A stretch of DNA of 64,000 nt from Subtercola sp. PAMC28395 (GTDB taxonomy: Bacteria > Actinomycetota > Actinomycetes > Actinomycetales > Microbacteriaceae): assembly GCF_018889995.1 (NCBI RefSeq), contig NZ_CP076547.1, positions 2,232,001-2,296,000 on the forward strand, given 5' to 3'. Positions 1 to 64,000 of the stretch are shown piece by piece. Under the pieces are notes generated by a model. It made no database searches and was not told the DNA's origin. It worked only from the letters and a program-made list of their open reading frames with translations. Every line of letters starts with the position of its first letter. Position 1 is the stretch's first letter. The translations under genes and the position numbers were made by a program.

Positions 1-1009
1 AGACCGACAGATCTGCGTCTTCGGCAACGATGGCTGCGATTTCACGTGACCGGGCCAGGTGATGCTGTTCAGTATCGAGACGCCGTTCGCCGAGACCGGT
101 GAATCGGTAGCCGTGCCCTGGCAGCGCCTGGAACTCGTCGTACGGCGCAATGCGGTCGAGAGAGTGCAGATAGTCGGCGATCGGGTTCGCCTGCTCAGGG
201 TTTGACTGCTCAGCGTTTGACTGCTTCGGGTGCGTCTGCTTCGGGTGTGACTGCGCCCCAGCCTGCCGGTCCGCATCCGGAGACAGGGGAGCAACTCGTG
301 CGCCGAGCCCGAGCCCCGGGTAGAGGGTGGGGAGAACGTGGTCTCCGGTGAAGATCAGCCTGTGCCGGGCATCCACCAGGCACATGTGGCCGGGCGTGTG
401 ACCGGGTGTATGGATGACCAGCAGCTCGTGCCCGGGAATGTCGATCGTTTCGGCGTGAACGACGCCGCGATCGGCTGGTGTCGGCGCAATCGCTGAGCCG
501 AGTCGTGGTGCAGCGAGGAGTTCCGGCCGGCGATCCGCGGGGACGCCCCACGAGTGCAGGAGAATGGCGCGCTCGGGATCGTCTGCCGGGTCACTGCCGC
601 TACTGTTCTGCTGATCGAGAACAGCCTGCTGAGCGAGGACCGCCTGCAGAGCGACGCGCTCGCTCTCGTGCATCACGATCGGGGCACCGGTCGCGGCTCG
701 GAGTCGCGCTGCCATTCCGAGGTGGTCGATGTGCAGGTGTGTGACAATGATCGACTCAATGGCATCGTTTGTCGAGCCGAACGAGGTGAGGGCCGCCCTG
801 AGACGGGCAAAGTTGTCGTCGGAGTCCCACCCGGGGTCGATGATGTGAACGGCCCCGGCAGAGTCGACAATGAAGTAGCTCAGCGTGTACGGCACGTGGC
901 TCGAGGGAATGGGCTGTGGCACCACGAAGACACCGGGTGCCAGTGATCCGGGCTGTGGAAGGGTGCCGCCGAGCGATGATCGGTACTCGTGTTCGCTCAC
1001 AGGCTGCAT
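1..1009 (-). CDS. MBL-fold metallo-hydrolase (3' end outside window)
   Basis: Metallo-beta-lactamase-fold protein, 336 codons visible and still open at the left edge. The metal-binding signature THLHIDH is at residues 90-96 (H91, H93, D95, H96). Further on, HTPGHTPGH supplies the second histidine region and FTGDH the bridging aspartate. This pattern fits glyoxalase-II-like or lactonase-like hydrolases, but the substrate cannot be told. ATG 1009 is the first start after an in-frame TAG and has no strong Shine-Dalgarno sequence. Near the C-terminus a 4 x 15-bp tandem repeat (191-250) encodes a Gln-rich low-complexity insert just before the last conserved segment. The gene is divergent from the luciferase-like gene at 1214. 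Confidence 0.85.
   Translation of the reverse strand, partial: MQPVSEHEYRSSLGGTLPQPGSLAPGVFVVPQPIPSSHVPYTLSYFIVDSAGAVHIIDPGWDSDDNFARLRAALTSFGSTNDAIESIIVTHLHIDHLGMAARLRAATGAPIVMHESERVALQAVLAQQAVLDQQNSSGSDPADDPERAILLHSWGVPADRRPELLAAPRLGSAIAPTPADRGVVHAETIDIPGHELLVIHTPGHTPGHMCLVDARHRLIFTGDHVLPTLYPGLGLGARVAPLSPDADRQAGAQSHPKQTHPKQSNAEQSNPEQANPIADYLHSLDRIAPYDEFQALPGHGYRFTGLGERRLDTEQHHLARSREIAAIVAEDADLSV
191..250. repeat. 4 x 15-bp in-frame tandem repeat
   Basis: Four consecutive 15-bp units (starting 191, 206, 221 and 236) of the type CTGCTCAGGGTTTGA, with several substitutions in the later two. They lie inside the MBL-fold gene and keep its frame, coding for a repeated five-residue Gln-rich motif on the minus strand. 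Confidence 0.8.
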
Positions 1010-1050
1010 CGTGGTCCCAGACTACTCCCGCAGCAATTCGCCTCACTCGG

Positions 1051-1130
1051 TGCTGAACGGTGCTGAACGGTGGGGAAGGGTGCTGAACGGTGGGGAAGGG
1101 CGCCGAAGGACGCGGAAGGACGGGCGGAAT
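1051..1130. repeat. 10-bp-period tandem repeat in a divergent intergenic region
   Basis: Units with an exact 10-bp period: TGCTGAACGG at 1051, 1061 and 1081, TGGGGAAGGG at 1071 and 1091, then decayed units CGCCGAAGGA and CGCGGAAGGA. The array lies between the divergent MBL-fold and luciferase-like genes, so it could affect their promoters. A regulatory role is only inference. Confidence 0.75.
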
Positions 1131-1213
1131 AAATCGCGTTGCAGCACGTTGTACTGCATGCAAACGCATGAATATGTAGTCTTGCAACGCAGAAGAGCGA
1201 ATGGAGAAGCACA

Positions 1214-2350
1214 ATGACGCAGCAGGCTGAGATGACAACAGTGGCCGAGATGACAACGGTGGCCGAGATCGAGTTCGGCCTCGACACCTTCGGTGATGTC
1301 ACCCAGACGCCAGACGGCCGGCCCGTCTCCCAGGCGCAGGTGATCCGCAACGTCGTCGACGAAGGCGTGCTCGCCGACCAGGTCGGCCTCAGCTTCTTCG
1401 GAGTCGGTGAACACCACCGCGAAGACTTCGCAGTGTCTGCCCCCGACGTGGTACTCGCCGCCATCGCTGCACGCACGTCGAGCATCCATCTCGGTTCTGC
1501 GGTCACGGTATTGAGCTCTGATGACCCCGTGCGGGTGTTTCAGCGTTTCTCAACGCTCGACGCGATCTCGAACGGCCGTGCAGAGGTGATTCTGGGGCGC
1601 GGTTCGTTCACCGAATCGTTCCCGTTGTTCGGTTATGACCTCGCTGACTACGAGCGCCTGTTCGAGGAGAAACTCGAACTGTTCGCTTCGCTCATCACTG
1701 AGAAGCCGGTCACGTGGAGCGGCACCACTCGTGCCTCGCTCACCGACCAGTCGGTCTTTCCGCTCACGGAGAGCGGCTCGCTTCGCACCTGGGTCGGTGT
1801 GGGCGGAAGCCCGGAATCGGTTGTTCGCACTGCGAGCTATGGCATGCCGATGATGCTCGCGATCATCGGTGGTTCGCCTGTGCGGTTCGCGCCGTATGTC
1901 GACCTGTACAAGCAGGCGCTTGCTCAGCTCGAGACACCCCTGCTGCCGATCGGCATGCACTCTCCCGGATTCGTCGCCGACACCGATGTCGATGCACGCA
2001 ATGAATTCTTCCCGCACTACCAGGCCATGCACGCGCGAATCGGTGCCAGCCGCGGCTGGCCGCCCCTGACGCGGCTGCAGTTCGACGCCGAGGCGAGCCC
2101 GGAAGGGGCGCTCTATGTCGGATCACCCGACACGGTCGCTCAGAAGATTGCCCGCAACGTTGCTGCGCTCGGCGTCAACAGGTTCGACATGAAGTACGGA
2201 GCGGGAACCCTCTCGCACGAGAGCATGATGAAGAACATCGAGCTGTACGGAACGCGCGTGGTGCCCCAGGTGCGCGAACGCCTCGCTGAACTCGACGCTC
2301 AGCCACAGGGTGGGGCGCCGGCTGCAGCGTCATCAGGGGTGACCGTCTAG
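1214..2350 (+). CDS. LLM-class flavin-dependent oxidoreductase (luciferase-like)
   Basis: 378 aa luciferase-like monooxygenase-fold protein. The start EFGLDTFGD is followed by FFGVGEHHREDFAVS (the GEHH segment typical of LLM enzymes), LGSAVTVLSSDDPVR and AEVILGRGSFTESF, which form the TIM-barrel flavin-binding region. It probably uses FMN with a separate reductase, or F420; the sequence does not decide. GGAG lies about 8 bp before ATG 1214. An 18-bp direct duplication (1229-1246 and 1247-1264) repeats MTTVAE, so ATG codons at 1232 and 1250 are alternative starts. The gene converges on the SDR gene with only one base between the stop codons. Confidence 0.87.
   Translation: MTQQAEMTTVAEMTTVAEIEFGLDTFGDVTQTPDGRPVSQAQVIRNVVDEGVLADQVGLSFFGVGEHHREDFAVSAPDVVLAAIAARTSSIHLGSAVTVLSSDDPVRVFQRFSTLDAISNGRAEVILGRGSFTESFPLFGYDLADYERLFEEKLELFASLITEKPVTWSGTTRASLTDQSVFPLTESGSLRTWVGVGGSPESVVRTASYGMPMMLAIIGGSPVRFAPYVDLYKQALAQLETPLLPIGMHSPGFVADTDVDARNEFFPHYQAMHARIGASRGWPPLTRLQFDAEASPEGALYVGSPDTVAQKIARNVAALGVNRFDMKYGAGTLSHESMMKNIELYGTRVVPQVRERLAELDAQPQGGAPAAASSGVTV
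1229..1264. repeat. 18-bp tandem duplication at a gene start
   Basis: GAGATGACAACAGTGGCC (1229-1246) is followed directly by a copy with one mismatch (1247-1264). It duplicates six codons, including an ATG, near the N-terminus of the luciferase-like protein. Confidence 0.85.
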
Positions 2351-2351
2351 T

Positions 2352-3263
2352 TCAGTGCTCCAGAGCGGACTGCCCTGCCCGTTCGGAGGGCAGCCCGACC
2401 ATCTCGGCACTCAGCTCCCACAGATCGTGGGCCAACAGCGTGTCGTAGGCCCGTTTGTTCGCCTTCTGGATCATCCGCTTCTCGTAGTACTCGCCGCGAA
2501 CCCAGTCGATGCCGGGTCTCGTGGTGGCGAGCCAGTTCAGGGTGTCTGCGCCGCGGTCTGGAGTGAGCATGAGCCGACCGAGTACAGTGCGGTAGACGAA
2601 GCGCAGGTGACTGGTGGAGTCGGCCGCGAAGCTCGTGCCCACGATGCCGGGGTGGAATGCCGCGGTGGCGATCGCCCCGGGTGTTGCAGATTCTGGGCCG
2701 GAATCGCGGTACCGGAAGTCGAGCTCCCTGGTGAAGAGGATGTTCGCGAGCTTCGCATTCCCGTACGCGCGGTTCGGCGAGTACTTCTGCCGGGCATCCA
2801 GATCAGAGAGGTCGAGGCGCCCATAGAGGCTGTTCGCCACGCTCGCGGTGTTGATCACAATCGCTCTGCTCGCTGACAGACGGTCGATGAGCAGGTTGGT
2901 CAGCAGGAACGGCGCGAGGTGATTGACCTGCAGCGTCTTTTCATGGCCGTCGACCGTGTCTTCGCGCTTCGACATGATGCCGCCGGCGTTGTTGGCGAGA
3001 ACATGGATGACCGGGTAGCGCTCGCGGAGGGTCTGGGCGAGGCTGCGAACGTCGTCGAGGCGGGCGAAGTCGGCGATGACGTAGTCACTCGCGAGCTCGC
3101 CGGCGATCGCCCGGGTCTTGCCGGGCGACCGGCCCACGATCACGACGTTGTCGCCGCGCCGTGTGAGGAATCGTGCTGCGGCCGCGCCGATGCCGTCGCT
3201 CGCGCCCGTGATGACCACGGTTCGCGGGGTGAGCGATCCGGGTGTCGCTTCGGGCACGCTCAA
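2352..3263 (-). CDS. SDR-family NAD(P)-dependent oxidoreductase
   Basis: 303 aa short-chain dehydrogenase. It has the nucleotide-binding TGASDGIG (residues 19-26), NNAGG (91-95), catalytic Ser in NTAS (about 141), and YxxxK as Y167-GNA-K171. Overall it resembles retinol-dehydrogenase/WW-domain-oxidoreductase-like SDRs, which reduce carbonyls with NADPH; the substrate is unknown. GRS at 44-46, after the second strand, suggests NADP preference. The start codon overlaps the stop of the upstream aldo/keto reductase by 4 bp (3260-3263), so the two are almost certainly co-transcribed and translationally coupled. Confidence 0.88.
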   Translation of the reverse strand: MSVPEATPGSLTPRTVVITGASDGIGAAAARFLTRRGDNVVIVGRSPGKTRAIAGELASDYVIADFARLDDVRSLAQTLRERYPVIHVLANNAGGIMSKREDTVDGHEKTLQVNHLAPFLLTNLLIDRLSASRAIVINTASVANSLYGRLDLSDLDARQKYSPNRAYGNAKLANILFTRELDFRYRDSGPESATPGAIATAAFHPGIVGTSFAADSTSHLRFVYRTVLGRLMLTPDRGADTLNWLATTRPGIDWVRGEYYEKRMIQKANKRAYDTLLAHDLWELSAEMVGLPSERAGQSALEH

Positions 3264-4132
3264 TTCACTGCCAGCGGATGACTGCCGCCCCGGCCGGCCT
3301 CACCCTGGTCGAGCCCGGCTATCGCGCTGAGCTCGGCATCGGTGAGTTCGAAGTCGAACACGTCGAAGTTCTCGGCCATCCGGTCTCGGTTGTTCGACTT
3401 CGGAATGACGATGGTGCCCAGCTGCAGGTGCCACCGGAGGATGACCTGGGGCACAGTCTTTCCGTGTGCCTCGGCGATCGCGAGCAACTCGGTCGAGGAG
3501 TTGATCCGGCCCTGGCCGAGGGGACCCCAGGCCTCTGTTGCAATGCCGTGGGCCTCGTGGAAGGCGCGCAGCTCGGTCTGCTGGAGATCGACGTGCAACT
3601 CGATCTGGTTGACGGCAGGAACGATCGACGTCTCGGCGAGAAGGGTTTCGAGGTGCGGGATCATGAAGTTCGAGACGCCGATCGCCTTCGCCCGGCCCGT
3701 GGCGTTGATCGCCTCGAGACTCTTCCAGGCTTTGACGAAGGTGCCGTTCGCCGGCGTCGGCCAGTGGATCAGGTAGAGGTCGACGTAGTCGAGCTTCAGG
3801 CGGGCGAGACTCTTCTCAAAGGCGGATGCGGCGCTGTTCTGATCGGTGTTCCAGAGCTTGGTGGTGATGAAGAGTTCGTCTCTCGGGATGCCGGACTCGG
3901 CAATGGCGTGACCGACCCCCTCTTCGTTGCGGTAGATGGCAGCGGTGTCGAGGTGACGGTATCCGACCTCCAGTGCATCGGTGACGATGCGGCTCGTCTT
4001 GTCGGGGTCGACCTTGAACACCCCGAATCCCAGCTGGGGAATGTCGGTGCCGTTGTTCAGCGGGTAGGTGGGAACAGCGGAGGTGGGAACAGCGGAGTTG
4101 GGAACAGCAGAGTTGGCAGCGCTTGTCGTCAT
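3260..4132 (-). CDS. aldo/keto reductase
   Basis: 290 aa aldo/keto reductase of the 2,5-diketo-D-gluconate reductase type. The catalytic tetrad is visible: D62 and Y67 in LDTAAIY, K92 in TTKLW, H123 in LIHWP. GVSNF and IPKSNN, the NADPH-binding elements, are also present. The protein is probably a soluble NADPH-dependent reductase of small carbonyls. About 22 N-terminal residues are low-complexity (SAVPNSAVPTSAVPT), coded by 15-bp tandem repeats. The conserved part begins near YPLNNGTDIPQLGFG, so the true start could lie downstream. It is first in a two-gene operon with the SDR. Confidence 0.9.
   Translation of the reverse strand: MTTSAANSAVPNSAVPTSAVPTYPLNNGTDIPQLGFGVFKVDPDKTSRIVTDALEVGYRHLDTAAIYRNEEGVGHAIAESGIPRDELFITTKLWNTDQNSAASAFEKSLARLKLDYVDLYLIHWPTPANGTFVKAWKSLEAINATGRAKAIGVSNFMIPHLETLLAETSIVPAVNQIELHVDLQQTELRAFHEAHGIATEAWGPLGQGRINSSTELLAIAEAHGKTVPQVILRWHLQLGTIVIPKSNNRDRMAENFDVFDFELTDAELSAIAGLDQGEAGRGGSHPLAVN
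4065..4120. repeat. 15-bp tandem repeat coding the reductase N-terminus
   Basis: Units GAGGTGGGAACAGCG and variants start at 4065, 4080 and 4095, with a partial unit at 4110. They are in frame with the aldo/keto reductase and code for repeated Ser-Ala-Val-Pro-Thr. Confidence 0.8.
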
Positions 4133-4195
4133 GTTTCAAGCTTAGGCAGCTATCGTCTGTCTGTACGAGTTGTGCGTGCCTGCTGTGAAGCCAGT

Positions 4196-4229
4196 GCCGC
4201 GATATCCCGGTTGCCGTGATATCCCTGTT
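4196..4229. repeat. 2 x 17-bp tandem repeat upstream of the J-domain gene
   Basis: GCCGCGATATCCCGGTT (4196-4212) is repeated as GCCGTGATATCCCTGTT (4213-4229) in the 120-bp divergent spacer before the J-domain gene. Each copy contains the palindrome GATATC. No clear promoter consensus could be read around it. Confidence 0.6.
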
Positions 4230-4252
4230 GAGAAGTGAGTTGAGTCCCAGCG

Positions 4253-5251
4253 ATGCCCGAGAGCCCGGCAGCCCAGAGCGCCTACGACGTACTCGGTGTG
4301 AGCCCGACGTCGACGGAAGACGAGCTCCGTCGCGCCTACCGGCTGCGACTGCGCGAGACACACCCCGACACCGGCGGAAGCGCCACGCAGTTTCAGGCTG
4401 TCCAAGTAGCGTGGAGCCGCATCGGCACAGCCGCCGACCGTGCGATCTACGACGCAGGTTCCGGCAACCGTTTCGACCGATCTGGTGGCGAAACGGGGGC
4501 TGGACGGGGCTCTGGTTCAGGCGGAGGTGCGGGCTCGGGGATGGGTAGCCGAGCATCCGGTGCCTCGCAGGGCACACCGTCGACCCTGAAAGCGCGATCG
4601 TTCGGGCACCCCGGCGGAGACGAGCGTGTGCACTACCTCACGCTGATGCGCGAATGGGTCGGTAGGGGAGTTGAACTGAAGGACCCGTACGACCCGGCAT
4701 TGGTGCGGTCGGCCCCGCGGGAGATTCGCCGCTGGCTCGCCAAAGCCATCGCCGAGGAGGAGACGGCACGGATCGTCTCGACGATGGGCATCGGGTTCAC
4801 AGTCTGGAACAACGTGCTGGTCGGTCGGACCGGCGAGAACATCGACCATGTGGTACTGGGGCCGGCGGGACTGTTCGCAATCGCCTCGCATGACTGGGGG
4901 AGTGAGGTGCGCCTGTCGAAGTCCGAACTCGTCGGTGACGACATCGCCGACGACGAAGAGCCTCTCAGGAACCTGGGCCAGAGCTCACGGATGCTCTCGA
5001 AGTCGCTCGGCGTGAAATTCACCGCTCTCGTGGTGGTCGTGCCCGACGAAGATCTGGCAGTGGGGTACGCCCAGGTCGAGCGCGGGCGTATCGCCGGAGC
5101 GGTCGTCGTACGCCGTTCTGTTCTGCCGCAGTTGCTGCGGAACGGGGTCTCCGGCGTTGTTCCGGGCGGGCGTGGCGGGCCGGAGCGGGCGAGCGTTGAC
5201 CGCATCTTCGAGTTGCGCTCGCGACTGCAGGATTCCATCCGCTTCGTCTAG
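4253..5251 (+). CDS. J-domain protein with a C-terminal NERD-like domain
   Basis: 332 aa. Residues about 10-70 are a DnaJ domain with the HPD tripeptide at 37-39, which stimulates the ATPase of a DnaK-type Hsp70. A Gly/Ser/Ala-rich linker follows (about 75-110). The C-terminal half contains GENIDHVVLGPAGLFAI (about 195-211), which resembles the core of NERD (nuclease-related) domains. D198 is kept, but the usual E-x-K that completes the nuclease site reads A211-S-H213, so catalysis is doubtful. No zinc-finger or substrate domain of classical DnaJ is present. The gene stands alone, and a 13-bp repeat containing its stop codon follows it. The J domain is certain; the NERD assignment is by motif only. 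Confidence 0.82.
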   Translation: MPESPAAQSAYDVLGVSPTSTEDELRRAYRLRLRETHPDTGGSATQFQAVQVAWSRIGTAADRAIYDAGSGNRFDRSGGETGAGRGSGSGGGAGSGMGSRASGASQGTPSTLKARSFGHPGGDERVHYLTLMREWVGRGVELKDPYDPALVRSAPREIRRWLAKAIAEEETARIVSTMGIGFTVWNNVLVGRTGENIDHVVLGPAGLFAIASHDWGSEVRLSKSELVGDDIADDEEPLRNLGQSSRMLSKSLGVKFTALVVVVPDEDLAVGYAQVERGRIAGAVVVRRSVLPQLLRNGVSGVVPGGRGGPERASVDRIFELRSRLQDSIRFV

Positions 5252-5300
5252 TCGCTTCGTCCAGTCGTTTCGTGTACTTGCTTCGTGTACTCGCTTCGCG
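5240..5300. repeat. 13-14-bp tandem repeat that includes the J-domain gene stop
   Basis: CGCTTCGTCTAGT (5240-5252, holding the last codons and TAG) is followed by CGCTTCGTCCAGT (5253-5265) and decayed copies at 5266 and 5280. The rest of the spacer to 5510 has no gene. A possible 5' leader of the next gene occupies its last 120 bases. Confidence 0.7.
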
Positions 5301-5510
5301 CCGCATCCTGGGGCACCTCAACAGAACCTGAAAGTTCGCGTCACGATGTGACAAATTGGTAACGAACGCATAACCTCGAGGAGTCGCTTCTTTCACCCGA
5401 AGAGAGAAACGACGGGTACGGCTGCCCTTTTCGCCGTTCCCGCGTGTGCCGGTGAGACCCACCTCGCGCGCAGCACCATCGCACCGCCATGCACCAGGAG
5501 ACATCTACAC

Positions 5511-6923
5511 GTGACTGATTCGAGCGAAATACCAGAAGGCCTCAGGCATCTGGTACCAACAACTCGAATCGATGCTCCCAGTGATGCGATCCCTGCTCTC
5601 AGGGCCACTGATGCCGGAATGACGGTGAGCCGCAGAGAACTCCGCATGCGTGAACTCGCCCACTCCGTGACGGCGGCGCCGATTGCTCCGGCCGGTGCGC
5701 CCGCAGCCGAGACGCGGCGTGAACGTCGAATGCGCGAGCTGGCGGGTATGTCGGCAGCGGCTTCGGCTCTCTCTGAGGCACCCGCCGCTGCGACTCCGGT
5801 GACTGCGATTTCGGTGCCCGAGATTCTTGCAACCGAGATTCCCGCAACTGCACGAGCTCTTCCACGAGCGGCGACTTTCGCAGTGCCCACGGCTTCAGTA
5901 CCCACGGCTTCAGTACCGACAGATTCTGCGCCGACAGTTGCCGTGCCGACAGCTGCGGTAGCCACGGCCGCCGTGCCGACCGTCAGCGTGTCGATCTCGG
6001 CAGCGCCGATCGCCTCGATGCCGACAGCGACAGCAGCTGCATCCGCCGCCGCGCCCCGGATCGAGAGACTGACTGGCGCGACAGAGCCCCGCCGGGCTGG
6101 AGCGTCCATTCGCCACACTGCCCCGGGGCCGGCGGCCCGGCCCAATCACAAGCATCGCGGTGCCGGTCCACGGGATCGCAAGCGCACAATCGCGAGCACC
6201 GTCGTCATGGTGGCAACGGCCGGTCTGGTCGCCACCCTGGCACTTCCGGCCTACGCCTACTCGGATTCGAATTCCGTGACCAATGCCAACCTCTCTGCGT
6301 CGAGCCAGCTCGGTATCCAGAGCCTCACCGTCTCCGGTATCAACGGCCAGACGTCGCTTCGCGACGGGTACACGACAACCGGCGACATTGCCGCCATGGA
6401 TTCCACCACAGGTTCCACCGTTTCTCCCACAGTGCAGGCGCTGGCGGCCGAACTGGTCGCCGATGTGGCTGCCGGCAAGCTGGTCGGTTCGGTTCCTGAT
6501 CACATCAAGGAGATCCGCAACCTCGCGAACGGTCAGGCTGTCAACGGCTGCGGGGTTGACTACCGTGTGCTTCAGACCATCAAAGTGGCCGTGGACAACT
6601 TCAGCAAGGTCGGCGTGAGTGACATCAATCGCCACTGCACGGGCCAGATCGAGGGGGCGGGCACAGCGTCGTCCCACTATGCCAACGGTGGCGGTCACGC
6701 GGTCGACTTCTACATTCTGAACGGTCACGGACTCACCGGCGCAGATGCCGACTCGCTCAAGCTCATCCGGCTTCTCGACCCGCTCGTTCCTGCCGGCACG
6801 AATGTCGGCCAGGCCGAATGCGGCCGTTCGATCTCGTTGAGCAACATGGTGCAGTTCGACGACACCTGCACCCACCTTCACATCGACTTCGGTGCTGCCC
6901 GAGGCGTGAGCCTCGGCAATTAG
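5511..6923 (+). CDS. membrane-anchored or exported M15-like peptidase-domain protein
   Basis: 470 aa. Residues 1-225 form a cytoplasmic-looking, disordered Ala/Pro/Thr-rich region with two RRExRMRELA motifs and VPTAS-type repeats. A single hydrophobic segment follows (about 226-247) and ends in AYA, a possible signal-peptidase site. The outer part (about 250-470) contains SSHYANGGGHAVDF (H389, D399) and THLHIDF (H455, H457). This spacing resembles the Zn-binding pattern of M15 D-Ala-D-Ala or VanY-type peptidases (SxHxxGxAxD, then HxH), with a three-residue insertion. A role in peptidoglycan trimming is likely but unproven. GTG 5511 is preceded by AGGAG. Tandem copies of its last codons follow the stop. 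Confidence 0.75.
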   Translation: MTDSSEIPEGLRHLVPTTRIDAPSDAIPALRATDAGMTVSRRELRMRELAHSVTAAPIAPAGAPAAETRRERRMRELAGMSAAASALSEAPAAATPVTAISVPEILATEIPATARALPRAATFAVPTASVPTASVPTDSAPTVAVPTAAVATAAVPTVSVSISAAPIASMPTATAAASAAAPRIERLTGATEPRRAGASIRHTAPGPAARPNHKHRGAGPRDRKRTIASTVVMVATAGLVATLALPAYAYSDSNSVTNANLSASSQLGIQSLTVSGINGQTSLRDGYTTTGDIAAMDSTTGSTVSPTVQALAAELVADVAAGKLVGSVPDHIKEIRNLANGQAVNGCGVDYRVLQTIKVAVDNFSKVGVSDINRHCTGQIEGAGTASSHYANGGGHAVDFYILNGHGLTGADADSLKLIRLLDPLVPAGTNVGQAECGRSISLSNMVQFDDTCTHLHIDFGAARGVSLGN

Positions 6924-7094
6924 CGCAGGCGTGAGCCTCGGCAACTAGCGCAGGCGTGAGCCTCGGCAACTAGCGCAGGCGTGAGCCTCAGCAACTAGCG
7001 CAGGCGTGAGCCTCAGCAATTAGCGCAGGCGTGAGCCTCGGCAACTAGCGCAGCCGTCAGGTGGTTCAGGCGTGAGCCTCAGCAGCTGTCGTCA
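6903..7094. repeat. 25-bp tandem repeats copying the 3' end of the upstream gene
   Basis: Six contiguous 25-bp units (6903, 6928, 6953, 6978, 7003, 7028) of the form GGCGTGAGCCTCGGCAACTA plus GCGCA. A decayed seventh copy begins at 7069 after 16 unrelated bases. Unit 1 is coding: it spells the last residues (GVSLGN) and the stop codon of the M15-like gene. Units differ only at a few positions (CGG/CAG, AAT/AAC). There are no spacers, so this is not a CRISPR array. Confidence 0.95.
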
Positions 7095-7133
7095 GCACCT
7101 CACCCTCAGAGCCAGGTTCAAACCGCACTCCAC

Positions 7134-7796
7134 TCACCTGAGGCCTCCGGGGACAGGCTGGGGGCACTGCCTGTTGATGGCCGCCCACTCCGATTCGGGC
7201 ATGTTCTGACTGAGCGTCGCGAGGTCTGACCCCGCGACGGCGGACCACGGGTGAGTGTCGTACTCGTCGAGGAATGTCTGGAGGGTCGGCGGTTCACCGA
7301 CGGTGTACCCGTGATTCTGAAGGCACGTTCGTTCGGCGAGTTCGGCTTCGTAGAGCAGATTCTTCTGCCGGGCATCGACAGGGAATTCGGCCGTGACAAC
7401 CTGGTTGCACTGCCAGGTGTCTTTCACGTAGAGCTCATACTGTTCGGCGGGGATCGTGGCGCTCGACGCTTCGATTGCCCCGTCGTCGGTCACGGTAACC
7501 TGCCAACCGTGTTCGGTGAGGCAGTGGTAGAGCGCATCGATGACCGGTGAGCCACTGATGGTCAGTCTTGTCGGATCATGAATGACCGGTACGGGCTCTG
7601 ACGGCGACAGCGCGGGCGCTGTGCTCGCGCAGCCCGTCAGGATGGCGACAGCAGCGAGCACTGCGGCGCCGGTGAGCGTTAGGGAGCCGGTGAGCACTGC
7701 ATTACCGGCAGGGCGAAGCGCTCTGCTGGGTTGCCTGGCGACGCGCCGATCGGATGATTGTGGCGGAAAAGCATGAGGCATATAGTGAGGATTCAT
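7134..7796 (-). CDS. putative lipoprotein
   Basis: 220 aa from ATG 7796. Residues 33-52 are hydrophobic and run into the lipobox LTGC (53-56), so the protein is probably diacylated on C56 and held on the outer face of the membrane. The mature part is about 165 aa with four more cysteines (CLTEHGW, WQCNQ, RTCLQ, RQCPQ), perhaps two disulfides. I do not recognise the domain. In-frame codons extend to 7919, but the upstream part looks non-coding; an ATG at 7781 is an alternative start. It is divergent from the secreted small protein at 7919 and may belong to the same locus. Confidence 0.72.
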   Translation of the reverse strand: MNPHYMPHAFPPQSSDRRVARQPSRALRPAGNAVLTGSLTLTGAAVLAAVAILTGCASTAPALSPSEPVPVIHDPTRLTISGSPVIDALYHCLTEHGWQVTVTDDGAIEASSATIPAEQYELYVKDTWQCNQVVTAEFPVDARQKNLLYEAELAERTCLQNHGYTVGEPPTLQTFLDEYDTHPWSAVAGSDLATLSQNMPESEWAAINRQCPQPVPGGLR

Positions 7797-7918
7797 CACC
7801 ACCAGAATCCCACTGAATTCACCCACCGTCAACCCTCTGCCTAGCCCTGGCTTATTCCGCAGGACGGTCGTCGGGAGCGCTGTGGCGCGGCCAGCAGTGG
7901 GCAACGAAAGGAACAACA

Positions 7919-8242
7919 ATGAAGATCATTCCAGGCGCTCTAGCGGTGCTTGCCATCACTGGCACCGTGGTGCTCTGCGGCGCTGCGGGCGCGAACGCGA
8001 ACTCGGCGAATTTCGGCTCGCAGGTGTGCGGATTCGGTGGTCCGTCGGCAGCCTCGACCGCCTATGTGAACGGCACGAGCATCCATCATCACCAGGCCAA
8101 CGCGGTCGACTGGTCGAGTCGCACCTTCGGGGCGGGATTTCACCGCTTCTCCTCGGGAAATGGGGTCGTCACGATGCAGATCAGTTTTCCCACCGGCACG
8201 GAGACGGGCTACGCATTCTCGTGCGCAGACGGGTCGTTCTGA
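7919..8242 (+). CDS. small secreted two-cysteine protein (candidate bacteriocin-like peptide)
   Basis: 107 aa with a clear Sec signal peptide: MKII, a hydrophobic core (about 6-22), then GANANS with a likely cut after ANA (about residue 28). The mature part is about 80 aa, with one Cys near each end (VCGFGG and FSCADG, a possible disulfide), a SIHHHQANAVDW motif and a Gly/Phe-rich core. GAAAGG lies just before ATG 7919. The order small secreted protein - peptidoglycan-binding adaptor - ABC ATPase - FtsX-like permease is what I would expect for lactococcin-972-type loci in actinobacteria. The peptide itself shows only weak likeness to that family, so the bacteriocin role is inference. Confidence 0.7.
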   Translation: MKIIPGALAVLAITGTVVLCGAAGANANSANFGSQVCGFGGPSAASTAYVNGTSIHHHQANAVDWSSRTFGAGFHRFSSGNGVVTMQISFPTGTETGYAFSCADGSF

Positions 8243-8336
8243 GGCCTGGTGTCTGCGCACACCGCTGGGGAGATCGCACGAGCGACCCACCCGATGATCA
8301 GTTTGCCTGAACAAGCATCACGAATGATGAGCGTGA

Positions 8337-8576
8337 ATGAGAGCGGGAATGACGACCAGGAATGACGGGCCTTTCGAGACACTGGCTGATGCCACGACCA
8401 GCGCGCGGCGAAGCCCCGTCGGCCGGGCTCACGCGCTGCAGCTGGCCTGTGCAGAAGCGGGCGTTTCGCTCGGCCGGTTCGACAGGCGGGTACTCGACGA
8501 GGTCAGCGCCTTCGATACGGAGGTGGTGTGGGTCCTGGCGGCCATCATCCGCAGGGCAGGGGGGTCAAACTCATGA
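8337..8576 (+). CDS. small unknown protein in the export operon
   Basis: 79 aa (75 aa if ATG 8349 is used). It is charged and mostly alpha-helical in character, with no signal peptide, and a short hydrophobic stretch (VVWVLAAII) near the C-terminus. I do not recognise a family. Its stop TGA overlaps the ATG of the adaptor gene (8573-8576), which suggests real translation and coupling. AGCGGGA precedes ATG 8349. It may be a regulator or an immunity-type partner, but nothing in the sequence settles this. Confidence 0.6.
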   Translation: MRAGMTTRNDGPFETLADATTSARRSPVGRAHALQLACAEAGVSLGRFDRRVLDEVSAFDTEVVWVLAAIIRRAGGSNS

Positions 8577-9655
8577 GTTACCGCACCGCTCGGGCAGCAC
8601 GCCCGTGGGCCCTCGTGGCGATCGCCGTCGTCGGTCTCGCGGGTGCGTGCTCGGTCACTGCCTGGGCAGCTGTGACAGTCGCAGCGCCCGTAGACGCGGG
8701 CCCCGCGCAGGCAGGGTATGCCATTGCCGATGCTGTTGAGGGTGAAGTGAGCGCTCACCTCACCCTCAACGTCTCTGCCTCGTGGCCTACCTCGCTCCTT
8801 GGTGTGAATCGAGCTGAGGGCATCGTCACAACGGTCGATCTTGTTCCCGGCCAGCCGGTTGCCCAGGGTACGCAGGTGTATTCGGTGAATCTCCGGCCGG
8901 TCGTCGTGGCCTCGGGCGACGTGCCGGCCTTCCGGATGATCGCAAGAGGCTCGCGCGGAGCCGATGTTTCCCAGCTTCAGGAGATGTTGCGTGCGGAAGG
9001 ATTCTTCGACGCAGAACCTGACGGTTTCGCAGGAGCAGGCACCGTCGAGGCCGTCTCCCTGTGGCAGTCGTCTCTTGGTCTCGTGCCGACCGGCGAGGTG
9101 CTGCCCGCAGATGTCATCTTCGTTCCCAATCTTCCTGGTCGACTCGCGGTCAGGGCTGAGACCGTTTTTCGAGGGGTCACCCTGGTCGGCGGCGAGCAGG
9201 TCCTTCTCGGTCTCGGAGATGCGCCACAGTTCACGCTCCCGGTGAGTGAGGCACAATCCGCCACCATACCGAAGTCGAGCGGTGTGGAGATCGATGACGG
9301 GGGGCGCACCTGGCACGGTATTGTCGGCGACCGAACATCTCCTGAATCCGGTTCAGTGACCCTTTCGGTCATTCCGCCTGACGGCAGTGCTGAGGTGTGC
9401 GGCACCGAGTGTGACGTGGTGGCACTCGATGGGCAGACACTTCTCACCTCGCGCGTTGTCATTGTGCCCGCCGTCACCGGCACCGTCGTTCCGTCTGCAG
9501 CGCTGCAGACCGATGCCCAGCAGGCACTCTCGGTTGTCGACGAATCCGGGGTGGCTCACCCCGTCACTGTGCGTGCACAGGCCCACGGGCAGTCAGTGGT
9601 GACGGGCATCACGCCCGGACTCGCGATTCGTATTCCCGAAGTGGCGCCGCAGTGA
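8573..9655 (+). CDS. exported adaptor with a peptidoglycan-binding domain (MacA/HlyD-like)
   Basis: 360 aa. An N-terminal signal or anchor (about 11-33, ending near TAWA) is followed by a short lipoyl-like region (NRAEGIVTTVDLVPGQPVAQG). A PG_binding_1 domain follows (about 122-170; ARGSRGADVSQLQEML, then PDGFAGAGTVEAV). The C-terminal part is a beta-rich region with VVPSAAL and PVTVRA typical of periplasmic adaptor proteins. Such proteins pair with FtsX/MacB-type ABC exporters, and both partners lie directly downstream. ATG 8573 has AGGGGGG upstream and overlaps the previous stop by 4 bp. An in-frame extension to 8528 is unlikely. Confidence 0.82.
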   Translation: MSYRTARAARPWALVAIAVVGLAGACSVTAWAAVTVAAPVDAGPAQAGYAIADAVEGEVSAHLTLNVSASWPTSLLGVNRAEGIVTTVDLVPGQPVAQGTQVYSVNLRPVVVASGDVPAFRMIARGSRGADVSQLQEMLRAEGFFDAEPDGFAGAGTVEAVSLWQSSLGLVPTGEVLPADVIFVPNLPGRLAVRAETVFRGVTLVGGEQVLLGLGDAPQFTLPVSEAQSATIPKSSGVEIDDGGRTWHGIVGDRTSPESGSVTLSVIPPDGSAEVCGTECDVVALDGQTLLTSRVVIVPAVTGTVVPSAALQTDAQQALSVVDESGVAHPVTVRAQAHGQSVVTGITPGLAIRIPEVAPQ

Positions 9656-10296
9656 CCGGCCGCATGCTCGAAACCAGGGAACTCGGGTTCGGCTATGACC
9701 AGAGGTCGTCCCTCTTCGACGGGTACACCGAGTCCTTCGCAGCAGGAGAGATGGTGGCTCTCACCGGCTGCTCCGGCCGCGGCAAATCGACCCTCCTGTA
9801 CCTGCTCGGACTCATGATGAAACCCGACCGGGGCGCCGTCGTTATCAACGGCGCCGACGCCTCCTCGCTCGGAGACGCGGCACGGGCACACCTTCGAGCC
9901 GATCTGATCGGCTTCGTCTTCCAGGACGCGTGCCTGGATTCGACGCGGACGATTATCGACAATGTGCTGGAGACGTGCCTCTATCGCTCTCAACCGCGAT
10001 CCGCGGCCCGGAGCAGGGCGCTGGCCCTTCTGGAGTCCTTCGGTGTCGAGAGCCACGCTGAATCGAGGCCGGCACGGCTCTCGGGTGGCCAGGCCGGGCG
10101 CATAGCACTCTGCCGGGCACTCCTGAATGATCCGGCGATCATCCTGGCAGACGAGCCGACGGGTAATCTCGACGATGCTTCTGCGGCGATTGTGACCGAA
10201 GCGTTCCGTGCGCGAGCAGCTGCAGGCGCGATCGTCGTCGTCGCCACCCACGACTCGACGCTCGTCGCACTCTGCGACCGCCACGTCGTGCTGTGA
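9652..10296 (+). CDS. ABC transporter ATP-binding protein (MacB/LolD-like)
   Basis: 214 aa, a single nucleotide-binding domain: Walker A GCSGRGKST (39-47), Q-loop Q91, signature LSGGQ (143-147), Walker B IILADEPTGNLD with D167/E168, and H-loop H200. The DEPTGNLD pattern places it with the lipoprotein/macrolide/peptide exporters (MacB, LolD, FtsE type). It should drive the permease encoded next, together with the upstream adaptor. GTG 9652 overlaps the adaptor stop by 4 bp, and its own stop overlaps the permease start by 4 bp. Confidence 0.9.
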   Translation: MTGRMLETRELGFGYDQRSSLFDGYTESFAAGEMVALTGCSGRGKSTLLYLLGLMMKPDRGAVVINGADASSLGDAARAHLRADLIGFVFQDACLDSTRTIIDNVLETCLYRSQPRSAARSRALALLESFGVESHAESRPARLSGGQAGRIALCRALLNDPAIILADEPTGNLDDASAAIVTEAFRARAAAGAIVVVATHDSTLVALCDRHVVL

Positions 10297-11456
10297 GGCG
10301 AGCCGTGAGACCAGCGTCCACACATCGGGCCGCCAACCGCTCGGCGCTTCGGTGCGCCGGCGCTCTTCTTCGTGAGGCGATTGCATCCATGCTCGGCCTG
10401 CGAGTCGTTTCGATGACGACAGTCGGAGTCGTTGCGACGCTGTGTTTCACGGTGATGCTCACGACCGGGCGCAACATCGCCGAAAGCGATGCGGTGCTGG
10501 CCAACATCGACCACGTGGGAACGCGTATTCTCCTGGTGCGTGCAGAGGCGGCATCGGGCCTCGACACCCGAGTACTCGACCGCCTGGCACCGTTGCATGG
10601 AGTCGAATGGATCGGAGCGCTGGGACCCGCGAGCGATGTGACGAATGCCGCCATCGAAGGAGGCACAAGAGTCGCGCTTCGGCCTGCGTATGGTACCGGA
10701 TGGCCAATCATGGGCATCGGCGGCCCCGGCGTGGTGCCACCCGGATCCAGAAGGGCGGTGACAACCGTCGACGCAAGGCGGCTTCTCGGCCTGCGCGACG
10801 GAGTCGGCGTTGTGAGAGACGTCCAAAGTGACGAGAACGTCGACGTGATCGGTTCTGTGCCGCTGCCCGAGTATCTCGATTTCGTCGGCCCGGCCGTTCT
10901 GGTGCCTGAACCGTCGATCGCTGATCCTCGTCCGGTCTCGGTACTCATCGTCATCGCTTCAACAGCAGCGCAGGTTGAGGCCCTCACCTCGACGGTGAGT
11001 TCGCTTCTTGCTGTCGACGACGCCACCAAGGTCACGGTCACCTCTGGCGAACAACTGGCTCAGCTTCGTGAGAGAGTCGGCTCCCAACTCGGGGTGTTCG
11101 GCCACGCTTTTGTGCTGGTGGTGTTTCTTGTCGGCGCGGCTCTCGTGGCCATGATTCTCTCGGGCCTTGTCCTGATGCGAAGAAGGGACTTCGGTCGCCG
11201 ACGCGCTCTCGGTGCTTCTCGCAGACTGGTCATCGGGCTGCTGCTCGCAACCGTCGGCCTACAGGCTATGGCCGGCTCGATCGTCGGCAGCGTGGTGGCC
11301 CTGGCGCTCCTCGTCATGCAGGGCAGTCCTGTGCCGTCCCCTGCCTTCTGCACCGCCGTTGTCGTGCTCGCTCTCGTCACGAGTCTCGGTGCAGCGGTCA
11401 TTCCTGCACTGATCGCATCGACCCGGGAGCCGCTTCGTGAGCTTCGTGTGCCCTGA
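10293..11456 (+). CDS. FtsX-like ABC transporter permease
   Basis: 387 aa. One transmembrane helix near the N-terminus (about 40-58) is followed by a roughly 200-residue extracytoplasmic domain and three C-terminal helices (about 270-295, 315-338, 350-372). RRRDFGRRRALGASRR between the second and third helices is the coupling motif of FtsX/MacB permeases. It completes the adaptor-ATPase-permease exporter. Type VII ABC systems of this topology usually extrude lipoproteins, peptides or antibiotics from the outer leaflet rather than import. GTG 10293 overlaps the ATPase stop by 4 bp. Confidence 0.87.
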   Translation: MRRAVRPASTHRAANRSALRCAGALLREAIASMLGLRVVSMTTVGVVATLCFTVMLTTGRNIAESDAVLANIDHVGTRILLVRAEAASGLDTRVLDRLAPLHGVEWIGALGPASDVTNAAIEGGTRVALRPAYGTGWPIMGIGGPGVVPPGSRRAVTTVDARRLLGLRDGVGVVRDVQSDENVDVIGSVPLPEYLDFVGPAVLVPEPSIADPRPVSVLIVIASTAAQVEALTSTVSSLLAVDDATKVTVTSGEQLAQLRERVGSQLGVFGHAFVLVVFLVGAALVAMILSGLVLMRRRDFGRRRALGASRRLVIGLLLATVGLQAMAGSIVGSVVALALLVMQGSPVPSPAFCTAVVVLALVTSLGAAVIPALIASTREPLRELRVP

Positions 11457-11483
11457 CCAGAAGGGGAGCAGGGACTGCAAGAC

Positions 11484-12503
11484 GTGAAAGGGCGGGAAAA
11501 GGGGTGGCGTAGGGTGGATTTCGTGGTCAGCGATATTCGGGCGGGTGATATTCGGGCGAGTGAAATTCGAACCGATGAAACTCGGGCGGGTGAAATTCCA
11601 GCGGATGAGATTCGAGCGGATGAGATTCGACTCAGCGAAGCGCAGCTGGAGGCAGCACAGTTGGCGCACCAGGAGCGTGCCGACGCATTGACGTCGGGCT
11701 GGAGGGAACGCCGCAGTGTGGGTGAGACTCACGCCGTGGATGACTTCATGTTCACGTACTACCCGTTCAAGCCGGCGCTCCTGCGCCGATGGCATCCCGG
11801 TGCTGGTGTACGCCTCGAAGGAGCAGCGGGTCTCGATCGCGCGGAATGGAAGTGGTACAGGCAGAGCCGTGGTACTGATCTGATGGTCGACGCCAGACAG
11901 CTCTTCGAAGCCCGGGCGCAGTCAATCGCGTTCATTTCGCGTCTCATGCAGCGAACGGCTCTGCGCCCAGCCCAGTTCGGTTGCTTCGGCCTGCATGAAT
12001 GGGCGATGGTCTACAAGGTCGCCGATGGCCACGTGCGGCACGAATCCATTCCCCTGCGACTGACGGCAGAACAGACGGACAAGGTCGTCGAGTCCCATCG
12101 CATCAGTTGCTCCCATTTCGACGCGTTTCGCTTCTTCACACCCGAGGCGAGAGGCAGGAACAGCCTGCTGCCGTCGAGAGAGAACCAAGAGTCCTTCGAA
12201 CAGGCCGGGTGCCTGCACGCAGGGATGGATGTCTACAAATGGGCAATCAAACTCGGCCCGATTGTTCCCGGCGTGCTGTTGCTCGACTCGTTCGAACTCG
12301 CCCGGGAGATTCGGCAGGTCGACATGCGAGCGTCGCCGTACGACGTCTCGAGCTTTGGGCTCAGTGCCATCCGTATCGAAACAGCGGAGGGCAAAGCCGA
12401 ATATTCCACGTTCCAGCACGACTTCGCCGCCCGATCGAATATTCTGCGTACTCGCCTTGTCGATTCGATCGCGCGAGCAGAGAGTTTCGCGACAGCTGAG
12501 TGA
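11484..12503 (+). CDS. conserved actinobacterial protein often labelled 3-methyladenine DNA glycosylase
   Basis: 339 aa. VDDFMFTYYPFKPALLRRWHPG (about 86-107) and FGCFGLHEWAMVY are hallmarks of a conserved actinobacterial family. Public annotation commonly calls it 3-methyladenine DNA glycosylase, yet I see no helix-hairpin-helix or AlkA motif, so the enzymatic name is unsafe. Many His/Cys residues (SCSHFDAFRFF, GCLHAGMD) might bind metal. Residues about 16-50 are low-complexity DIRAG/EIRAD repeats coded by 15-bp tandem units, and the true start may be GTG 11514 or further in. It is separated from the exporter operon by 27 bp on the same strand. Confidence 0.75.
   Translation: MKGREKGWRRVDFVVSDIRAGDIRASEIRTDETRAGEIPADEIRADEIRLSEAQLEAAQLAHQERADALTSGWRERRSVGETHAVDDFMFTYYPFKPALLRRWHPGAGVRLEGAAGLDRAEWKWYRQSRGTDLMVDARQLFEARAQSIAFISRLMQRTALRPAQFGCFGLHEWAMVYKVADGHVRHESIPLRLTAEQTDKVVESHRISCSHFDAFRFFTPEARGRNSLLPSRENQESFEQAGCLHAGMDVYKWAIKLGPIVPGVLLLDSFELAREIRQVDMRASPYDVSSFGLSAIRIETAEGKAEYSTFQHDFAARSNILRTRLVDSIARAESFATAE
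11530..11630. repeat. 15-bp tandem repeat coding an N-terminal extension
   Basis: Six to seven degenerate units such as GATATTCGGGCGGGT and GAGATTCGAGCGGAT, in frame with the gene that starts at 11484. They code for [DE]I[RP]A[GD]-type pentapeptides. Confidence 0.8.
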
Positions 12504-12582
12504 TTTCTCGTCGTCGAGGGGGCTGTTCGCCGACGGGACTTTTCGTCGATGGGTCTGTTAGTCGAGGGGTCTATTCGTCGAG
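12500..12582. repeat. degenerate 15-17-bp tandem repeat between convergent genes
   Basis: Four to five decayed units built on TTCGTCGAGGGGTCT run from the stop of the upstream gene through the stop of the S4-protein gene. The short spacer 12504-12570 contains nothing else recognisable. Confidence 0.55.
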
Positions 12583-12939
12583 GGCGCGAAGCTTGTCCAG
12601 CTCGCGGCGTTCACGCTTGGTGGGTCGCCCGGCGCCCCGATCGCGCACGGCGACGAGAGCAATGGTCTCACGTGGCGGTGGTGGTGGTGTCAGATCGACG
12701 AAGCATTCAGCGGCCACGGGAGCTCCCACCCGCTTCAGGACCAGTCGAGCGACGACCACAATGCGATCGAAGCCGGCGGCGCGGATGCGCACTTCATCGC
12801 CGACGTGCAGCGCCTGCGCGGCCTTCACCCGCTCGCCGTTCACACGGACGTGGCCTGCGCGACAGGCGGTCGTGGCTGCGGACCGGGTCTTGAACAGCCG
12901 AACGGCAAATGCCCAGCTGTCGATGCGGGCACTGGACAC
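12571..12939 (-). CDS. S4-domain RNA-binding protein (Hsp15-like)
   Basis: 122 aa from GTG 12939. ARIDSWAFAVRLFKTRSAA followed by GHVRVNGERVKAAQALHVGDEV is a full S4 RNA-binding domain in the Hsp15/YrfH style. In Escherichia coli, Hsp15 binds stalled 50S subunits carrying nascent chains; a similar ribosome-rescue role is inferred. The C-terminal tail is basic (GRPTKRERRELDKL). GGGAGATG lies just before GTG 12939, which is why I prefer it to the in-frame GTG 12975. Confidence 0.85.
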   Translation of the reverse strand: MSSARIDSWAFAVRLFKTRSAATTACRAGHVRVNGERVKAAQALHVGDEVRIRAAGFDRIVVVARLVLKRVGAPVAAECFVDLTPPPPPRETIALVAVRDRGAGRPTKRERRELDKLRALDE

Positions 12940-13047
12940 ACCGGCATCTCCCGGAGCTCCGGTCACAGGCAGCACACGAACAGGAGTCCGATGGCTCGGG
13001 TCGCCGCGAACGGCAGTGACACTCTGCCCAGACCCCGGTAAACGTCG

Positions 13048-14637
13048 CTATGAGCGCGATGTGTATTCGACATCGACGTCATCAGAGAGATCCTTCGCGA
13101 ATTCGGCGTCTGCGTCTTCGCTGTGCGCGAGCGGTCCGACGGGGGCGGGGGAGGGGGAGTGGCCGCTGCCGCTGCCGCTGCCAGTGCCAGTGCCAGTGCC
13201 AGTGCCAGTGCCAGCATTGCTTTCGCTGGGAGCTTCGGTCCCGTCAGTGTCGTCAGTGTCGTCAGTGTCGTCAGTGTCGCCGGTGTCGTCGTTACCCCCG
13301 TACAGCGAATTGAGCACCAGGACAGCCGCGTCGTTGGCGCCGATGGCGTAGTCCCCGGTCTCTGTCTCGTCGACCAGCTGGGCATTCGCCACGTCTTCGA
13401 TCTCGTCGAGGGTGGCACGGGCGAGTTCGAGTTCTGAGCTCAGCGTGAGCAGGGTCTGCTCGACGAAATCGATGAGCCGGTCATCCGATGCATTCGTGTT
13501 CGACCACTCGCCGACAGACGCTGAGCCCGAGAGGCCAGCGACCATGGTCTGGACCCGGCTGCGCCATTCGGAGCTGGCCGCGACAGCGCGGTCGCGCTGG
13601 GCAGTGAGGGAACCCGCCTCGAGGCGAGCCTCGTTCAGCTGGACCGTGATGGCGGCAGCGGCGGCGACGGCTTCAGCCAGCTTGGCCTGGAGCTCCTCAC
13701 GAGCGTTGCGGTGTTCGGTCTCCATCGCCGCGACGGCACTCTGGTGCCGGGCATCCGCTTCGTCGACACCGTTCTGATGAGCGTTGGCCAGCGATGCAAG
13801 GGCGGCTTCGTGCGCGGCGAGGAGCCCGGCGATCTCGGCCTCATGTTCGGTTCGCTGCGCGCCGGTGTCGGTCTCGAGTTGTTGCCTGATGGCTGACACC
13901 TCGGCCTCGTTGCGTGCCGTGAGATCGGCGACGGTCGCGTCTCGCTGTGCCGAGAGCTCCGATACCGTTGCATCCCGTTCGGCGGTGAGCTCGGCGATCG
14001 TCGATGCGTGGCGTGCGCTCGTGTCTGCCAGCTCTGCCTGGTGTGTGGAGTGAAGGCCGGAGATGTCGTCTTCGAGCTGGCGGCTGAGCGAGGTGACCTG
14101 GGATTCGGCGAGCTGGAGCCGTTCGGCAGTATCGGCGAGTTGGGCTTCGACGTCTGTGGAGTGAGTTCTGAGCGTCAAAAGCTCCTGGCGCGTTGTCTCG
14201 TAGTGCTCCAATGCGTCGAGCCGTGCTTTGTCGCGCGCACGACGATCGTCGACAACCAGGCCGAGATGCGACCGGATGATCTCCAACGGGTCGCTCTCTG
14301 CATCGAGTTCCTCAACGCTGGCCAACGCGGGTGGCACGAATGCCGGCTTTGCTGTGGGGTCGATGAAATGGTGGGTGAAGAGCTCATCGGTGACAGGGCG
14401 ATAGCGCTGCTGGAAGTCGGGAGTGCCGAACTTCACGGCCCAGTCGATGAACATCACGGCTGTTCGGTCACGGCGGGTGAGCACGTAGCCGCTGTCGGGT
14501 CCGGGGTCGACTTCGGATTCGGGCTGGAAGTCGGATGGTGGGGCGGCTTCGGATTCGGGCTGGAAGTCGGATGCTGGGGCGACTTCGATCTCGGGTGTGG
14601 AGTCGGTCGTGATGTCGGGCGTGGAGTCGTCAGTCAT
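13048..14637 (-). CDS. large coiled-coil protein with repetitive acidic tail
   Basis: 529 aa, no signal peptide. The N-terminus (1-50) is Asp/Glu/Pro-rich with a 12-residue duplicated segment. A compact part follows (about 50-110: RRDRTAVMFIDWAVKFGTP). Then comes a long Ala/Glu/Gln-rich coiled coil (about 130-370; heptads around AELTAERDATVSEL) and a folded segment with SEWRSRVQTMVAGLSGS. The C-terminal tail carries DTDDTDD and GTGTGTGSGSG repeats. It resembles cytoskeletal or polar scaffold proteins in layout only; no family is recognised. ATG 14637 has GAGGAG at ideal distance, better than the upstream start at 14670. It is divergent from the HtrA-like gene. Confidence 0.75.
   Translation of the reverse strand: MTDDSTPDITTDSTPEIEVAPASDFQPESEAAPPSDFQPESEVDPGPDSGYVLTRRDRTAVMFIDWAVKFGTPDFQQRYRPVTDELFTHHFIDPTAKPAFVPPALASVEELDAESDPLEIIRSHLGLVVDDRRARDKARLDALEHYETTRQELLTLRTHSTDVEAQLADTAERLQLAESQVTSLSRQLEDDISGLHSTHQAELADTSARHASTIAELTAERDATVSELSAQRDATVADLTARNEAEVSAIRQQLETDTGAQRTEHEAEIAGLLAAHEAALASLANAHQNGVDEADARHQSAVAAMETEHRNAREELQAKLAEAVAAAAAITVQLNEARLEAGSLTAQRDRAVAASSEWRSRVQTMVAGLSGSASVGEWSNTNASDDRLIDFVEQTLLTLSSELELARATLDEIEDVANAQLVDETETGDYAIGANDAAVLVLNSLYGGNDDTGDTDDTDDTDDTDGTEAPSESNAGTGTGTGTGTGSGSGSGHSPSPAPVGPLAHSEDADAEFAKDLSDDVDVEYTSRS
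13170..13290. repeat. 6-bp and 9-bp microsatellites coding an acidic/Gly-rich tail
   Basis: CCAGTG hexamers repeat about six times (about 13180-13214), preceded by CTGCCG hexamers. GTCGTCAGT nonamers repeat about four times (about 13245-13280). Both are in frame and code for Gly-Thr/Gly-Ser and Asp-Thr-Asp runs. They are candidates for length variation between strains. Confidence 0.75.
14509..14594. repeat. 36-bp tandem duplication coding the coiled-coil protein N-terminus
   Basis: The block starting at 14509 is repeated at 14545 with three mismatches, and the beginning of a third copy follows at 14581. It encodes twice the peptide around SDFQPESE. Confidence 0.8.
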
Positions 14638-14896
14638 GGTGCTCCTCGTGGGTGTTCCAGATGTCGTCAAAGATTTCGGTGGTGACCGTCGTTAAACCAG
14701 AGTAGTCGCCGACACTGATGAGACAAACGTGAGCCGTATGAGGGAGTCACCGAGGCAGCTGAGAACTCGAGCGTCTTCGTGGCACAGCAAGCGCGAAGGC
14801 GACTCCCAGCTTTCGCAAGCGCCCTACATAGCTCGTTCATAAGGTTCGGGAGTTGTGTTGTCTGCACAGCCCACAGCGGGCAGCCGAGAGGAAAAC

Positions 14897-16492
14897 ATGC
14901 ACACCCCCGATTCTGAGCAGCCGGAGTCAGCCGGCGACGCCACGCAGCCGAACGCCAGCGCATCACAGCCCGAAGGGCAGATCGAGCCGATTCAGGCTGA
15001 CCAGCCGACTCTGCCGATTCAGCCCGTCCACCCGACACTGCCGATCCAGCCGACTCAGCCTGTACAGCAGATGCTCCCGATCCAAGAAGTTCAGCCGGTT
15101 TCCGGGTTCAGGCCCGCTGAGCACACCCCACAGGAGTGGTCGCAGACCGCGAGTGCGGATTCGCAGCAGCAGTATTCGCACGAGCACCGCATCTGGCGAC
15201 CGCGCAACTTTCTGATTCTGGGTGCAGCGGCCGCTGCGATCGCCATCGCCGGCGTCAGTGTCGGTGTGACGATGGCCGTCGGAGTTCCTCTTGCCATTCA
15301 GGCAGCATCATCGTCGACGTCGACGCTTGATCGCCCGGTCACAAGTGACAGCGGCACCGGGTCGGGAAGTGCTGGCAGTGGGGGCACCAGCTCAGGAGGC
15401 AGCGCAACCTCTCCTGGACATGGCAATGGGTACGGCAATGGGTATGGCTCCGGAAACGGCTTCGGCTTCGGTCAGGGCAACGACGGTTCGGGCAGTGCTT
15501 CGGGCTCGGGCACGGCCACAGACTCGGCGACAGCCGCAACCGACGCCCAAGCCGTGGGCGTCGTGCTCATCGACACAAAGCTCGACTATCAGAATGCAGC
15601 TGCGGCCGGCACCGGAATCATCTTGAGCTCTGACGGCACCATTCTGACCAACAACCACGTTGTCGAGGGCTCGACGAGTATCTCGGTGACGATTGCGACC
15701 ACGGGAAAGACCTACACGGCCAAGGTCGTCGGCACCGACGCCGTCGACGACGTCGCCGTGCTGAAACTCGACGGCGCGTCGGGGCTCACTACAGCCACCC
15801 TCGACACCTCTTCTTCTGTTGCTGTGGGCGACGCCGTCACCGGAGTCGGCAATGCCGGCGGCACCGGAAGTCTCTCTGCGGCTGCTGGTGCAGTCACCGG
15901 TCTCAACCAGTCGGTCACGACACAGGCTGAGGGGAGTGCGGCCGGCGAAACGCTGGATGGAATGATCCAGATCGAAGCCGACATCCAGGCCGGTGATTCC
16001 GGCGGGCCCCTGTATGACGCGCAGGGCGAGGTCATCGGCATCGACACTGCTGCATCGAGCGGCAGCGCGACTGTCACCGGCTTCGCGATTCCCATCAATA
16101 CCGCACTGAAGATCGCGAAGCAGATCGAATCGGGCACCGAGAGCGGCAACGTCACCATCGGATACCCGGCCTTCCTCGGGGTGCAGATCGGCAGTGCGAC
16201 ATCGGGAACAGGCTCCTCGGGGCTCGGATCCCGGGGCTCCAGTGGCAGTACTTCCACCGTGGCCGGCGCAACCGTGGCCGGCGTCATCGACGGTACCCCG
16301 GCAGCAACAGCAGGGCTTGTCGCCGGCGACACGATCACCAAGGTCGACGGCACGACCATCGACTCCGGCTCGACCCTCACGAAGACGATGAAGTCGTACA
16401 ACCCCGGTGATTCGGTGACGATCAGCTGGACAGACGCCAACGGCGCGAGCCACTCCGCCTCCGTGACACTCGTAGAAGGCCCCGTCGCCTAG
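14897..16492 (+). CDS. HtrA/DegP-type membrane serine protease with PDZ domain
   Basis: 531 aa. A cytoplasmic Gln/Pro-rich N-terminus (LPIQP repeats) leads to a transmembrane helix (about 105-133) and a Gly/Ser linker (about 145-205). The trypsin-like domain carries H254 (TNNHVV), D285 (DDVAVLKL) and S368 (GDSGGP). One C-terminal PDZ domain is present (about 425-525; GTPAATAGLVAGDTI). It is probably an envelope quality-control protease anchored with its catalytic part outside. GAGAGGA precedes ATG 14897, so the in-frame extension to 14855 is rejected. No partner genes are in the operon; a strong hairpin follows. Confidence 0.92.
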   Translation: MHTPDSEQPESAGDATQPNASASQPEGQIEPIQADQPTLPIQPVHPTLPIQPTQPVQQMLPIQEVQPVSGFRPAEHTPQEWSQTASADSQQQYSHEHRIWRPRNFLILGAAAAAIAIAGVSVGVTMAVGVPLAIQAASSSTSTLDRPVTSDSGTGSGSAGSGGTSSGGSATSPGHGNGYGNGYGSGNGFGFGQGNDGSGSASGSGTATDSATAATDAQAVGVVLIDTKLDYQNAAAAGTGIILSSDGTILTNNHVVEGSTSISVTIATTGKTYTAKVVGTDAVDDVAVLKLDGASGLTTATLDTSSSVAVGDAVTGVGNAGGTGSLSAAAGAVTGLNQSVTTQAEGSAAGETLDGMIQIEADIQAGDSGGPLYDAQGEVIGIDTAASSGSATVTGFAIPINTALKIAKQIESGTESGNVTIGYPAFLGVQIGSATSGTGSSGLGSRGSSGSTSTVAGATVAGVIDGTPAATAGLVAGDTITKVDGTTIDSGSTLTKTMKSYNPGDSVTISWTDANGASHSASVTLVEGPVA

Positions 16493-16543
16493 ACCGCGGA
16501 TCCGCAACACCGGCAGGGCCCGCAAGTGGGCCGACTCTGGTGT

Positions 16544-16586
16544 GAACGGGCCATCGGCACGCAGAAATGCTGCCGATGGCCCGTTC
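16544..16586. terminator. 16-bp-stem hairpin between convergent genes
   Basis: GAACGGGCCATCGGCA (16544-16559) pairs perfectly with TGCCGATGGCCCGTTC (16571-16586) across an 11-base loop. It lies between the convergent HtrA-like and aminotransferase genes, so it can act as a terminator for both strands. There is no long U-tract on either side. Confidence 0.75.
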
Positions 16587-16632
16587 TGCCGTTCAGGGGA
16601 GCTGCCGTTCTGCTGTTCAGGCGACCGAACCC

Positions 16633-17526
16633 TCAGATTGTCCGGGCAGCCAATCCTGCGTTGATCGCCTCGGTCAGTCCGGCGTCGAAGGGCCGAGCCT
16701 CACCGTCGATCTCGCGGATGGGAGCGGCGTTGCGCACGCTCGAGACGAGCCACGAGCTCTCGGCACGCCGAAGATCGGCCGGTGTGAGCATCTCGTAGGC
16801 CGTGCGATATCCATTCACCGCCGCGATCTCGAAGATGCTCTGCTGGGTGGTGCCAGGCAGGATTCCGCTCTCGGTGCGCGGGGTGACGAAGCGGTCGTCG
16901 AGTTTCAGCACAATCGTGGCCGTCGGGCCCTCGAGCAGGTACCCATCACTGCTGACGAAGATGACGTCATCTGCGCCGCGACGCTGTGCTTCACGCGCAG
17001 CGGCCTTGTTGATGGCGTACGACAGCGTCTTGGCGCCCTGGAGAAGCCACGGTGAGGTGCGCTGCACCGAGCTTGAATAGCCCCGGTCGAGCAGAACCAC
17101 GCTGATACCCTCGGTGCGTTCAGCGGTGAAGTCTGGGCTCTGCTGCAGGTAGACCCAGCCGGTAGGGATGCCCGAACCTTCGATTCCGCGCGTGTAGACG
17201 AGTTTCACGAATGCCTCGTCGACTGTCGGACGCGAATCGACGGCGGCGAACACGCCCTTCTTCCACGTCTCGTGCGCGGGAGTAGGCAGGTCGAGCATTC
17301 CTGCTGAACGTGCGAAACGGTGCAGATGGGCATCCAGTGCCTGGGGCATGCCGTTCACGACCGTGATCGTCTCGAAGATTCCGTCGCCCCGGGTCACGCC
17401 CAGATCGAGTGCGCTCACAACGAGGGCGTCTGGATCTGCTGCGTCAAACCTTGACCCAGACTCACCTGACCCCGATCCGAGAGGGTCGCGCAGCACAAGC
17501 AGGGCTGGCGAGAATTCGTTCTGCAT
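16633..17526 (-). CDS. class IV aminotransferase (aminodeoxychorismate lyase-like)
   Basis: 297 aa fold-type IV PLP enzyme: LGVTRGDGIFET near the N-terminus, the PLP lysine in GAKTLSY (about 166), and YLLEGPTATI and GILPGTTQQ, which bind the cofactor phosphate. It resembles PabC (4-amino-4-deoxychorismate lyase, folate pathway) as well as D-amino-acid and branched-chain aminotransferases; PabC is my first choice. The start ATG shares one base with the stop of the upstream DUF3097 gene (TGATG), so the two are coupled. Confidence 0.85.
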   Translation of the reverse strand: MQNEFSPALLVLRDPLGSGSGESGSRFDAADPDALVVSALDLGVTRGDGIFETITVVNGMPQALDAHLHRFARSAGMLDLPTPAHETWKKGVFAAVDSRPTVDEAFVKLVYTRGIEGSGIPTGWVYLQQSPDFTAERTEGISVVLLDRGYSSSVQRTSPWLLQGAKTLSYAINKAAAREAQRRGADDVIFVSSDGYLLEGPTATIVLKLDDRFVTPRTESGILPGTTQQSIFEIAAVNGYRTAYEMLTPADLRRAESSWLVSSVRNAAPIREIDGEARPFDAGLTEAINAGLAARTI

Positions 17527-18410
17527 CAGCGGCCCCCATTCCGGGTCGTGTGCACTGTCGTTGCCTCAACAGGCGCCGTCACGAAGTCGATGAGCTGCTC
17601 CACTCTGCCGAGGAGCTCGGGTTCGAGGTCCGTGTACGTTCGAACCCTACCCAGGATTCGTTGCCAGGCTGCAGCGATGTCGGCTTGCTCGGCATGCGGC
17701 CAGCCGAGTGCTTCGCAGATCCCGTGCTTCCACTCGATCGATCTCGGCACAACGGGCCACGCAGGAAGGCCCAGACGGCCCGGCTTGACCGACTGCCAGA
17801 CATCGACGTAGGGGTGGCCGACGATCAGGACCGACCCCGGCTTCTGGGATCTCATGACAGAGTCGGCGATGCGACTCTCCTTCGAACCGGAGACGAGGTG
17901 GTCGACCAGAACACCGACCCGGCGTTCGGCGGTGGGAGCGAAATCCTTCAACACTTCGTCGAGGTGATCGACTCCTTCGAGATACTCAACGACGACGGCC
18001 TCGGAGCGCAGGTCGTCTCCCCAGACCTTCTCGACCAGTTCGGCATCGTGGCGACCTTCGACGAAGATGCGGCTGGCTCGCGCGACGCGAGCCCGGGCAT
18101 CCGGTGCCTTGATCGACCCTGATGCTGTGCGCGCAGCGCGGGGCTGTGGCGACTGCACCCCGGGGGCGATCAGGATGACCGGGGTGCCCTCGTACAGAAA
18201 ACCGCCGCCGAGCGGGAACATGCGGCGGCGCCCGTGACGGTCTTCGAGTTCGACCATCTTGCCCTCGACGTGCGTCACTGAGCCGCAGAAGTCGCTGGCC
18301 ACGTCTTCGAAGACCAGGCCGGCCTGAGCCTCCTGCGAGGCGACAGGCTTTCGTGCCGGCCGCCGTGAGAAGTCGGCGAGAACGTCTGAACCATATCGAT
18401 CGAATGTCAC
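17526..18410 (-). CDS. DUF3097 family protein
   Basis: 294 aa. The start DRYGSDVL, then VEGKMVELEDRHGRRRMFPLGGGFLYEG and IFVEGRHDAELVEKVWGDDLR, identify the actinobacterial DUF3097 family. VEGRHDAELVEKVWG resembles a Toprim-like acidic motif, so a nucleic-acid-related function is possible but not established. The protein is cytosolic, without membrane segments. GTG 18410 has only a weak ribosome site. It is coupled to the class IV aminotransferase by a 1-bp overlap. Confidence 0.85.
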   Translation of the reverse strand: MTFDRYGSDVLADFSRRPARKPVASQEAQAGLVFEDVASDFCGSVTHVEGKMVELEDRHGRRRMFPLGGGFLYEGTPVILIAPGVQSPQPRAARTASGSIKAPDARARVARASRIFVEGRHDAELVEKVWGDDLRSEAVVVEYLEGVDHLDEVLKDFAPTAERRVGVLVDHLVSGSKESRIADSVMRSQKPGSVLIVGHPYVDVWQSVKPGRLGLPAWPVVPRSIEWKHGICEALGWPHAEQADIAAAWQRILGRVRTYTDLEPELLGRVEQLIDFVTAPVEATTVHTTRNGGR

Positions 18411-18428
18411 CTCGACGACGTTACAGGC

Positions 18429-19298
18429 TCATGCTGTTTCAGCCGCGGCACCTCGCTTGGGGAACCAGGGAATGAGCGCCGATGTGCGTGCCTGGTAGAG
18501 CGCATAGTTTGGGTATTTCGAACTGCTGATCGCCTCGGTGAACCTGGTCGACCCGAGGAACAGCGTGGTGAGGAGCACGGCACCGAGGATGGTCCACTGC
18601 CAGATCGAACCGGCGGCGATGCAACCGAAGAAGAAGACGACCCACCATTGGGACTGTTCGAAGAAGAAATTGGGGTGCCTCGACACACTGAAGAGACCCG
18701 TCGTGAGGAAACCACGGGCCGGAACATTGCCGCTGGCCAGCGTTCTGGCTTTCTCCCGCTGGAACAGCCATTGCTGTTGGTCTGCCACGGTCTCCCCGAC
18801 CAGGCAGCCGAGAAAGGCGACGGTGGCGACCAGGTCGAGCGGGCCGAACTCCGTGCCCCGGTGGGTGAACATCGTGAGCATCGGCAGGGTGATGAGCAGC
18901 AGGATCACGTTCTGGTAGAGCGTGATGAAGAACACGTTGAAGAGCTGGAACCGCCAGGGAGGCATCTGAGAGCGCAGGACCTTCCAGCGATAGTCCTCGC
19001 CTCCGGCGCGATAGCCGCCCTTGCGAGCGAAGTTGAAGGTGAGACGGATGCCCCAGAGAGTGATGAGCGAGGCGACGACTGTGAGCCGGGCATCCGTGAA
19101 CCCTGCGGCGCCGGCGAAGATCCACGCGTAGGCAACAGGCACTACGGACCACAGGCGGTCGACCCACGAATACTCGCGCGTCGCCACCGACAGGATCCAC
19201 ACGACTGCGCAGACTGCTGCGCTCACGATCAGGCACACGCCGAGGGGACCCATGCCCACACAGTACTCGTACAGATCCCTCCGCCAGAACCCCCTCAT
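18429..19298 (-). CDS. DUF1295 membrane protein (steroid 5-alpha-reductase-like)
   Basis: 289 aa with about six to seven hydrophobic helices. The C-terminal signature GLFSVSRHPNFFFEQSQWW and YPNYALYQ is that of DUF1295, related to steroid 5-alpha-reductase C-terminal domains and to isoprenylcysteine methyltransferase folds, which act on lipid-like substrates in the membrane. The substrate is unknown. ATG 19298 is the longest start; ATG 19253 (MGPLGVCL) is an alternative that would begin right at the first helix. It is divergent from garA. Confidence 0.85.
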   Translation of the reverse strand: MRGFWRRDLYEYCVGMGPLGVCLIVSAAVCAVVWILSVATREYSWVDRLWSVVPVAYAWIFAGAAGFTDARLTVVASLITLWGIRLTFNFARKGGYRAGGEDYRWKVLRSQMPPWRFQLFNVFFITLYQNVILLLITLPMLTMFTHRGTEFGPLDLVATVAFLGCLVGETVADQQQWLFQREKARTLASGNVPARGFLTTGLFSVSRHPNFFFEQSQWWVVFFFGCIAAGSIWQWTILGAVLLTTLFLGSTRFTEAISSSKYPNYALYQARTSALIPWFPKRGAAAETA

Positions 19299-19399
19299 CT
19301 GGCCGAAAGGTGCTGCAGAGTTACCGCTGAGTTGCGTGAACGGCTGGATTTTGCCCCAGCGCTATCGGCTACGCTGGGAGGAAGTAAGGAGGTTCGGCT

Positions 19400-19924
19400 A
19401 TGCCCACGGAATTTGGCTTGGATGAGTCCGGTTTAGACCGCGAATCGCGTTCAGAGCGCATAACACGGGGCGCATCAGGTGCGCACGAGACCATTGTCAA
19501 CGACACCACTCTGAACCTCACTGGGGAATTCGCGGCGCAACTCGCAGCGCTCGAAGGCGGCGTTTCTCCCGAGGAACGCGACGCGATAGCCGCACTTCCT
19601 TCTGGCTCGGCGCTGGTGATCGTGCGGAGGGGCCCCAATGCTGGGGCCCGCTTTCTGCTCGACAAGCTCACCACGACGGTCGGCAGGCACCCTGAAGCCG
19701 ACATCTTTCTCGACGATGTGACGGTTTCGCGCCGCCATGCCGAGTTCTCGAGGTCGGGCACCACCTTCGTCGTTCGTGATCTGCGCTCGCTGAACGGCAC
19801 GTACTTCGACGGGGTCAGGGTTGACGACGCGCTGCTGAGCGATGGCTCGGAGATCCAGGTCGGCAAGTTCCGTCTCACGTTCTACCCCTCGCGCCGCGAT
19901 GTCGTGGCACACTCCGCCAGCTAG
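19400..19924 (+). CDS. garA: FHA-domain regulator GarA/OdhI
   Basis: 174 aa. A single FHA domain occupies about residues 70-165, with GRHPEADIFLDD (96-106), SRRHAEF and LNGTYFDG. The N-terminal tail carries ETIVNDTT (30-37), in the place where GarA/OdhI has its kinase-target threonines. In mycobacteria and corynebacteria the unphosphorylated protein inhibits 2-oxoglutarate dehydrogenase, and Ser/Thr kinase phosphorylation switches it off. A PASTA kinase is encoded at 31882-33996. AAGGAGG precedes ATG 19400. It is followed at once by ftsR, as in mycobacteria and corynebacteria. Confidence 0.92.
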   Translation: MPTEFGLDESGLDRESRSERITRGASGAHETIVNDTTLNLTGEFAAQLAALEGGVSPEERDAIAALPSGSALVIVRRGPNAGARFLLDKLTTTVGRHPEADIFLDDVTVSRRHAEFSRSGTTFVVRDLRSLNGTYFDGVRVDDALLSDGSEIQVGKFRLTFYPSRRDVVAHSAS

Positions 19925-20673
19925 TGCCGGCCGCCTCCCGATCGTCGTCAGCGCGATCCACCTCAACAAGTTCGTCTTCAGCCCGGTCGGCGCCGCCCGC
20001 CCGCGGCGCTGGCGCGCTACTGAGCATCGGCCAGGTCCTGTCGATCCTCACTTCAGAGTTTCCCGACGTGACTCCGTCGAAGCTCCGGTTCCTCGAAGAA
20101 CGTGGGCTGGTTACTCCCGCGAGAACACAGTCGGGCTACCGCAAGTTCGCCAAAGCCGACGTTGAGCGCCTGCGACTCATCCTGGCCATGCAGCGTGACT
20201 GTTACCTGCCGCTCAACGTCATCAAGAAGTACCTCGCCGACGTGGATGCCGGTCTGAATCCGGTGATGCCCGGAGCAACGACAGCGACCGTACCATCGAT
20301 GCTCGGTGGTGCCAGGCGATACTCCAGAGACGATCTCGTGAAACAGTCGCACGGCAGTACCGGGCTGTTGAACGATGCCATCAGCGCTTCTCTCCTCCCT
20401 GCAACCGAGACGTATGGCGACGACGCCCTCGCGGTCTTCAAGGCGCTCGTAGAACTGCAGCGTGTCGGCATCGAGCCACGCCATCTCAGGGGCTTCCGTG
20501 CAGCAGCGGATCGCGAAGTCGGGCTCATCGAGAGTGCTCTGGTACCCGTGGCTCGCCGCAACACCGTGTCGAGCCGGGCGCAGGTCGCCGAGCGGGCCAG
20601 TGAGATCTCCCAGCAGCTCGAGCTGGTGCGAACAAGTCTGATTCGTTCGGCACTGGGACGACTTGCGCCGTAA
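19924..20673 (+). CDS. ftsR: MerR-family cell-division regulator FtsR
   Basis: 249 aa. After a Ser-rich leader (about 1-30) comes a MerR winged helix (LSIGQVLSILTSEFPDVTPSKLRFLEERGL, then SGYRKFAKADVERL), followed by a long helical effector region. The position directly behind garA matches Rv1828 of mycobacteria and FtsR of Corynebacterium glutamicum, an activator of ftsZ. The likely target here is ftsZ at 51152. GTG 19924 overlaps the garA stop by one base; the leader before LSIGQVL is poorly conserved, so the start could be further in. Confidence 0.88.
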   Translation: MPAASRSSSARSTSTSSSSARSAPPARGAGALLSIGQVLSILTSEFPDVTPSKLRFLEERGLVTPARTQSGYRKFAKADVERLRLILAMQRDCYLPLNVIKKYLADVDAGLNPVMPGATTATVPSMLGGARRYSRDDLVKQSHGSTGLLNDAISASLLPATETYGDDALAVFKALVELQRVGIEPRHLRGFRAAADREVGLIESALVPVARRNTVSSRAQVAERASEISQQLELVRTSLIRSALGRLAP

Positions 20674-20856
20674 GCTGGACTGTCACGGCGCGAACAACGC
20701 CGGGTGAAATGCGTGTGAAATGCACGCGGGGGCGCGACACGCCGGGGGAGATCGTCGAATGTCGTTGATCGCTGGCACGCACCTCGCTAGCGTGGCGTAT
20801 GAGTGGAATTTCGGTGTGGTGAACTCGTTGCCGGCCGAATTGAGAAGGGCACAACA

Positions 20857-21402
20857 ATGACTGAGCACGTCCATGGCGAGCAAGCTCGTTTCGACCAGGG
20901 CCTGCTCTTCACCGACGGCCTGCCCGAACTCGACGATGCGGCGGGCTATCGCGGTGCAGTCGCCGCTCGTGCGGCCGGAATCACCTATCGCCAGCTCGAC
21001 TACTGGGCACGCACCAGCCTGGTCGAACCCACAGTGCGTGGAGCCGCTGGGTCTGGTTCGCAGCGACTCTATGGGTTTCGTGACATTCTCGTTCTGAAGC
21101 TGGTGAAGCGCCTTCTCGACACCGGCATCTCACTTCAGCAGATTCGCACGGCTATCGAACAGCTGCGGGAATCCGGCGTCACCGACCTCGCCCAGACCAC
21201 GCTGATGAGCGACGGGGCGAGTGTCTACCTCTGCACGTCGAACGACGAGGTCATCGACCTCGTCAGCCGAGGCCAGGGAGTTTTCGGCATCGCCGTGGGC
21301 AAAGTCCTTCGCGAGGTCGAATCCAGCCTCGTCGAACTCGGTACCGACGTTGCAGACCCGATGGACGAGCTGGCTGCACGTCGCGCTGCTCGGAGCGCGT
21401 AA
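20857..21402 (+). CDS. MerR-family transcriptional regulator (Rv1830-like)
   Basis: 181 aa. RAAGITYRQLDYWARTSLVEPTVR followed by GSQRLYGFRDILVLKLVKRLLDTGISLQQI is a MerR DNA-binding domain. The C-terminal part (STLxx-free, helical) is unlike classical sensor domains. The pair ftsR plus this gene corresponds to Rv1828 and Rv1830 in mycobacteria, but the bifunctional nuclease gene that lies between them there is absent; a 183-bp spacer takes its place. AGAAGGG precedes ATG 20857; the ORF extension to 20803 lacks support. Confidence 0.87.
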   Translation: MTEHVHGEQARFDQGLLFTDGLPELDDAAGYRGAVAARAAGITYRQLDYWARTSLVEPTVRGAAGSGSQRLYGFRDILVLKLVKRLLDTGISLQQIRTAIEQLRESGVTDLAQTTLMSDGASVYLCTSNDEVIDLVSRGQGVFGIAVGKVLREVESSLVELGTDVADPMDELAARRAARSA

Positions 21403-21416
21403 CACCCCTCAAGGGC

Positions 21417-21640
21417 AAGGCTCAGGGTCAAGGCTCAGGGTCCAGGCTCCAGAGCGCGTGACGTATGCCTGACGCTCACTCGTCGGGTTGGGGCGCGGAG
21501 CTGCTTTAGCGACGCCGGTTGCATGTGGGTTCCGCTACGCCCCCGGAGGTTCCGTTACCCCCCCCCCCGGAAATTCCGTTACCCCCCGGAGGTACCGCTA
21601 CGCTACCGCGGAGGTTGCGCTACGTTCCGGTGGAGCTACT
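21417..21640. repeat. two degenerate tandem arrays and a C11 tract in a convergent spacer
   Basis: AAGGCTCAGGGTC occurs at 21417 and 21430, with a decayed third copy. From about 21526 to 21640 there are five to six units of 17-20 bp around GGAGGTTCCGTTACGCC. A homopolymer of 11 C lies at 21558-21568. The array separates the convergent MerR and ParA genes; no other feature is visible between 21403 and 21668. Confidence 0.75.
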
Positions 21641-21668
21641 CAACCGGCTGCGGTCACAGTGGGCTCAG

Positions 21669-22493
21669 TCAGCGCTCTGCGGGTGCCTTCACGGCGTCGG
21701 CGTAGTCGCCCAGGCGGCCGGTGCGCATGACACGCTCGAGCAGCAGGTCGAAGTTGCGGGCCATCTCCTGCGCGCCTTCGCCGGGCCAGACGTGCAGCGG
21801 TTTCGCCGCACCCTGGGCTTGCTGGAGCGAGGTTCGCTCGGGAAGCTGCGGGCTGAGCACGAGCGGGCCGAACATATCGCGAAGTTCTTTGATGCGAAAC
21901 TGGTGCTCCAGTGACTGGGAGCGCACGCGGTTCACGATGATGCCGAGAGGCTGAAGCCGGGGCGAGAGCCCGCGACGGATCTCTTCGATGGCCCGCAGGG
22001 CCCTGTCGGCTGCGGCTACGGAGAAGAGCCCGGGTTCGGTCACGACGGCGACGCGGTCGCTGGCGGCCCACGCGGTTCTGGTGAGTGCGTTCAGAGAGGG
22101 GGCGCAGTCGATGAGTACCAGGTCGTAGTCGTTCTCGACGGTTGCGAGAGCTTCTTCGAGCTTCCAGATGTCACGGATGCTCGGGTGGGGCCCGTCGAAA
22201 TTGAGCGCAGACGGCGATCCGATGAGCACATCGATGGTGCCCCCGCGATCCTTCGTCCACCCGCTGGGCGCGATGGCCGCCCGCACGATCTTCTCCTTGG
22301 GCGAGGCCAGAACGTCGGCCACGTTCAGATGGCCGGCGACGTTGATGTCCATGCCTGTCGAGACGTCGGATTGCGGGTCGAGGTCGACAACGAGGGTGCG
22401 CAGGCCCTTCGCGAAGGCCGCCGAAGCCAAACCGAGGGTAACGGTTGTCTTACCGACACCGCCCTTGAGTGAGCTAACGCTGAGTACATGCAC
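21669..22493 (-). CDS. orphan ParA-family ATPase
   Basis: 274 aa. It has the deviant Walker A KGGVGKTT (10-17), LVVDLDPQSD (Walker A') and VLIDCAPSLN (Walker B), so it is a ParA/Soj-type ATPase. No parB, parS-like array or Smc gene lies nearby, which points to an orphan positioning ATPase, like PldP of Corynebacterium glutamicum, rather than the chromosome-partition ParA. The C-terminus is longer than in MinD and has no amphipathic helix. GTG 22493 has no Shine-Dalgarno sequence; the message may be leaderless. It is divergent from pyc. Confidence 0.85.
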   Translation of the reverse strand: MHVLSVSSLKGGVGKTTVTLGLASAAFAKGLRTLVVDLDPQSDVSTGMDINVAGHLNVADVLASPKEKIVRAAIAPSGWTKDRGGTIDVLIGSPSALNFDGPHPSIRDIWKLEEALATVENDYDLVLIDCAPSLNALTRTAWAASDRVAVVTEPGLFSVAAADRALRAIEEIRRGLSPRLQPLGIIVNRVRSQSLEHQFRIKELRDMFGPLVLSPQLPERTSLQQAQGAAKPLHVWPGEGAQEMARNFDLLLERVMRTGRLGDYADAVKAPAER

Positions 22494-22582
22494 AATCGTC
22501 TACGTTACCTTCACTAGGCTGGGAGAACCTAACCGTCTCCTGTGTGCCGCATGGATGCCACGCAGCTCTGAGGAAGGACTCC

Positions 22583-25500
22583 ATGTTCGCCAAGATTCTG
22601 GTCGCCAACCGTGGTGAAATCGCCATTCGCGCCTTTCGCGCAGCATACGAACTCGGGGCCAAGACCGTTGCGGTCTTCCCCTACGAAGACCGCAATTCGA
22701 TGCACAGACAGAAGGCTGACGAGGCGTACCAGATTGGTGAGATCGGGCATCCGGTTCGTGCCTATCTCGACGTAACCGAGATCATCCGCGTGGCCAAAGA
22801 GAGTGGCGCAGACGCGATCTACCCCGGGTACGGCTTCCTGTCGGAGAACCCGGAGTTGGCTTCGGCAGCCGCGGCGGCCGGAATCACGTTCATCGGGCCG
22901 CCGACGAGCGTTCTCGAGATGGCGGGCAACAAGGTCACTGCGAAAGAACATGCGATCGCGGCCGGCGTGCCGGTGCTGCGCTCCACCCCGGCATCGAAAG
23001 ATGTGGATGAACTGCTCGCCGGTGCCGAGCGAATCGGTTTCCCGCTGTTCGCCAAGGCTGTCGCCGGGGGTGGTGGCCGTGGCATGCGCCGCGTCGAGTC
23101 ACGTGACGACCTTCTCGAGGCGCTGCACGCCGCCATGCGCGAAGCAGACAGCGCATTCGGTGACCCGACGATGTTCCTCGAGCAGGCTGTGCTCCGGCCC
23201 CGGCACATCGAGGTGCAGATCCTCGCCGACACCCACGGAAGCACCCTGCACCTCTTCGAACGCGACTGCTCTGTGCAGCGTCGCAACCAGAAGGTCATCG
23301 AGATCGCGCCGGCCCCGAACATCAGTGACGAGTTGCGCGATGCCCTGCACGCCGACGCGATCAAATTCGCCAAGTCGATCGGCTATATCAACGCGGGCAC
23401 GGTTGAGTTCCTGGTCGACACGGTGGGAGACCGCGCCGGGGAACACGTCTTCATCGAGATGAACCCCCGCATCCAGGTCGAGCACACGGTCACCGAAGAA
23501 GTGACAGACGTCGACCTCGTACAGTCGCAGATGCTGATCGCCTTCGGGGCGTCGCTCGCCGAACTCGGCCTGACGCAGGACACGATCGTGTTGCGCGGTG
23601 CGGCCCTGCAGTGCCGCATCACGACCGAAGACCCGAACGCCGGGTTCCGGCCGGATACGGGAAAGATCACGACCTATCGTTCGCCCGGTGGGGCCGGAGT
23701 GCGGCTCGACGGGGGCACTGTCGCCTCTGGCGCGCAGATCAGCCCGCACTTCGACTCGATGCTGGCCAAGCTCACCTGCCGGGGTCGCGACTTTCCGACG
23801 GCCGTGCGCCGCGCGAAGCGTGCACTGGCCGAGTTCCGCATCCGCGGCGTGTCGACGAACATCCCCTTCCTCCAGGCGGTGCTCGACGACCCGGCCTTCG
23901 TCGCTGGCGATCTCAGCACCTCGTTCATCGACGAACGCCCGCAGCTGTTCTCCACCCATGTGTCGCAAGACCGAGGAACGAAGATCATGAGCTGGCTCGC
24001 CGAGGTGACGGTGAACCAGCCCAACGGCAAACGGGTCGGCACAGTCGAACCGGTGACGAAGCTGCCAGCGATCGACCTGACCGAACCAGCGCCAGACGGC
24101 TCCCGCCAGCGGCTTCTCGAACTCGGCCCGACACTCTTCTCTGCCGAACTCCGGGCCCAGACCGCGCTTGCGGTGACAGAGACCACGTTCCGGGATGCCC
24201 ACCAGTCGCTTCTCGCGACCAGGGTCCGCACCAAGGACCTCCTCGAGGTGGCTCCGTACGTCGCCCGTCTGACCCCGCAACTCCTCTCGGTCGAGGCCTG
24301 GGGAGGGGCCACCTACGACGTCGCCCTGCGCTTCCTCGGCGAAGACCCGTGGGAACGCCTGGCGAGCCTTCGCGAGGCCCTGCCGAACATCAACCTGCAG
24401 ATGCTGCTGCGCGGCCGCAACACGGTCGGATACACGCCCTATCCGACGGAGGTGACCGACGCCTTCGTGCGCGAGGCGGCGTCGACCGGCGTCGACATCT
24501 TCCGGATCTTCGATGCGCTGAACGATGTCAGCCAGATGAGGCCCGCGATCGAGTCGGTGCTGTCGACCGGCACCACCATCGCGGAGGTCGCGGTCTGCTA
24601 CACAGGTGATCTCCTCGACCCGGCAGAGAACCTCTACACCCTCGACTACTACCTCCGTCTGGCTGAGCAGATCGTCGACGCCGGCTGCCACATCCTGGCC
24701 ATCAAAGACATGGCGGGGCTTCTGCGACCATTTGCCGCAGAGAAACTCGTCACCGCGTTCCGTGAGAATTTCGACGTGCCGGTTCACGTCCACACCCACG
24801 ACACCGCGGGCGGGCAACTCGCCACGCTGCTCGCGGCCAGCCGTGCGGGCGCTGATGCGGTCGACGTGGCCAGTGCGCCCATGTCGGGAACAACGAGTCA
24901 GCCCTCTGCGTCTGCTCTGGTGGCCGCCCTCGCGCACACGGAGCGCGACACAGGGATCTCCCTGCAGGCGGTCTCCGACCTCGAACCGTACTGGGAGGCC
25001 GTCCGCGAGCTGTACCGTCCGTTCGAATCCGGCCTGCCGGGGCCGACTGGCCGCGTCTACAAGCACGAGATTCCCGGCGGCCAGCTCTCGAACCTCCGCC
25101 AGCAGGCCAAGGCTCTCGGTCTCGCAGACCACTTCGAACAGATCGAAGACCTCTATGCTGCCGCGAACCAGATCCTCGGCCGTATTCCCAAGGTGACTCC
25201 GTCATCGAAAGTGGTCGGTGACCTCGCCCTCCACCTCGCGGCCGTCGGAGCCGACCCCGTCGATTTCGCCGAGAACCCGGGCAACTACGACATCCCCGAC
25301 TCAGTGATCGGTTTTCTGGCCGGCGAACTCGGTGACCTTCCCGGTGGCTGGCCGGAACCGTTCCGAACCAAGGCGCTCGAGGGCAAGACGGTCAAGATCG
25401 GAGTCGCCGAGGTCAGTGCGGCAGACCACGAATTGCTCGGCGGCACTTCTGCTGAGAGGCGCAGCACCCTCAACCGCCTGCTCTTCCCCGGCCCGACAGC

Positions 25501-25981
25501 CCAGTTCGAACAGATCCGTGAGACCTACGGAGATCTGTCGACCGTCAGCACGGCCGACTACCTCTTCGGCCTGTCTCAGGGTGAGGAGCGCGTGGTCGAG
25601 ATCTCCCGAGGAGTCCGGCTGCACGTCGGGCTGGAAGCCATCGGCGAGGTCGACGACAAGGGCATGCGTTCGGTGATGACAATTCTGAACGGTCAGCTTC
25701 GGCCTGTCTCGGTGCGCGACCTCAGTGTCACGGTCACGGCCACTCAGGCAGAGAAAGCAGACCAGTCGAAGCCGGGCAACGTTGCTGCGCCGTTCTCCGG
25801 GGTCGTCACGCTCAAGGTCGCGGAGGGTACCGCGGTGGCGATCGGAGATGCTGTCGCGACCATCGAGGCCATGAAGATGGAGGCAGCGATCACGTCGCCG
25901 GTTGCGGGTACGGTGCGCCGGCTCGCCATTCCGACGACGCAGCAGGTCGAAGCCGGCGATCTCCTGGTGGTGGTTGAGTGA
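22583..25981 (+). CDS. pyc: pyruvate carboxylase
   Basis: 1132 aa, the usual length of the single-chain enzyme. The biotin carboxylase domain is at about 1-450 ([38 protein letters not shown]). The carboxyltransferase follows at about 525-800 ([12 protein letters not shown]; metal site [10 protein letters not shown]), then the tetramerisation region. The biotinyl domain contains AMKMEA, with K1098 as the biotin site, 35 residues from the end. It replenishes oxaloacetate from pyruvate, bicarbonate and ATP. GAGGAAGGA precedes ATG 22583; the longer frame to 22544 is rejected. The stop overlaps def by 4 bp. Confidence 0.97.
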
Positions 25982-26469
25982 GCGTGCGAGAGATCCGCAT
26001 CTTCGGTGACCCCGTACTGAAGACGGTCTCCGACGAGATCGGACAGATCGACGACAGGGTACGCGCGCTCGTCGCCGACCTGGTCGACTCCGTGCTCCTG
26101 CCGGGGCGTGCAGGTGTGGCAGCGTCGCAGATCGGTGTGAACCTGCGGGCGTTCAGCTACAACGTCGACGGCGAGGTGGGCTATCTCCTGAATCCGCGGA
26201 TCACCGAGCTTTCGGGTGAGCCGGAGTACATGGACGAGGGCTGCCTCTCGGTGCCCAACCTCTGGTTCAAGACCAAGCGGTATCCCTCAGCAACCGCCGT
26301 CGGCCTCGATCTCGATGGCAACACAGTCGAGATCTCGGGCACGGGAGTGCTGGCCCAGGCCTTGCAGCATGAGGTCGACCACCTCGACGGAATGCTCTAC
26401 CTCGACAGGCTCGAGAAGGAGACCAGGCGCGACGCGATGCGCCAAGTACGCGAGAGTGACTGGTTTTGA
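25978..26469 (+). CDS. def: peptide deformylase
   Basis: 163 aa. The three PDF motifs are present: [11 protein letters not shown] (motif 1), EGCLS with the metal cysteine (motif 2) and QHEVDHLDG with HExxH (motif 3). It removes the formyl group from nascent N-termini. In motif 1 Val replaces the more common Leu (GxGLAAxQ), which is seen in divergent actinobacterial deformylases. GTG 25978 overlaps the pyc stop by 4 bp, an unusual operon partner for this housekeeping enzyme. Confidence 0.94.
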
Positions 26470-26495
26470 CGCCGAGGCGGCTCAGCGTGACCCGC

Positions 26496-28325
26496 TCAGT
26501 GAACGAGTGACTCGCCTGACGTCGACGGGGCGCTCGAATAGATGCTCTCGATCGTCGGTGCGAAATCCTTGACGATGACCGCGCGTTTGATCGTGAGCTT
26601 GGGGGTGAGGTGGCCACTCTCCTCGGTCAGCTCCTGCGAGAGCACCACGAATTTGCGAATCGACTCGGCGCGCGAGACGAGTTTGTTGGCAGCATCCACC
26701 GCCCTCTGGATCTCGGCGAGCACAGCTGGGTTCTGTGACGCTTCACTGAGGCTCAGCTCGGCCCTCTGGCCGTTGTTGGCCAGCCACACGGGCAGCATCT
26801 CGGGGTCGAGAGTGATCAGGGCAGAGATGAACGGTTTCTGGTCTCCGACGACGACGACCTGGCCGACCAGCAAGTTCGCCCGGATGGGGTCTTCGAGCAC
26901 GGCGGGGGCCACGTTCTTTCCCCCGGCGGTCACGATGATCTCCTTCTTGCGGCCGGTGATCGTCAGAAAACCGTCGTCGTCGAGCGAGCCGATGTCGCCA
27001 GTCCTGAACCACTCGCCGTCCATGGCTTCAGCGGTCGCCTTCTCGTTGTTCCAGTAGCCGGCGAAGACGTTGATGCCCGTGACCTGGACTTCGCCGTCGG
27101 CGGCGATACGGATGCCCACTCCGGGCAGAGGCGGACCGACGGTGTCGATCTTGAATTTGTCCACCAGGTTCACCGTTGCGGGAGCAGTCGTCTCAGTCAG
27201 TCCGTAACCCTCGAGAACCGTGATGCCGAGGCTGCGGTAGAAGTGCCCGAGGCGATGGCCGAGAGGCGCAGAGCCCGAGACGGCGAACTTCGTGCGGCCG
27301 CCGAGCGCGGCGCGCAGCTTCGAGAAGACCAGACGGTCGTAGAGAGCGAACTTCGCCTTCAGGCCGAACGGAACGTGACCAGCGTCGAGGGCCTCGGAGT
27401 GGGCAATGGCAACATCGGCCGCTGCGCGGAAGATCTTGCCGCGCCCTCCCGTCTCCGCCTTCTGTTCTGACGAGTTGTAGACCTTCTCGAAAACGCGCGG
27501 CACAGCCAGCAGGAAGGTCGGCTTGAACGAACCGAGGGCGGGCAGAAGCTGCTTGGTGTCGCCCTGGTGGCCGACCTTCACACCGCCGTGAACGCACATG
27601 ATCGCGATGAACCGTGCGAAGACGTGAGCCGTCGTGATGAAGAGCAGGGTGGAAGCGCCAGGGCTCACCACGTCGCTGAGCTTCACGGCGGCATTGCGGG
27701 AGAGCTCGACGAAGTTCGAGTGCGTGAGAATGCAGCCCTTCGGCCGGCCCATCGTGCCCGAGGTGTAGATCAGCGTGGCCATGTCGCTGCCGATGGCAAG
27801 CGATCGGCGGCGTTCGACCTCATCGTCGCTGACGTCTGTTCCGCCCGCGATCAGCTTGTCGAGGTCGCCGAGGTCGATCTGCCAGACGTTGGCGATGAGC
27901 GGGAGGTCTGGGTACGCCTCGTCGAACCGGGAGAAGTGGTCCGGCGTTTCGACGATGACAGCCGTCGCCTCAGAATCGCTGAGGCTCCACTGCACCTGGG
28001 CTGGAGCTGAGGTCTCATATACGGGCACCAGCACGGCTCCCGCGAACCAGACGGCGAAGTCGATCAACGTCCACTCGTAACGTGTGCGACACATCAGGCC
28101 GATCTTGTCGCCCGGTTCGATGCCGGCGGCGATGAATCCCTTGGCCAGGGCGCGAACCTGTGCAAGGAATTCGGCCGCCGTGATGTCTGACCAGCCGGAT
28201 GCACTGCTCGACGGAATGGCGAACAGTGGCTGGTCGGGGGTGAGCTCCACGCGCTTCAACAGCAGATCGGTGGCGTTCGCCAGAGGGTCGGCCTGCACGA
28301 CGGCAGGGGTGAAGATCTGGTCCAC
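26496..28325 (-). CDS. long-chain acyl-CoA synthetase (FadD15-like)
   Basis: 609 aa AMP-forming acyl-CoA synthetase. P-loop-like YTSGTMGRPKGCILTHSN (about 190-207), GYGLTETTAPATVN (adenylate-binding A5 motif), WFRTGDIG and GRKKEIIVTAGGKNVAP are all present. It activates fatty acids for lipid synthesis or degradation, probably at the membrane face. AAGGAG lies six bases before GTG 28325 (VDQIFTPAVV), so the 41-residue extension in the same frame is not used. It is divergent from the ROK kinase and acyltransferase genes, also lipid and sugar related. It ends 26 bp from the convergent def. Confidence 0.93.
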   Translation of the reverse strand: MDQIFTPAVVQADPLANATDLLLKRVELTPDQPLFAIPSSSASGWSDITAAEFLAQVRALAKGFIAAGIEPGDKIGLMCRTRYEWTLIDFAVWFAGAVLVPVYETSAPAQVQWSLSDSEATAVIVETPDHFSRFDEAYPDLPLIANVWQIDLGDLDKLIAGGTDVSDDEVERRRSLAIGSDMATLIYTSGTMGRPKGCILTHSNFVELSRNAAVKLSDVVSPGASTLLFITTAHVFARFIAIMCVHGGVKVGHQGDTKQLLPALGSFKPTFLLAVPRVFEKVYNSSEQKAETGGRGKIFRAAADVAIAHSEALDAGHVPFGLKAKFALYDRLVFSKLRAALGGRTKFAVSGSAPLGHRLGHFYRSLGITVLEGYGLTETTAPATVNLVDKFKIDTVGPPLPGVGIRIAADGEVQVTGINVFAGYWNNEKATAEAMDGEWFRTGDIGSLDDDGFLTITGRKKEIIVTAGGKNVAPAVLEDPIRANLLVGQVVVVGDQKPFISALITLDPEMLPVWLANNGQRAELSLSEASQNPAVLAEIQRAVDAANKLVSRAESIRKFVVLSQELTEESGHLTPKLTIKRAVIVKDFAPTIESIYSSAPSTSGESLVH

Positions 28326-28484
28326 GGCAACTCCTTCGGTTCCTTCTCGACAAGTGTACGTGGTCGATCTTCGACGATGCCGGGCAGGCGAGTCGGGGCG
28401 CGACAACGAACAGCGCAGCCCTTCAAGACGGACACTGCAGCCCTGCAATTAGACACGGCTTCGCCTCTGGGACAAGATAAGTGC

Positions 28485-29432
28485 GTGCATGCCATCGGAA
28501 TTGACATTGGCGGAACCAAGATCGCGGGCGCCCTCGTCGACGAGCTAGGGACCATTCTGCGATCGGATCGCCAGCCGACAATGGCCAGCAACCCTCAACT
28601 GATCGAGGACGCGGTCGTGTCGATGGTCAAGCGCCTCTCTGAGGGCGTCGATGTTCGGGCAGTCGGAGTGGCCGCCGCGGGCTTCATCGATGCCTCCCAG
28701 TCGATCGTCTATTACGCGCCCAACATCTCCTGGCGCAACGAGCCATTCCGTGAGAAGCTCCAGCAGCGCCTCGGCATGCACATCATCATTGAGAACGATG
28801 CCAACGCGGCCGGATGGGCCGAGTTCCGTTTCGGCGCCGGCAGGCTCGTGAGCGACATGGTGATCCTCACGATCGGCACCGGTGTCGGTGGCGCGATCGT
28901 GTCGGGTGACAAGCTCTTCCGCGGCGGTTTCGGAGCGGCTGCAGAGCTCGGCCACCTGCGGGTGGTACCTGACGGGTTGCCGTGCGGGTGCGGCGCTCGA
29001 GGGTGCATCGAGCAATACGGTTCCGGGCGTGCTCTTCTTCGTACCGCCAACGAACTCGCGGATGCCGGCGGCGTCGGAATCGGGCTCGCTGAGGTGCGCT
29101 CCCGCGTCGGTACCCTCACCGGGCTCGACGTCAGTGATCTGATCCAGGCCGGCGACCCCGGAGCGCTTCTCGCCCTGCGCACGCTCGGCCACTGGCTCGG
29201 GCAGGCTTCCGCCAGTCTCGGGGCGGTGCTCGATCCGCAGCTCTTCGTCATCGGTGGGGGAGTGGCCCAGGCCGGCGACCTGCTCCTGGACCCGATCCGT
29301 TCGGCCTATCTCGACGTTCTGCCGGCCCGCGGATTCCACCCCGAACCCGAGTTCCGGATCGCGGAACTCGTGAACGATGCCGGGGTCGTCGGCGCTGCCG
29401 ACCTCGCGCGGCTGTATGCGGAGTCGATCTGA
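28485..29432 (+). CDS. ROK-family sugar kinase (probable glucokinase)
   Basis: 315 aa from GTG 28485. ATP site GIDIGGTK (4-11), ENDANAAGWAE, GTGVGGAIV and the zinc-binding ROK motif GHLRV...CGCGARGCIEQYGSG are present. No N-terminal helix-turn-helix exists, so it is a kinase and not a ROK repressor. The zinc motif and length fit actinobacterial polyphosphate/ATP glucokinases (Glk/PpgK group). The ribosome site is weak, and an in-frame extension to 28377 is open but looks non-coding. The stop shares one base with the next start (TGATG). Confidence 0.88.
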   Translation: MHAIGIDIGGTKIAGALVDELGTILRSDRQPTMASNPQLIEDAVVSMVKRLSEGVDVRAVGVAAAGFIDASQSIVYYAPNISWRNEPFREKLQQRLGMHIIIENDANAAGWAEFRFGAGRLVSDMVILTIGTGVGGAIVSGDKLFRGGFGAAAELGHLRVVPDGLPCGCGARGCIEQYGSGRALLRTANELADAGGVGIGLAEVRSRVGTLTGLDVSDLIQAGDPGALLALRTLGHWLGQASASLGAVLDPQLFVIGGGVAQAGDLLLDPIRSAYLDVLPARGFHPEPEFRIAELVNDAGVVGAADLARLYAESI

Positions 29433-30118
29433 TGTTCTACTGGTTCATGAAGTACCTCGTGGCCGGCCCGATCGTGAAGGCCGTCTTCCGGCCCTGGGTG
29501 CGAGGAGCCGAGAACATCCCCCAGACGGGCGGGGCGATCCTCGCGAGCAACCATCTCTCGTTCGCCGACTCCGTGTTTCTGCCACTGATGATGGAACGCC
29601 GCATCAGTTTTCTGGCCAAGAGCGATTACTTCACCGGCAAGGGACTGAAGGGCTGGCTCACGAAACTGTTCTTCACGGCCACCGGCCAGTTGCCCATCGA
29701 CAGGTCGGGCGGCAAGGCATCGGAGGCGTCACTCAACACGGGTCTGGAGGTGCTCGGCCGGGGCGACCTGCTGGGCATCTACCCCGAGGGAACGCGCAGC
29801 CCAGACGCAAAGATGTACCGTGGACGCACCGGCGTGGCACGCATGGTTCTCGAGGCAGGGGTTCCGATCATCCCTGTTGCCATGATCGACACCGAGAAGG
29901 TGATGAGCGTCGGGCAGCCGATCAGAATCCGCCGAATTGGCATCGTGTTCGGGGAACCACTAGATTTCTCTAGGTTCGAAGGCATGGAATCAGACCGATT
30001 CGTGCTTCGATCGATTACCGACGAGATCATGTACGAGCTCCACCGCATCAGCGGGCAGGAATACTCCGACGTGTACGCGACTTCGGTAAAGGAGAAACGC
30101 GCGAAAGCCGCGCGCTAG
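29432..30118 (+). CDS. 1-acyl-sn-glycerol-3-phosphate acyltransferase (PlsC family)
   Basis: 228 aa. The acyltransferase box is NHLSFAD (NHxSxxD, catalytic His and Asp, about 41-47); the phosphate-binding YPEGTRS and the IPVAMID segment follow. One hydrophobic N-terminal stretch suggests membrane association. It should acylate lysophosphatidic acid or a related glycerolipid. It is coupled by a 1-bp overlap to the upstream ROK kinase. The C-terminus is basic (VKEKRAKAAR). Confidence 0.9.
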   Translation: MFYWFMKYLVAGPIVKAVFRPWVRGAENIPQTGGAILASNHLSFADSVFLPLMMERRISFLAKSDYFTGKGLKGWLTKLFFTATGQLPIDRSGGKASEASLNTGLEVLGRGDLLGIYPEGTRSPDAKMYRGRTGVARMVLEAGVPIIPVAMIDTEKVMSVGQPIRIRRIGIVFGEPLDFSRFEGMESDRFVLRSITDEIMYELHRISGQEYSDVYATSVKEKRAKAAR

Positions 30119-30169
30119 CGCTACGGCTGAACTGCCGCGGGGCTGAACAAACAGAAAATACGTGTTGCC

Positions 30170-31546
30170 GTGATAGATCTGTCCGAACGTGTCATCGAAG
30201 CTCTGCCTTCCGTGATTGATGGTCTGGACTATTGGCGCACACTCGAGGCCAAGCAGCAGCCCCAGTGGCCTGACCGGGCAGCGGTCGAAGCAGCGTCTGC
30301 CCAGATCTCCAAGCTCCCGCCGCTCGTCTTCGCCGGTGAGGTCGACACTCTTCGCGATCGCCTCGCAGATGCGGCAGCCGGTCGTGCGTTCCTTCTCCAG
30401 GGCGGCGACTGCGCCGAGACCTTCGCCGGAGCCACGGCAGACCAGATTCGAAACCGCATCAAGACGGTTCTGCAGATGGCTGTCGTTCTGACCTATGGCG
30501 CTTCGATGCCCGTCATCAAGATGGGCCGCATGGCGGGGCAGTTCGCCAAACCGCGCTCGAGCGACACCGAGACGCGCAACGGCGTGACGCTGCCGGCGTA
30601 CCGCGGCGATATCGTGAACGGCTACGACTTCACTCCCGAGTCGCGAACCGCAGACCCGGCGAGACTCGTCGCGGGCTACCACACCTCGGTGTCGACCCTC
30701 AATCTCATTCGTGCCTTCACGCAGGGCGGCTTCGCCGATCTGCGCGAGGTGCACCACTGGAACAAGGGCTTCACCTCGAACCCGGCCAACGCGCGCTACG
30801 AAGACCTGGCGCGCGAGATCGACCGCGCCATCCGCTTCATGATCGCGTGCGGCGCGGACTTCGAAGCGCTCAAACGCACCGAGTTCTACACGGCGCACGA
30901 GGCGTTGCTGTTCGACTACGAACGCCCGATGACGCGTATCGACTCGCGCACGGGTACGCCGTACAACACCTCGAGCCACTTCCAGTGGATCGGTGAGCGC
31001 ACTCGCAACCTCGACGGCGCCCACGTGGACTTCCTGTCTCGCGTGCGCAACCCGATCGGAGTGAAGATCGGCCCGTCGACGTCTCCCGACGACATGCTGC
31101 AACTGATCGACAAGCTCGACCCGAACCGGGAGCCCGGGCGCCTGACGTTCATCACGCGCATGGGGGCAGGGAAGATCAGGGATGCCCTGCCACCGCTGCT
31201 CGAAGCGATCAAGGCCAGCGACGCCACACCCCTGTGGGTGACCGACCCGATGCACGGCAACGGGCTGACCACGCCAAACGGGTACAAGACGCGTCGCTTC
31301 GACGACGTCGTCGACGAAGTCAAGGGCTTCTTCGAGTCTCACCGTGCCGTCGGAACGCACCCGGGTGGAATCCACGTGGAGCTCACCGGTGACGATGTCA
31401 CCGAGTGCCTCGGCGGCTCGGAGCACATCGACGAGCACACTCTCGAGACCCGGTACGAGTCACTCTGCGACCCGCGCCTGAACCACATGCAGTCGCTCGA
31501 ACTTGCCTTCCTGGTGGCCGAAGAGCTTCGTAACGCCAAGCAATAG
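30170..31546 (+). CDS. aroG: class II 3-deoxy-7-phosphoheptulonate synthase (DAHP synthase)
   Basis: 458 aa class II (plant-type) DAHP synthase, the first step of the shikimate pathway. Signatures: DYWRTLEAKQQPQWPD near the N-terminus, FLLQGGDCAETF with the metal cysteine (about 84), KMGRMAGQFAKPRS, YRGDIVNGYD, KIGPSTSPDDML and GIHVELTGDDVTECLGG. Start GTG 30170 has no clear Shine-Dalgarno sequence. In mycobacteria this gene also neighbours a Ser/Thr kinase, as here. The last 64 bases, with the stop codon, are duplicated 184 bp downstream (31667-31730). Confidence 0.95.
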   Translation: MIDLSERVIEALPSVIDGLDYWRTLEAKQQPQWPDRAAVEAASAQISKLPPLVFAGEVDTLRDRLADAAAGRAFLLQGGDCAETFAGATADQIRNRIKTVLQMAVVLTYGASMPVIKMGRMAGQFAKPRSSDTETRNGVTLPAYRGDIVNGYDFTPESRTADPARLVAGYHTSVSTLNLIRAFTQGGFADLREVHHWNKGFTSNPANARYEDLAREIDRAIRFMIACGADFEALKRTEFYTAHEALLFDYERPMTRIDSRTGTPYNTSSHFQWIGERTRNLDGAHVDFLSRVRNPIGVKIGPSTSPDDMLQLIDKLDPNREPGRLTFITRMGAGKIRDALPPLLEAIKASDATPLWVTDPMHGNGLTTPNGYKTRRFDDVVDEVKGFFESHRAVGTHPGGIHVELTGDDVTECLGGSEHIDEHTLETRYESLCDPRLNHMQSLELAFLVAEELRNAKQ

Positions 31547-31881
31547 AGCTTTCTCCAAGTGCTGCGTTCGCGCCGCGCTGGGGGCGTGCGCCTGTTCAAG
31601 GCGCCCGCTGCGCTCGACGCGCCGCGTTTGGGGCGTGCGCCTGTCTAAGGCGCCCGCTGCGCTCGCCCACATGCAGTCGCTCGAACTGGCGTTCCTGGTG
31701 GCCGAAGAGCTTCGTAACGCCAAGCAATAGGCGAGCGCGGCGGGCTCCCTGAACGGGAGCTCGCTTTCAGCGCGGCGCGTCGAGCGCGGCGGGCTCCCTG
31801 AACGGGAGCTCGCTTTCAGCGCGGCGCGGCGCGGCGAGTCGAAACCTGCTGCGTGCCAGCGGCTCAGCCGTCAGAAGCGGC
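31547..31881. repeat. duplicated aroG tail and paired direct repeats, no gene
   Basis: A 335-bp spacer built from copies. A 36-bp unit (GGGGCGTGCGCC...) occurs at 31581-31616 and 31630-31665. A second copy of the aroG 3' end lies at 31667-31730, with two mismatches to 31483-31546. A 48-bp unit occurs at 31732-31779 and 31781-31828. The frame of the duplicated tail has no start of its own, so it is a remnant and not a gene. Confidence 0.92.
31732..31828. terminator. tandem hairpins between convergent aroG and kinase genes
   Basis: Each 48-bp copy contains GCTCCC-TGAAC-GGGAGC, a short stem-loop, and the flanking GAGCG/CGCTT adds to it. Two identical hairpins in tandem lie between convergent genes and could terminate both. 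There is no U-run. Confidence 0.45.
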
Positions 31882-33996
31882 TCAGAAGCCGCTGAAGCTG
31901 ACGGTGATCTTCGAGCCCTTGTCGAGTGACGCACCCGCCGCGGGGTCGGTGGCCCGCACGGTGAACGCATCGGGCGCCAGGTCTGCAAGACCGTTGTAGG
32001 CGAGGGAGAAGCCCAGCTTCTGCAGCGCCGCCTTCGCGTCGCTCCAGGACTTGCTTGTCACGTCGGGTACCGTGACGGGCTCCGGACCACGCGAGGTGTT
32101 AAGGGTGACCGTGGCGCCCAGGTGCACAGGGTCTGCCGGGAGGTTGACCGAGATCACATCGCCCTTCGCGACGGTGTCGCTGTAGTCATCGGAGCCGGCT
32201 GCGCTGACCAGACCGACGGCGACGAGCGCAGCGTTTGCGTCACCCGCCGACTTGCCGACCACGTCGGGAATGCCGCCCAACGACACGAGGAGGGTGATGG
32301 GTTGCTGTTCGCCGTACGTCGCACCGAGCGGCTGGCCGTCGGCCCCCGAGGCCTGGATGACCGTTCCGGCAGCGACAGACGAAGAAAACTGTGTCTGCTG
32401 CGGGTCGGCGACGGTGAACCCGGCCGCCGTGGCCGCCTGCTTTGCCGCATCTGCGTTCTGGCCGACCAGTGGGGGTACCGGCAGCTGGGCCGGCCCGATC
32501 GATGTGACCAGCGTGACCTGGGTGCCGTTCAGTACTGACGTGCCAGCCGGCGGATCTGTACCGATCACTGCGCCGGTGGGTACGGTCGGGTTGGTGGCTG
32601 TACCCGGTGTGACCGTCAGGCCGAGCGCGACGAGCGCGGCCTTTGCATCGTCGGGCGACCTGTCGCTGACAGTCGGGATCGTGAGCTGGCCGCCGGGGCC
32701 CGCGCTGAAGAACCAGCCCGTGCCGCCCGCGCCGGCCACGAGCACGATGACGAGAGCGAAGATCCACCAGCCCCTGCGGCGGCGCCTCGTGTTCTTCTGG
32801 GTCAGCTTCTCGACGGGGTTCGCTGGAATCTTTGCGCCGGCAGGCGTTGTAGCTCCGGCCGGCGCCGCAGTCGGAGCCGGCGCTGCCGTTCCGGCCAGGG
32901 AACCGGCTGCAACCGCCGAGACTGCGGCTTGCGAACCGAATGCCACGGTTGCGGCCGTCGCAGCGGTGACGCCGGCAGCCGTCGGATAGGCGGTTGAGGG
33001 ATACGAAGCGGAGGGATATGAACCGGGGGGATAACCGCCAGACGGCCGACTCTGGCGACCCAGTACCTGTGTCTCCGCCTCCGATACGGCGCTCGTCAAC
33101 ATCGGAGGCATGACCGAGGTGCGCAGCAGCGCTGCCGTCGCCCTGATGGATGCGCTCGTGTTCTCTTCAGCGTCGCGCAGTGCGTCGAGCATCTCCCGCG
33201 CGTCGTGCGGTCTGGCTTCTGGATCGCGCGAAGTCGCCCAGACGACGATCTCGTCGACTTCGAGTGGCACCGAGGGGTTCTTCACGCTCGGGGCTGGAAC
33301 CGTCTCGTTCGCGTGCTGGAAAGCGATCTGCATCGGCTGCTCACCGAGATAGGGCTGTTCGCCCACGAGCATCTCATACATCATGATTCCGGAGGCGTAG
33401 ATGTCGCTGCGTGCATCAGCCACGCCCCTGGTGAGCAGTTCGGGGGAGAGGTAGGCGATTGTGCCGAGCAGCGCCTGGCCGGTAGCAGTGTTGGCGCTTG
33501 CGGCCCGTGCCAGGCCGAAGTCGCCGATCTTGATGCGGCCGTCATCGGCAAGCAGAACGTTCTCGGGCTTCACATCGCGGTGAACGATTCCGGCCTTGTG
33601 AGCAGCAGCAAGACCGCCGAGCACGGCCTCCATGATGTCGAGCGTCTGCTCGGTGGTGAGGCGACCGTAGTCTTTGAGAAGGTCCCGCAGGGTCATGCCG
33701 GGTAGATATTCCATGACCATGTAGGCCATGTCGCTGTCTGAGCCCTGGTCGAAGACGCTCACCACGTTCGGGTGGGCGAGCCGGGCCGCAGAGCGAGCTT
33801 CCTGGACAAATCGCTCGCGGAAGGCCTCGTCGTCTGCGAGGTGCCCGTGCATGATCTTGATGGCAACCCGGCGATCGAGCCTCAGGTCGTTCGCAACGTA
33901 GACCGTGGCCATTCCGCCCCGGGCAATGCGCGACCTCACCTCGTAACGGCCGTCGATGAGACGGCCTGTCATGGGATCGGTGGGCGCGCTGGTCAC
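31882..33996 (-). CDS. PASTA-domain Ser/Thr protein kinase
   Basis: 704 aa Hanks-type kinase. The kinase domain is at about 12-275 with K47 (VAIK), HRD at 139-141 (HRDVKPENVLL) and DFG at 159-161. An Ala/Pro-rich juxtamembrane region follows, then one transmembrane helix (about 406-430) and four extracellular PASTA repeats (about 433-704), which in PknB-type kinases sense muropeptides or lipid II. Position beside DAHP synthase and the Rv2175c-like gene corresponds to mycobacterial PknL, which lacks PASTA domains. GTG 33996 has no ribosome site, so the mRNA may be leaderless. GarA (19400) and the Rv2175c-like protein are plausible substrates. Confidence 0.93.
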   Translation of the reverse strand: MTSAPTDPMTGRLIDGRYEVRSRIARGGMATVYVANDLRLDRRVAIKIMHGHLADDEAFRERFVQEARSAARLAHPNVVSVFDQGSDSDMAYMVMEYLPGMTLRDLLKDYGRLTTEQTLDIMEAVLGGLAAAHKAGIVHRDVKPENVLLADDGRIKIGDFGLARAASANTATGQALLGTIAYLSPELLTRGVADARSDIYASGIMMYEMLVGEQPYLGEQPMQIAFQHANETVPAPSVKNPSVPLEVDEIVVWATSRDPEARPHDAREMLDALRDAEENTSASIRATAALLRTSVMPPMLTSAVSEAETQVLGRQSRPSGGYPPGSYPSASYPSTAYPTAAGVTAATAATVAFGSQAAVSAVAAGSLAGTAAPAPTAAPAGATTPAGAKIPANPVEKLTQKNTRRRRRGWWIFALVIVLVAGAGGTGWFFSAGPGGQLTIPTVSDRSPDDAKAALVALGLTVTPGTATNPTVPTGAVIGTDPPAGTSVLNGTQVTLVTSIGPAQLPVPPLVGQNADAAKQAATAAGFTVADPQQTQFSSSVAAGTVIQASGADGQPLGATYGEQQPITLLVSLGGIPDVVGKSAGDANAALVAVGLVSAAGSDDYSDTVAKGDVISVNLPADPVHLGATVTLNTSRGPEPVTVPDVTSKSWSDAKAALQKLGFSLAYNGLADLAPDAFTVRATDPAAGASLDKGSKITVSFSGF

Positions 33997-34151
33997 GCCA
34001 TGATTCTAAATTGCCGAGCGGCGCGAACCCTGCATAGACATTGCCAATAGCGATACCGCTGCCGAATCGAAACATCAAGGGTGCCAAACGACTTCAGGTC
34101 GAAACATCCGGGGGAGTGCGGCCCGCCGGTGAAACGTGGCACTCTTGTTGT

Positions 34152-34493
34152 GTGAGTGACATTTCTTCGCCCAGAACGTGGCTGACCATTCCCGACCTGG
34201 CTGAACGACTCGGATCGACGCCGGGCAAGGTTCGCAAGCTGATTGAAGAGGGCGCCCTCCTGGCGATCCGCCGTGACGGGGTTCTGTCTGTGCCAGATGT
34301 CTTTCTCGCGGGGAACCTTCCGCTGAGCGAATTGCGGGGCACGATCATCCTGCTCGGTGACAGCGGTTTCTCGAACGACGAGATGATGAAGTGGCTGCTC
34401 GAACCCGAGGATTCGCTCGATGCGGCACCGATTGACGCACTGCTCGCCGGGCGCAAGGCCGAAGTGCGTCGCGTCGCCCAGGCGCTGGCCTGA
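34152..34493 (+). CDS. Rv2175c-like DNA-binding protein
   Basis: 113 aa from GTG 34152. TWLTIPDLAERLGSTPGKVRKLIEEGALLAIRRDGVLSVP is a winged-helix or MerR-like helix-turn-helix, and FSNDEMMKWLLEPEDSL belongs to the conserved C-terminal part of the Rv2175c family. In mycobacteria Rv2175c is a PknL substrate that loses DNA binding when phosphorylated. The divergent kinase next door fits that pairing. No Shine-Dalgarno precedes the GTG, and the frame upstream (to 34041) looks non-coding. Confidence 0.87.
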   Translation: MSDISSPRTWLTIPDLAERLGSTPGKVRKLIEEGALLAIRRDGVLSVPDVFLAGNLPLSELRGTIILLGDSGFSNDEMMKWLLEPEDSLDAAPIDALLAGRKAEVRRVAQALA

Positions 34494-34503
34494 CCCACGC
34501 CCG

Positions 34504-35622
34504 TCAGGCGTCGCGCTGGGTGATTGCGCCGGCCAGCCTCGAGAGCTCGACCTTCGCCGGCTCGCTGAAATCTGCCGCCGCAAGCGCACGCAATGCGGTG
34601 TCGACGTAGGCGGTGATGCGTTCCTCGACCCGATCGGCTGCGCCACTGTCGGTGATCGTCGCCTGCAGGGTGCTGATCTGCTCGGCAGTGAGCTCGGGAT
34701 CCCCCAGCATCTCGTCGAAGATGCGCTTGCTGCCCGGAGAGAGGGTCTGTCGAGTGAGGGCGATGAGTACGGTGCGCTTGCCCTCCCGAAGATCATCTCC
34801 ACTCGGTTTGCCGGTACGGCTGCTGTCGCCGAAGACACCCAGGAGGTCGTCTCTCAGCTGGAAAGCGATACCCAGCGGCAGGCCGAAGGCTCGCAGGCTG
34901 TCGAGCTGGGCTTCGGATGCCCCGTGCAGGCGTGCACCGAGCACCAGGGGTGATTCGACGCTGTACTTAGCCGACTTGTACACGATCACCCGTTCGGCGC
35001 GGTCGAGGTGCTGGGACTCGGGTACAACCGGCCAGGCGTTCTCTTCGAAGATGTCGAGGTACTGGCCCACCGTGACGTCGAAGCGCATGCGATTGAACTC
35101 GACCCTCGTCTTCGTCGACGCACTCGAATCCAGGAGCCCCAGTGCGTCGCCGACGAGCTCGTCACTCCAGGCGAGCAGCAGGTCGCCCATGAGGATGGCG
35201 CTGGCGATACCGAATGCGGAGGCACTTCCGGAGAACGAACCGGAGGAATGAACGGATTCGAACCGCCTGTGTGCGGCAGGGCCACCTCGACGGGTGTCGG
35301 AGCTGTCGATGATGTCGTCATGAACCAGGGCTGCAGCGTGAAAGAACTCAAGCGCTGTGCAGAGCTCGACGAGTGCGGCGAATTCCTGTTCGGCCCGCGC
35401 GGATTGGCCGTTCGGGCCGGAAAAGACGTCGTCAGATACGGCTCGCCAACCCCAATAACAGAATTGGGCGCGGAATCGCTTGCCGCCGCTGAGAAGATTC
35501 CGCGAGAATTCGCCAAAAGGGGCCAAATCGGGTGCGATAGAGGCCAGAATAGGTTCACGATCTGTGATGAAGTTAGCGATGTGAGAGTCGACTAGCTTCG
35601 TCAGGTGCGTTCTTTCAGTCAC
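34504..35622 (-). CDS. polyprenyl diphosphate synthase (GGPP-synthase-like)
   Basis: 372 aa trans-isoprenyl diphosphate synthase. GGKRFRA binds IPP; the first Asp-rich motif is LVHDDIIDSSDTRRG, the second QLRDDLLGVFGD (DDxxG in place of DDxxD, as in many actinobacterial IdsA-type enzymes). It elongates allylic diphosphates to C15-C20 for carotenoids, menaquinone side chains or polyprenyl carriers. GTG 35622 is the start. It converges on the Rv2175c-like gene and is divergent from the DUF3040 gene, the same neighbourhood as idsA2 in mycobacteria. Confidence 0.92.
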   Translation of the reverse strand: MTERTHLTKLVDSHIANFITDREPILASIAPDLAPFGEFSRNLLSGGKRFRAQFCYWGWRAVSDDVFSGPNGQSARAEQEFAALVELCTALEFFHAAALVHDDIIDSSDTRRGGPAAHRRFESVHSSGSFSGSASAFGIASAILMGDLLLAWSDELVGDALGLLDSSASTKTRVEFNRMRFDVTVGQYLDIFEENAWPVVPESQHLDRAERVIVYKSAKYSVESPLVLGARLHGASEAQLDSLRAFGLPLGIAFQLRDDLLGVFGDSSRTGKPSGDDLREGKRTVLIALTRQTLSPGSKRIFDEMLGDPELTAEQISTLQATITDSGAADRVEERITAYVDTALRALAAADFSEPAKVELSRLAGAITQRDA

Positions 35623-35687
35623 GCGCCTAGCCTAGCTACAGTCGGCAGACTATGATCGTGGTCCATACCGAACCTGAGGTGAAGAAA

Positions 35688-36065
35688 ATGCCGCTATCGG
35701 AGCAAGAGCAGAAGCTCCTCGATGAGATGGAGCGCAGTCTCTACCACAACGATGCCGATTTCGTTTCGGCCGTGGGTGGAGCAAGGGGAAGGCTGAACTA
35801 CGGTTCGCTCGTTCTCGGCATCCTCCTGGCCATCGTGGGCCTCGGAGTGGTCATCGTCGGCGTCGTCATCCACGCCCCCATTGTGGGCATTCTCGGGTTC
35901 GCCGTGATGTTCACGGGAGTGCTGGTCGCGCTGAAGCGATCACGACTCTCTGCGGTACGTGGTGCCGGTGCGCGCTCATCGAAGAGCGGTTCGTCCCGGA
36001 GCAAGGCTGGGTTCATGGATCGCCTGAACGACCGCTGGGACAACCGCGACGAGAAGAACGAGTAA
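35688..36065 (+). CDS. DUF3040 membrane protein
   Basis: 125 aa from ATG 35688, preceded by GAGGTGAAG. MPLSEQEQKLLDEMERSLYHNDADF is the invariant opening of DUF3040. Two adjacent hydrophobic segments (about 44-64 and 68-87) make a hairpin in the membrane, followed by a basic tail (SSKSGSSRSKAGF). The function is unknown; the gene is regularly found just upstream of mraZ in actinobacteria. The in-frame extension to 35652 is rejected. A strong terminator follows. Confidence 0.92.
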   Translation: MPLSEQEQKLLDEMERSLYHNDADFVSAVGGARGRLNYGSLVLGILLAIVGLGVVIVGVVIHAPIVGILGFAVMFTGVLVALKRSRLSAVRGAGARSSKSGSSRSKAGFMDRLNDRWDNRDEKNE

Positions 36066-36100
36066 CAACCCTCAGACAGCACCAACCAGAACAGACTTCA

Positions 36101-36135
36101 AGGAGACCGGCCCGCGTGGCCGGTCTCCTTTTTTT
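36101..36135 (+). terminator. Rho-independent terminator after the DUF3040 gene
   Basis: AGGAGACCGGCC (36101-36112), a CGCGT loop, GGCCGGTCTCCT, then a run of T. This is the clearest intrinsic terminator in the window, and it insulates the dcw cluster from upstream transcription. Confidence 0.92.
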
Positions 36136-36218
36136 GTGCCCGGATTCTGTGCCCACATCGTCTTCAGGCCATGCATCGGGGAGGGTGCGGCCTCGAATTC
36201 GGGCATTTTCATTGTTGA

Positions 36219-36244
36219 GTGGAGGAAAGTGGAGTAAAGTGGAG
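36219..36244 (+). promoter_or_regulatory. three MraZ-type boxes upstream of mraZ
   Basis: GTGGAG at 36219, 36229 and 36239, exactly 10 bp apart (one helical turn); the second and third are in the context AAAGTGGAG. MraZ is known to bind short GTGG/TGGG-type direct repeats with this spacing in its own promoter, so autoregulation of the dcw cluster is likely. Confidence 0.8.
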
Positions 36245-36286
36245 GCATACCCGCAGTCTGGCCGGAAATGAGGGGTGAGGTGGAGC

Positions 36287-36718
36287 ATGTTCCTTGGTAC
36301 CTACGCCCCCAAGCTCGACGACAAGGGGCGAATCGTATTGCCGGCCAAATTCCGCGATGAGCTGGCCAGCGGAGTCGTCATGACCCGTGGCCAGGAACAC
36401 TGCATCTACGTCTTCAGTACCCGTGAGTTCGAGACTTTGCACGACAAGATCCGCGAAGCTCCCGTGACCAGCAAGCAGGCGCGTGACTATCTCCGCGTCT
36501 TCCTGTCTGGCGCGAGTGCGGAAAACCCCGACAGCCAGCACCGGGTCACAGTGCCGGCACCACTTCGCGCCTACGCCGGCCTCGATCGTGACCTCGTCGT
36601 GATCGGGGCGGGTACCCGCGCCGAAATCTGGGACGCTGAGGCCTGGGAGACCTACCTCGCCGAACAGGAAGCCACCTTCGCCGACACCTCGGAGGAGGTG
36701 ATCCCGGGACTCTTCTAG
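36287..36718 (+). CDS. mraZ: transcriptional regulator MraZ
   Basis: 143 aa. Two AbrB-like swapped-hairpin domains: [26 protein letters not shown] (1-26) and [26 protein letters not shown] (about 85-110). It forms ring oligomers that bind repeats upstream of its own gene and controls the dcw cluster. GGTGGAG precedes ATG 36287; four extra codons upstream (36275) are not needed. First gene of the division and cell-wall cluster. Confidence 0.97.
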
Positions 36719-36826
36719 CCGTCGTTTCCTGTGACTCCCAGCCGTTCAGCCCTGGCACACTTCCCCGGTGCCAGGTCTGTAATGGATGGGGATCAGGGGA
36801 CACGAAGACTGTCATCCCTGAAACCT

Positions 36827-37834
36827 ATGGATCTCTCCAAAATCCACACCCCTGTCATGCTCGAACGCACCATCGAGCTGCTTTCGCCCGCCATCGGTGC
36901 GCCCGGTGCCGTTCTCGTCGATGCAACGCTCGGCATGGGTGGGCACGCCGAGGCGTTCCTCTCCCGTTTTCCCGAACTCACGCTCGTCGGCCTCGACCGC
37001 GACCCCGAAGCGCTTGCCATCGCATCCGAACGACTCGCGCCCTTCGGTGATCGTGCGAAGTTCGTGCACTGCGTCTACGACGAGATTCTGGATGCACTGC
37101 AGAGCCTCGGCTACAACGAAGCCCAGGGCATCCTCTTCGACCTCGGCGTCTCGTCGATGCAGCTCGATCGTGCCGAACGGGGCTTCGCCTATTCGAAGGA
37201 CGCCCCACTCGACATGAGGATGGACGGCACGGCTGAACTCACCGCCGAAGAGATTCTGGCTGAGTACAGCGAGGCCGACCTCCGACGCATCTTCTGGGAA
37301 TACGGCGAGGAACGCCTGGCCTCCCGGTTCGCAAAGCGGATCGTCGAGCGGAGGGCCGAGAACCGGCTCGTGCGTTCGGCCCAACTCGTGGACCTGATCT
37401 CGAAGGCAACACCCGCAGCCCTTGCCCGGCAGGGCCACCCGGCGAAGAGGGTCTTCCAGGCGCTGCGGATCGAAGTCAACCAGGAACTGGTGGCCCTCGA
37501 GCGAGCGATGCCGGCGGCCATCGATGCCCTGGCGCTCGGCGGCCGAATGGTTGTGCTCTCGTACCAGTCCCTCGAAGACCGGATCGTCAAGCGAGCGCTT
37601 CATGCAGCGAGCAGTTCCTCCACTCCACAGGGTCTGCCGGTCGAGCTCGCCGATCACCAGGCACAGCTGAAACTCCTGGTTCGGGGAGCGGAGCTGGCCG
37701 ACGACGCTGAGAAGACATCGAACCCCCGGGCCACGCCGGTGCGGTTGCGGGCAGCGGAACGTGTGGCGAAGGCAGCGCCACAGGCGTTGGCTGAACGTGC
37801 GGCGAAATCAGAACGAGCGAGAAGATCAGCATGA
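36827..37834 (+). CDS. rsmH: 16S rRNA (cytosine(1402)-N4)-methyltransferase RsmH
   Basis: 335 aa from ATG 36827. HTPVMLERTIELLSP, the SAM-binding DATLGMGGHAEAFL and GLDRDPEALAIA, and the late segment VVLSYQSLEDRIVK are family signatures. It methylates N4 of C1402 in 16S rRNA. The start is uncertain: no Shine-Dalgarno precedes 36827, and in-frame ATG 36782 and GTG 36731 exist, but conserved sequence begins at KIHTPVM. The Ala/Arg-rich tail (about 305-335) looks disordered. The stop overlaps ftsL by 4 bp (ATGA). Confidence 0.95.
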   Translation: MDLSKIHTPVMLERTIELLSPAIGAPGAVLVDATLGMGGHAEAFLSRFPELTLVGLDRDPEALAIASERLAPFGDRAKFVHCVYDEILDALQSLGYNEAQGILFDLGVSSMQLDRAERGFAYSKDAPLDMRMDGTAELTAEEILAEYSEADLRRIFWEYGEERLASRFAKRIVERRAENRLVRSAQLVDLISKATPAALARQGHPAKRVFQALRIEVNQELVALERAMPAAIDALALGGRMVVLSYQSLEDRIVKRALHAASSSSTPQGLPVELADHQAQLKLLVRGAELADDAEKTSNPRATPVRLRAAERVAKAAPQALAERAAKSERARRSA

Positions 37835-38433
37835 GCAACACGGCACCGTCGACCTTCACTGATCCGTTCGACGATCTTCCCGAGACCAGTAGCCGACCCG
37901 CTTCCGGTTCGCGAGCGCGTTCGACCCTGACACTGGCCAGTACTGCAGTTCTGAGGCGGCGCAAGCCTCGTCTCGCATACGCCGCGGTCGTCGTCGTCGG
38001 GGTCTTCGCCATTGTGGTGACCCAGCTGCTCCTGAGCATCGGACTGTCGAACGGCGCGTACCAGATCGAGTCATTGCAGAACCAGCAGAAAGATCTCGGG
38101 CGGTCGAATGAATCGCTGAGCGAGAAGCTCGATGGACTCTCGTCCCCGCAGAATCTCGCGGCCAGTGCGGAGTCGCTCGGAATGGTGACCAACGTCAATC
38201 CGGTGTACCTCCGGCTGTCTGACGGCGCGGTTCTCGGCACGCCAAAGGCAGCAACGGCGGCAACCGGCTCGCTGACGGGTGGGCAGTCGTCACTCACTCC
38301 GAACGCCCTGACCGCGGGGACGGCTGCCGCAGCTGTGCCGGCAACTGCTGCTGCGCCGAGCGCGCCTACCGCGACCACGCCGCCGCCGAGCGTAGCGTGG
38401 CAGGGAGACCTGCCGTCGCCGACGACCCACTGA
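37831..38433 (+). CDS. ftsL: FtsL-like divisome protein
   Basis: 200 aa bitopic protein: cytoplasmic N-terminus (1-47), one helix (about 48-69; LAYAAVVVVGVFAIVVTQLLL), then a short coiled coil (YQIESLQNQQKDLGRSNESLSEKL). The segment NLAASAESLGMVTNVNPVYLRL is typical of FtsL/DivIC-type proteins. The extracellular tail is Ala/Thr/Pro-rich. Topology and the place between rsmH and ftsI support the assignment. In the divisome it bridges FtsQ and FtsI/FtsW. ATG overlaps the rsmH stop by 4 bp. Confidence 0.85.
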   Translation: MSNTAPSTFTDPFDDLPETSSRPASGSRARSTLTLASTAVLRRRKPRLAYAAVVVVGVFAIVVTQLLLSIGLSNGAYQIESLQNQQKDLGRSNESLSEKLDGLSSPQNLAASAESLGMVTNVNPVYLRLSDGAVLGTPKAATAATGSLTGGQSSLTPNALTAGTAAAAVPATAAAPSAPTATTPPPSVAWQGDLPSPTTH

Positions 38434-38490
38434 GCGCGCACGGCGCCCCCCCACAGCACCGCCGCACCCAAGCGTTAAGGAAATGCATTC

Positions 38491-40281
38491 GTGACCAGTA
38501 TTCGATCAACACGAAATCGCATTGCGGTGGCGATCATCATCATCACGGCTGTCGTCGCGGTGCTGGTGGTCCGGTTGGTCGACATCCAGGTCGTGCAGGC
38601 CGATTCACTCAACAAAGAGGCATACAACACCCTGTCGATGGCGCAGACGATCTACAGTCCCCGCGGAGACATCGTCGACGCCAACGGCAAGGTACTGGCG
38701 ACGACGGTGATCCGCTACACGGTCACTGCGTCGCCCGTGCAGGTCGCCGACTTCGTTCCGACCGACCCTGCAACAGGCAAAGACCTGGCCCCGGTGACCC
38801 CCGTCGAGGCCGCAGCGCAGATCGGCGCGATCACCGGCCAGACTGGAGATGCTGTCTACGCGCTCCTCACGGCAGACAAGACCTCGGGCTACGCGCTCAT
38901 CGTGAAGGACCTGAATCTCGACCAGTACAACGCGATCCGGGCGCTCGACATCCCCTGGCTGCAGTACTCCACAGACCCTCAGCGTGTGTACCCGAACGGA
39001 AGCGTTGGCGGCAACCTCGTGGGATACATGGGTGACAGCACCGCGGCGGGAACCACCGGCACCACCGGAACCGGCGGCCTCGAGGCCATGGAGAACCAGT
39101 GCCTCACGGGTACAGATGGGCTCCAGACGTATGAGAAGGGCGCCGACGGGGTCGCCATTCCCAACACCCTGACAGTGGACAAGGCCCCCGTCACCGGGGG
39201 CACTGTCGTCACGACCATCGACAGCGACCTCCAGTACTACTCCCAGCAGGTGCTTGCACAGCGCGTGACCGAGACCGGTGCCCAGTGGGGCAGCGTCGTG
39301 GTCGAAGAGGTGAAGACGGGCAAGCTGCTCGCCGTGGCACAGTACCCCACGGCCGACCCGAACAATCTCGATGCCACCGACTCGAAATACTGGGGAGCCA
39401 TCGCCTTCAGTGACCCGTTCGAGCCGGGCTCCACCTTCAAGGCCGAGTCCGCCGCCTCGTTGATCGATGCGGGAAAGGCCACACCGACCACCCAGGTGCT
39501 CACGCCGTACCGGTACAAGTCGCCCGGCGGTGCGGTGGTCACAGACTCCGAGGGCCATGACCCGGCACAGTGGACGCTCACTGGCGTGATCCAGGAGTCC
39601 TCGAACGTCGGTATCTCCATTCTGAGCGCCATGCTCACTGACCAGCAGCGCTACGACTACATGAAGAAGTTCCATCTCGGAGAGAACACCGAAGTGAACT
39701 TCCTCGGCGAGTCCGAAGGGATTCTCCGCACACCCCAGGAATGGGATGAGCAGACGCTGTACAACACCGCGTTCGGCCAGGGCATCACGACCACGGCCGC
39801 CCAGGTCGCGAGCATGTACCAGACCCTCGGCAATGGCGGTGTGCGCATGCCGGTTCAGCTGGTACAGGGCTGCAAGGCTGCCGACGGAACCATGACGCAG
39901 GCGCCGTCGACCCAGGGCGAGCAGGTCATCTCCGCAGACGCCGCACAACAGACCGTGAACATGATGCAGAGCGTGGTCACCGGCGGCTACGCAGCCAGCC
40001 TGCTCAAGATTCCGGGCTACAACGTCGCCGCCAAGACCGGAACGGCCGAGGTCAGCAACGGGCAGGGTGCCTACGGCGGGGGGTACCTGACGAGCGTGGC
40101 CGGTGTGGCTCCGGCAGAGGCTCCGCAGTACGTCGTTTCGGTCAACATCATGAAGCCCGTTACCATTGAAGACGGTTCGGCTTCGGCCCCGGTCTTCCAG
40201 AAGATCATGTCGCAGGTCCTGCAGAAGTATCGCGTGCTCCCTTCTACGACACCCGCCGTCAACTACCCGACCAGCTACTAG
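38491..40281 (+). CDS. ftsI: septal peptidoglycan transpeptidase FtsI (class B PBP)
   Basis: 596 aa. Signal-anchor helix (about 10-31), PBP dimerisation/pedestal domain (YSPRGDIVDANGKVLA near 51), then the transpeptidase with SxxK S314-TF-K317, SxN S370-S-N372 and KTG 515-517. It cross-links septal peptidoglycan with FtsW as glycosyltransferase. No C-terminal PASTA domain. GTG 38491 with AAGGAAATG upstream. It is the target class for beta-lactams. Confidence 0.96.
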   Translation: MTSIRSTRNRIAVAIIIITAVVAVLVVRLVDIQVVQADSLNKEAYNTLSMAQTIYSPRGDIVDANGKVLATTVIRYTVTASPVQVADFVPTDPATGKDLAPVTPVEAAAQIGAITGQTGDAVYALLTADKTSGYALIVKDLNLDQYNAIRALDIPWLQYSTDPQRVYPNGSVGGNLVGYMGDSTAAGTTGTTGTGGLEAMENQCLTGTDGLQTYEKGADGVAIPNTLTVDKAPVTGGTVVTTIDSDLQYYSQQVLAQRVTETGAQWGSVVVEEVKTGKLLAVAQYPTADPNNLDATDSKYWGAIAFSDPFEPGSTFKAESAASLIDAGKATPTTQVLTPYRYKSPGGAVVTDSEGHDPAQWTLTGVIQESSNVGISILSAMLTDQQRYDYMKKFHLGENTEVNFLGESEGILRTPQEWDEQTLYNTAFGQGITTTAAQVASMYQTLGNGGVRMPVQLVQGCKAADGTMTQAPSTQGEQVISADAAQQTVNMMQSVVTGGYAASLLKIPGYNVAAKTGTAEVSNGQGAYGGGYLTSVAGVAPAEAPQYVVSVNIMKPVTIEDGSASAPVFQKIMSQVLQKYRVLPSTTPAVNYPTSY

Positions 40282-40345
40282 AGCGCGGTAAGCACGTCGC
40301 CGTTCAGCACCCCACACCCAGCCCAAGACTTCAGGAGCCGCCACC

Positions 40346-41887
40346 GTGACGACAGAGGTTAACAAGCGGTTGAGGCCACAGCATCCGGCAGTCAGGCCCG
40401 TCAGTGACCTGGTGGAGCACTTCGGGCTGGAGGCCAGGGGAGACGTGGCCGGCCTGGTCGTCTCAGGCATCACACTCTCGTCGAAGGCCGTCGAACCCGG
40501 TGACCTCTACGTGGGCTTGGCCGGCGTACACGCCCATGGCGCACAGTTCGTCGACGACGCCCGGGCGAAGGGTGCTGTCGCCATCGTGACGGATGCCCGT
40601 GGCGCAACCCTCGCGGCGCGCTCCGGTCTGCCCGTGCTGGTCATCGACGACCCCCGAACGGCTCTCGGCGCCCTGTCCGCGTGGGTGTACCGCACGGCCG
40701 AGCACCCTCCGACCCTGTTCGGTGTCACCGGCACCAACGGCAAGACCAGCGTCGCCTACATTCTCGAAGCCCTGCTGAAGCAGCTCGGTGTGCTCGCCGG
40801 TCTCAGCACGACCGCCGAGCGGCGCATCGGCGACTTCGCCATCACAAGCTCGCTGACCACTCCCGAGGCGACCGAGGTGCACGCCATGCTCGCCCGGATG
40901 AGCGAGGCCGAGGCTCAAGCGGTCATCATCGAGGTGTCAGCGCAGGCGCTGACCCGCCACCGCGTCGATGGGATCGTCTTCGACGTCGTCGGGTTCACGA
41001 ACCTGACCCACGACCACCTCGACGACTACCAGACGATGCAGAACTACTTCGAGGCGAAGCAGCCTCTCTTCACGCCGGAGCGCGCGCGCCGGGGTGTCGC
41101 GATCACCGATGCCGAGTGGGGGCGTCGGCTGGCCCGCACAGCCGCCATTCCCGTTACGACGGTTTCGACGTACCCGGGGCAGGCGGCCGACTGGTACGCC
41201 GCCATCCTCCGGGAGTCGATCGATGAGACCCGCTTCATTCTGAGCGGCCCCGACGACCAGAGCATCACCACGTCGATTCCCGTGCTCGGCCGCCACATGG
41301 CAGAGAATGCCGCCCTGGCGATCGTGATGCTGGTGGAATCGGGGGTGCAGCTCAGTGCGATTGCCTCGGCAGTCGAGCGCGACGGGGGAATCCGGGTCTA
41401 CATTCCGGGGCGCGCCGAGCGCATCGCGAACGACGGCCCGGCTGTCTTCATCGACTACGGCCACAGCCCCGATGCCTTCACCAGCACCCTCGATTCGCTC
41501 CGGCGAGTCACCGACGGGCGGATCATCATGGTCTTCGGTGCCGACGGCGACCGCGACCCGAGCAAACGCCAGGAGATGGGCGAGATCGCGGCCCGTCTCG
41601 CCGACGTGGTCGTGATCACCGATTTTCACCCGAGAACCGAGGATCCAGCATCCATCAGGAAGGTCCTGGTCGACGCGGCCACAGCCGCGGTGCCGGGGCT
41701 CGAGATCTACGAGGTGGCTGACCCGCGCACGGCATTCCGGCAGGCGCTCAGCGTCGCCACACCGGCCGATGTGATCCTGTACGCGGGCCCCGGCCACGAG
41801 GACTACCACGAAGTGGGGGGCAAGCACCTGCCCTACTCCGCACGAGACGACGCGCGACTGGCGCTTCATGAATTTGGATGGCTCTGA
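40346..41887 (+). CDS. murE: UDP-MurNAc-tripeptide ligase MurE with unusual specificity motif
   Basis: 513 aa Mur ligase: ATP site GVTGTNGKTSVAY (about 127-139), SSKAVEPGDLYVG in domain 1, and FIDYGHSPDAF plus MVFGADGDRD in domain 3. It adds the third amino acid of the stem peptide to UDP-MurNAc-Ala-Glu. The loop that reads DNPR in meso-diaminopimelate enzymes is D426-FHPR here, so the substrate is probably another diamino acid (Lys, Orn or DAB), in line with the B-type peptidoglycans of Microbacteriaceae; the exact amino acid cannot be told. GTG start. Confidence 0.94.
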   Translation: MTTEVNKRLRPQHPAVRPVSDLVEHFGLEARGDVAGLVVSGITLSSKAVEPGDLYVGLAGVHAHGAQFVDDARAKGAVAIVTDARGATLAARSGLPVLVIDDPRTALGALSAWVYRTAEHPPTLFGVTGTNGKTSVAYILEALLKQLGVLAGLSTTAERRIGDFAITSSLTTPEATEVHAMLARMSEAEAQAVIIEVSAQALTRHRVDGIVFDVVGFTNLTHDHLDDYQTMQNYFEAKQPLFTPERARRGVAITDAEWGRRLARTAAIPVTTVSTYPGQAADWYAAILRESIDETRFILSGPDDQSITTSIPVLGRHMAENAALAIVMLVESGVQLSAIASAVERDGGIRVYIPGRAERIANDGPAVFIDYGHSPDAFTSTLDSLRRVTDGRIIMVFGADGDRDPSKRQEMGEIAARLADVVVITDFHPRTEDPASIRKVLVDAATAAVPGLEIYEVADPRTAFRQALSVATPADVILYAGPGHEDYHEVGGKHLPYSARDDARLALHEFGWL

Positions 41888-41951
41888 CAGTGAACATGAC
41901 CCGTACCTCCGCACAACTACCGGCCTCCATGGCCCAGGCCGGTTTCGTCGC

Positions 41952-43379
41952 ATGATCGATCTCACGCTCGGTGAAGTGACGCGGATCGTTGGGGGAACGC
42001 TCGTTCTCGGTGACCACGCTGTGCAGCTCGGAACGTCGGAGTCGACGATCGTCAATGGCCCCGTCGACACCGACTCGCGCGAGATCGTGCCCGGCGGCAT
42101 CTTCGTGGCCAAACCCGGCGAGTTCAGTGACGGCCACCTGTATGTTCCTGCCGCCGTTGAGAATGGCGCGGATCTCGTCGTCGTGGAACGAGTGCTCGAT
42201 GACCTGGCTATTCCACAGATCGTCGTGTCGAATTCCGTCGATGCGCTCGGAATGCTCGCAACCGAAGTCGTCCGGCGCATCCGTGAGGCCGGAACCCTGA
42301 AGGTGATCGGCATCACCGGCTCGAACGGTAAGACCACCACCAAGAACCTCGTCCGCACGATCCTCGAGGGTCGGGGCCCCACGGTTGCACCCCGGGACTC
42401 GTTCAACAACGAGGTCGGCGCTCCGTTGACCATGCTGAAGCTCGAGTCGGACACCCGGTACCTGGTGGCTGAGATGGGTGCCAGCAAACCGGGCGAGATC
42501 ACGAGACTCGTGCGTATGGCCCGCCCTGACATCGGTGTCGTGCTGATGGTCGGTCTTGCACACGCAGGCGAGTTCGGTGGCATCGAGAAGACTCTCCAGA
42601 CCAAGACGGAGATGGTCACCGATCTGCTGCCGACCGATGTCGCCGTACTGAACTTCGACGACTACCGTGTCGTCGGCATGGCTGAGAAGACCCGGGCCAG
42701 CATTCTCTGGTTCGGTCTCGACCCGAGGGCCGACGTGCGTGCCTCCTCCCTCGTCGCAACGCCCACCGGTACCGACTTCACGCTCACCCTGCCGACCGGC
42801 GAGTCCGCACGTGTGCACTTCGGCGTGCTCGGAGAACACCACGTCACGAATGCACTTGCTGCAACGGCGGTCGCCCACACTCTCGAAGTGCCACTGGCCG
42901 AGATCGTGAAGGCCCTCGAAACCGTCACCCGCGCCGAGCGCTGGCGCATGGAGGTGCTGCACGGTACGCAGGGCGTCACGATCATCAACGACGCGTACAA
43001 CGCCAGCCCCGACTCGATGCTGGCCGGGTTGAAGACCCTTGCGCAGATCTCCGGACCGGGCATCCGCCGCGTTGCGATTCTGGGTGAGATGAGTGAGCTC
43101 GGCGAATTCTCCCTCGAAGAGCATGACCGCATCGGTCGAACGATCGTGCGTCTGGGCATCGAGCGGATCTTCGTCGTGGGCGACGGAGCACTGGCTCTGC
43201 ACCTCGCCGCCACCCAGGAGGGTTCGTGGGATGGCGAGTCGGTGTTCTTCGCAACGGCCGACGAGGCATACGCTGTGCTCGAAGCAGAATTGCGAAGCGG
43301 TGACGTCGTGCTCGTGAAATCGTCGAACTCCGCTGGCCTCCGCTTCTTGGGCGACCGGCTGGGGGAGCGTTTCGCATGA
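41952..43379 (+). CDS. murF: UDP-MurNAc-tripeptide--D-Ala-D-Ala ligase MurF
   Basis: 475 aa from ATG 41952 ([15 protein letters not shown]). ATP site [35 protein letters not shown] and [12 protein letters not shown] in the C-terminal domain are MurF signatures. It joins D-Ala-D-Ala to the nucleotide tripeptide. The start is not certain: an in-frame ATG at 41868 would overlap murE by 20 bp, and neither has a good ribosome site; the conserved N-terminus favours 41952. The stop overlaps mraY by 4 bp. Confidence 0.95.
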
Positions 43380-44473
43380 TCACCCTCATCGCCGCCGGCG
43401 GACTGTCGATGGCCTTCTCCCTCTTCATGACCCCGGTCTTCATCAGGCTCTTCAAGAAACTCGCCTGGGGCCAGTACATCAACATCGACGGCCCGAGCTC
43501 CCACCAGGTGAAACGTGGCACTCCGACCATGGGTGGCATCGTCATCATTCTCGCCACGCTCTTCGGCTATTTCGTGGCGCTCCTCATCACCCAGAACCCT
43601 CCGTCGACCTCCGTACTGCTCGTGTTGTTCCTGATGGTCGGCCTCGGCGTGGTCGGTTTCATCGATGACTTCATCAAGACACACAAGAAGCGCAGCCTCG
43701 GGCTCGGCCCGACGGCGAAGATCATCGGGCAGATCGTGGTCGGTGGGGCATTCGCCCTGCTTGCGATCAGTTTTCCGGATGCCCGGGGCAACACTGCCGC
43801 ATCGACGCACATCTCCGTGGTACGCGACCTCGACTTCGACTTCCTCTCCTGGGGCCTGATCATCGGCCTTTTCGCGTTCGTCGTATGGATCGTGCTGATG
43901 GTGATCGCCACGTCGAATGCAGTGAACCTCACCGACGGGCTCGACGGACTCGCACCGGGCTCGGCCATCCTGGCGATCGGCTCGTTCATCATCATCGGGT
44001 TCTGGCAGGCCAACCAGTCGTGCTCGAGCCTCACCCTCGACCCCGACGTGCAGTTCAAGTGCTACAACGTCAGCCAGCCCCTCGACCTCGCGGTCATCGC
44101 AGCGGCGATCGCGGGGGCGCTGATCGGGTTCCTCTGGTGGAACACCAATCCCGCCAAGATCTTTCTCGGTGACACCGGCTCCCTCGCGATCGGCGGCGCG
44201 CTGGCCGCACTGGCGATCGAGAGCCGTACTGAGCTTCTCCTGGTTCTGATCGGTGGCATCTTCGTCATCGTGGCAGGGCAGGTCGTCATCCAGCTCACCT
44301 ACTTCCGCCTCACCGGCGGCAAGCGCATCTGGCGGGCGAGCCCGCTGCACCATCACTTCGAAGTCAAGGGCTGGGCTGAAGTGACGATCGTCGTTCGCTT
44401 CTGGATCATCGCGGGCCTCTGCGTTGCGGCTGGTGTGGGCGCCTTCTACCTCGAATGGATCCTGCAGACGTGA
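43376..44473 (+). CDS. mraY: phospho-N-acetylmuramoyl-pentapeptide transferase MraY
   Basis: 365 aa polytopic enzyme with about ten transmembrane helices. GTPTMGG near residue 43, [16 protein letters not shown] (active-site aspartates), [15 protein letters not shown] and the cytoplasmic [10 protein letters not shown] motif are all present. It transfers phospho-MurNAc-pentapeptide to undecaprenyl phosphate, forming lipid I. ATG overlaps the murF stop by 4 bp, and its own stop overlaps the likely GTG start of murD by 4 bp. Confidence 0.97.
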
Positions 44474-46017
44474 CCGACCGGCTCGACACACTGACCAGCT
44501 GGCACTCCGACTGGGCGGGGCTCCGGGTCGGCGTGCTCGGGCTCGGCAAGACGGGCTTCTCGGTCGCCGACACCCTGGCCGAACTGGGTGCACGCGTGCT
44601 TGTCGTCGCCCAGCGGGCGGCCGAATCTCAGATCCAGCTCGTCGACGTGATCGGCGCATCCCTGGTGCTCGACGAGAGACTCGACGGCCCGCCCGAAGCG
44701 CTGGTGGAGCTCGACCCCGAGGTGCTCGTGGTGTCGCCGGGGTTCCACCCCGATCATCCGGTGCTCGCCTGGGCCGAAAGCCGGGGCGTCGCCATCTGGG
44801 GTGACGTCGAACTGGCCTGGCGCCTGCGTGACAAGGTCGGCACGCCGGCCGAATGGATCGCCATCACAGGCACGAACGGCAAGACGACCACTACGCAACT
44901 CACGGCGACCATGCTCGTCGAGGGCGGTCTGCGCGCGGCGCCCTGTGGCAACATCGGCATTCCGATTCTCGACGCGATCCGCGACCCGCAGGGCTTCGAT
45001 GTGCTGGTCGTCGAGTTGTCGAGCTATCAGTTGCACTCGACCTCGAGCATGTCGCCGTACGCCTCGGTCTGTCTCAACGTGGCCGAAGACCACCTCGACT
45101 GGCATGGTTCGATGCAGGCCTACGTAGAGGCAAAGGCGCGCGTCTACACGAACACCAGGGTCGCCTGCGTCTACAACCGATCGGATGCCCGGACCCTCGC
45201 CATGGTCGAGAACGCCGAAGTCGTCGAGGGCTGCCGCGCCATCGGTTTCGGCCTCGGGGTGCCGGGGCTGAGCGACTTCGGCGTGGTCGACGGCATTCTG
45301 TGTGACCGTGCCTTCACCGACGACAGGCGTATCTCTGCCCTCGAGATCACGACGGTTGCTGACCTCGCCGCACACGGGCTGGCCGCGCCGCACATGGTGG
45401 CGAACGTGCTCGCCGCCGCCGCTCTCGCACGCAGCTTCGGCGTGTCGATCGAGGCGGTCAGGCGCGCGCTCTTCCGCTTCGAACTCGACCACCACCGCAT
45501 CGAGACCGTGGCAACCGCCAACGGCGTCCAGTGGGTCAACGACTCCAAGGCGACGAACGCCCACGCCGCCGATGCGTCGCTCGGGGCGTTCGAGTCGGTC
45601 GTCTGGATCGCCGGCGGCTTGCTGAAGGGCGTCGATGTGGGGCCTCTCGTCGCGGCACGCTCCGGAAGGCTGCGTGCGGCGGTGCTCATCGGTGCAGATC
45701 GAACCGAGTTGCGGCTCGCATTCCAACGACACGCGCCCGGGGTACCCGTCTTCGAGGTCAGCGGCACCGAGACTGAAGACGACACAGGGATTGACGGCAG
45801 CACCAGGGTCGAAGTGGGCTCCGGGGCAGGCGACGGCACCAGTGCCGAATCAGTGATGTCGGCTGCAGTTCGACTGGCGGCTTCGGTGGCCGAGCCGGGC
45901 GACGTCGTGCTCCTGGCCCCGGCCGGTGCCTCGATGGACCAGTTCGTCGACTACAACGACAGAGGCGCCCAGTTTGCCAGGGCTGTGAACGACTATCTGG
46001 GAGGTGAGCGCAGCTGA
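44470..46017 (+). CDS. murD: UDP-MurNAc-L-alanine--D-glutamate ligase MurD
   Basis: 515 aa from GTG 44470, which overlaps the mraY stop (GTGA) like neighbouring gene pairs; ATG 44455 in the same frame is possible. [16 protein letters not shown] is the N-terminal UDP-binding fold, [14 protein letters not shown] the ATP site, then [12 protein letters not shown] and [11 protein letters not shown]. It adds D-glutamate to UDP-MurNAc-Ala. An Asp/Gly/Thr-rich insert (about 440-470) before the last conserved stretch ([15 protein letters not shown]) is longer than usual. Confidence 0.96.
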
Positions 46018-46055
46018 CAACCACGCTACGCCCGGCTCGCACGGCCCGCATCTCG

Positions 46056-47294
46056 GTGGGCCGGGCCTTTCAGGCGGAGTCGAGCAACTACTACCTGCTG
46101 CTCGGCACCACGCTCTTCCTCGTCATTCTCGGCCTCGTCATGGTTCTCTCGTCGTCGTCGGTCGACTCGTACACGGCCCGCCAGGGCTTCTTCGGCATCT
46201 TCTGGCGCCAGGGCCTGTTCGCGCTGATCGGTGTGCCCCTCATGCTGGTCATCTCGCGGCTGCCGATGCGCTTCTGGAAGCGGTGGGGCTGGCTCGCACT
46301 CGCCGGTGGCGCATTTCTGCAGCTGCTGGTGCTCTACACACCACTCGGAATCGAGGTCGGTGGCAACCTCAACTGGATCGGCATCGGCGGCTTCAACATG
46401 CAGCCCTCCGAGCTGATCAAGGTCGGGCTCGTCATCTGGCTCGGAGTCATTCTCGCCAAGAAGCAGCGGTACCTGAACCTCTGGGGTCACGTGGCCATCC
46501 CGATCATCCCGGTGGCTGGTGCCGCCGTTCTGCTCGTGCTGATGGGCGGCGACCTGGGAACGGTCATCATCATGGCCGGCCTCATTCTGGGTGCACTGTT
46601 CTTCGCCGGCATCAAGCTGCGGATGCTCGCGGTGCCGGTCATTCTCGGCGCCTTCGGCATCGTGGTCATCGCCTTCACCAGCGCGAGCCGGGTGTCGCGC
46701 ATCTTCTCCTTTCTCGGCTCTGCCTGCACCGATACGTCGGGGGAGTGCTGGCAGTCGCTGCACGGAAAGTACGCCCTTGCCGCAGGGGGGTTCTTCGGGG
46801 TGGGTCTCGGCAACTCCAAGGCCAAATGGTCGTGGCTGCCGGCAGCAGACAATGACTTCATCTTCGCCATCATCGGTGAGGAGCTCGGCCTGATTGGCGC
46901 ACTCGTCGTGATCGGGCTGTTCATCGCCCTGGCGATCGCGTTCCTTCGCATCGTGCGGTCAAGCCATGACATGTTCTCGCGGGTCGTCTCGGGCTCGGTG
47001 ATGGTCTGGATCCTCAGCCAGGCGTTCATCAACATCGCCGTCGTGCTCGGCGTTCTGCCGGTGCTCGGTGTTCCGCTGCCGCTCATCTCGTCCGGTGGTT
47101 CTGCCCTCATCACCACCCTGATTGCCATCGGGGTCGTGTTGTCGATCGCGCGGGGGCAGACGACCCTGCCCACCGACGACGACCTGGCCGCGACAGGGCC
47201 GGCCTCGCCTGCGCGTAACCCTGTCGCTCGTCAGCAGGCACGCAGCCAGCCAGTGCCTCGTCAGCCAGCACGCAGCCAGCGAGCACAGCGGTGA
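46056..47294 (+). CDS. ftsW: septal peptidoglycan glycosyltransferase FtsW (SEDS)
   Basis: 412 aa from GTG 46056, a SEDS protein with about ten helices. WIGIGGFNMQPSELIKVGLVIWL and the end PLISSGGSALI are signature regions; NDFIFAIIGEELGLIGA is the conserved late loop. It polymerises lipid II at the septum with FtsI. The GTG has no ribosome site. In the same frame CTG 46014 overlaps the murD stop (CTGA) and has GGGAGGTGAG at ideal distance, so a CTG start adding 14 residues is quite possible. The Arg/Gln/Pro tail is coded by a 30-bp duplication. Confidence 0.95.
   Translation: MGRAFQAESSNYYLLLGTTLFLVILGLVMVLSSSSVDSYTARQGFFGIFWRQGLFALIGVPLMLVISRLPMRFWKRWGWLALAGGAFLQLLVLYTPLGIEVGGNLNWIGIGGFNMQPSELIKVGLVIWLGVILAKKQRYLNLWGHVAIPIIPVAGAAVLLVLMGGDLGTVIIMAGLILGALFFAGIKLRMLAVPVILGAFGIVVIAFTSASRVSRIFSFLGSACTDTSGECWQSLHGKYALAAGGFFGVGLGNSKAKWSWLPAADNDFIFAIIGEELGLIGALVVIGLFIALAIAFLRIVRSSHDMFSRVVSGSVMVWILSQAFINIAVVLGVLPVLGVPLPLISSGGSALITTLIAIGVVLSIARGQTTLPTDDDLAATGPASPARNPVARQQARSQPVPRQPARSQRAQR
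47227..47286. repeat. 30-bp tandem duplication at the ftsW 3' end
   Basis: Two 30-bp units (47227-47256 and 47257-47286) with few mismatches, in frame. They double a basic peptide around RQxARSQ in the last residues of FtsW, just before the stop at 47294. Confidence 0.8.
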
Positions 47295-48382
47295 CGACGT
47301 ACCTCCTGGCCGGGGGCGGAACTGCGGGGCACGTCAATCCCCTGCTCGCAACGGCCGATGAACTGCGCCGGCGCGAACCAGACGCCGAGATCATCGTCGT
47401 GGGCACCGCGACCGGGCTCGAGGCACGCCTGGTGCCAGCCAGGGGCTACGAACTCGTCGCGATTCCCAAACTGCCCTTTCCCCGTCGCCCGAACCGAGCC
47501 GCCGTCTCATTCGGCCCACGCCTTGCACGGGTGATCTCCGACCTGAAGACGCTGATGGTGAGCCGAGGCGTCGACGTGGTCATCGGGTACGGCGGGTACG
47601 CGGCCGCACCGGCGTACCTGGCCGCACGGCGCGCGAAGGTCCCGTTGGTCATCCATGAGGCGAATGCCAAGCCGGGGCTCGCCAATCGGCTCGGCGCCCG
47701 ATTCACCCCGTTCGTCGGTGTCGCATTCCGGAACACTCCGCTGCCCCACTCGCGATTCGTGGGAATGCCCCTCCGAGCAGAGATCGAGAACCTCGACCGC
47801 GATTCAGCGCGTGCAGAGGCGAGGGAATTCTTCGGGTTGAGCGATGACCGGCCGACGCTTCTGGTCACGGGTGGTTCACTCGGCGCAGAACAGATCAATG
47901 CCACGATCTTTGCTTCGGTGCCGGCGATTCTCGGTGCCGGGTACCAGATCGTGCACATCGTCGGCGACCGCTCCAGCCTGGTCGACCCGGAGACCGAGGG
48001 CTATCACCTCCTGCACTACTGCGATCGCATGGAACTCGCCCTCGCCGCGGCGGATTTCGCCGTCTCCCGGGCAGGGGCCGCCACGGTTTCGGAGCTCGCC
48101 GCGCTCGGGATTGCGTCAGCCCTCGTGCCCTACGCCGTCGGCAACGGCGAGCAGCGCTTCAATGCTGAGGACATCGTCGCCTCCGGCGGCGCGATTCTCG
48201 TGGCCGACGCCGAATTCGTTCCTGAGTGGGTGGCGTCGACCCTGCTGCCCCTGTTGGCCGACACCTCTCGCATCACCCAGATGGCATCGTCGGCCGCCGG
48301 CACGGGAGTGCGCGACGGTTCTGCACGGATGGCCGACCTCATCAACCTCGCTGTACGGCCCTCCTCGGCGGGGCCGGCATGA
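47291..48382 (+). CDS. murG: lipid II synthase MurG
   Basis: 363 aa GT-B glycosyltransferase. LLAGGGTAGHVNPLLATA (N-terminal Gly-rich loop), GYGGYAAAPAYLAA, HEANAKPGLANRL and VTGGSLGAEQIN, then SRAGAATVSELAALG for UDP-GlcNAc binding. It adds GlcNAc to lipid I at the inner membrane face. GTG 47291 overlaps the ftsW stop by 4 bp. A 19-bp tandem repeat begins within its last codons. Confidence 0.97.
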   Translation: MTTYLLAGGGTAGHVNPLLATADELRRREPDAEIIVVGTATGLEARLVPARGYELVAIPKLPFPRRPNRAAVSFGPRLARVISDLKTLMVSRGVDVVIGYGGYAAAPAYLAARRAKVPLVIHEANAKPGLANRLGARFTPFVGVAFRNTPLPHSRFVGMPLRAEIENLDRDSARAEAREFFGLSDDRPTLLVTGGSLGAEQINATIFASVPAILGAGYQIVHIVGDRSSLVDPETEGYHLLHYCDRMELALAAADFAVSRAGAATVSELAALGIASALVPYAVGNGEQRFNAEDIVASGGAILVADAEFVPEWVASTLLPLLADTSRITQMASSAAGTGVRDGSARMADLINLAVRPSSAGPA

Positions 48383-48454
48383 CCCAGCGAAGCCGTCATG
48401 ACCCAGAGAGTCCGTCAGGCCCCAGTGGTACCGGTATGACCCAGCGAAACCGGC
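48379..48454. repeat. 19-bp tandem repeat that includes the murG stop codon
   Basis: Units at 48379, 48398, 48417 and 48436, based on ATGACCCAGCGAAGCCGTC; the third has diverged most. Unit 1 contains the murG TGA. The 127-bp gap to murC is otherwise without recognisable signals except a possible leader near 48490. Confidence 0.8.
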
Positions 48455-48509
48455 GTAACGTGGATCCCTGCTGTTCGAACCGAATCGCCCGACAGAAAGT
48501 ATCGATCCT

Positions 48510-49910
48510 GTGATCAAACCCGACCTGACCCTCCCGATTCCGGCCGATGTCGGTGCCGTTCACTTCGTGGGGATCGGCGGCGCCGGCATGAGCGGCATAG
48601 CAAGGCTGTTCCTTGCGGCCGGTGTCACAGTGACCGGCTCGGATCGCACCGATTCGAAGACGGCACAGAAGCTCCGCGACCTCGGTGCCACGGTCTACGT
48701 CGGCCACGATGCGGCGAACGTCGGCACGGCAGACACCCTCGTCGTCACGAGCGCGCTCTGGCCCGACAACCCTGAGTACCTGCGTGCCCAGCAGCAGGGA
48801 CTGCCGGTGCTGCACCGCTCGCAGGCCCTGGCGTGGCTGGTCAATCGTCGTCGGCTCGTCTCAGTTGCAGGGGCGCATGGCAAGACCACGTCGACCGGCA
48901 TGATCGTCACCGGGCTGATCGGCCTCGGTGCTGACCCGAGCTTCGTCAACGGCGGTGTCATCTCGTCGCTCGGCACCAGTTCTGCCTGGGGCGAGGGTGA
49001 GCTCTTCGTTCTCGAAGCCGACGAGTCGGACGGGTCGTTCCTGCTGTATGACACGGCCGTCGCCCTCATCACGAACGTCGACCCCGACCATCTCGACCAC
49101 TACGGCTCCACCGAGGCCGTCGAAGACGCCTTCGTCACCTTCGCAGACAACGCCAGCGAGCTTGTCGTCATCTCCGCGGACGACGCCGGCGCACTGCGCG
49201 TCGGGTCGAGACTCTCGGCTGGGCATGTGCTGACCTTCGGCTTCGCTGATCACGCTGACGTGAGGGTGCACTCGGTCGGGTCGACCGGCCCCGTGTCGTT
49301 CGAGCTCGATTATCTGGGTGAACGGTATTCGGGCCAGCTGAAGGTGCCGGGCATCCACAATGCCGTCAACGCCGCAGGCGCGTTCGCCGTGCTCGTGGGC
49401 CTCGGCTTCGACCCGACGCAGAGCCTCGAGGCCATCGGGGCCTTCGACGGCACCGGCAGGCGGTTCGAACTGCATGAGACCATCGGCGGCGTCAGCGTCT
49501 ACGACGACTACGCCCACCACCCGACCGAAGTGGATGCTGCACTCAGCGCCGCCCGAACGGTCGTCGGTGCCGGTCGCATCATCGCGGTGCACCAGCCCCA
49601 CCTCTACAGTCGTACCCAGCTGCTCGCGGGTGACTTCGCCGAGACACTCGAACGCACGGCCGACTTCACGGTTGTTCTCGACGTGTGCGGCGCGCGGGAG
49701 GATCCGGTGGAGGGCGTGACCGGTGCCCTCGTCTCCGAGCGGTTCGTCGATCACGACAAGGTCGCATTCATCTCCGACTGGCAGCAGGCCGCCGACTTCA
49801 CGGCGTCGATCGCGCGCCCGGGTGACTTTGTCATCACGCTGGGCTGCGGCGACGTCAATCTGCTGGTTCCCCAGCTGCTCAACTCACTGAGGGCGGTCGA
49901 AAGCCGGTGA
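48510..49910 (+). CDS. murC: UDP-MurNAc--L-alanine ligase MurC
   Basis: 466 aa. [17 protein letters not shown] binds the nucleotide substrate, [13 protein letters not shown] is the ATP site, and [22 protein letters not shown] and [12 protein letters not shown] complete the Mur ligase signature. First committed amino-acid addition to UDP-MurNAc. GTG 48510; the stop overlaps ftsQ by 4 bp. No ddl or murB follows, unlike in many firmicutes. Confidence 0.97.
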
Positions 49911-51007
49911 AACGGCCCCCCGCCATCCCGGTGCCGCCGCCCGAATCGGCGGTGCCCACTCGCGTGACGGGCAAGCGCCCGGCCGGAATTGCTGCACCCG
50001 TGCGGCCGATCGCTGAGCAGAAACCTCTGCAGAAACCTGTGCCGGGAGCTGTGCCCAATCGGGAGCAGAAATCCTTGGCGGATGCTCTCCAGGGTGCTGC
50101 ACGTGACCCCGGACTCGATGCTGCTTCAACGTCTGCGCCGAAACCCGTGCCGACGTCTGCACCCAGGTCCGCGCCGACTCCACCGTTGAACGCCCAGCGT
50201 GCCCAGCGCGCCGCAGAAGCGGAAGCGAGAGCCGCAGAGGCCAGGGCAGAGAAGGACATGCGCGCGGCCGAACGGCAGCGCCGGCACTACGAACGCTCAG
50301 AAGCCCGGCGATTCACCGAGCGCAGCCGCCGGCGCCGCCTGGGCTGGCTCGTCTCGCTCGGTGTCGTCGTGGCGCTCGTTCTCGTTGTGGTGTTCACGGC
50401 ATATTCGCCGATGTTCGCGGTGCGCACGGTCGCCATCGAAGGCACATCGCGGGTCGATGCGGCAGCGGTTCAGACGGCTCTCTCTGCTCAGCTCGGCAAA
50501 CCGCTCGCCCTCGTGGACTATGGCGCGATCGAGGCCGACCTCTCAGCGTTCCCGTTGATCCAGAGCTATTCGACGGAGTCGCAGCTGCCCAACACGCTTG
50601 TCGTGCACATCGTCGAGCGCTCACCGGTCGGCCAGATCGCCAGTGGCACCGGCTTCGACCTGGTCGATCCGGCAGGCGTCACCGTTCAGCACACCGAGCA
50701 GCAGACGGCGGGCTTCCCTGTCATCGACCTGGCCGGAGGACAGCTGGGGGGACCCGGCTTTCTCGCATCGACGACGGTGCTTCGCACTCTGCCCGCAGAA
50801 CTGCTCGCGAAGGTTGGCTCGGTCAGCGCCGCGACTCCCGACTCCGTCACCCTGGTGCTGAATGGCGGGGCGCAGAAGGTCATCTGGGGCAGCGCAGAGA
50901 GCTCCTCGCTCAAGGCGCTCGTGCTCGACAAACTCATCGGCACCCAGAATCCCGACTCCCGGCTGACCTACGACGTCTCGAGCCCCGAGAGTCCTGTCAT
51001 CACCTGA
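49907..51007 (+). CDS. ftsQ: divisome protein FtsQ (POTRA domain)
   Basis: 366 aa. A long Pro/Ala-rich cytoplasmic N-terminus with a charged Ala/Glu/Arg helix (about 85-140) precedes one transmembrane helix (about 146-166). The POTRA domain follows ([40 protein letters not shown]), then the beta domain. It recruits and holds FtsL, DivIC-type partners and FtsW/FtsI. GTG 49907 overlaps the murC stop by 4 bp. The cytoplasmic part is much longer than in E. coli. Confidence 0.93.
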
Positions 51008-51092
51008 ATCGCGACACGCGGTGTGTCGTCATCGGCGGCACTCCCATTCGCACGTAAGTTCATCTCAGGAAATACATACTCAGCAGAACATT

Positions 51093-51116
51093 AACCCTCA
51101 ACCTGAGGTTTAAACC
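51093..51116. promoter_or_regulatory. palindromes in the ftsZ upstream region
   Basis: CCTCA-ACC-TGAGG (51096-51108) and the overlapping perfect 10-bp palindrome GGTTTAAACC (51107-51116) lie about 36-59 bp before the ftsZ start. The 144-bp spacer (51008-51151) is the longest in the late dcw region and AT-richer than its surroundings, so it probably carries an ftsZ promoter. FtsR is a candidate binder, by inference only. Confidence 0.5.
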
Positions 51117-51151
51117 TTTTGAGAAGATGAAGGGCTTACCGGAGGCCGGAC

Positions 51152-52324
51152 GTGACATCAAACCAGAACTACCTCGCCGTAATCAAAGTCGTCGGCATCG
51201 GTGGCGGCGGCGTCAACGCCGTCAACCGGATGATCGAACTCGGTCTTCGCGGAGTCGAATTCATCGCCATCAACACAGATGCCCAGGCGCTGCTCATGAG
51301 CGACGCCGACGTGAAGCTGGACGTCGGTCGTGAACTCACCAGGGGCCTCGGCGCCGGGGCAGACCCTGAAGTCGGTCGCCGCGCCGCAGAAGACCACGCA
51401 GAAGAGATCGAAGAGGCCCTCGCCGGGGCAGACATGGTGTTCGTCACCGCGGGCGAGGGTGGCGGCACCGGTACGGGTGGCGCACCCGTCGTCGCACGCA
51501 TCGCCAAGTCGATCGGCGCCCTCACCATCGGTGTCGTCACCAAGCCGTTCGGCTTCGAGGGCAAGCGGCGCATGTCGCAGGCCGAAGACGGCGTGGCGAT
51601 CCTGAAGAACGAGGTCGACACCCTCATCGTCGTGCCGAACGACCGCCTGCTGGAGATCAGTGACCGCGGTATCAGCATGCTCGAGGCGTTCTCGACCGCT
51701 GACCAGGTGCTGCTCGCCGGTGTGCAGGGCATCACCGACCTCATCACGACCCCAGGGCTCATCAACCTCGACTTCGCCGACGTGAAGAGCGTCATGCAGG
51801 GTGCCGGTTCGGCCCTCATGGGCATCGGCTCTGCCCGTGGTGCCGACCGGGCGATCAAGGCTGCAGAACTCGCCGTCGCTTCGCCCCTGCTCGAGGCGAG
51901 CATCGAGGGTGCGCACGGCGTGCTGCTTTCGATCCAGGGCGGATCGAACCTCGGTATCTTCGAGATCAACGATGCCGCCAAGCTGGTGCAAGATGCGGTG
52001 CACCCCGAGGCCAACATCATCTTCGGTGCCGTCATCGACGACACCCTGGGCGACGAGGTGCGGGTCACCGTCATCGCTGCCGGGTTCGACAGCGGCGATG
52101 CTACTTCTGCTGCTGAGGCCAAGCGCGCACTCACCGTGCCCAATGACGCGAGCGACCTCTTCGCCCGTGCCGGTTCGGCACCCCTGCGCCGTGACCGAGT
52201 CGACGAGCCTGCTGCCGCGTCGTGGAAGCAGAACACCGAGCACAGCCTGACCGGCACCGTCGCGCTCGACCCGGCATCAGACGATGATGACCTCGATCTC
52301 GACGTACCCGACTTTCTGAAGTAA
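51152..52324 (+). CDS. ftsZ: cell division GTPase FtsZ
   Basis: 390 aa tubulin homologue. [17 protein letters not shown] and the GTP signature [15 protein letters not shown] are present, with NTDAQAL and the T7 loop [11 protein letters not shown]. The Asp-rich conserved tail peptide [12 protein letters not shown] binds partners such as SepF. It forms the Z-ring. GTG 51152 with CCGGAGG upstream. Own promoter region likely (see palindromes before it). Confidence 0.98.
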
Positions 52325-52329
52325 CCCGA

Positions 52330-53040
52330 TTGACCACGATCCAACGCGAAGGCGAGACTGACCTTGCTGGTCGTCTCGCCTTCGTGCGTGCGGGCATTGC
52401 AGAGGCGGCCGCGGCCAACTCGAGGCCGCTCGACGAGATCACACTCATCGTGGTGACGAAGTTCCACCCCGCAGGTCTCGTCAGAGAGCTGATGGACCTC
52501 GGTGTCACGGACTTCGGTGAGAGCCGACACCAGGAGGCGAGGGAGAAGGTCGCCGAACTGGCAGGCACGCCGGCTGCCTGGCACTTCATCGGGCAGCTCC
52601 AGGGCAAGAAGGCCAAACAGGTCGCAGCGTACGCCTCGGTCATCCACTCCCTCGACCGTCCCTCGCTGGCCGACCTCCTCTCGGCCGCCGACGTCAGGCC
52701 GACTGCCGGACCCACCGACGTCTTCCTCCAGGTCAACCTCACCGACGACACTGGCCGCGGCGGAGTCGTTCCCGGCGGTGCCCGCGAGCTGGCAGAGTAT
52801 GTCGAAGCCCTGCCTGGTCTCCGGCTCCGCGGGGTGATGGGCGTTGCGCCCCTGGGTGAAGAGCCGCGTTTCGCCTTCGAGCGGCTGCGCGCCGTTTCAG
52901 AGTTGGTCACGCAGAGTGTTCCCCGGGCATCCGCCATCTCTGCCGGAATGTCGCACGACTATTCCGAAGCCATCGCTGAAGGCGCGACACACCTTCGAAT
53001 TGGTTCTGCAATCACCGGAATCAGAGCCGTGGCCGGTTAA
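52330..53040 (+). CDS. YggS-family PLP-homeostasis protein
   Basis: 236 aa alanine-racemase-like barrel without a second domain. VVTKFHP carries the PLP lysine (about 40), GESRHQEAREK, HFIGQLQGKKAK and SAGMSHDYSEAIAEGATHLRIGSAI are family motifs. YggS/YlmE/PLPBP proteins bind pyridoxal phosphate and buffer its level; they are not known catalysts. The common motif NY/NK before QEA reads SRHQEA here. TTG 52330 is the start, six bases behind ftsZ, so it is co-transcribed. Confidence 0.93.
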   Translation: MTTIQREGETDLAGRLAFVRAGIAEAAAANSRPLDEITLIVVTKFHPAGLVRELMDLGVTDFGESRHQEAREKVAELAGTPAAWHFIGQLQGKKAKQVAAYASVIHSLDRPSLADLLSAADVRPTAGPTDVFLQVNLTDDTGRGGVVPGGARELAEYVEALPGLRLRGVMGVAPLGEEPRFAFERLRAVSELVTQSVPRASAISAGMSHDYSEAIAEGATHLRIGSAITGIRAVAG

Positions 53041-53082
53041 TCTTCTAGCAGGCAACCGCACGACAATCCCGGAGGATTCGAA

Positions 53083-53610
53083 ATGGCCAATCCACTACGC
53101 AAGACGATGGTCTATCTTGGGCTCGCAGACGAAGAGCTCGAATACGAAGACTCCGCAGCCCAACCGGTGGCGCATGTCGCACACCCGCAGGCCTCCTCCC
53201 CTGTGCCTTCAGCAGCCAGCGCCGCTGCGCACAGCACGGGCAACAACGGCAACCGGGCACCGGTTACCCCCCTCCGTCGAAACTCCGCGGGGTCCAACTC
53301 CGCGCAGAAGAATGTGGTGCCTCTCGAAATGAATGAAATCCTCACTGTTCACCCGAAGCAGTACAAAGACGCGCAGGTCATTGCCGAGAGTTTCCGCGAG
53401 GGCATTCCCGTCATCATCAACCTCTCCCAGATGACCGATGCCGACGCTCGTCGTCTGATCGACTTCGCCGGTGGTCTCTCTCAGGGCCTCTACGGCAAGA
53501 TCGAACGCGTCACGAGCAAGGTGTTCCTGCTCTCCCCGTCGCACGTTTCGGTGTCGGGTGAGGCCGTTACTGAGACACGTGCAGAATCGTCGTTCTTCGT
53601 CCAGTCATAA
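53083..53610 (+). CDS. sepF: cell division protein SepF
   Basis: 175 aa. The amphipathic start [14 protein letters not shown] is the membrane-targeting helix, then an acidic and Ser/Ala/Pro linker. The C-terminal SepF core follows (about 80-165): [29 protein letters not shown] and [30 protein letters not shown]. In actinobacteria lacking FtsA and ZipA, SepF is the membrane anchor of FtsZ. GGAGG precedes ATG 53083. Confidence 0.96.
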
Positions 53611-53617
53611 TTGACGG

Positions 53618-53923
53618 GTGTCCTTCGTCGCCATTCTTGCCACCATCGCGTATTTCGCGCTGCTCCTGTACTTCTTCGTCATGTGGGGCCGGTTCATTCT
53701 TGACCTCGTGAGGAGCTTCCAGCGCTCGTGGCGGCCGCAGGGTGCTGTCCTCGTGCTCGCCGAAGTCGCGTACACGGTCACTGATCCGCCGATCAAGTTT
53801 TTCCGGCGCGTCATCCCTCCATTGCGGGTGGGGCCCGTCGCCTTCGACTTCGGCTGGAGCATCGTGATGTTGCTCGTGGTCATTCTGCTTTCGATCACGA
53901 GCTACGTCCGCTTGATTGCGTGA
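53618..53923 (+). CDS. YggT-family membrane protein
   Basis: 101 aa with two hydrophobic segments (about 4-25 and 79-98) separated by a conserved loop, TDPPIKFFRRVIPPLRVGPVAFDF, which is the YggT signature. The function is unclear (osmotic or division related); it sits between sepF and divIVA in most actinobacteria. GTG 53618 begins seven bases after the sepF stop. Confidence 0.92.
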   Translation: MSFVAILATIAYFALLLYFFVMWGRFILDLVRSFQRSWRPQGAVLVLAEVAYTVTDPPIKFFRRVIPPLRVGPVAFDFGWSIVMLLVVILLSITSYVRLIA

Positions 53924-53942
53924 CCCATGTATCGTAGTTTGT

Positions 53943-54010
53943 GAAACGCCGAACGTTTCCTCGACGGTCTTTAAGATTCCAGACAGTCCAACAAGTACAG
54001 TCCAATTAGT
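53943..54010. promoter_or_regulatory. inverted repeat and 14-bp direct repeat upstream of divIVA
   Basis: GAAACG-CCGAA-CGTTTC (53943-53959) can form a 6-bp hairpin. ACAGTCCAACAAGT (53983-53996) is repeated as ACAGTCCAATTAGT (53997-54010), and a ribosome site follows at about 54016. The region 53924-54026 probably carries the divIVA promoter and leader. Confidence 0.45.
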
Positions 54011-54026
54011 TCAAAGGTGGAAGAAC

Positions 54027-54668
54027 ATGCCGTTAACTCCAGAAGAAGTTGTTAACAAGCGCTTCTCGCAAACCCAGTTCCGTGCGGGCTACGACCAGGA
54101 TGAGGTCGATGACTTCCTCGATGAGGTCGTGGTAGAACTTCGCCGTCTGATTTCCGAGAACGAAGAACTTCGTGCAGGCATTGTGCCGGCCGCGGCATCT
54201 GAGAGCAGCGCCGAGGCTGCAGAAGAGACCGCAGCTCCCGCTGTTGCCGACGAGACTGCCGTCGTCGAGGTCGTCGACGAGACGCCTGCCCCGGTCGCCG
54301 CGGCTCCGCTTGCAGAGACAGACGATGCTTCAAGCACGACGAGCCTTCTGCAGCTTGCCCGTCGCCTGCACGACGAGCACGTCAAGGAGGGCCAAGACAA
54401 GCGCGCCGCTCTCATCGAAGAGGGCCAGGCCACGGCCGCCCGACTCGTAGCCGAGGCAGAGACTAAGCAGCGCACCGAACTCGCCAAGCTCAACCAGGAG
54501 AAGGCGGGCATCGAGCACCGCATCGATGAGCTGCGCTCCTTCGAGAAGGAATATCGCCAGAAGCTCCGCAGCTACATCGAGGGCCAGCTCCACGACCTCG
54601 ATTCCAGCAACTCCGACAGTTCAGAGGGTGCTTCGGCCACCTCGGGCGCCTCGAGTTTTGGAGCCTAG
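54027..54668 (+). CDS. divIVA: polar growth scaffold DivIVA/Wag31
   Basis: 213 aa. The DivIVA N-terminal domain is nearly canonical: MPLTPEEVVNKRFSQTQF, then GYDQDEVDDFLDEVVVELRRL (1-50). A variable acidic linker follows (about 55-105) and a C-terminal coiled coil (about 110-195) with LNQEKAGIEHRIDELRSFEKEYRQKLRSYI. It gathers at curved poles and directs apical growth in actinobacteria; Wag31 is a Ser/Thr kinase target in mycobacteria. AAGGTGGAAG precedes ATG 54027; the frame to 53916 is rejected. Confidence 0.96.
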   Translation: MPLTPEEVVNKRFSQTQFRAGYDQDEVDDFLDEVVVELRRLISENEELRAGIVPAAASESSAEAAEETAAPAVADETAVVEVVDETPAPVAAAPLAETDDASSTTSLLQLARRLHDEHVKEGQDKRAALIEEGQATAARLVAEAETKQRTELAKLNQEKAGIEHRIDELRSFEKEYRQKLRSYIEGQLHDLDSSNSDSSEGASATSGASSFGA

Positions 54669-55302
54669 CGAAGAGACGGCGAACGCCAGTTCAGATTCAC
54701 GTCACGTAAGAAGGGTCAGCCCCCGGGCGCTGGCCCTTCTTGTGATTGTGGCGCTGGGTGTTCTCGCTGTAGACCAGATTGCGAAGTATCTGGTCGTCAC
54801 CCATCTGCCTCTCAACCAGTTCGTGCCGGTTCTCGGTGACCTGGTGCAGTTCTTCTATGTCACGAATTCCGGCGCTGCGTTCTCCATCGGCAGCGCCTAT
54901 ACCTGGATCTTCTCGGTTCTCGCCGTGGCCGTGCTGGTGTTCATCGTCTGGTTTGCGCGTCGGATCCGCTCTGTCGGCTGGGCGGTCGTTTTCGGGCTGT
55001 TGCTCGGTGGTGTACTCGGCAATCTCACTGACAGGCTGTTCCGGGAGCCGGGTTTCGGAATCGGCCACGTGGTCGACTTCGTCAAGATCCCCCTCCTGCC
55101 GGCGATCTTCAACCTGGCCGACGTGGCGATCTGCGCCGCCATGGTGCTCTTCCTGATTCAGACAATCCGGGGGATCGGGCTCGACGGTCGTAAGACCGTA
55201 CGCGAAACCGATCCCGCGCCAGAATCGGCGGCTGAGCCGTTCGTCATTTCTCCCAGCGACAAATCCGACACGACCGAAGCCGACACGACGGGGCGCGACT
55301 AG
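54658..55302 (+). CDS. lspA: lipoprotein signal peptidase LspA
   Basis: About 214 aa from TTG 54658 (overlapping divIVA by 11 bp). Four transmembrane helices follow. Catalytic aspartates lie in GNLTDRLF and FNLADVAI, together with NSGAAFS and VVDFVKI. It cleaves prolipoproteins after lipidation, for example the lipoprotein at 7134-7796. The start is uncertain: no ATG or GTG lies between the divIVA stop and the first helix, so TTG 54658 or GTG 54628 inside divIVA must be used. The C-terminal tail (about 40 aa) is charged and unusually long. Confidence 0.92.
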
Positions 55303-55304
55303 TC

Positions 55305-56225
55305 GTGGAGTCACGCCAACTGCCGGTGCCTGATGGCCTCGACGGCATGCGGGTGGATGCCGGTCTCGCCCGACTTCTGGGATTCTCTCGCAGCTTCGCC
55401 GCAGAGGTCGCCGACGCCGGGGGAGTGAGTGTCGACGGGCGTGTGCTCGGCAAATCCGACAAACTCCGGTCAGACAGCTGGCTCGAAGTCAGCTGGGCGC
55501 CCCGGGAAGAGGTGCGCATCATCCCGACGCCGGTCGAGAACCTCACCGTCATCTACGACGACGACGACATCGTAGTGATCGACAAGCCCGTCGGGGTGGC
55601 GGCGCACCCCTCCGTGGGCTGGACCGGCCCGACCGTTCTCGGCGCCCTGGCCGCTGCGGGCTTTCGAATCTCCACGTCGGGTGCGGCCGAGCGTGCCGGC
55701 ATCGTGCATCGACTCGATGCGGGCACCAGCGGCCTGATGGTTGTCGCCAAGAGCGAAGACGCCTACACCTGGTTGAAGCGACTGTTCCACGATCGAGAGG
55801 TAGACAAGATCTACCATGCGGTCGTCCAGGGTCACCCGGACCCTCTGGCCGGCACGATCGACGCACCGATCGGCCGCCACCCGAGATCCGACTGGAAGTT
55901 CGCGGTCGTCGCCTCGGGTAAACCGTCGGTGACGCACTACGAGACGATCGAGGCGTTCCCGAGCGCATCGCTGCTCGAGATCCACCTGGAGACGGGCCGA
56001 ACGCACCAGATCCGTGTGCACATGGCGGCCCAGCGTCACCCGTGCGTCGGCGATGCGATGTATGGCGCCGACCCCACCATTTCGGCCCGGCTGGGGCTCG
56101 AAAGGCAGTGGTTGCACGCCCTGAAGCTCGGTTTCGAGCATCCATCGTCGCGGGAGTACGTGTCGTTCGAATCGACCTACCCGGCAGACCTGCAACACGC
56201 GCTGGATGTACTCCGGGCCGACTGA
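55305..56225 (+). CDS. RluA-family ribosomal pseudouridine synthase
   Basis: 306 aa. An N-terminal S4-like domain (about 10-75: [19 protein letters not shown]) and the pseudouridylase domain with catalytic Asp in [18 protein letters not shown] (about 140-157) are present; [11 protein letters not shown] is the third motif. It belongs to the RluD/RluC type that modifies 23S rRNA. GTG 55305 is two bases behind lspA, the common lspA-rluD arrangement. Confidence 0.93.
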
Positions 56226-56283
56226 GTCTCGCTGCCGGAGGGTAAACTGAATCCCTCGACCTCGACAGCTAGCCGGAGAATCT

Positions 56284-59200
56284 GTGCCCCCCCAGAGCGA
56301 TTCATTTGTTCATCTTCACGTGCACAGTGAATACTCCATGCTCGATGGTGCCGCACGGGTGAAACCCCTGATCGAAGCGGCAGTCGAGCAGGGAATGCCC
56401 GCTGTCGCGGTCACCGACCACGGCAATGTCTTCGGTGCGTTCGACTTCTGGAAGACGGCGACCGAGGCCGGTATCAAGCCCATCATCGGTACCGAGGCCT
56501 ACATCACGCCCGGCACGGCCCGGGGCGACAAGACCCGGGTGAAGTGGGGCGGCCCGAACTCGGGGCGCGACGACGTGTCGGGCTCCGGCGCGTACACCCA
56601 CATGACCCTCCTGAGCGAGAACACGGCCGGCATGCACAACCTGTTCCGGTTGTCGTCACGCGCGTCGCTCGAGGGCTACTACTTCAAGCCGCGGATGGAT
56701 CGCGAACTGCTCTCCGAGTACTCCAACGGCCTGATCGCTACGACCGGATGCCCGTCTGGCGAAGTGCAGACGAGGCTGCGTCTCGGGCAGTACGACGAGG
56801 CCGTCAAGGCGGCCGCCGACTTTCGCGACATCTTCGGGGCCGAGAACTACTTCTGCGAGATCATGGACCACGGGCTCGGCATCGAGCGACAGATCATGAG
56901 CGACCTGCTGCGGCTCGCGGGAGACCTCGACCTGCCCCTGGTGGCGACGAACGACCTGCACTACACGCACGCCCACGACGCCACGAGCCACGCGGCGCTG
57001 CTCTGCGTGCAGTCGGGCTCCACCCTGAGCGACCCGAACCGGTTCAAGTTCGATGCCGACGAGTTCTACCTGAAGAGTGCCGCAGAGATGCGCCAGATCT
57101 TCCGTGATCACCCCGACGCGTGCGACAACACCCTGCTCATCGCCGAGCGGTGCGAGGTGGCCTTCAACACCGCGGCGAACTACATGCCCCGGTACCCAGT
57201 GCCAGCAGGCGAGACCGAAGACACCTGGTTCATCAAGGAGGTCGAGAAGGGCCTCGTCGAGCGGTACCCGAACGGTATCTCACCCGAGGTGAGGGCTCGT
57301 GCCGACTACGAGGTCGGCGTCATCGTGCAGATGGGCTTTCCCGGGTACTTCCTCGTGGTCGCCGACTTCATCAACTGGTCCAAGAACAACGGCATCCGCG
57401 TGGGCCCGGGCCGCGGCTCGGGTGCCGGATCGATGGCTGCCTACGCCATGCGCATCACCGACCTCGACCCGCTGCGTCACGGGCTCATCTTCGAGAGATT
57501 CCTCAACCCCGACCGCGTGTCTATGCCCGACTTCGACGTCGACTTCGACGACCGGCGCCGCGGTGAGGTCATCCGCTACGTCACCGAGAAGTACGGCGAC
57601 GAGCGCGTGGCGCAGATCGTCACCTATGGCACGATCAAGGCCAAACAGGCACTCAAAGACAGCTCGCGCGTTCTCGGGTTCCCCTACGGCATGGGCGAGA
57701 AGCTCACCAAGGCCATGCCGCCGCCCATCATGGGCAAAGACATTCCGCTCTCGGGAATCTTCGACCGCGATCATCCACGCTTCAAAGAGGCGGCCGATGT
57801 GCGGGCTGTCATCGAGGCCGACCCAGAGGCGCGCACGGTCTTCGAGACAGCCGTCGGCATCGAGAACCTCAAGCGCCAGTGGGGCGTTCATGCGGCCGGC
57901 GTGATCATGTCGAGCGACCCCCTGATCGACATCATCCCGATCATGAAGCGCGAACAGGACGGCCAGATCGTCACGCAGTTCGACTACCCGGCCTGCGAGT
58001 CGCTCGGGTTGATCAAGATGGACTTCCTCGGGCTTCGAAACCTCACGATCATCGACGACGCGCTCGACAACATCGAGTCGAACCGCGGGTTCCGGCCCGT
58101 GCTCGAAGAGCTCGAGCTCGACGACGTGGCGGCATACGAGCTGCTGGCCAGGGGAGACACCCTCGGTGTCTTCCAGCTCGACGGTGGGCCGATGCGGTCG
58201 TTGCTGCGCCTCATGAAGCCCGACAACTTCGAAGACATCTCCGCCATTCTGGCGCTCTACCGCCCCGGGCCGATGGGTGCCGACTCGCACACGAACTACG
58301 CGCTGCGCAAGAACGGACTGCAGCAGGTCACCCCGATCCATCCGGAGCTCGAGGAACCCCTGCTCGAAGTGCTCGGCACAACCTACGGCCTGATCGTGTA
58401 CCAGGAGCAGGTGATGTCGATCGCACAGAAGCTCGGAGGGTTCACCCTTGCCCAGGCCGACCTCCTGCGCCGGGCCATGGGCAAGAAGAAGAAATCAGAG
58501 CTCGACAAGCAGTACGAGGGTTTCTCCGCCGGCATGCACGCCAACGGCTATTCCGAAGCCGCCGTCAAGACGCTCTGGGACATCCTGTTGCCGTTCTCCG
58601 ACTACGCCTTCAACAAGGCGCACTCGGCCGCGTACGGGGTCATCTCGTACTGGACGGCGTACCTCAAGGCCCACTATCCGGCCGAGTACATGGCAGCGCT
58701 GCTCACCAGTGTCGGCGACTCGAAAGACAAGTCGGCGATCTACCTCAACGAATGCCGTCGCATGAACATCACGGTGCTGCCGCCCGACGTCAATGAGTCG
58801 ATCGGCTTCTTCGCGGCCGTCGGCGAAGACATCCGTTTCGGCATGGGTGCCGTGCGAAATGTCGGCGCGAACGTCGTCGAAGGCGTCAAGCAGGCCAGGG
58901 AGTCCAAGGGGCGGTTCACCTCGTTCCACGACTTCCTCCAGAAGATCCCGCTTTCCGCCGCGAACAAGCGCACCATCGAGTCGCTCATCAAAGCCGGAGC
59001 GTTCGACTCCCTCGGTGACACCCGCAGGGCGCTCGTCGAGATCCATGAGGGTGCAGTCGAAGCGGCCGTGAGCGAAAAGCGCGCTGAGGCGAACGGCCAG
59101 GTCGGTTTCGACTTCGACTCGCTGTGGGATGCCCCGCAGGACAACCGGCAGGTTCCCGACAGGCCGGAGTGGTCGAAGAGAGACAAACTCGCGTTCGAGC

Positions 59201-59805
59201 GCGACATGCTCGGGCTCTATGTCTCCGATCATCCCCTCGCCGGCCTCGAGATTCCGCTCGCCAAGCACGCCTCTGTGACGATCAGTGAGCTCCTGATGAG
59301 CGAGCAGGTGACAGACGGCGACACTGTCACCGTGGCTGGCCTGATCACGAACGTGCAGCACCGGGTCGCGCGCAACTCCGGCAACCAGTACGGCTCTGTC
59401 GTGATCGAGGACTTCGGCGGGGAGATCACCGCCATGTTCATGGGCAAGGCGTACCAGGAGTTCGCCCCCGCCCTCACGAACGACGCCATCGTGGTCGTGC
59501 GGGGCCGCGTGAGCATGCGCGACGACGGCATGAACCTGCACGCGTTCAACGTCTTCAGCCCCGACCTCGGGCAGGCAGACGGCGGCGGGCCGATAGAGAT
59601 TTCGATGGCCGAGGCCCGGGCCACCACTGAGACGGTGCAGGCGCTCAACGACGTGCTGATCCGCCACTCCGGCGACAACGAAGTTCGTCTCAAGCTCATC
59701 AAGGGCCAGACGGCACGCGTGTTCGAGATCCCGTTCCGGGTGCGTGTGACGGCCGATCTCTATGGCGAACTGAAGTCCCTGCTCGGCCCCTCCTGCCTCA
59801 CCTGA
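56284..59805 (+). CDS. dnaE: DNA polymerase III subunit alpha
   Basis: 1173 aa replicative polymerase of the DnaE1 type. PHP domain at the N-terminus (FVHLHVHSEYSMLDGA; AVTDHGNVFG). The palm has GPGRGSGAGSM and catalytic aspartates in PDFDVDF. YQEQVMSIAQKLGGF and RRAMGKKK lie in the thumb/fingers, a tandem helix-hairpin-helix at about 860-900, and an OB fold near 1020-1090 (VTVAGLITNVQHR). GTG 56284 with CCGGAGA upstream. Confidence 0.98.
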   Translation: MPPQSDSFVHLHVHSEYSMLDGAARVKPLIEAAVEQGMPAVAVTDHGNVFGAFDFWKTATEAGIKPIIGTEAYITPGTARGDKTRVKWGGPNSGRDDVSGSGAYTHMTLLSENTAGMHNLFRLSSRASLEGYYFKPRMDRELLSEYSNGLIATTGCPSGEVQTRLRLGQYDEAVKAAADFRDIFGAENYFCEIMDHGLGIERQIMSDLLRLAGDLDLPLVATNDLHYTHAHDATSHAALLCVQSGSTLSDPNRFKFDADEFYLKSAAEMRQIFRDHPDACDNTLLIAERCEVAFNTAANYMPRYPVPAGETEDTWFIKEVEKGLVERYPNGISPEVRARADYEVGVIVQMGFPGYFLVVADFINWSKNNGIRVGPGRGSGAGSMAAYAMRITDLDPLRHGLIFERFLNPDRVSMPDFDVDFDDRRRGEVIRYVTEKYGDERVAQIVTYGTIKAKQALKDSSRVLGFPYGMGEKLTKAMPPPIMGKDIPLSGIFDRDHPRFKEAADVRAVIEADPEARTVFETAVGIENLKRQWGVHAAGVIMSSDPLIDIIPIMKREQDGQIVTQFDYPACESLGLIKMDFLGLRNLTIIDDALDNIESNRGFRPVLEELELDDVAAYELLARGDTLGVFQLDGGPMRSLLRLMKPDNFEDISAILALYRPGPMGADSHTNYALRKNGLQQVTPIHPELEEPLLEVLGTTYGLIVYQEQVMSIAQKLGGFTLAQADLLRRAMGKKKKSELDKQYEGFSAGMHANGYSEAAVKTLWDILLPFSDYAFNKAHSAAYGVISYWTAYLKAHYPAEYMAALLTSVGDSKDKSAIYLNECRRMNITVLPPDVNESIGFFAAVGEDIRFGMGAVRNVGANVVEGVKQARESKGRFTSFHDFLQKIPLSAANKRTIESLIKAGAFDSLGDTRRALVEIHEGAVEAAVSEKRAEANGQVGFDFDSLWDAPQDNRQVPDRPEWSKRDKLAFERDMLGLYVSDHPLAGLEIPLAKHASVTISELLMSEQVTDGDTVTVAGLITNVQHRVARNSGNQYGSVVIEDFGGEITAMFMGKAYQEFAPALTNDAIVVVRGRVSMRDDGMNLHAFNVFSPDLGQADGGGPIEISMAEARATTETVQALNDVLIRHSGDNEVRLKLIKGQTARVFEIPFRVRVTADLYGELKSLLGPSCLT

Positions 59806-59814
59806 GCACCGGGG

Positions 59815-59860
59815 GGTTTCGATACGCACCACTGCGTGGGGCGACTCAACCGGCGAGCGT
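59815..59860. repeat. possible interspersed intergenic element
   Basis: GGTTTCGATACGCACC...GTGGGGCGACTCAACCGGCG, in the 69-bp gap between dnaE and hisD. It looks like the GTTTCGATACGC...CTCAACC elements that I recall being dispersed in Microbacteriaceae genomes. A related piece (CTACTCAACCGGCTG) is at about 21636-21650. No second full copy is in the window. Confidence 0.4.
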
Positions 59861-59874
59861 AGAATTGGGACGCC

Positions 59875-61182
59875 ATGATCCAGACGATTGACTTGCGGGG
59901 ACTGACCCCGAGCCGTGCCGAATTCCTCGACCTCGTTCCGCGGGCGGTGACAGATGTCTCCGTCGCCCAGGGGGCCGCGGAGGCGCTCATCGACGATGTG
60001 CGCGAGCGTGGAGCCGAGGCCCTGCGTGCGCAGGCTGTGCGGTTCGACGGGGCAGAGGCCGCGAGCATCCGGGTGCCGCAGAGCGATATCGACGATGCCG
60101 TTGCCACTCTCGATGCCGACGTTCGGGTTGCCCTCGAAGAAGCGATTGATCGTGTTCGTTCTGCGACCGCAGCTCAGATCCCGCCAGCCCAGAGTACTGT
60201 CCTGGGCGACGGCGCTGTGGTCGAGCAGCGCTGGCAGCCGGTCGACCGGGTCGGACTGTACGTGCCGGGCGGCAAGGCCGTCTACCCGTCGAGCGTGGTC
60301 ATGAACGTCGTACCTGCGCAGGCCGCGGGCGTGGAATCGATTGCGCTCGCCTCCCCGCCCCAGGTGGAGTTCGGCGGTCGTGTACACCCCACGATTCTCG
60401 GCGCTGCCGGGCTGCTGGGCATCACGGAGGTCTACGCGATGGGTGGGGCAGGCGCAATCGGCGCACTGGCCTACGGTGTCTCCGACATCGGGCTCGAACC
60501 TGTGCAGATCATCACGGGGCCGGGAAACGTCTACGTTGCCGCAGCCAAGAGACTGGTTCGCGGGCGCACAGGGATCGACTCCGAAGCCGGACCGACCGAG
60601 ATTCTCATCATTGCCGACGAGACGGCGAACGCGAGATACGTTGCAGCAGACCTGGTCAGCCAGGCCGAGCACGACGAACTGGCCGCCGCGGTGCTGGTGA
60701 CGAATTCGCCGGCGTTCGCCGATGAGGTTCGACTTGAACTTGAAGGTTGCGCGAACTCGACGCTGCACTCGGAGCGAGTACTGATCGCCCTGCGTGGGCA
60801 GCAGTCGGCGATCGTGCTGGTGGACGACCTGGCTGCGGCCGCCCGCTTCAGCGACGCCTACGGGCCCGAACACCTGGAGATCCAGGTTGCGGATTCCGAT
60901 GCCGTGCTGGCGGGCATCCACTCGGCCGGTGCCATTTTCATCGGTGCCTACGCGCCAGTGAGCCTCGGGGATTACCTCGCAGGGTCGAACCACGTGCTGC
61001 CGACGGGCGGGCAATCTCGTTTCTCGTCAGGACTCGGGGCCTACACGTTCCTGAAGCCCCAGCAGGTCATCCGGTACGACCGGGATGCGCTCGAGGCTGT
61101 GAGCCAGAACATCCACGCCCTGGCGACCTCAGAGAACCTGCCGGCACACGCCGAGGCTGTCGCTGCCCGCTTTCCCCGCTAA
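59875..61182 (+). CDS. hisD: histidinol dehydrogenase
   Basis: 435 aa. VPGGKAVYPSSVVMNVVPA, GGAGAIGALAYG, GPGNVYVAAAKR, DSEAGPTEILIIAD and LVSQAEHD are the family signatures with Zn ligands. It performs the last two oxidations of histidine synthesis (histidinol to histidine, NAD). No other his gene follows in this window; nrdR comes next, so hisD may start an operon interrupted by regulators here. Confidence 0.97.
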   Translation: MIQTIDLRGLTPSRAEFLDLVPRAVTDVSVAQGAAEALIDDVRERGAEALRAQAVRFDGAEAASIRVPQSDIDDAVATLDADVRVALEEAIDRVRSATAAQIPPAQSTVLGDGAVVEQRWQPVDRVGLYVPGGKAVYPSSVVMNVVPAQAAGVESIALASPPQVEFGGRVHPTILGAAGLLGITEVYAMGGAGAIGALAYGVSDIGLEPVQIITGPGNVYVAAAKRLVRGRTGIDSEAGPTEILIIADETANARYVAADLVSQAEHDELAAAVLVTNSPAFADEVRLELEGCANSTLHSERVLIALRGQQSAIVLVDDLAAAARFSDAYGPEHLEIQVADSDAVLAGIHSAGAIFIGAYAPVSLGDYLAGSNHVLPTGGQSRFSSGLGAYTFLKPQQVIRYDRDALEAVSQNIHALATSENLPAHAEAVAARFPR

Positions 61183-61194
61183 ACTGGGCCCACC

Positions 61195-61668
61195 ATGTAT
61201 TGCCCGTATTGCCGGTACCCCGATTCGCGCGTCGTCGATTCGCGTACCACCGACGACGGTGTGGCGATCAGGCGGCGACGGCAGTGCCCCGACTGCGGGC
61301 GGCGCTTCAGCACGACAGAGACGGCGAGTCTCAGCGTGATCAAGCGCAGCGGTGTCGTCGTGCCGTTCAGCCGCGAGAAGATCATGAACGGTGTGCGCAA
61401 GGCCTGCCAGGGTCGGCCCGTCACAGACTCCGACCTGGCCGTGCTGGCGCAACGGGTCGAAGAGGCCGTGCGTTCCACGGGTGCAGCCCAGGTCGAGGCG
61501 AACGACATCGGCCTCGCCATTCTGCAACCGCTCCGTGAGCTCGACGAGGTCGCCTACCTGCGGTTCGCGAGCGTCTACCAGGCATTCGATTCGCTCGAGG
61601 ACTTCGAAGCCGCGATCACGCTGCTGCGCGTCGAACACTCGTCGGCTCCTGCCGCGCCGGCCGAGTAG
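61195..61668 (+). CDS. nrdR: transcriptional repressor NrdR
   Basis: 157 aa. Zinc ribbon CPYC...CPDC (about 3-34) with [17 protein letters not shown], and an ATP-cone (about 48-138: [23 protein letters not shown]). It represses ribonucleotide reductase genes when bound to dATP/ATP. Its targets (NrdR boxes, nrdEF or nrdJ) are not in this window. The ATG follows hisD by 12 bp. Confidence 0.97.
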
Positions 61669-61677
61669 AGCTGCCGT

Positions 61678-62733
61678 TTGGTGTACGCCTTCTTCTTTCG
61701 CCACGTCTTGTCGCGGCTCGACCCTGAACGCGCCCACCACCTGGCGTTCGACGTCATCAGGGCGATTCCCCGTTCGGGTTTCGCGTCGCTGGTTCGTCGT
61801 TACACAGCTCCGGATGCCTCGCTCGCTGTTCGCGCGCTCGGGCTCGAATTCGAATCTCCCTTCGGTGTTGCCGCCGGTTTCGACAAAGACGGCAGGGCGA
61901 TCGTGGGCCTGGGCCTCCTGGGCTTCGGCCACGTCGAGGTCGGCACTCTGACGGCGAAAGCCCAGCCGGGCAATGAGAAACCCCGACTGTTCAGGCTGGT
62001 GCCCGACCGTGCCGTGATCAACCGCATGGGTTTCAACAACGGGGGAGCAGCATCCGCCGCCCTTCGCATCGCCCAGACGACCAGCGCTTCATGGCGACCG
62101 ATCGTCGGGATCAATATCGGCAAGAGCCGGGTGGTCGACGTCGCCGACGCGATCGACGACTACCGGTCGAGCGCCAGGGCCCTCGCGCCCGTAGCCGACT
62201 ATCTCGTCGTCAACGTGAGTTCACCCAACACGCCGGGGCTCAGAGGGCTGCAGGAGCTCGACAAGCTCGCACCCCTGCTTACCGCCGTGCGTGAAGAGGC
62301 CGGCCCGGTGCCGCTGCTGGTGAAGATCGCTCCCGACCTGAGTGACGACGAGGTGCGCCGCATCTCAGAGCTCGCTGTTTCGCTGGGGCTCGATGGGATC
62401 ATCGCAACAAATACGACCATCTCGAGAGACGGGCTGAGGACCGACCCGTCGGTCGTCGATGCGGCAGGTGCCGGAGGGCTTTCCGGCCCGCCTGTTGCAG
62501 CGCGTTCGCTCGAAGTCCTGCGACTCGTGCGTGCAGTGGTTCCTGCGGAGATGTGCGTGATCTCGGTGGGCGGGGTGGAGACCGCGGCCGACGTCGCGGA
62601 GCGTCTCACCGCCGGAGCCACGCTCGTGCAGGGTTACACCGCGTTCCTGTATCGCGGCCCGTTCTGGGCTCGTGAGGTCAACCGTGGGCTCGCGCGAATC
62701 GGCCGGCGCCAGGACGCCCAGCGCTCACACTAG
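61678..62733 (+). CDS. pyrD: dihydroorotate dehydrogenase (quinone), class 2
   Basis: 351 aa. The N-terminal amphipathic helices (VYAFFFRHVLSRLDPERAHHLAF) associate with the membrane and accept quinone. FGVAAGFDKDG, MGFNNGG, NVSSPNTPGLRGLQ (catalytic Ser region) and SVGGVETAADV (FMN phosphate) define the class 2 enzyme. It oxidises dihydroorotate in pyrimidine synthesis. The start is TTG 61678 or GTG 61681. Degenerate repeats follow the stop. Confidence 0.96.
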   Translation: MVYAFFFRHVLSRLDPERAHHLAFDVIRAIPRSGFASLVRRYTAPDASLAVRALGLEFESPFGVAAGFDKDGRAIVGLGLLGFGHVEVGTLTAKAQPGNEKPRLFRLVPDRAVINRMGFNNGGAASAALRIAQTTSASWRPIVGINIGKSRVVDVADAIDDYRSSARALAPVADYLVVNVSSPNTPGLRGLQELDKLAPLLTAVREEAGPVPLLVKIAPDLSDDEVRRISELAVSLGLDGIIATNTTISRDGLRTDPSVVDAAGAGGLSGPPVAARSLEVLRLVRAVVPAEMCVISVGGVETAADVAERLTAGATLVQGYTAFLYRGPFWAREVNRGLARIGRRQDAQRSH

Positions 62734-62881
62734 GGCCGGGCACAGCAGATCTGGGGCCCAGATAGCTCGGGATAGCAGAACTGGGCACAGCAGAACCAGG
62801 CAGAACAACAAGGCAGAGCGGAGCAGGGCGCGGTAAAGGCGGGCACAGGAGAACTGCGCCAACTGCAGCCGCTCAGCGAAT
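62734..62881. repeat. degenerate GCACAGCAGAACTGG repeats between convergent genes
   Basis: Several decayed 15-20-bp units around GGGCACAGCAGAACTGG fill the spacer between pyrD and the DUF3043 gene. A 15-bp near-perfect palindrome, ATCTGGGGCCCAGAT, lies at 62749-62763 and could serve as a weak hairpin. No gene is visible. Confidence 0.6.
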
Positions 62882-63448
62882 TCAGCTGGGGAAGTGGCCG
62901 CGCTTGCCCTGGGGCTTCGGCAGGCGCATGGGGCGAAGCTGCAGGGCGCGCATCGCACCGTACCAGCGAAGGCCGCGCTCGAGGGTTCCGTACTTGGCTT
63001 TGAGCCGATTGTTGATCTTGGTGCCCATGATGTAGAGGTCGACGATGACAATGAGCACGAAGCCGTAGAGAACGAGCATGAGGTAGGTCTGGATGCTCTG
63101 GTTCGGCACAAGCGTGAGCAGAATGACGCCGAACATGACGGGGATGATGACCTCGCCGATGCTGAATCGCGCATCGACATACTCGCGTACGTAGCGGCGC
63201 TGGGGGCCCTTGTCGCGGGCCAGGAGGTATTTCTCCTCGCCGGCTGCCATGCCGATGCGGGCCCGTTCGCGAGCTGCCTGGGTCTGGGTCTTCGCTGAGC
63301 GTGCCGCCTCCTTGCGGTCGCTCGGAACGAGCGGACGCTTGCGTGCCGCCTCCTGCTCCTTGCGCGTGGGGGTCGCGTGACCCTTGGTGTTCGCCGCAGA
63401 CTCGTCTGCGACTTCGATCACGTCGGCTGGTGTTTCTCGCTTGGCCAC
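62882..63448 (-). CDS. DUF3043 membrane protein
   Basis: 188 aa. A basic, charged N-terminal half (KGHATPTRKEQEAARKRPL) and LLARDKGPQRRYVREYVDAR are typical of the actinobacterial DUF3043 family. Two hydrophobic helices follow (about 99-118 and 122-142), then a basic tail. The function is unknown. GTG 63448 is preceded by AAGGACTG. It is divergent from the dipeptidase gene at 63508. Confidence 0.92.
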   Translation of the reverse strand: MAKRETPADVIEVADESAANTKGHATPTRKEQEAARKRPLVPSDRKEAARSAKTQTQAARERARIGMAAGEEKYLLARDKGPQRRYVREYVDARFSIGEVIIPVMFGVILLTLVPNQSIQTYLMLVLYGFVLIVIVDLYIMGTKINNRLKAKYGTLERGLRWYGAMRALQLRPMRLPKPQGKRGHFPS

Positions 63449-63507
63449 AGTTCAGTCCTTGAGCTCCGCGGGCTGAAAGAGACAACCTGCCCCTTAAGAT
63501 TACCCGT

Positions 63508-64000
63508 ATGAGCGAGCAACAGAGCACGTCAGACCGGAATTCTCAGGCGATGGAGCGACGCGAGGCGGGCATCCGTTCGGCTGTCGCGGCGGCGTTGCCG
63601 ACGACAGTCGCCGACCTCACCGACCTCATACGCATACCTTCTGTCTCATGGGAGGCGTTCGACCCATCCCAGGTGCGCGCGAGTGCTGAAGCCGTCGCCG
63701 CCCTGTTCGACGGCACAGGCATGTTCGAGCGGGTGACGGTTTCGACTGCGGTGACGGAGTCTGGTGAGAGCGGGCAGCCGGCCGTTCTCGCAACCCGCGC
63801 GGCCCGCAACGGCAGACCGACGGTTCTGCTCTACGCCCACCACGACGTTCAGCCGCCCGGTGACGACGCCGATTGGGACTCGCCGCCATTCGAGCCGACC
63901 GTTCGCGGGGATCGACTGTACGGGCGCGGTTCCGCCGACGACAAAGCCGGTGTGCTCTCCCACGTCGCAGCGGTGCGCGCGCTGGCGGACGTCTACGGCG
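63508..64000 (+). CDS. M20-family dipeptidase (cut by right edge)
   Basis: 164 codons visible. LIRIPSVSWEAFDPSQVR, then YAHHDVQPPGDDADWDSPPFEP with the first metal histidine, and GRGSADDKAGVLSHV with the bridging Asp, identify an M20 dinuclear zinc metallopeptidase of the CNDP/dipeptidase type. The catalytic Glu and the dimerisation domain lie beyond the window. No Shine-Dalgarno precedes ATG 63508; the start codon lies close to CCCTTAAGATTACC, so a leaderless mRNA is possible. Confidence 0.9.
   Translation, partial: MSEQQSTSDRNSQAMERREAGIRSAVAAALPTTVADLTDLIRIPSVSWEAFDPSQVRASAEAVAALFDGTGMFERVTVSTAVTESGESGQPAVLATRAARNGRPTVLLYAHHDVQPPGDDADWDSPPFEPTVRGDRLYGRGSADDKAGVLSHVAAVRALADVYG

Follow-up and report, generated by a model that had tools for sequence, protein, structure and literature searches.

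Which function might be served by a gene island that sets a small secreted two-cysteine protein (PEP) beside a lipoprotein (LIPO) and a MacB-type ABC machine, and how is it related to the lactococcin 972 (L972) bacteriocin loci that its layout recalls? The island lies in a 64,000-nucleotide stretch of the Subtercola sp. PAMC28395 genome (the window). All genes were found where the earlier note on this DNA had placed them (Table 1), including three 4-bp overlaps that are read directly from the sequence (ATGA at 8573, GTGA at 9652 and 10293). The LIPO, PEP, SM79, adaptor, ATPase, and permease genes occur together in 12/12 Subtercola genomes searched (one copy spans two contigs, with its adaptor truncated), and this six-gene association is more than chance. 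In four genomes only 3 bp separate PEP from SM79.

Table 1. Genes and candidate promoters of the Subtercola island (positions in the window).
Feature	Position	Strand	Description
LIPO	7134-7796	-	lipoprotein; listed ORF opens at 7919, start common to 10/12 orthologues is 7796
PEP	7919..8242	+	secreted two-Cys protein, 107 aa
SM79	8337..8576	+	cytosolic protein, 72-80 aa (12 orthologues aligned)
Adaptor	8573..9655	+	MacA-like, PG_binding_1 domain, 360 aa
ATPase	9652..10296	+	MacB/LolD-type ABC, 214 aa
Permease	10293..11456	+	FtsX-like (MacB-type), 387 aa
Candidate PEP-operon promoter	7758..7786	+	TTGTGG - 17 nt - TATAGT
Candidate divergent LIPO promoter	7804..7832	-	TTGACG - 17 nt - GATTCT

Comparison of the window with its nearest relative gave dN/dS values of 0.022 for PEP, the island's most constrained gene, 0.119 for SM79, and 0.30-0.33 for the three transporter genes. 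The first two values indicate that PEP and SM79 are real genes. PEP is 65-98% identical across Subtercola (the N-terminus of the L033 copy reads differently from the others), and its dN/dS rules out a hypervariable PEP inside the genus. As a core gene of all 12 genomes under strong purifying selection, PEP is unlike an arms-race toxin. In 11 aligned Subtercola upstream regions (L033 left out), the TATAGT of the candidate PEP promoter is invariant and the TTGTGG nearly so; a generic sigma-70 scan, which wants a better -35, called no promoter within 7000-12600. The divergent element may be the LIPO promoter: GTCAA on the plus strand of this region is invariant in 11 Subtercola upstream sequences. 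It ends 7 nt ahead of the LIPO ATG, and the LIPO transcript is possibly leaderless. Genus-wide conservation at one place, the purifying selection on PEP, and the tightly conserved PEP promoter all favour an envelope upkeep or signalling module without antagonism. PEP would then be a ligand or matrix protein and LIPO a receptor, and an FtsEX/Bce-like ABC system would relay or manage envelope stress; sensing and regulatory complexes among MacB-type proteins are mentioned in passages of PMC5985334.

SM79 has no Pfam match, and scanning the small proteins with PADLOC and PHROG returned nothing. Its 28 database matches comprise 20 close ones (E<=1.6e-22) and 8 remote ones; 8 of the 20 come from named Subtercola, and the remainder includes metagenomic entries and the window's own protein. 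No match was found in 23 related loci. SM79 was rejected as a general part of this class, having no match in these loci and Subtercola as its only named source. The latter point also makes the small ORF unlikely to be a general immunity or regulatory gene of the class.

The ABC genes and the lipoprotein form the chassis of the island. The adaptor, a distinct subfamily, has PG_binding_1 (PF01471, E 1.6e-10) as its sole Pfam match; the ATPase matched ABC_tran (PF00005, E 1.4e-26), and FtsX (PF02687, E 8.4e-8) was the permease's sole match over a cut-off. These domains agree with the description of a secreted two-Cys protein accompanied by a peptidoglycan-binding adaptor, a MacB-like ATPase, and an FtsX permease. 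A separate ATPase, an FtsX-type permease, and an adaptor thus stand in one gene row, as in MacB-type (type VII) tripartite systems. The permease had no DUF1430 match in Pfam and in this respect does not resemble a large DUF1430-type membrane protein; a solved-structure search with it gave nothing useful.

The L972 reference set consisted of 37 PF09683 places in 29/249 Microbacteriaceae genomes. Adaptor and lipoprotein profiles, each made from 7 L972 loci, matched 18/37 and 22/37 of them, respectively, and the Subtercola adaptor profile matched exactly those 18 adaptors among 1241 plus-strand ORFs. In the ATPase tree, 80 island rows (100/99; L216-L218 fall outside the clade) are sister to 17 L972-locus rows (100/96), with a joint clade at 96/97. 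The FtsX profile did not reach the L972-locus FtsX proteins by hmmsearch, and the permease aligned with them by hhalign at E 9.7e-10. The island LIPO profile gave 8 matches at E<=1e-3, all of them L972-locus lipoproteins (8/26 known), with reversed-sequence controls at E of at least 0.5. By hhalign, the wider LIPO family reached 93.5% (E 2.3e-7) against these lipoproteins, a value that requires the wider family, as the Subtercola LIPOs alone gave 2%. The island therefore has the homologous lipoprotein, adaptor, and ATPase of the lipoprotein kind of L972-type locus. Homology to one kind of Microbacteriaceae L972 locus is shown for the lipoprotein, adaptor, ATPase, and FtsX that make up the chassis, and the relation to L972 goes no further than these genes.

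The ATPase's best NCBIfam match was TIGR03608, a putative bacteriocin export ATPase, and PEP sits in a tight row with the ABC genes. Both points would suit an ABC system that is a dedicated PEP exporter. However, the score of 155.4 bits is far below the cut-off of 254.85, which two controls from true L972 loci also miss (one at 196.6, the other unlisted at E<=1e-30). The PEP signal peptide is of the ordinary Sec type and is conserved in 13 aligned sequences (by eye and by a simple script rule), and in some loci elsewhere the two-Cys gene lies on the opposite strand or past the permease. Moreover, MacB-type ABC proteins, as passages in PMC5985334 present them, transport no substrate across their own membrane and use a wall-zone mechanism; mediterrocin is likewise considered Sec-exported in parts of PMC12345188. 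The signal peptide and the MacB-type mechanism led us to reject a simple PEP exporter, and a dedicated one is quite improbable. PEP may represent a new class, as the earlier note proposed; export by the ABC genes was not supported.

Outside Subtercola the chassis loci are accessory. An adaptor at E<1e-40 was found in 19/243 other sampled Microbacteriaceae genomes, with up to 4 loci per genome; the ATPase of a second S. boreus copy clusters with other genera. No title or abstract on the cassette came up in the open-licence literature searched. Two-Cys small secreted proteins, unlike each other, lie near the adaptor in 42/78 of these loci; the other 36 have none there under the scan rule. In the first set, 13/23 loci have ORFs with a signal peptide and two Cys near the adaptor; there were 13 such ORFs in the 132 kb near adaptors, against 3 in the 199 kb farther away and 2 in 479 kb from L972 loci. 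In the second set, with the rule fixed beforehand, 25/47 loci have such ORFs, with 27 matches near (one, in L210, resembles a non-gene) and 2 far (Fisher 7e-7). The 70 loci of both sets include some near-copies, and L145/L146 and L196/L197 overlap; when loci with ATPases at least 97% identical were merged into 63 groups, 35/63 kept a two-Cys protein. The third set of eight loci (nine before L226, identical to L209, was set aside) has 4 with a two-Cys protein near the adaptor and 6 with one within the 14-kb stretch, and several unlike two-Cys proteins occur inside one genome. PEP homologues regularly lacking the exporter had been named in the earlier note as grounds to refute its reading; the opposite was seen, both in the Subtercola genomes, where PEP always stands beside the chassis, and in the enrichment elsewhere.

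LIPO is a Cys-rich lipoprotein of about 220 aa with the lipobox LTGC and no Pfam match. LIPO-type genes are found in 63/67 and 8/8 chassis loci outside Subtercola (90 copies in the 67-locus set), and the divergent lipoprotein is part of the unit. They form arrays of 2-6 copies in 17/63 loci, and orphan LIPO-type lipoproteins also occur (3 examined). In a genome survey that scored the best candidates per genome, LIPO was found in 19/249 Microbacteriaceae genomes, 18 of which are among the 25 with a strong adaptor. Since multiplication and orphans resemble the behaviour of immunity genes, they were counted for an antagonism cassette, and LIPO is proposed to be a self-protection or receptor lipoprotein. 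The arrays and orphans, the accessory and multiple loci, the foreign grouping of the second S. boreus copy, and a secreted protein that changes from locus to locus all speak against the envelope module, which we consider unlikely.

Whether PEP itself is an L972 peptide was examined by several comparisons. Its signal peptide covers about residues 1-27 (cleavage site by eye), and the mature part of about 80 aa contains Cys37 and Cys102; judged from this signal peptide, PEP is a small Sec-type secreted protein, as are the L972 peptides. PEP has no significant match in Pfam, NCBIfam, PADLOC, or PHROG. The 107-aa product matched neither PF09683 nor the L972 NCBIfam models, and PF09683 had no match in 6 Subtercola genomes sampled. 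The mature parts of PEP and L972 gave 0.1% by hhalign. With signal peptides kept the value was 83% over the leader region (two peptides dropped from the L972 profile), and the mature-part comparison was used in its place. A plain L972 membership was therefore rejected for want of a PF09683 match and on the 0.1%; of the supposed likeness to lactococcin 972, the chassis half stood and the peptide half did not. PEP could still be a far-diverged true L972 bacteriocin, with the same fold and the same target (lipid II) and its similarity eroded. This would agree with the common chassis and with two relatives that UniRef labels 'Lactococcin 972 family bacteriocin'. Parts of PMC12345188 report that mediterrocin, which is 18% identical to L972 and has a similar structure predicted by AlphaFold, was placed in that family. 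The two-Cys profile's top match among 1241 ORFs of L972 loci was also an L972 peptide, at only E 0.085; against L972 peptides this profile scored 4.6 bits or less, with one exception at 9.8. On the other side stand the mature-part comparison and 16 two-Cys proteins, all without a significant match in Pfam or NCBIfam; 0/16 match L972 there with E up to 10 asked, a setting at which filters drop most matches above about 0.1. Such divergence seems somewhat unlikely.

The comparison of PEP with the wider two-Cys family (n=39; the L210 match at -1360, duplicates, and core Subtercola peptides left out) gave 8.1 bits for the held-out PEP, matched by 100/5000 Cys-fixed shuffles. The best of 11 PEP orthologues was reached by 7/5000 such shuffles, and hhalign gave 8.8%. 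By sequence, membership of PEP in this variable family is supported, but modestly. The AlphaFold pLDDT rose from 48.5 with Subtercola sequences only to 80.3 with wider two-Cys proteins added, a rise for which the effect of adding just any beta-rich sequences is uncontrolled; the family-guided model has seven predicted beta strands. A fold search with the 48.5 model found nothing useful, and the top match of the family profile among solved structures (E 0.0099) covered just the signal peptide. The matches listed by subsequent fold searches did not include 2lgn or 9hkj, which excludes nothing.

With slightly better than even confidence, the island is read as a bacteriocin-like antagonism cassette that resembles L972 loci but has a secreted protein that is new and variable. 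PEP would be made as a pre-protein, exit via Sec as its signal peptide suggests, fold into a small disulfide-closed beta-sandwich, and act on the envelope of related bacteria. LIPO would sit on the membrane's outer face; the machine made of adaptor, ATPase, and FtsX would be tied to peptidoglycan and work by mechanotransmission. The lipoprotein and the ABC machine probably serve self-protection; they may bind PEP or its target and remove it from the wall zone, which would shield the producer. The separate, highly variable two-Cys family, whose genomic association with the chassis is observed, may have replaced the L972 peptide. The antibacterial function of PEP is putative; no killing or immunity domains were recognised in the island.

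Several known systems share parts of this arrangement. The Microbacteriaceae L972 loci with the adaptor (18/37) carry a lipoprotein, an adaptor, and an FtsX homologous to those of the island, and an ATPase of the sister clade, beside a small Sec-type secreted protein. In contrast, the Subtercola secreted protein is not detectably L972, its lipoprotein is divergent, the 79-aa gene is extra, and the ATPases are only 31-40% identical. The Lcn972, streptococcin B, and mediterrocin loci, as parts of PMC4055356, PMC11796350, and PMC12345188 describe them, also combine a small secreted protein with an adjoining ABC ATPase, and the mediterrocin peptide has a Sec-type signal peptide and no modification. 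The Lcn972 ABC genes are termed immunity genes in passages of PMC4055356, a point in favour of the antagonism reading. However, the ATPases of these systems are partnered by a multi-TM protein, which in mediterrocin is of the DUF1430 family, the peptide family differs, and the passages describing the loci mention no adaptor or lipoprotein. Tripartite MacAB-type systems (YknXYZ, SpMacAB) likewise have an adaptor, an ATPase, and a MacB-type permease. Sections of PMC5985334 report that the YknX adaptor binds peptidoglycan and that MacB-like systems with adaptors are tied to peptide or xenobiotic removal in Gram-positives. Both points would fit a resistance module against outside antimicrobial peptides, with PEP as decoy or sensor ligand. 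This explanation is highly doubtful: it leaves unexplained why differing secreted proteins travel with the chassis. Unlike YknXYZ and SpMacAB, the Subtercola chassis travels with a dedicated two-Cys secreted protein and Cys-rich lipoproteins.

More tentatively, and with a little less than even confidence, the antagonism cassette may belong to a large, as yet unnamed actinobacterial superfamily with one chassis, swapped secreted warheads, and exchangeable arrayed lipoprotein immunity genes, which became a fixed core trait in Subtercola. If so, actinobacteria would have a reserve of secreted antibacterial proteins that are uncharted and escape current models. A common chassis beneath two secreted-protein families might also allow the lipoprotein and ABC roles to be separated gene by gene in a soil bacterium. 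In such a superfamily, the L972 peptides would occupy one branch and the two-Cys beta-sandwich proteins its sister branch, with warheads unrelated or barely related to each other.

The six-gene layout read in the earlier note, with its three 4-bp overlaps, was borne out by direct reading of the window. Pfam matches were PG_binding_1 for the adaptor, ABC_tran for the ATPase, and FtsX for the permease; the secreted two-Cys protein (PEP), the small cytosolic protein (SM79), and the Cys-rich lipoprotein (LIPO) had no Pfam match. Judged by eye, PEP has a Sec-type signal peptide (residues ~1-27), followed by a mature part of ~80 residues; its cysteines are Cys37 and Cys102. The database relatives of PEP that carry names are from Subtercola. 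The C-terminal pattern of the neighbouring 470-aa protein is reminiscent of M15-type peptidases (Pfam match insignificant).

Features of the island and its immediate flanks (window positions)
Feature	Position	Strand	Remark
470-aa protein	5511-6923	+	C-terminal SHY..GGGHAVDF...CTHLHIDF pattern
25-bp tandem repeat	6902-7057		6.2 copies, 95% matches; end of 470-aa gene, ahead of LIPO
LIPO	7134-7796	-	
PEP	7919-8242	+	107 aa
SM79	8337-8576	+	
Adaptor	8573-9655	+	
ATPase	9652-10296	+	
FtsX permease	10293-11456	+	
339-aa protein (U339)	11484-12503	+	family unassigned; adjoins island in 12/12 genus genomes; 15-bp repeat array close to gene start

Neither Pfam nor NCBIfam model searches of PEP gave a match to the lactococcin 972 peptides (L972, PF09683). 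The mature parts of PEP and L972 scored 0.1% in profile-profile comparison, and none of 16 two-Cys family members matched an L972 model (Pfam, NCBIfam). Together, these three results argue that PEP is not an L972 member by sequence. The UniRef label "Lactococcin 972 family bacteriocin" is carried by two PEP relatives. PF09683 was found at 37 places in 29 of the 249 sampled Microbacteriaceae genomes, and at none in the 6 Subtercola genomes sampled.

Profile and tree comparisons indicate that the island chassis (lipoprotein, adaptor, ATPase, and permease) is related to that of the L972 loci. The Subtercola adaptor profile matched exactly the 18 L972-locus adaptors among 1241 plus-strand ORFs of these loci. 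Once extended with members from related loci, the LIPO family aligned with the lipoproteins of L972 loci (93.5% in hhalign, E 2.3e-7); the Subtercola LIPOs alone gave 2%. The widened family recovered 26/26 of these lipoproteins scored alone (E<0.007); among the 1241 ORFs, its eight matches at E<=1e-3 were all L972-locus lipoproteins, with reversed control sequences at E>=0.5. The FtsX permeases aligned in hhalign (E 9.7e-10), and hmmsearch of the 1241 ORFs with the island profile gave no L972-locus FtsX match. The ATPase tree has 120 rows; its island clade, made up of 80 (support 100/99), was sister to 17 L972 rows from adaptor-type loci (100/96); the joint clade (96/97) also held one long-branched row. 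Outside it fell the other-kind L972 ATPases, the generic paralogues of L040 and L041, and the weak rows L216-L218. LIPO-type genes occurred in 63/67 related loci (90 copies; 2-6 copies in 17 loci) and in 8/8 new loci of a phylum-wide sample. Three orphan LIPO-family genes (L228, L229, and L230) had no chassis genes nearby; by the two-Cys scan, L228 has one doubtful ORF nearby, and L229 and L230 have none.

The 37 true L972 loci of Microbacteriaceae (L072-L108) were fetched, and profiles made from seven of them found an adaptor in 18 and a lipoprotein in 22. Two kinds of locus were seen: one with an L972-type ATPase and neither adaptor nor lipoprotein (14/37), the other with lipoprotein, adaptor, and FtsX (18/37). 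Four loci, all of one genus, have peptide and lipoprotein only; one has none of these genes.

Variable two-Cys proteins are associated with the adaptor beyond Subtercola. With only the best candidates per genome scored, the adaptor profile found strong relatives (E<1e-40) in 19 of the 249 genomes besides the 6 Subtercola. The scan rule (signal peptide and two Cys, one early and one late in the mature part) was devised after a first look at 23 fetched loci, and then left unchanged for the named-genome loci (57 found). In the 23 loci, 13 two-Cys ORFs lay near the adaptor, in 13 loci; the remaining 199 kb of these loci gave 3, and 479 kb from L972 loci gave 2. PEP was the only match in the 64-kb window. 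With the rule preset, 47 new loci gave 27 near ORFs in 25 loci versus 2 far ones (Fisher 7e-7); the near ORF of L210 resembles a non-gene, and both far ORFs resemble family members. After near-copies were merged, 35/63 loci had a near ORF. In the phylum-wide sample, the adaptor was found in 22/396 genomes at E<=1e-20 and in 5/396 below 1e-40 (own genome included), with up to 4 copies per genome. This sample added nine loci, one identical to L209; the 8 new ones had a two-Cys ORF near the adaptor in 4 and inside the 14-kb stretch in 6, and these ORFs were unlike one another by eye. Over all sets outside Subtercola, a near ORF was present in 42/78 loci and absent, by the near rule, from 36/78. 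Among the matches listed, a Clavibacter sp. plasmid (NZ_CP083440.1) encodes a 40% identical adaptor, and the system may be plasmid-borne there.

Inside Subtercola, the island ATPase was present in 12/12 genus genomes searched, and all six genes were co-located in the fetched regions of all 12; one genome has the island split across two contigs with a truncated adaptor. The right flank (U339, S4-like, U540, then a DegP-like gene) was kept in 12/12; the left was less fixed. The 470-aa gene adjoins LIPO in 11/12 (L034 lacks it), its product being 71-94% identical in the C-terminal part in 10/11 other genomes; DnaJ-like and aldo-keto reductase genes occur in 10/12 and 8/12, counts in which one region ends early. 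A TTGTGG-17-TATAGT block toward PEP, overlapping the first LIPO codons, is almost invariant across an alignment of 11 upstream regions, in which a GTCAA element (TTGAC on the opposite strand) faces LIPO. Among 10 unsplit main copies, spacing was 3-94 bp for PEP-SM79, -49 to +23 for SM79-adaptor, and -4 in 9/10 for adaptor-ATPase; FtsX starts in this comparison were picked by script and are uncertain.

PEP is the most conserved island gene, with 98% identity to its nearest relative (LIPO and the transporter genes reach 79-84%) and a dN/dS of 0.022 (window versus nearest relative). A fixed and constrained PEP in Subtercola is the main point against a role in antagonism, and would suit a core envelope role equally well. 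Antagonism is the probable role of the island: PEP would be exported by Sec and take a disulfide-closed beta fold, and LIPO and the ABC machine would probably give self-protection. Work on L972-type systems agrees: one account terms Lcn972 orf2-orf3 immunity genes (PMC4055356), the mediterrocin authors favour Sec over a specialised transporter (PMC12345188), and MacB-type ABCs are described as acting at the membrane's outer face (PMC5985334).

Some copies are irregular. FtsX of L035 is spread over two frames (break at about 8.75-8.86 kb), the PEP start of L033 reads differently from the other genus copies, and the adaptor copy of a relative (L231, 6428-6786) has a frame break; these may be decay or assembly faults. 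S. boreus carries a second copy of the system (L029 / L188); in this copy the ATPase clusters with those of other genera, and the two-Cys protein looks, by eye, like that of L142.
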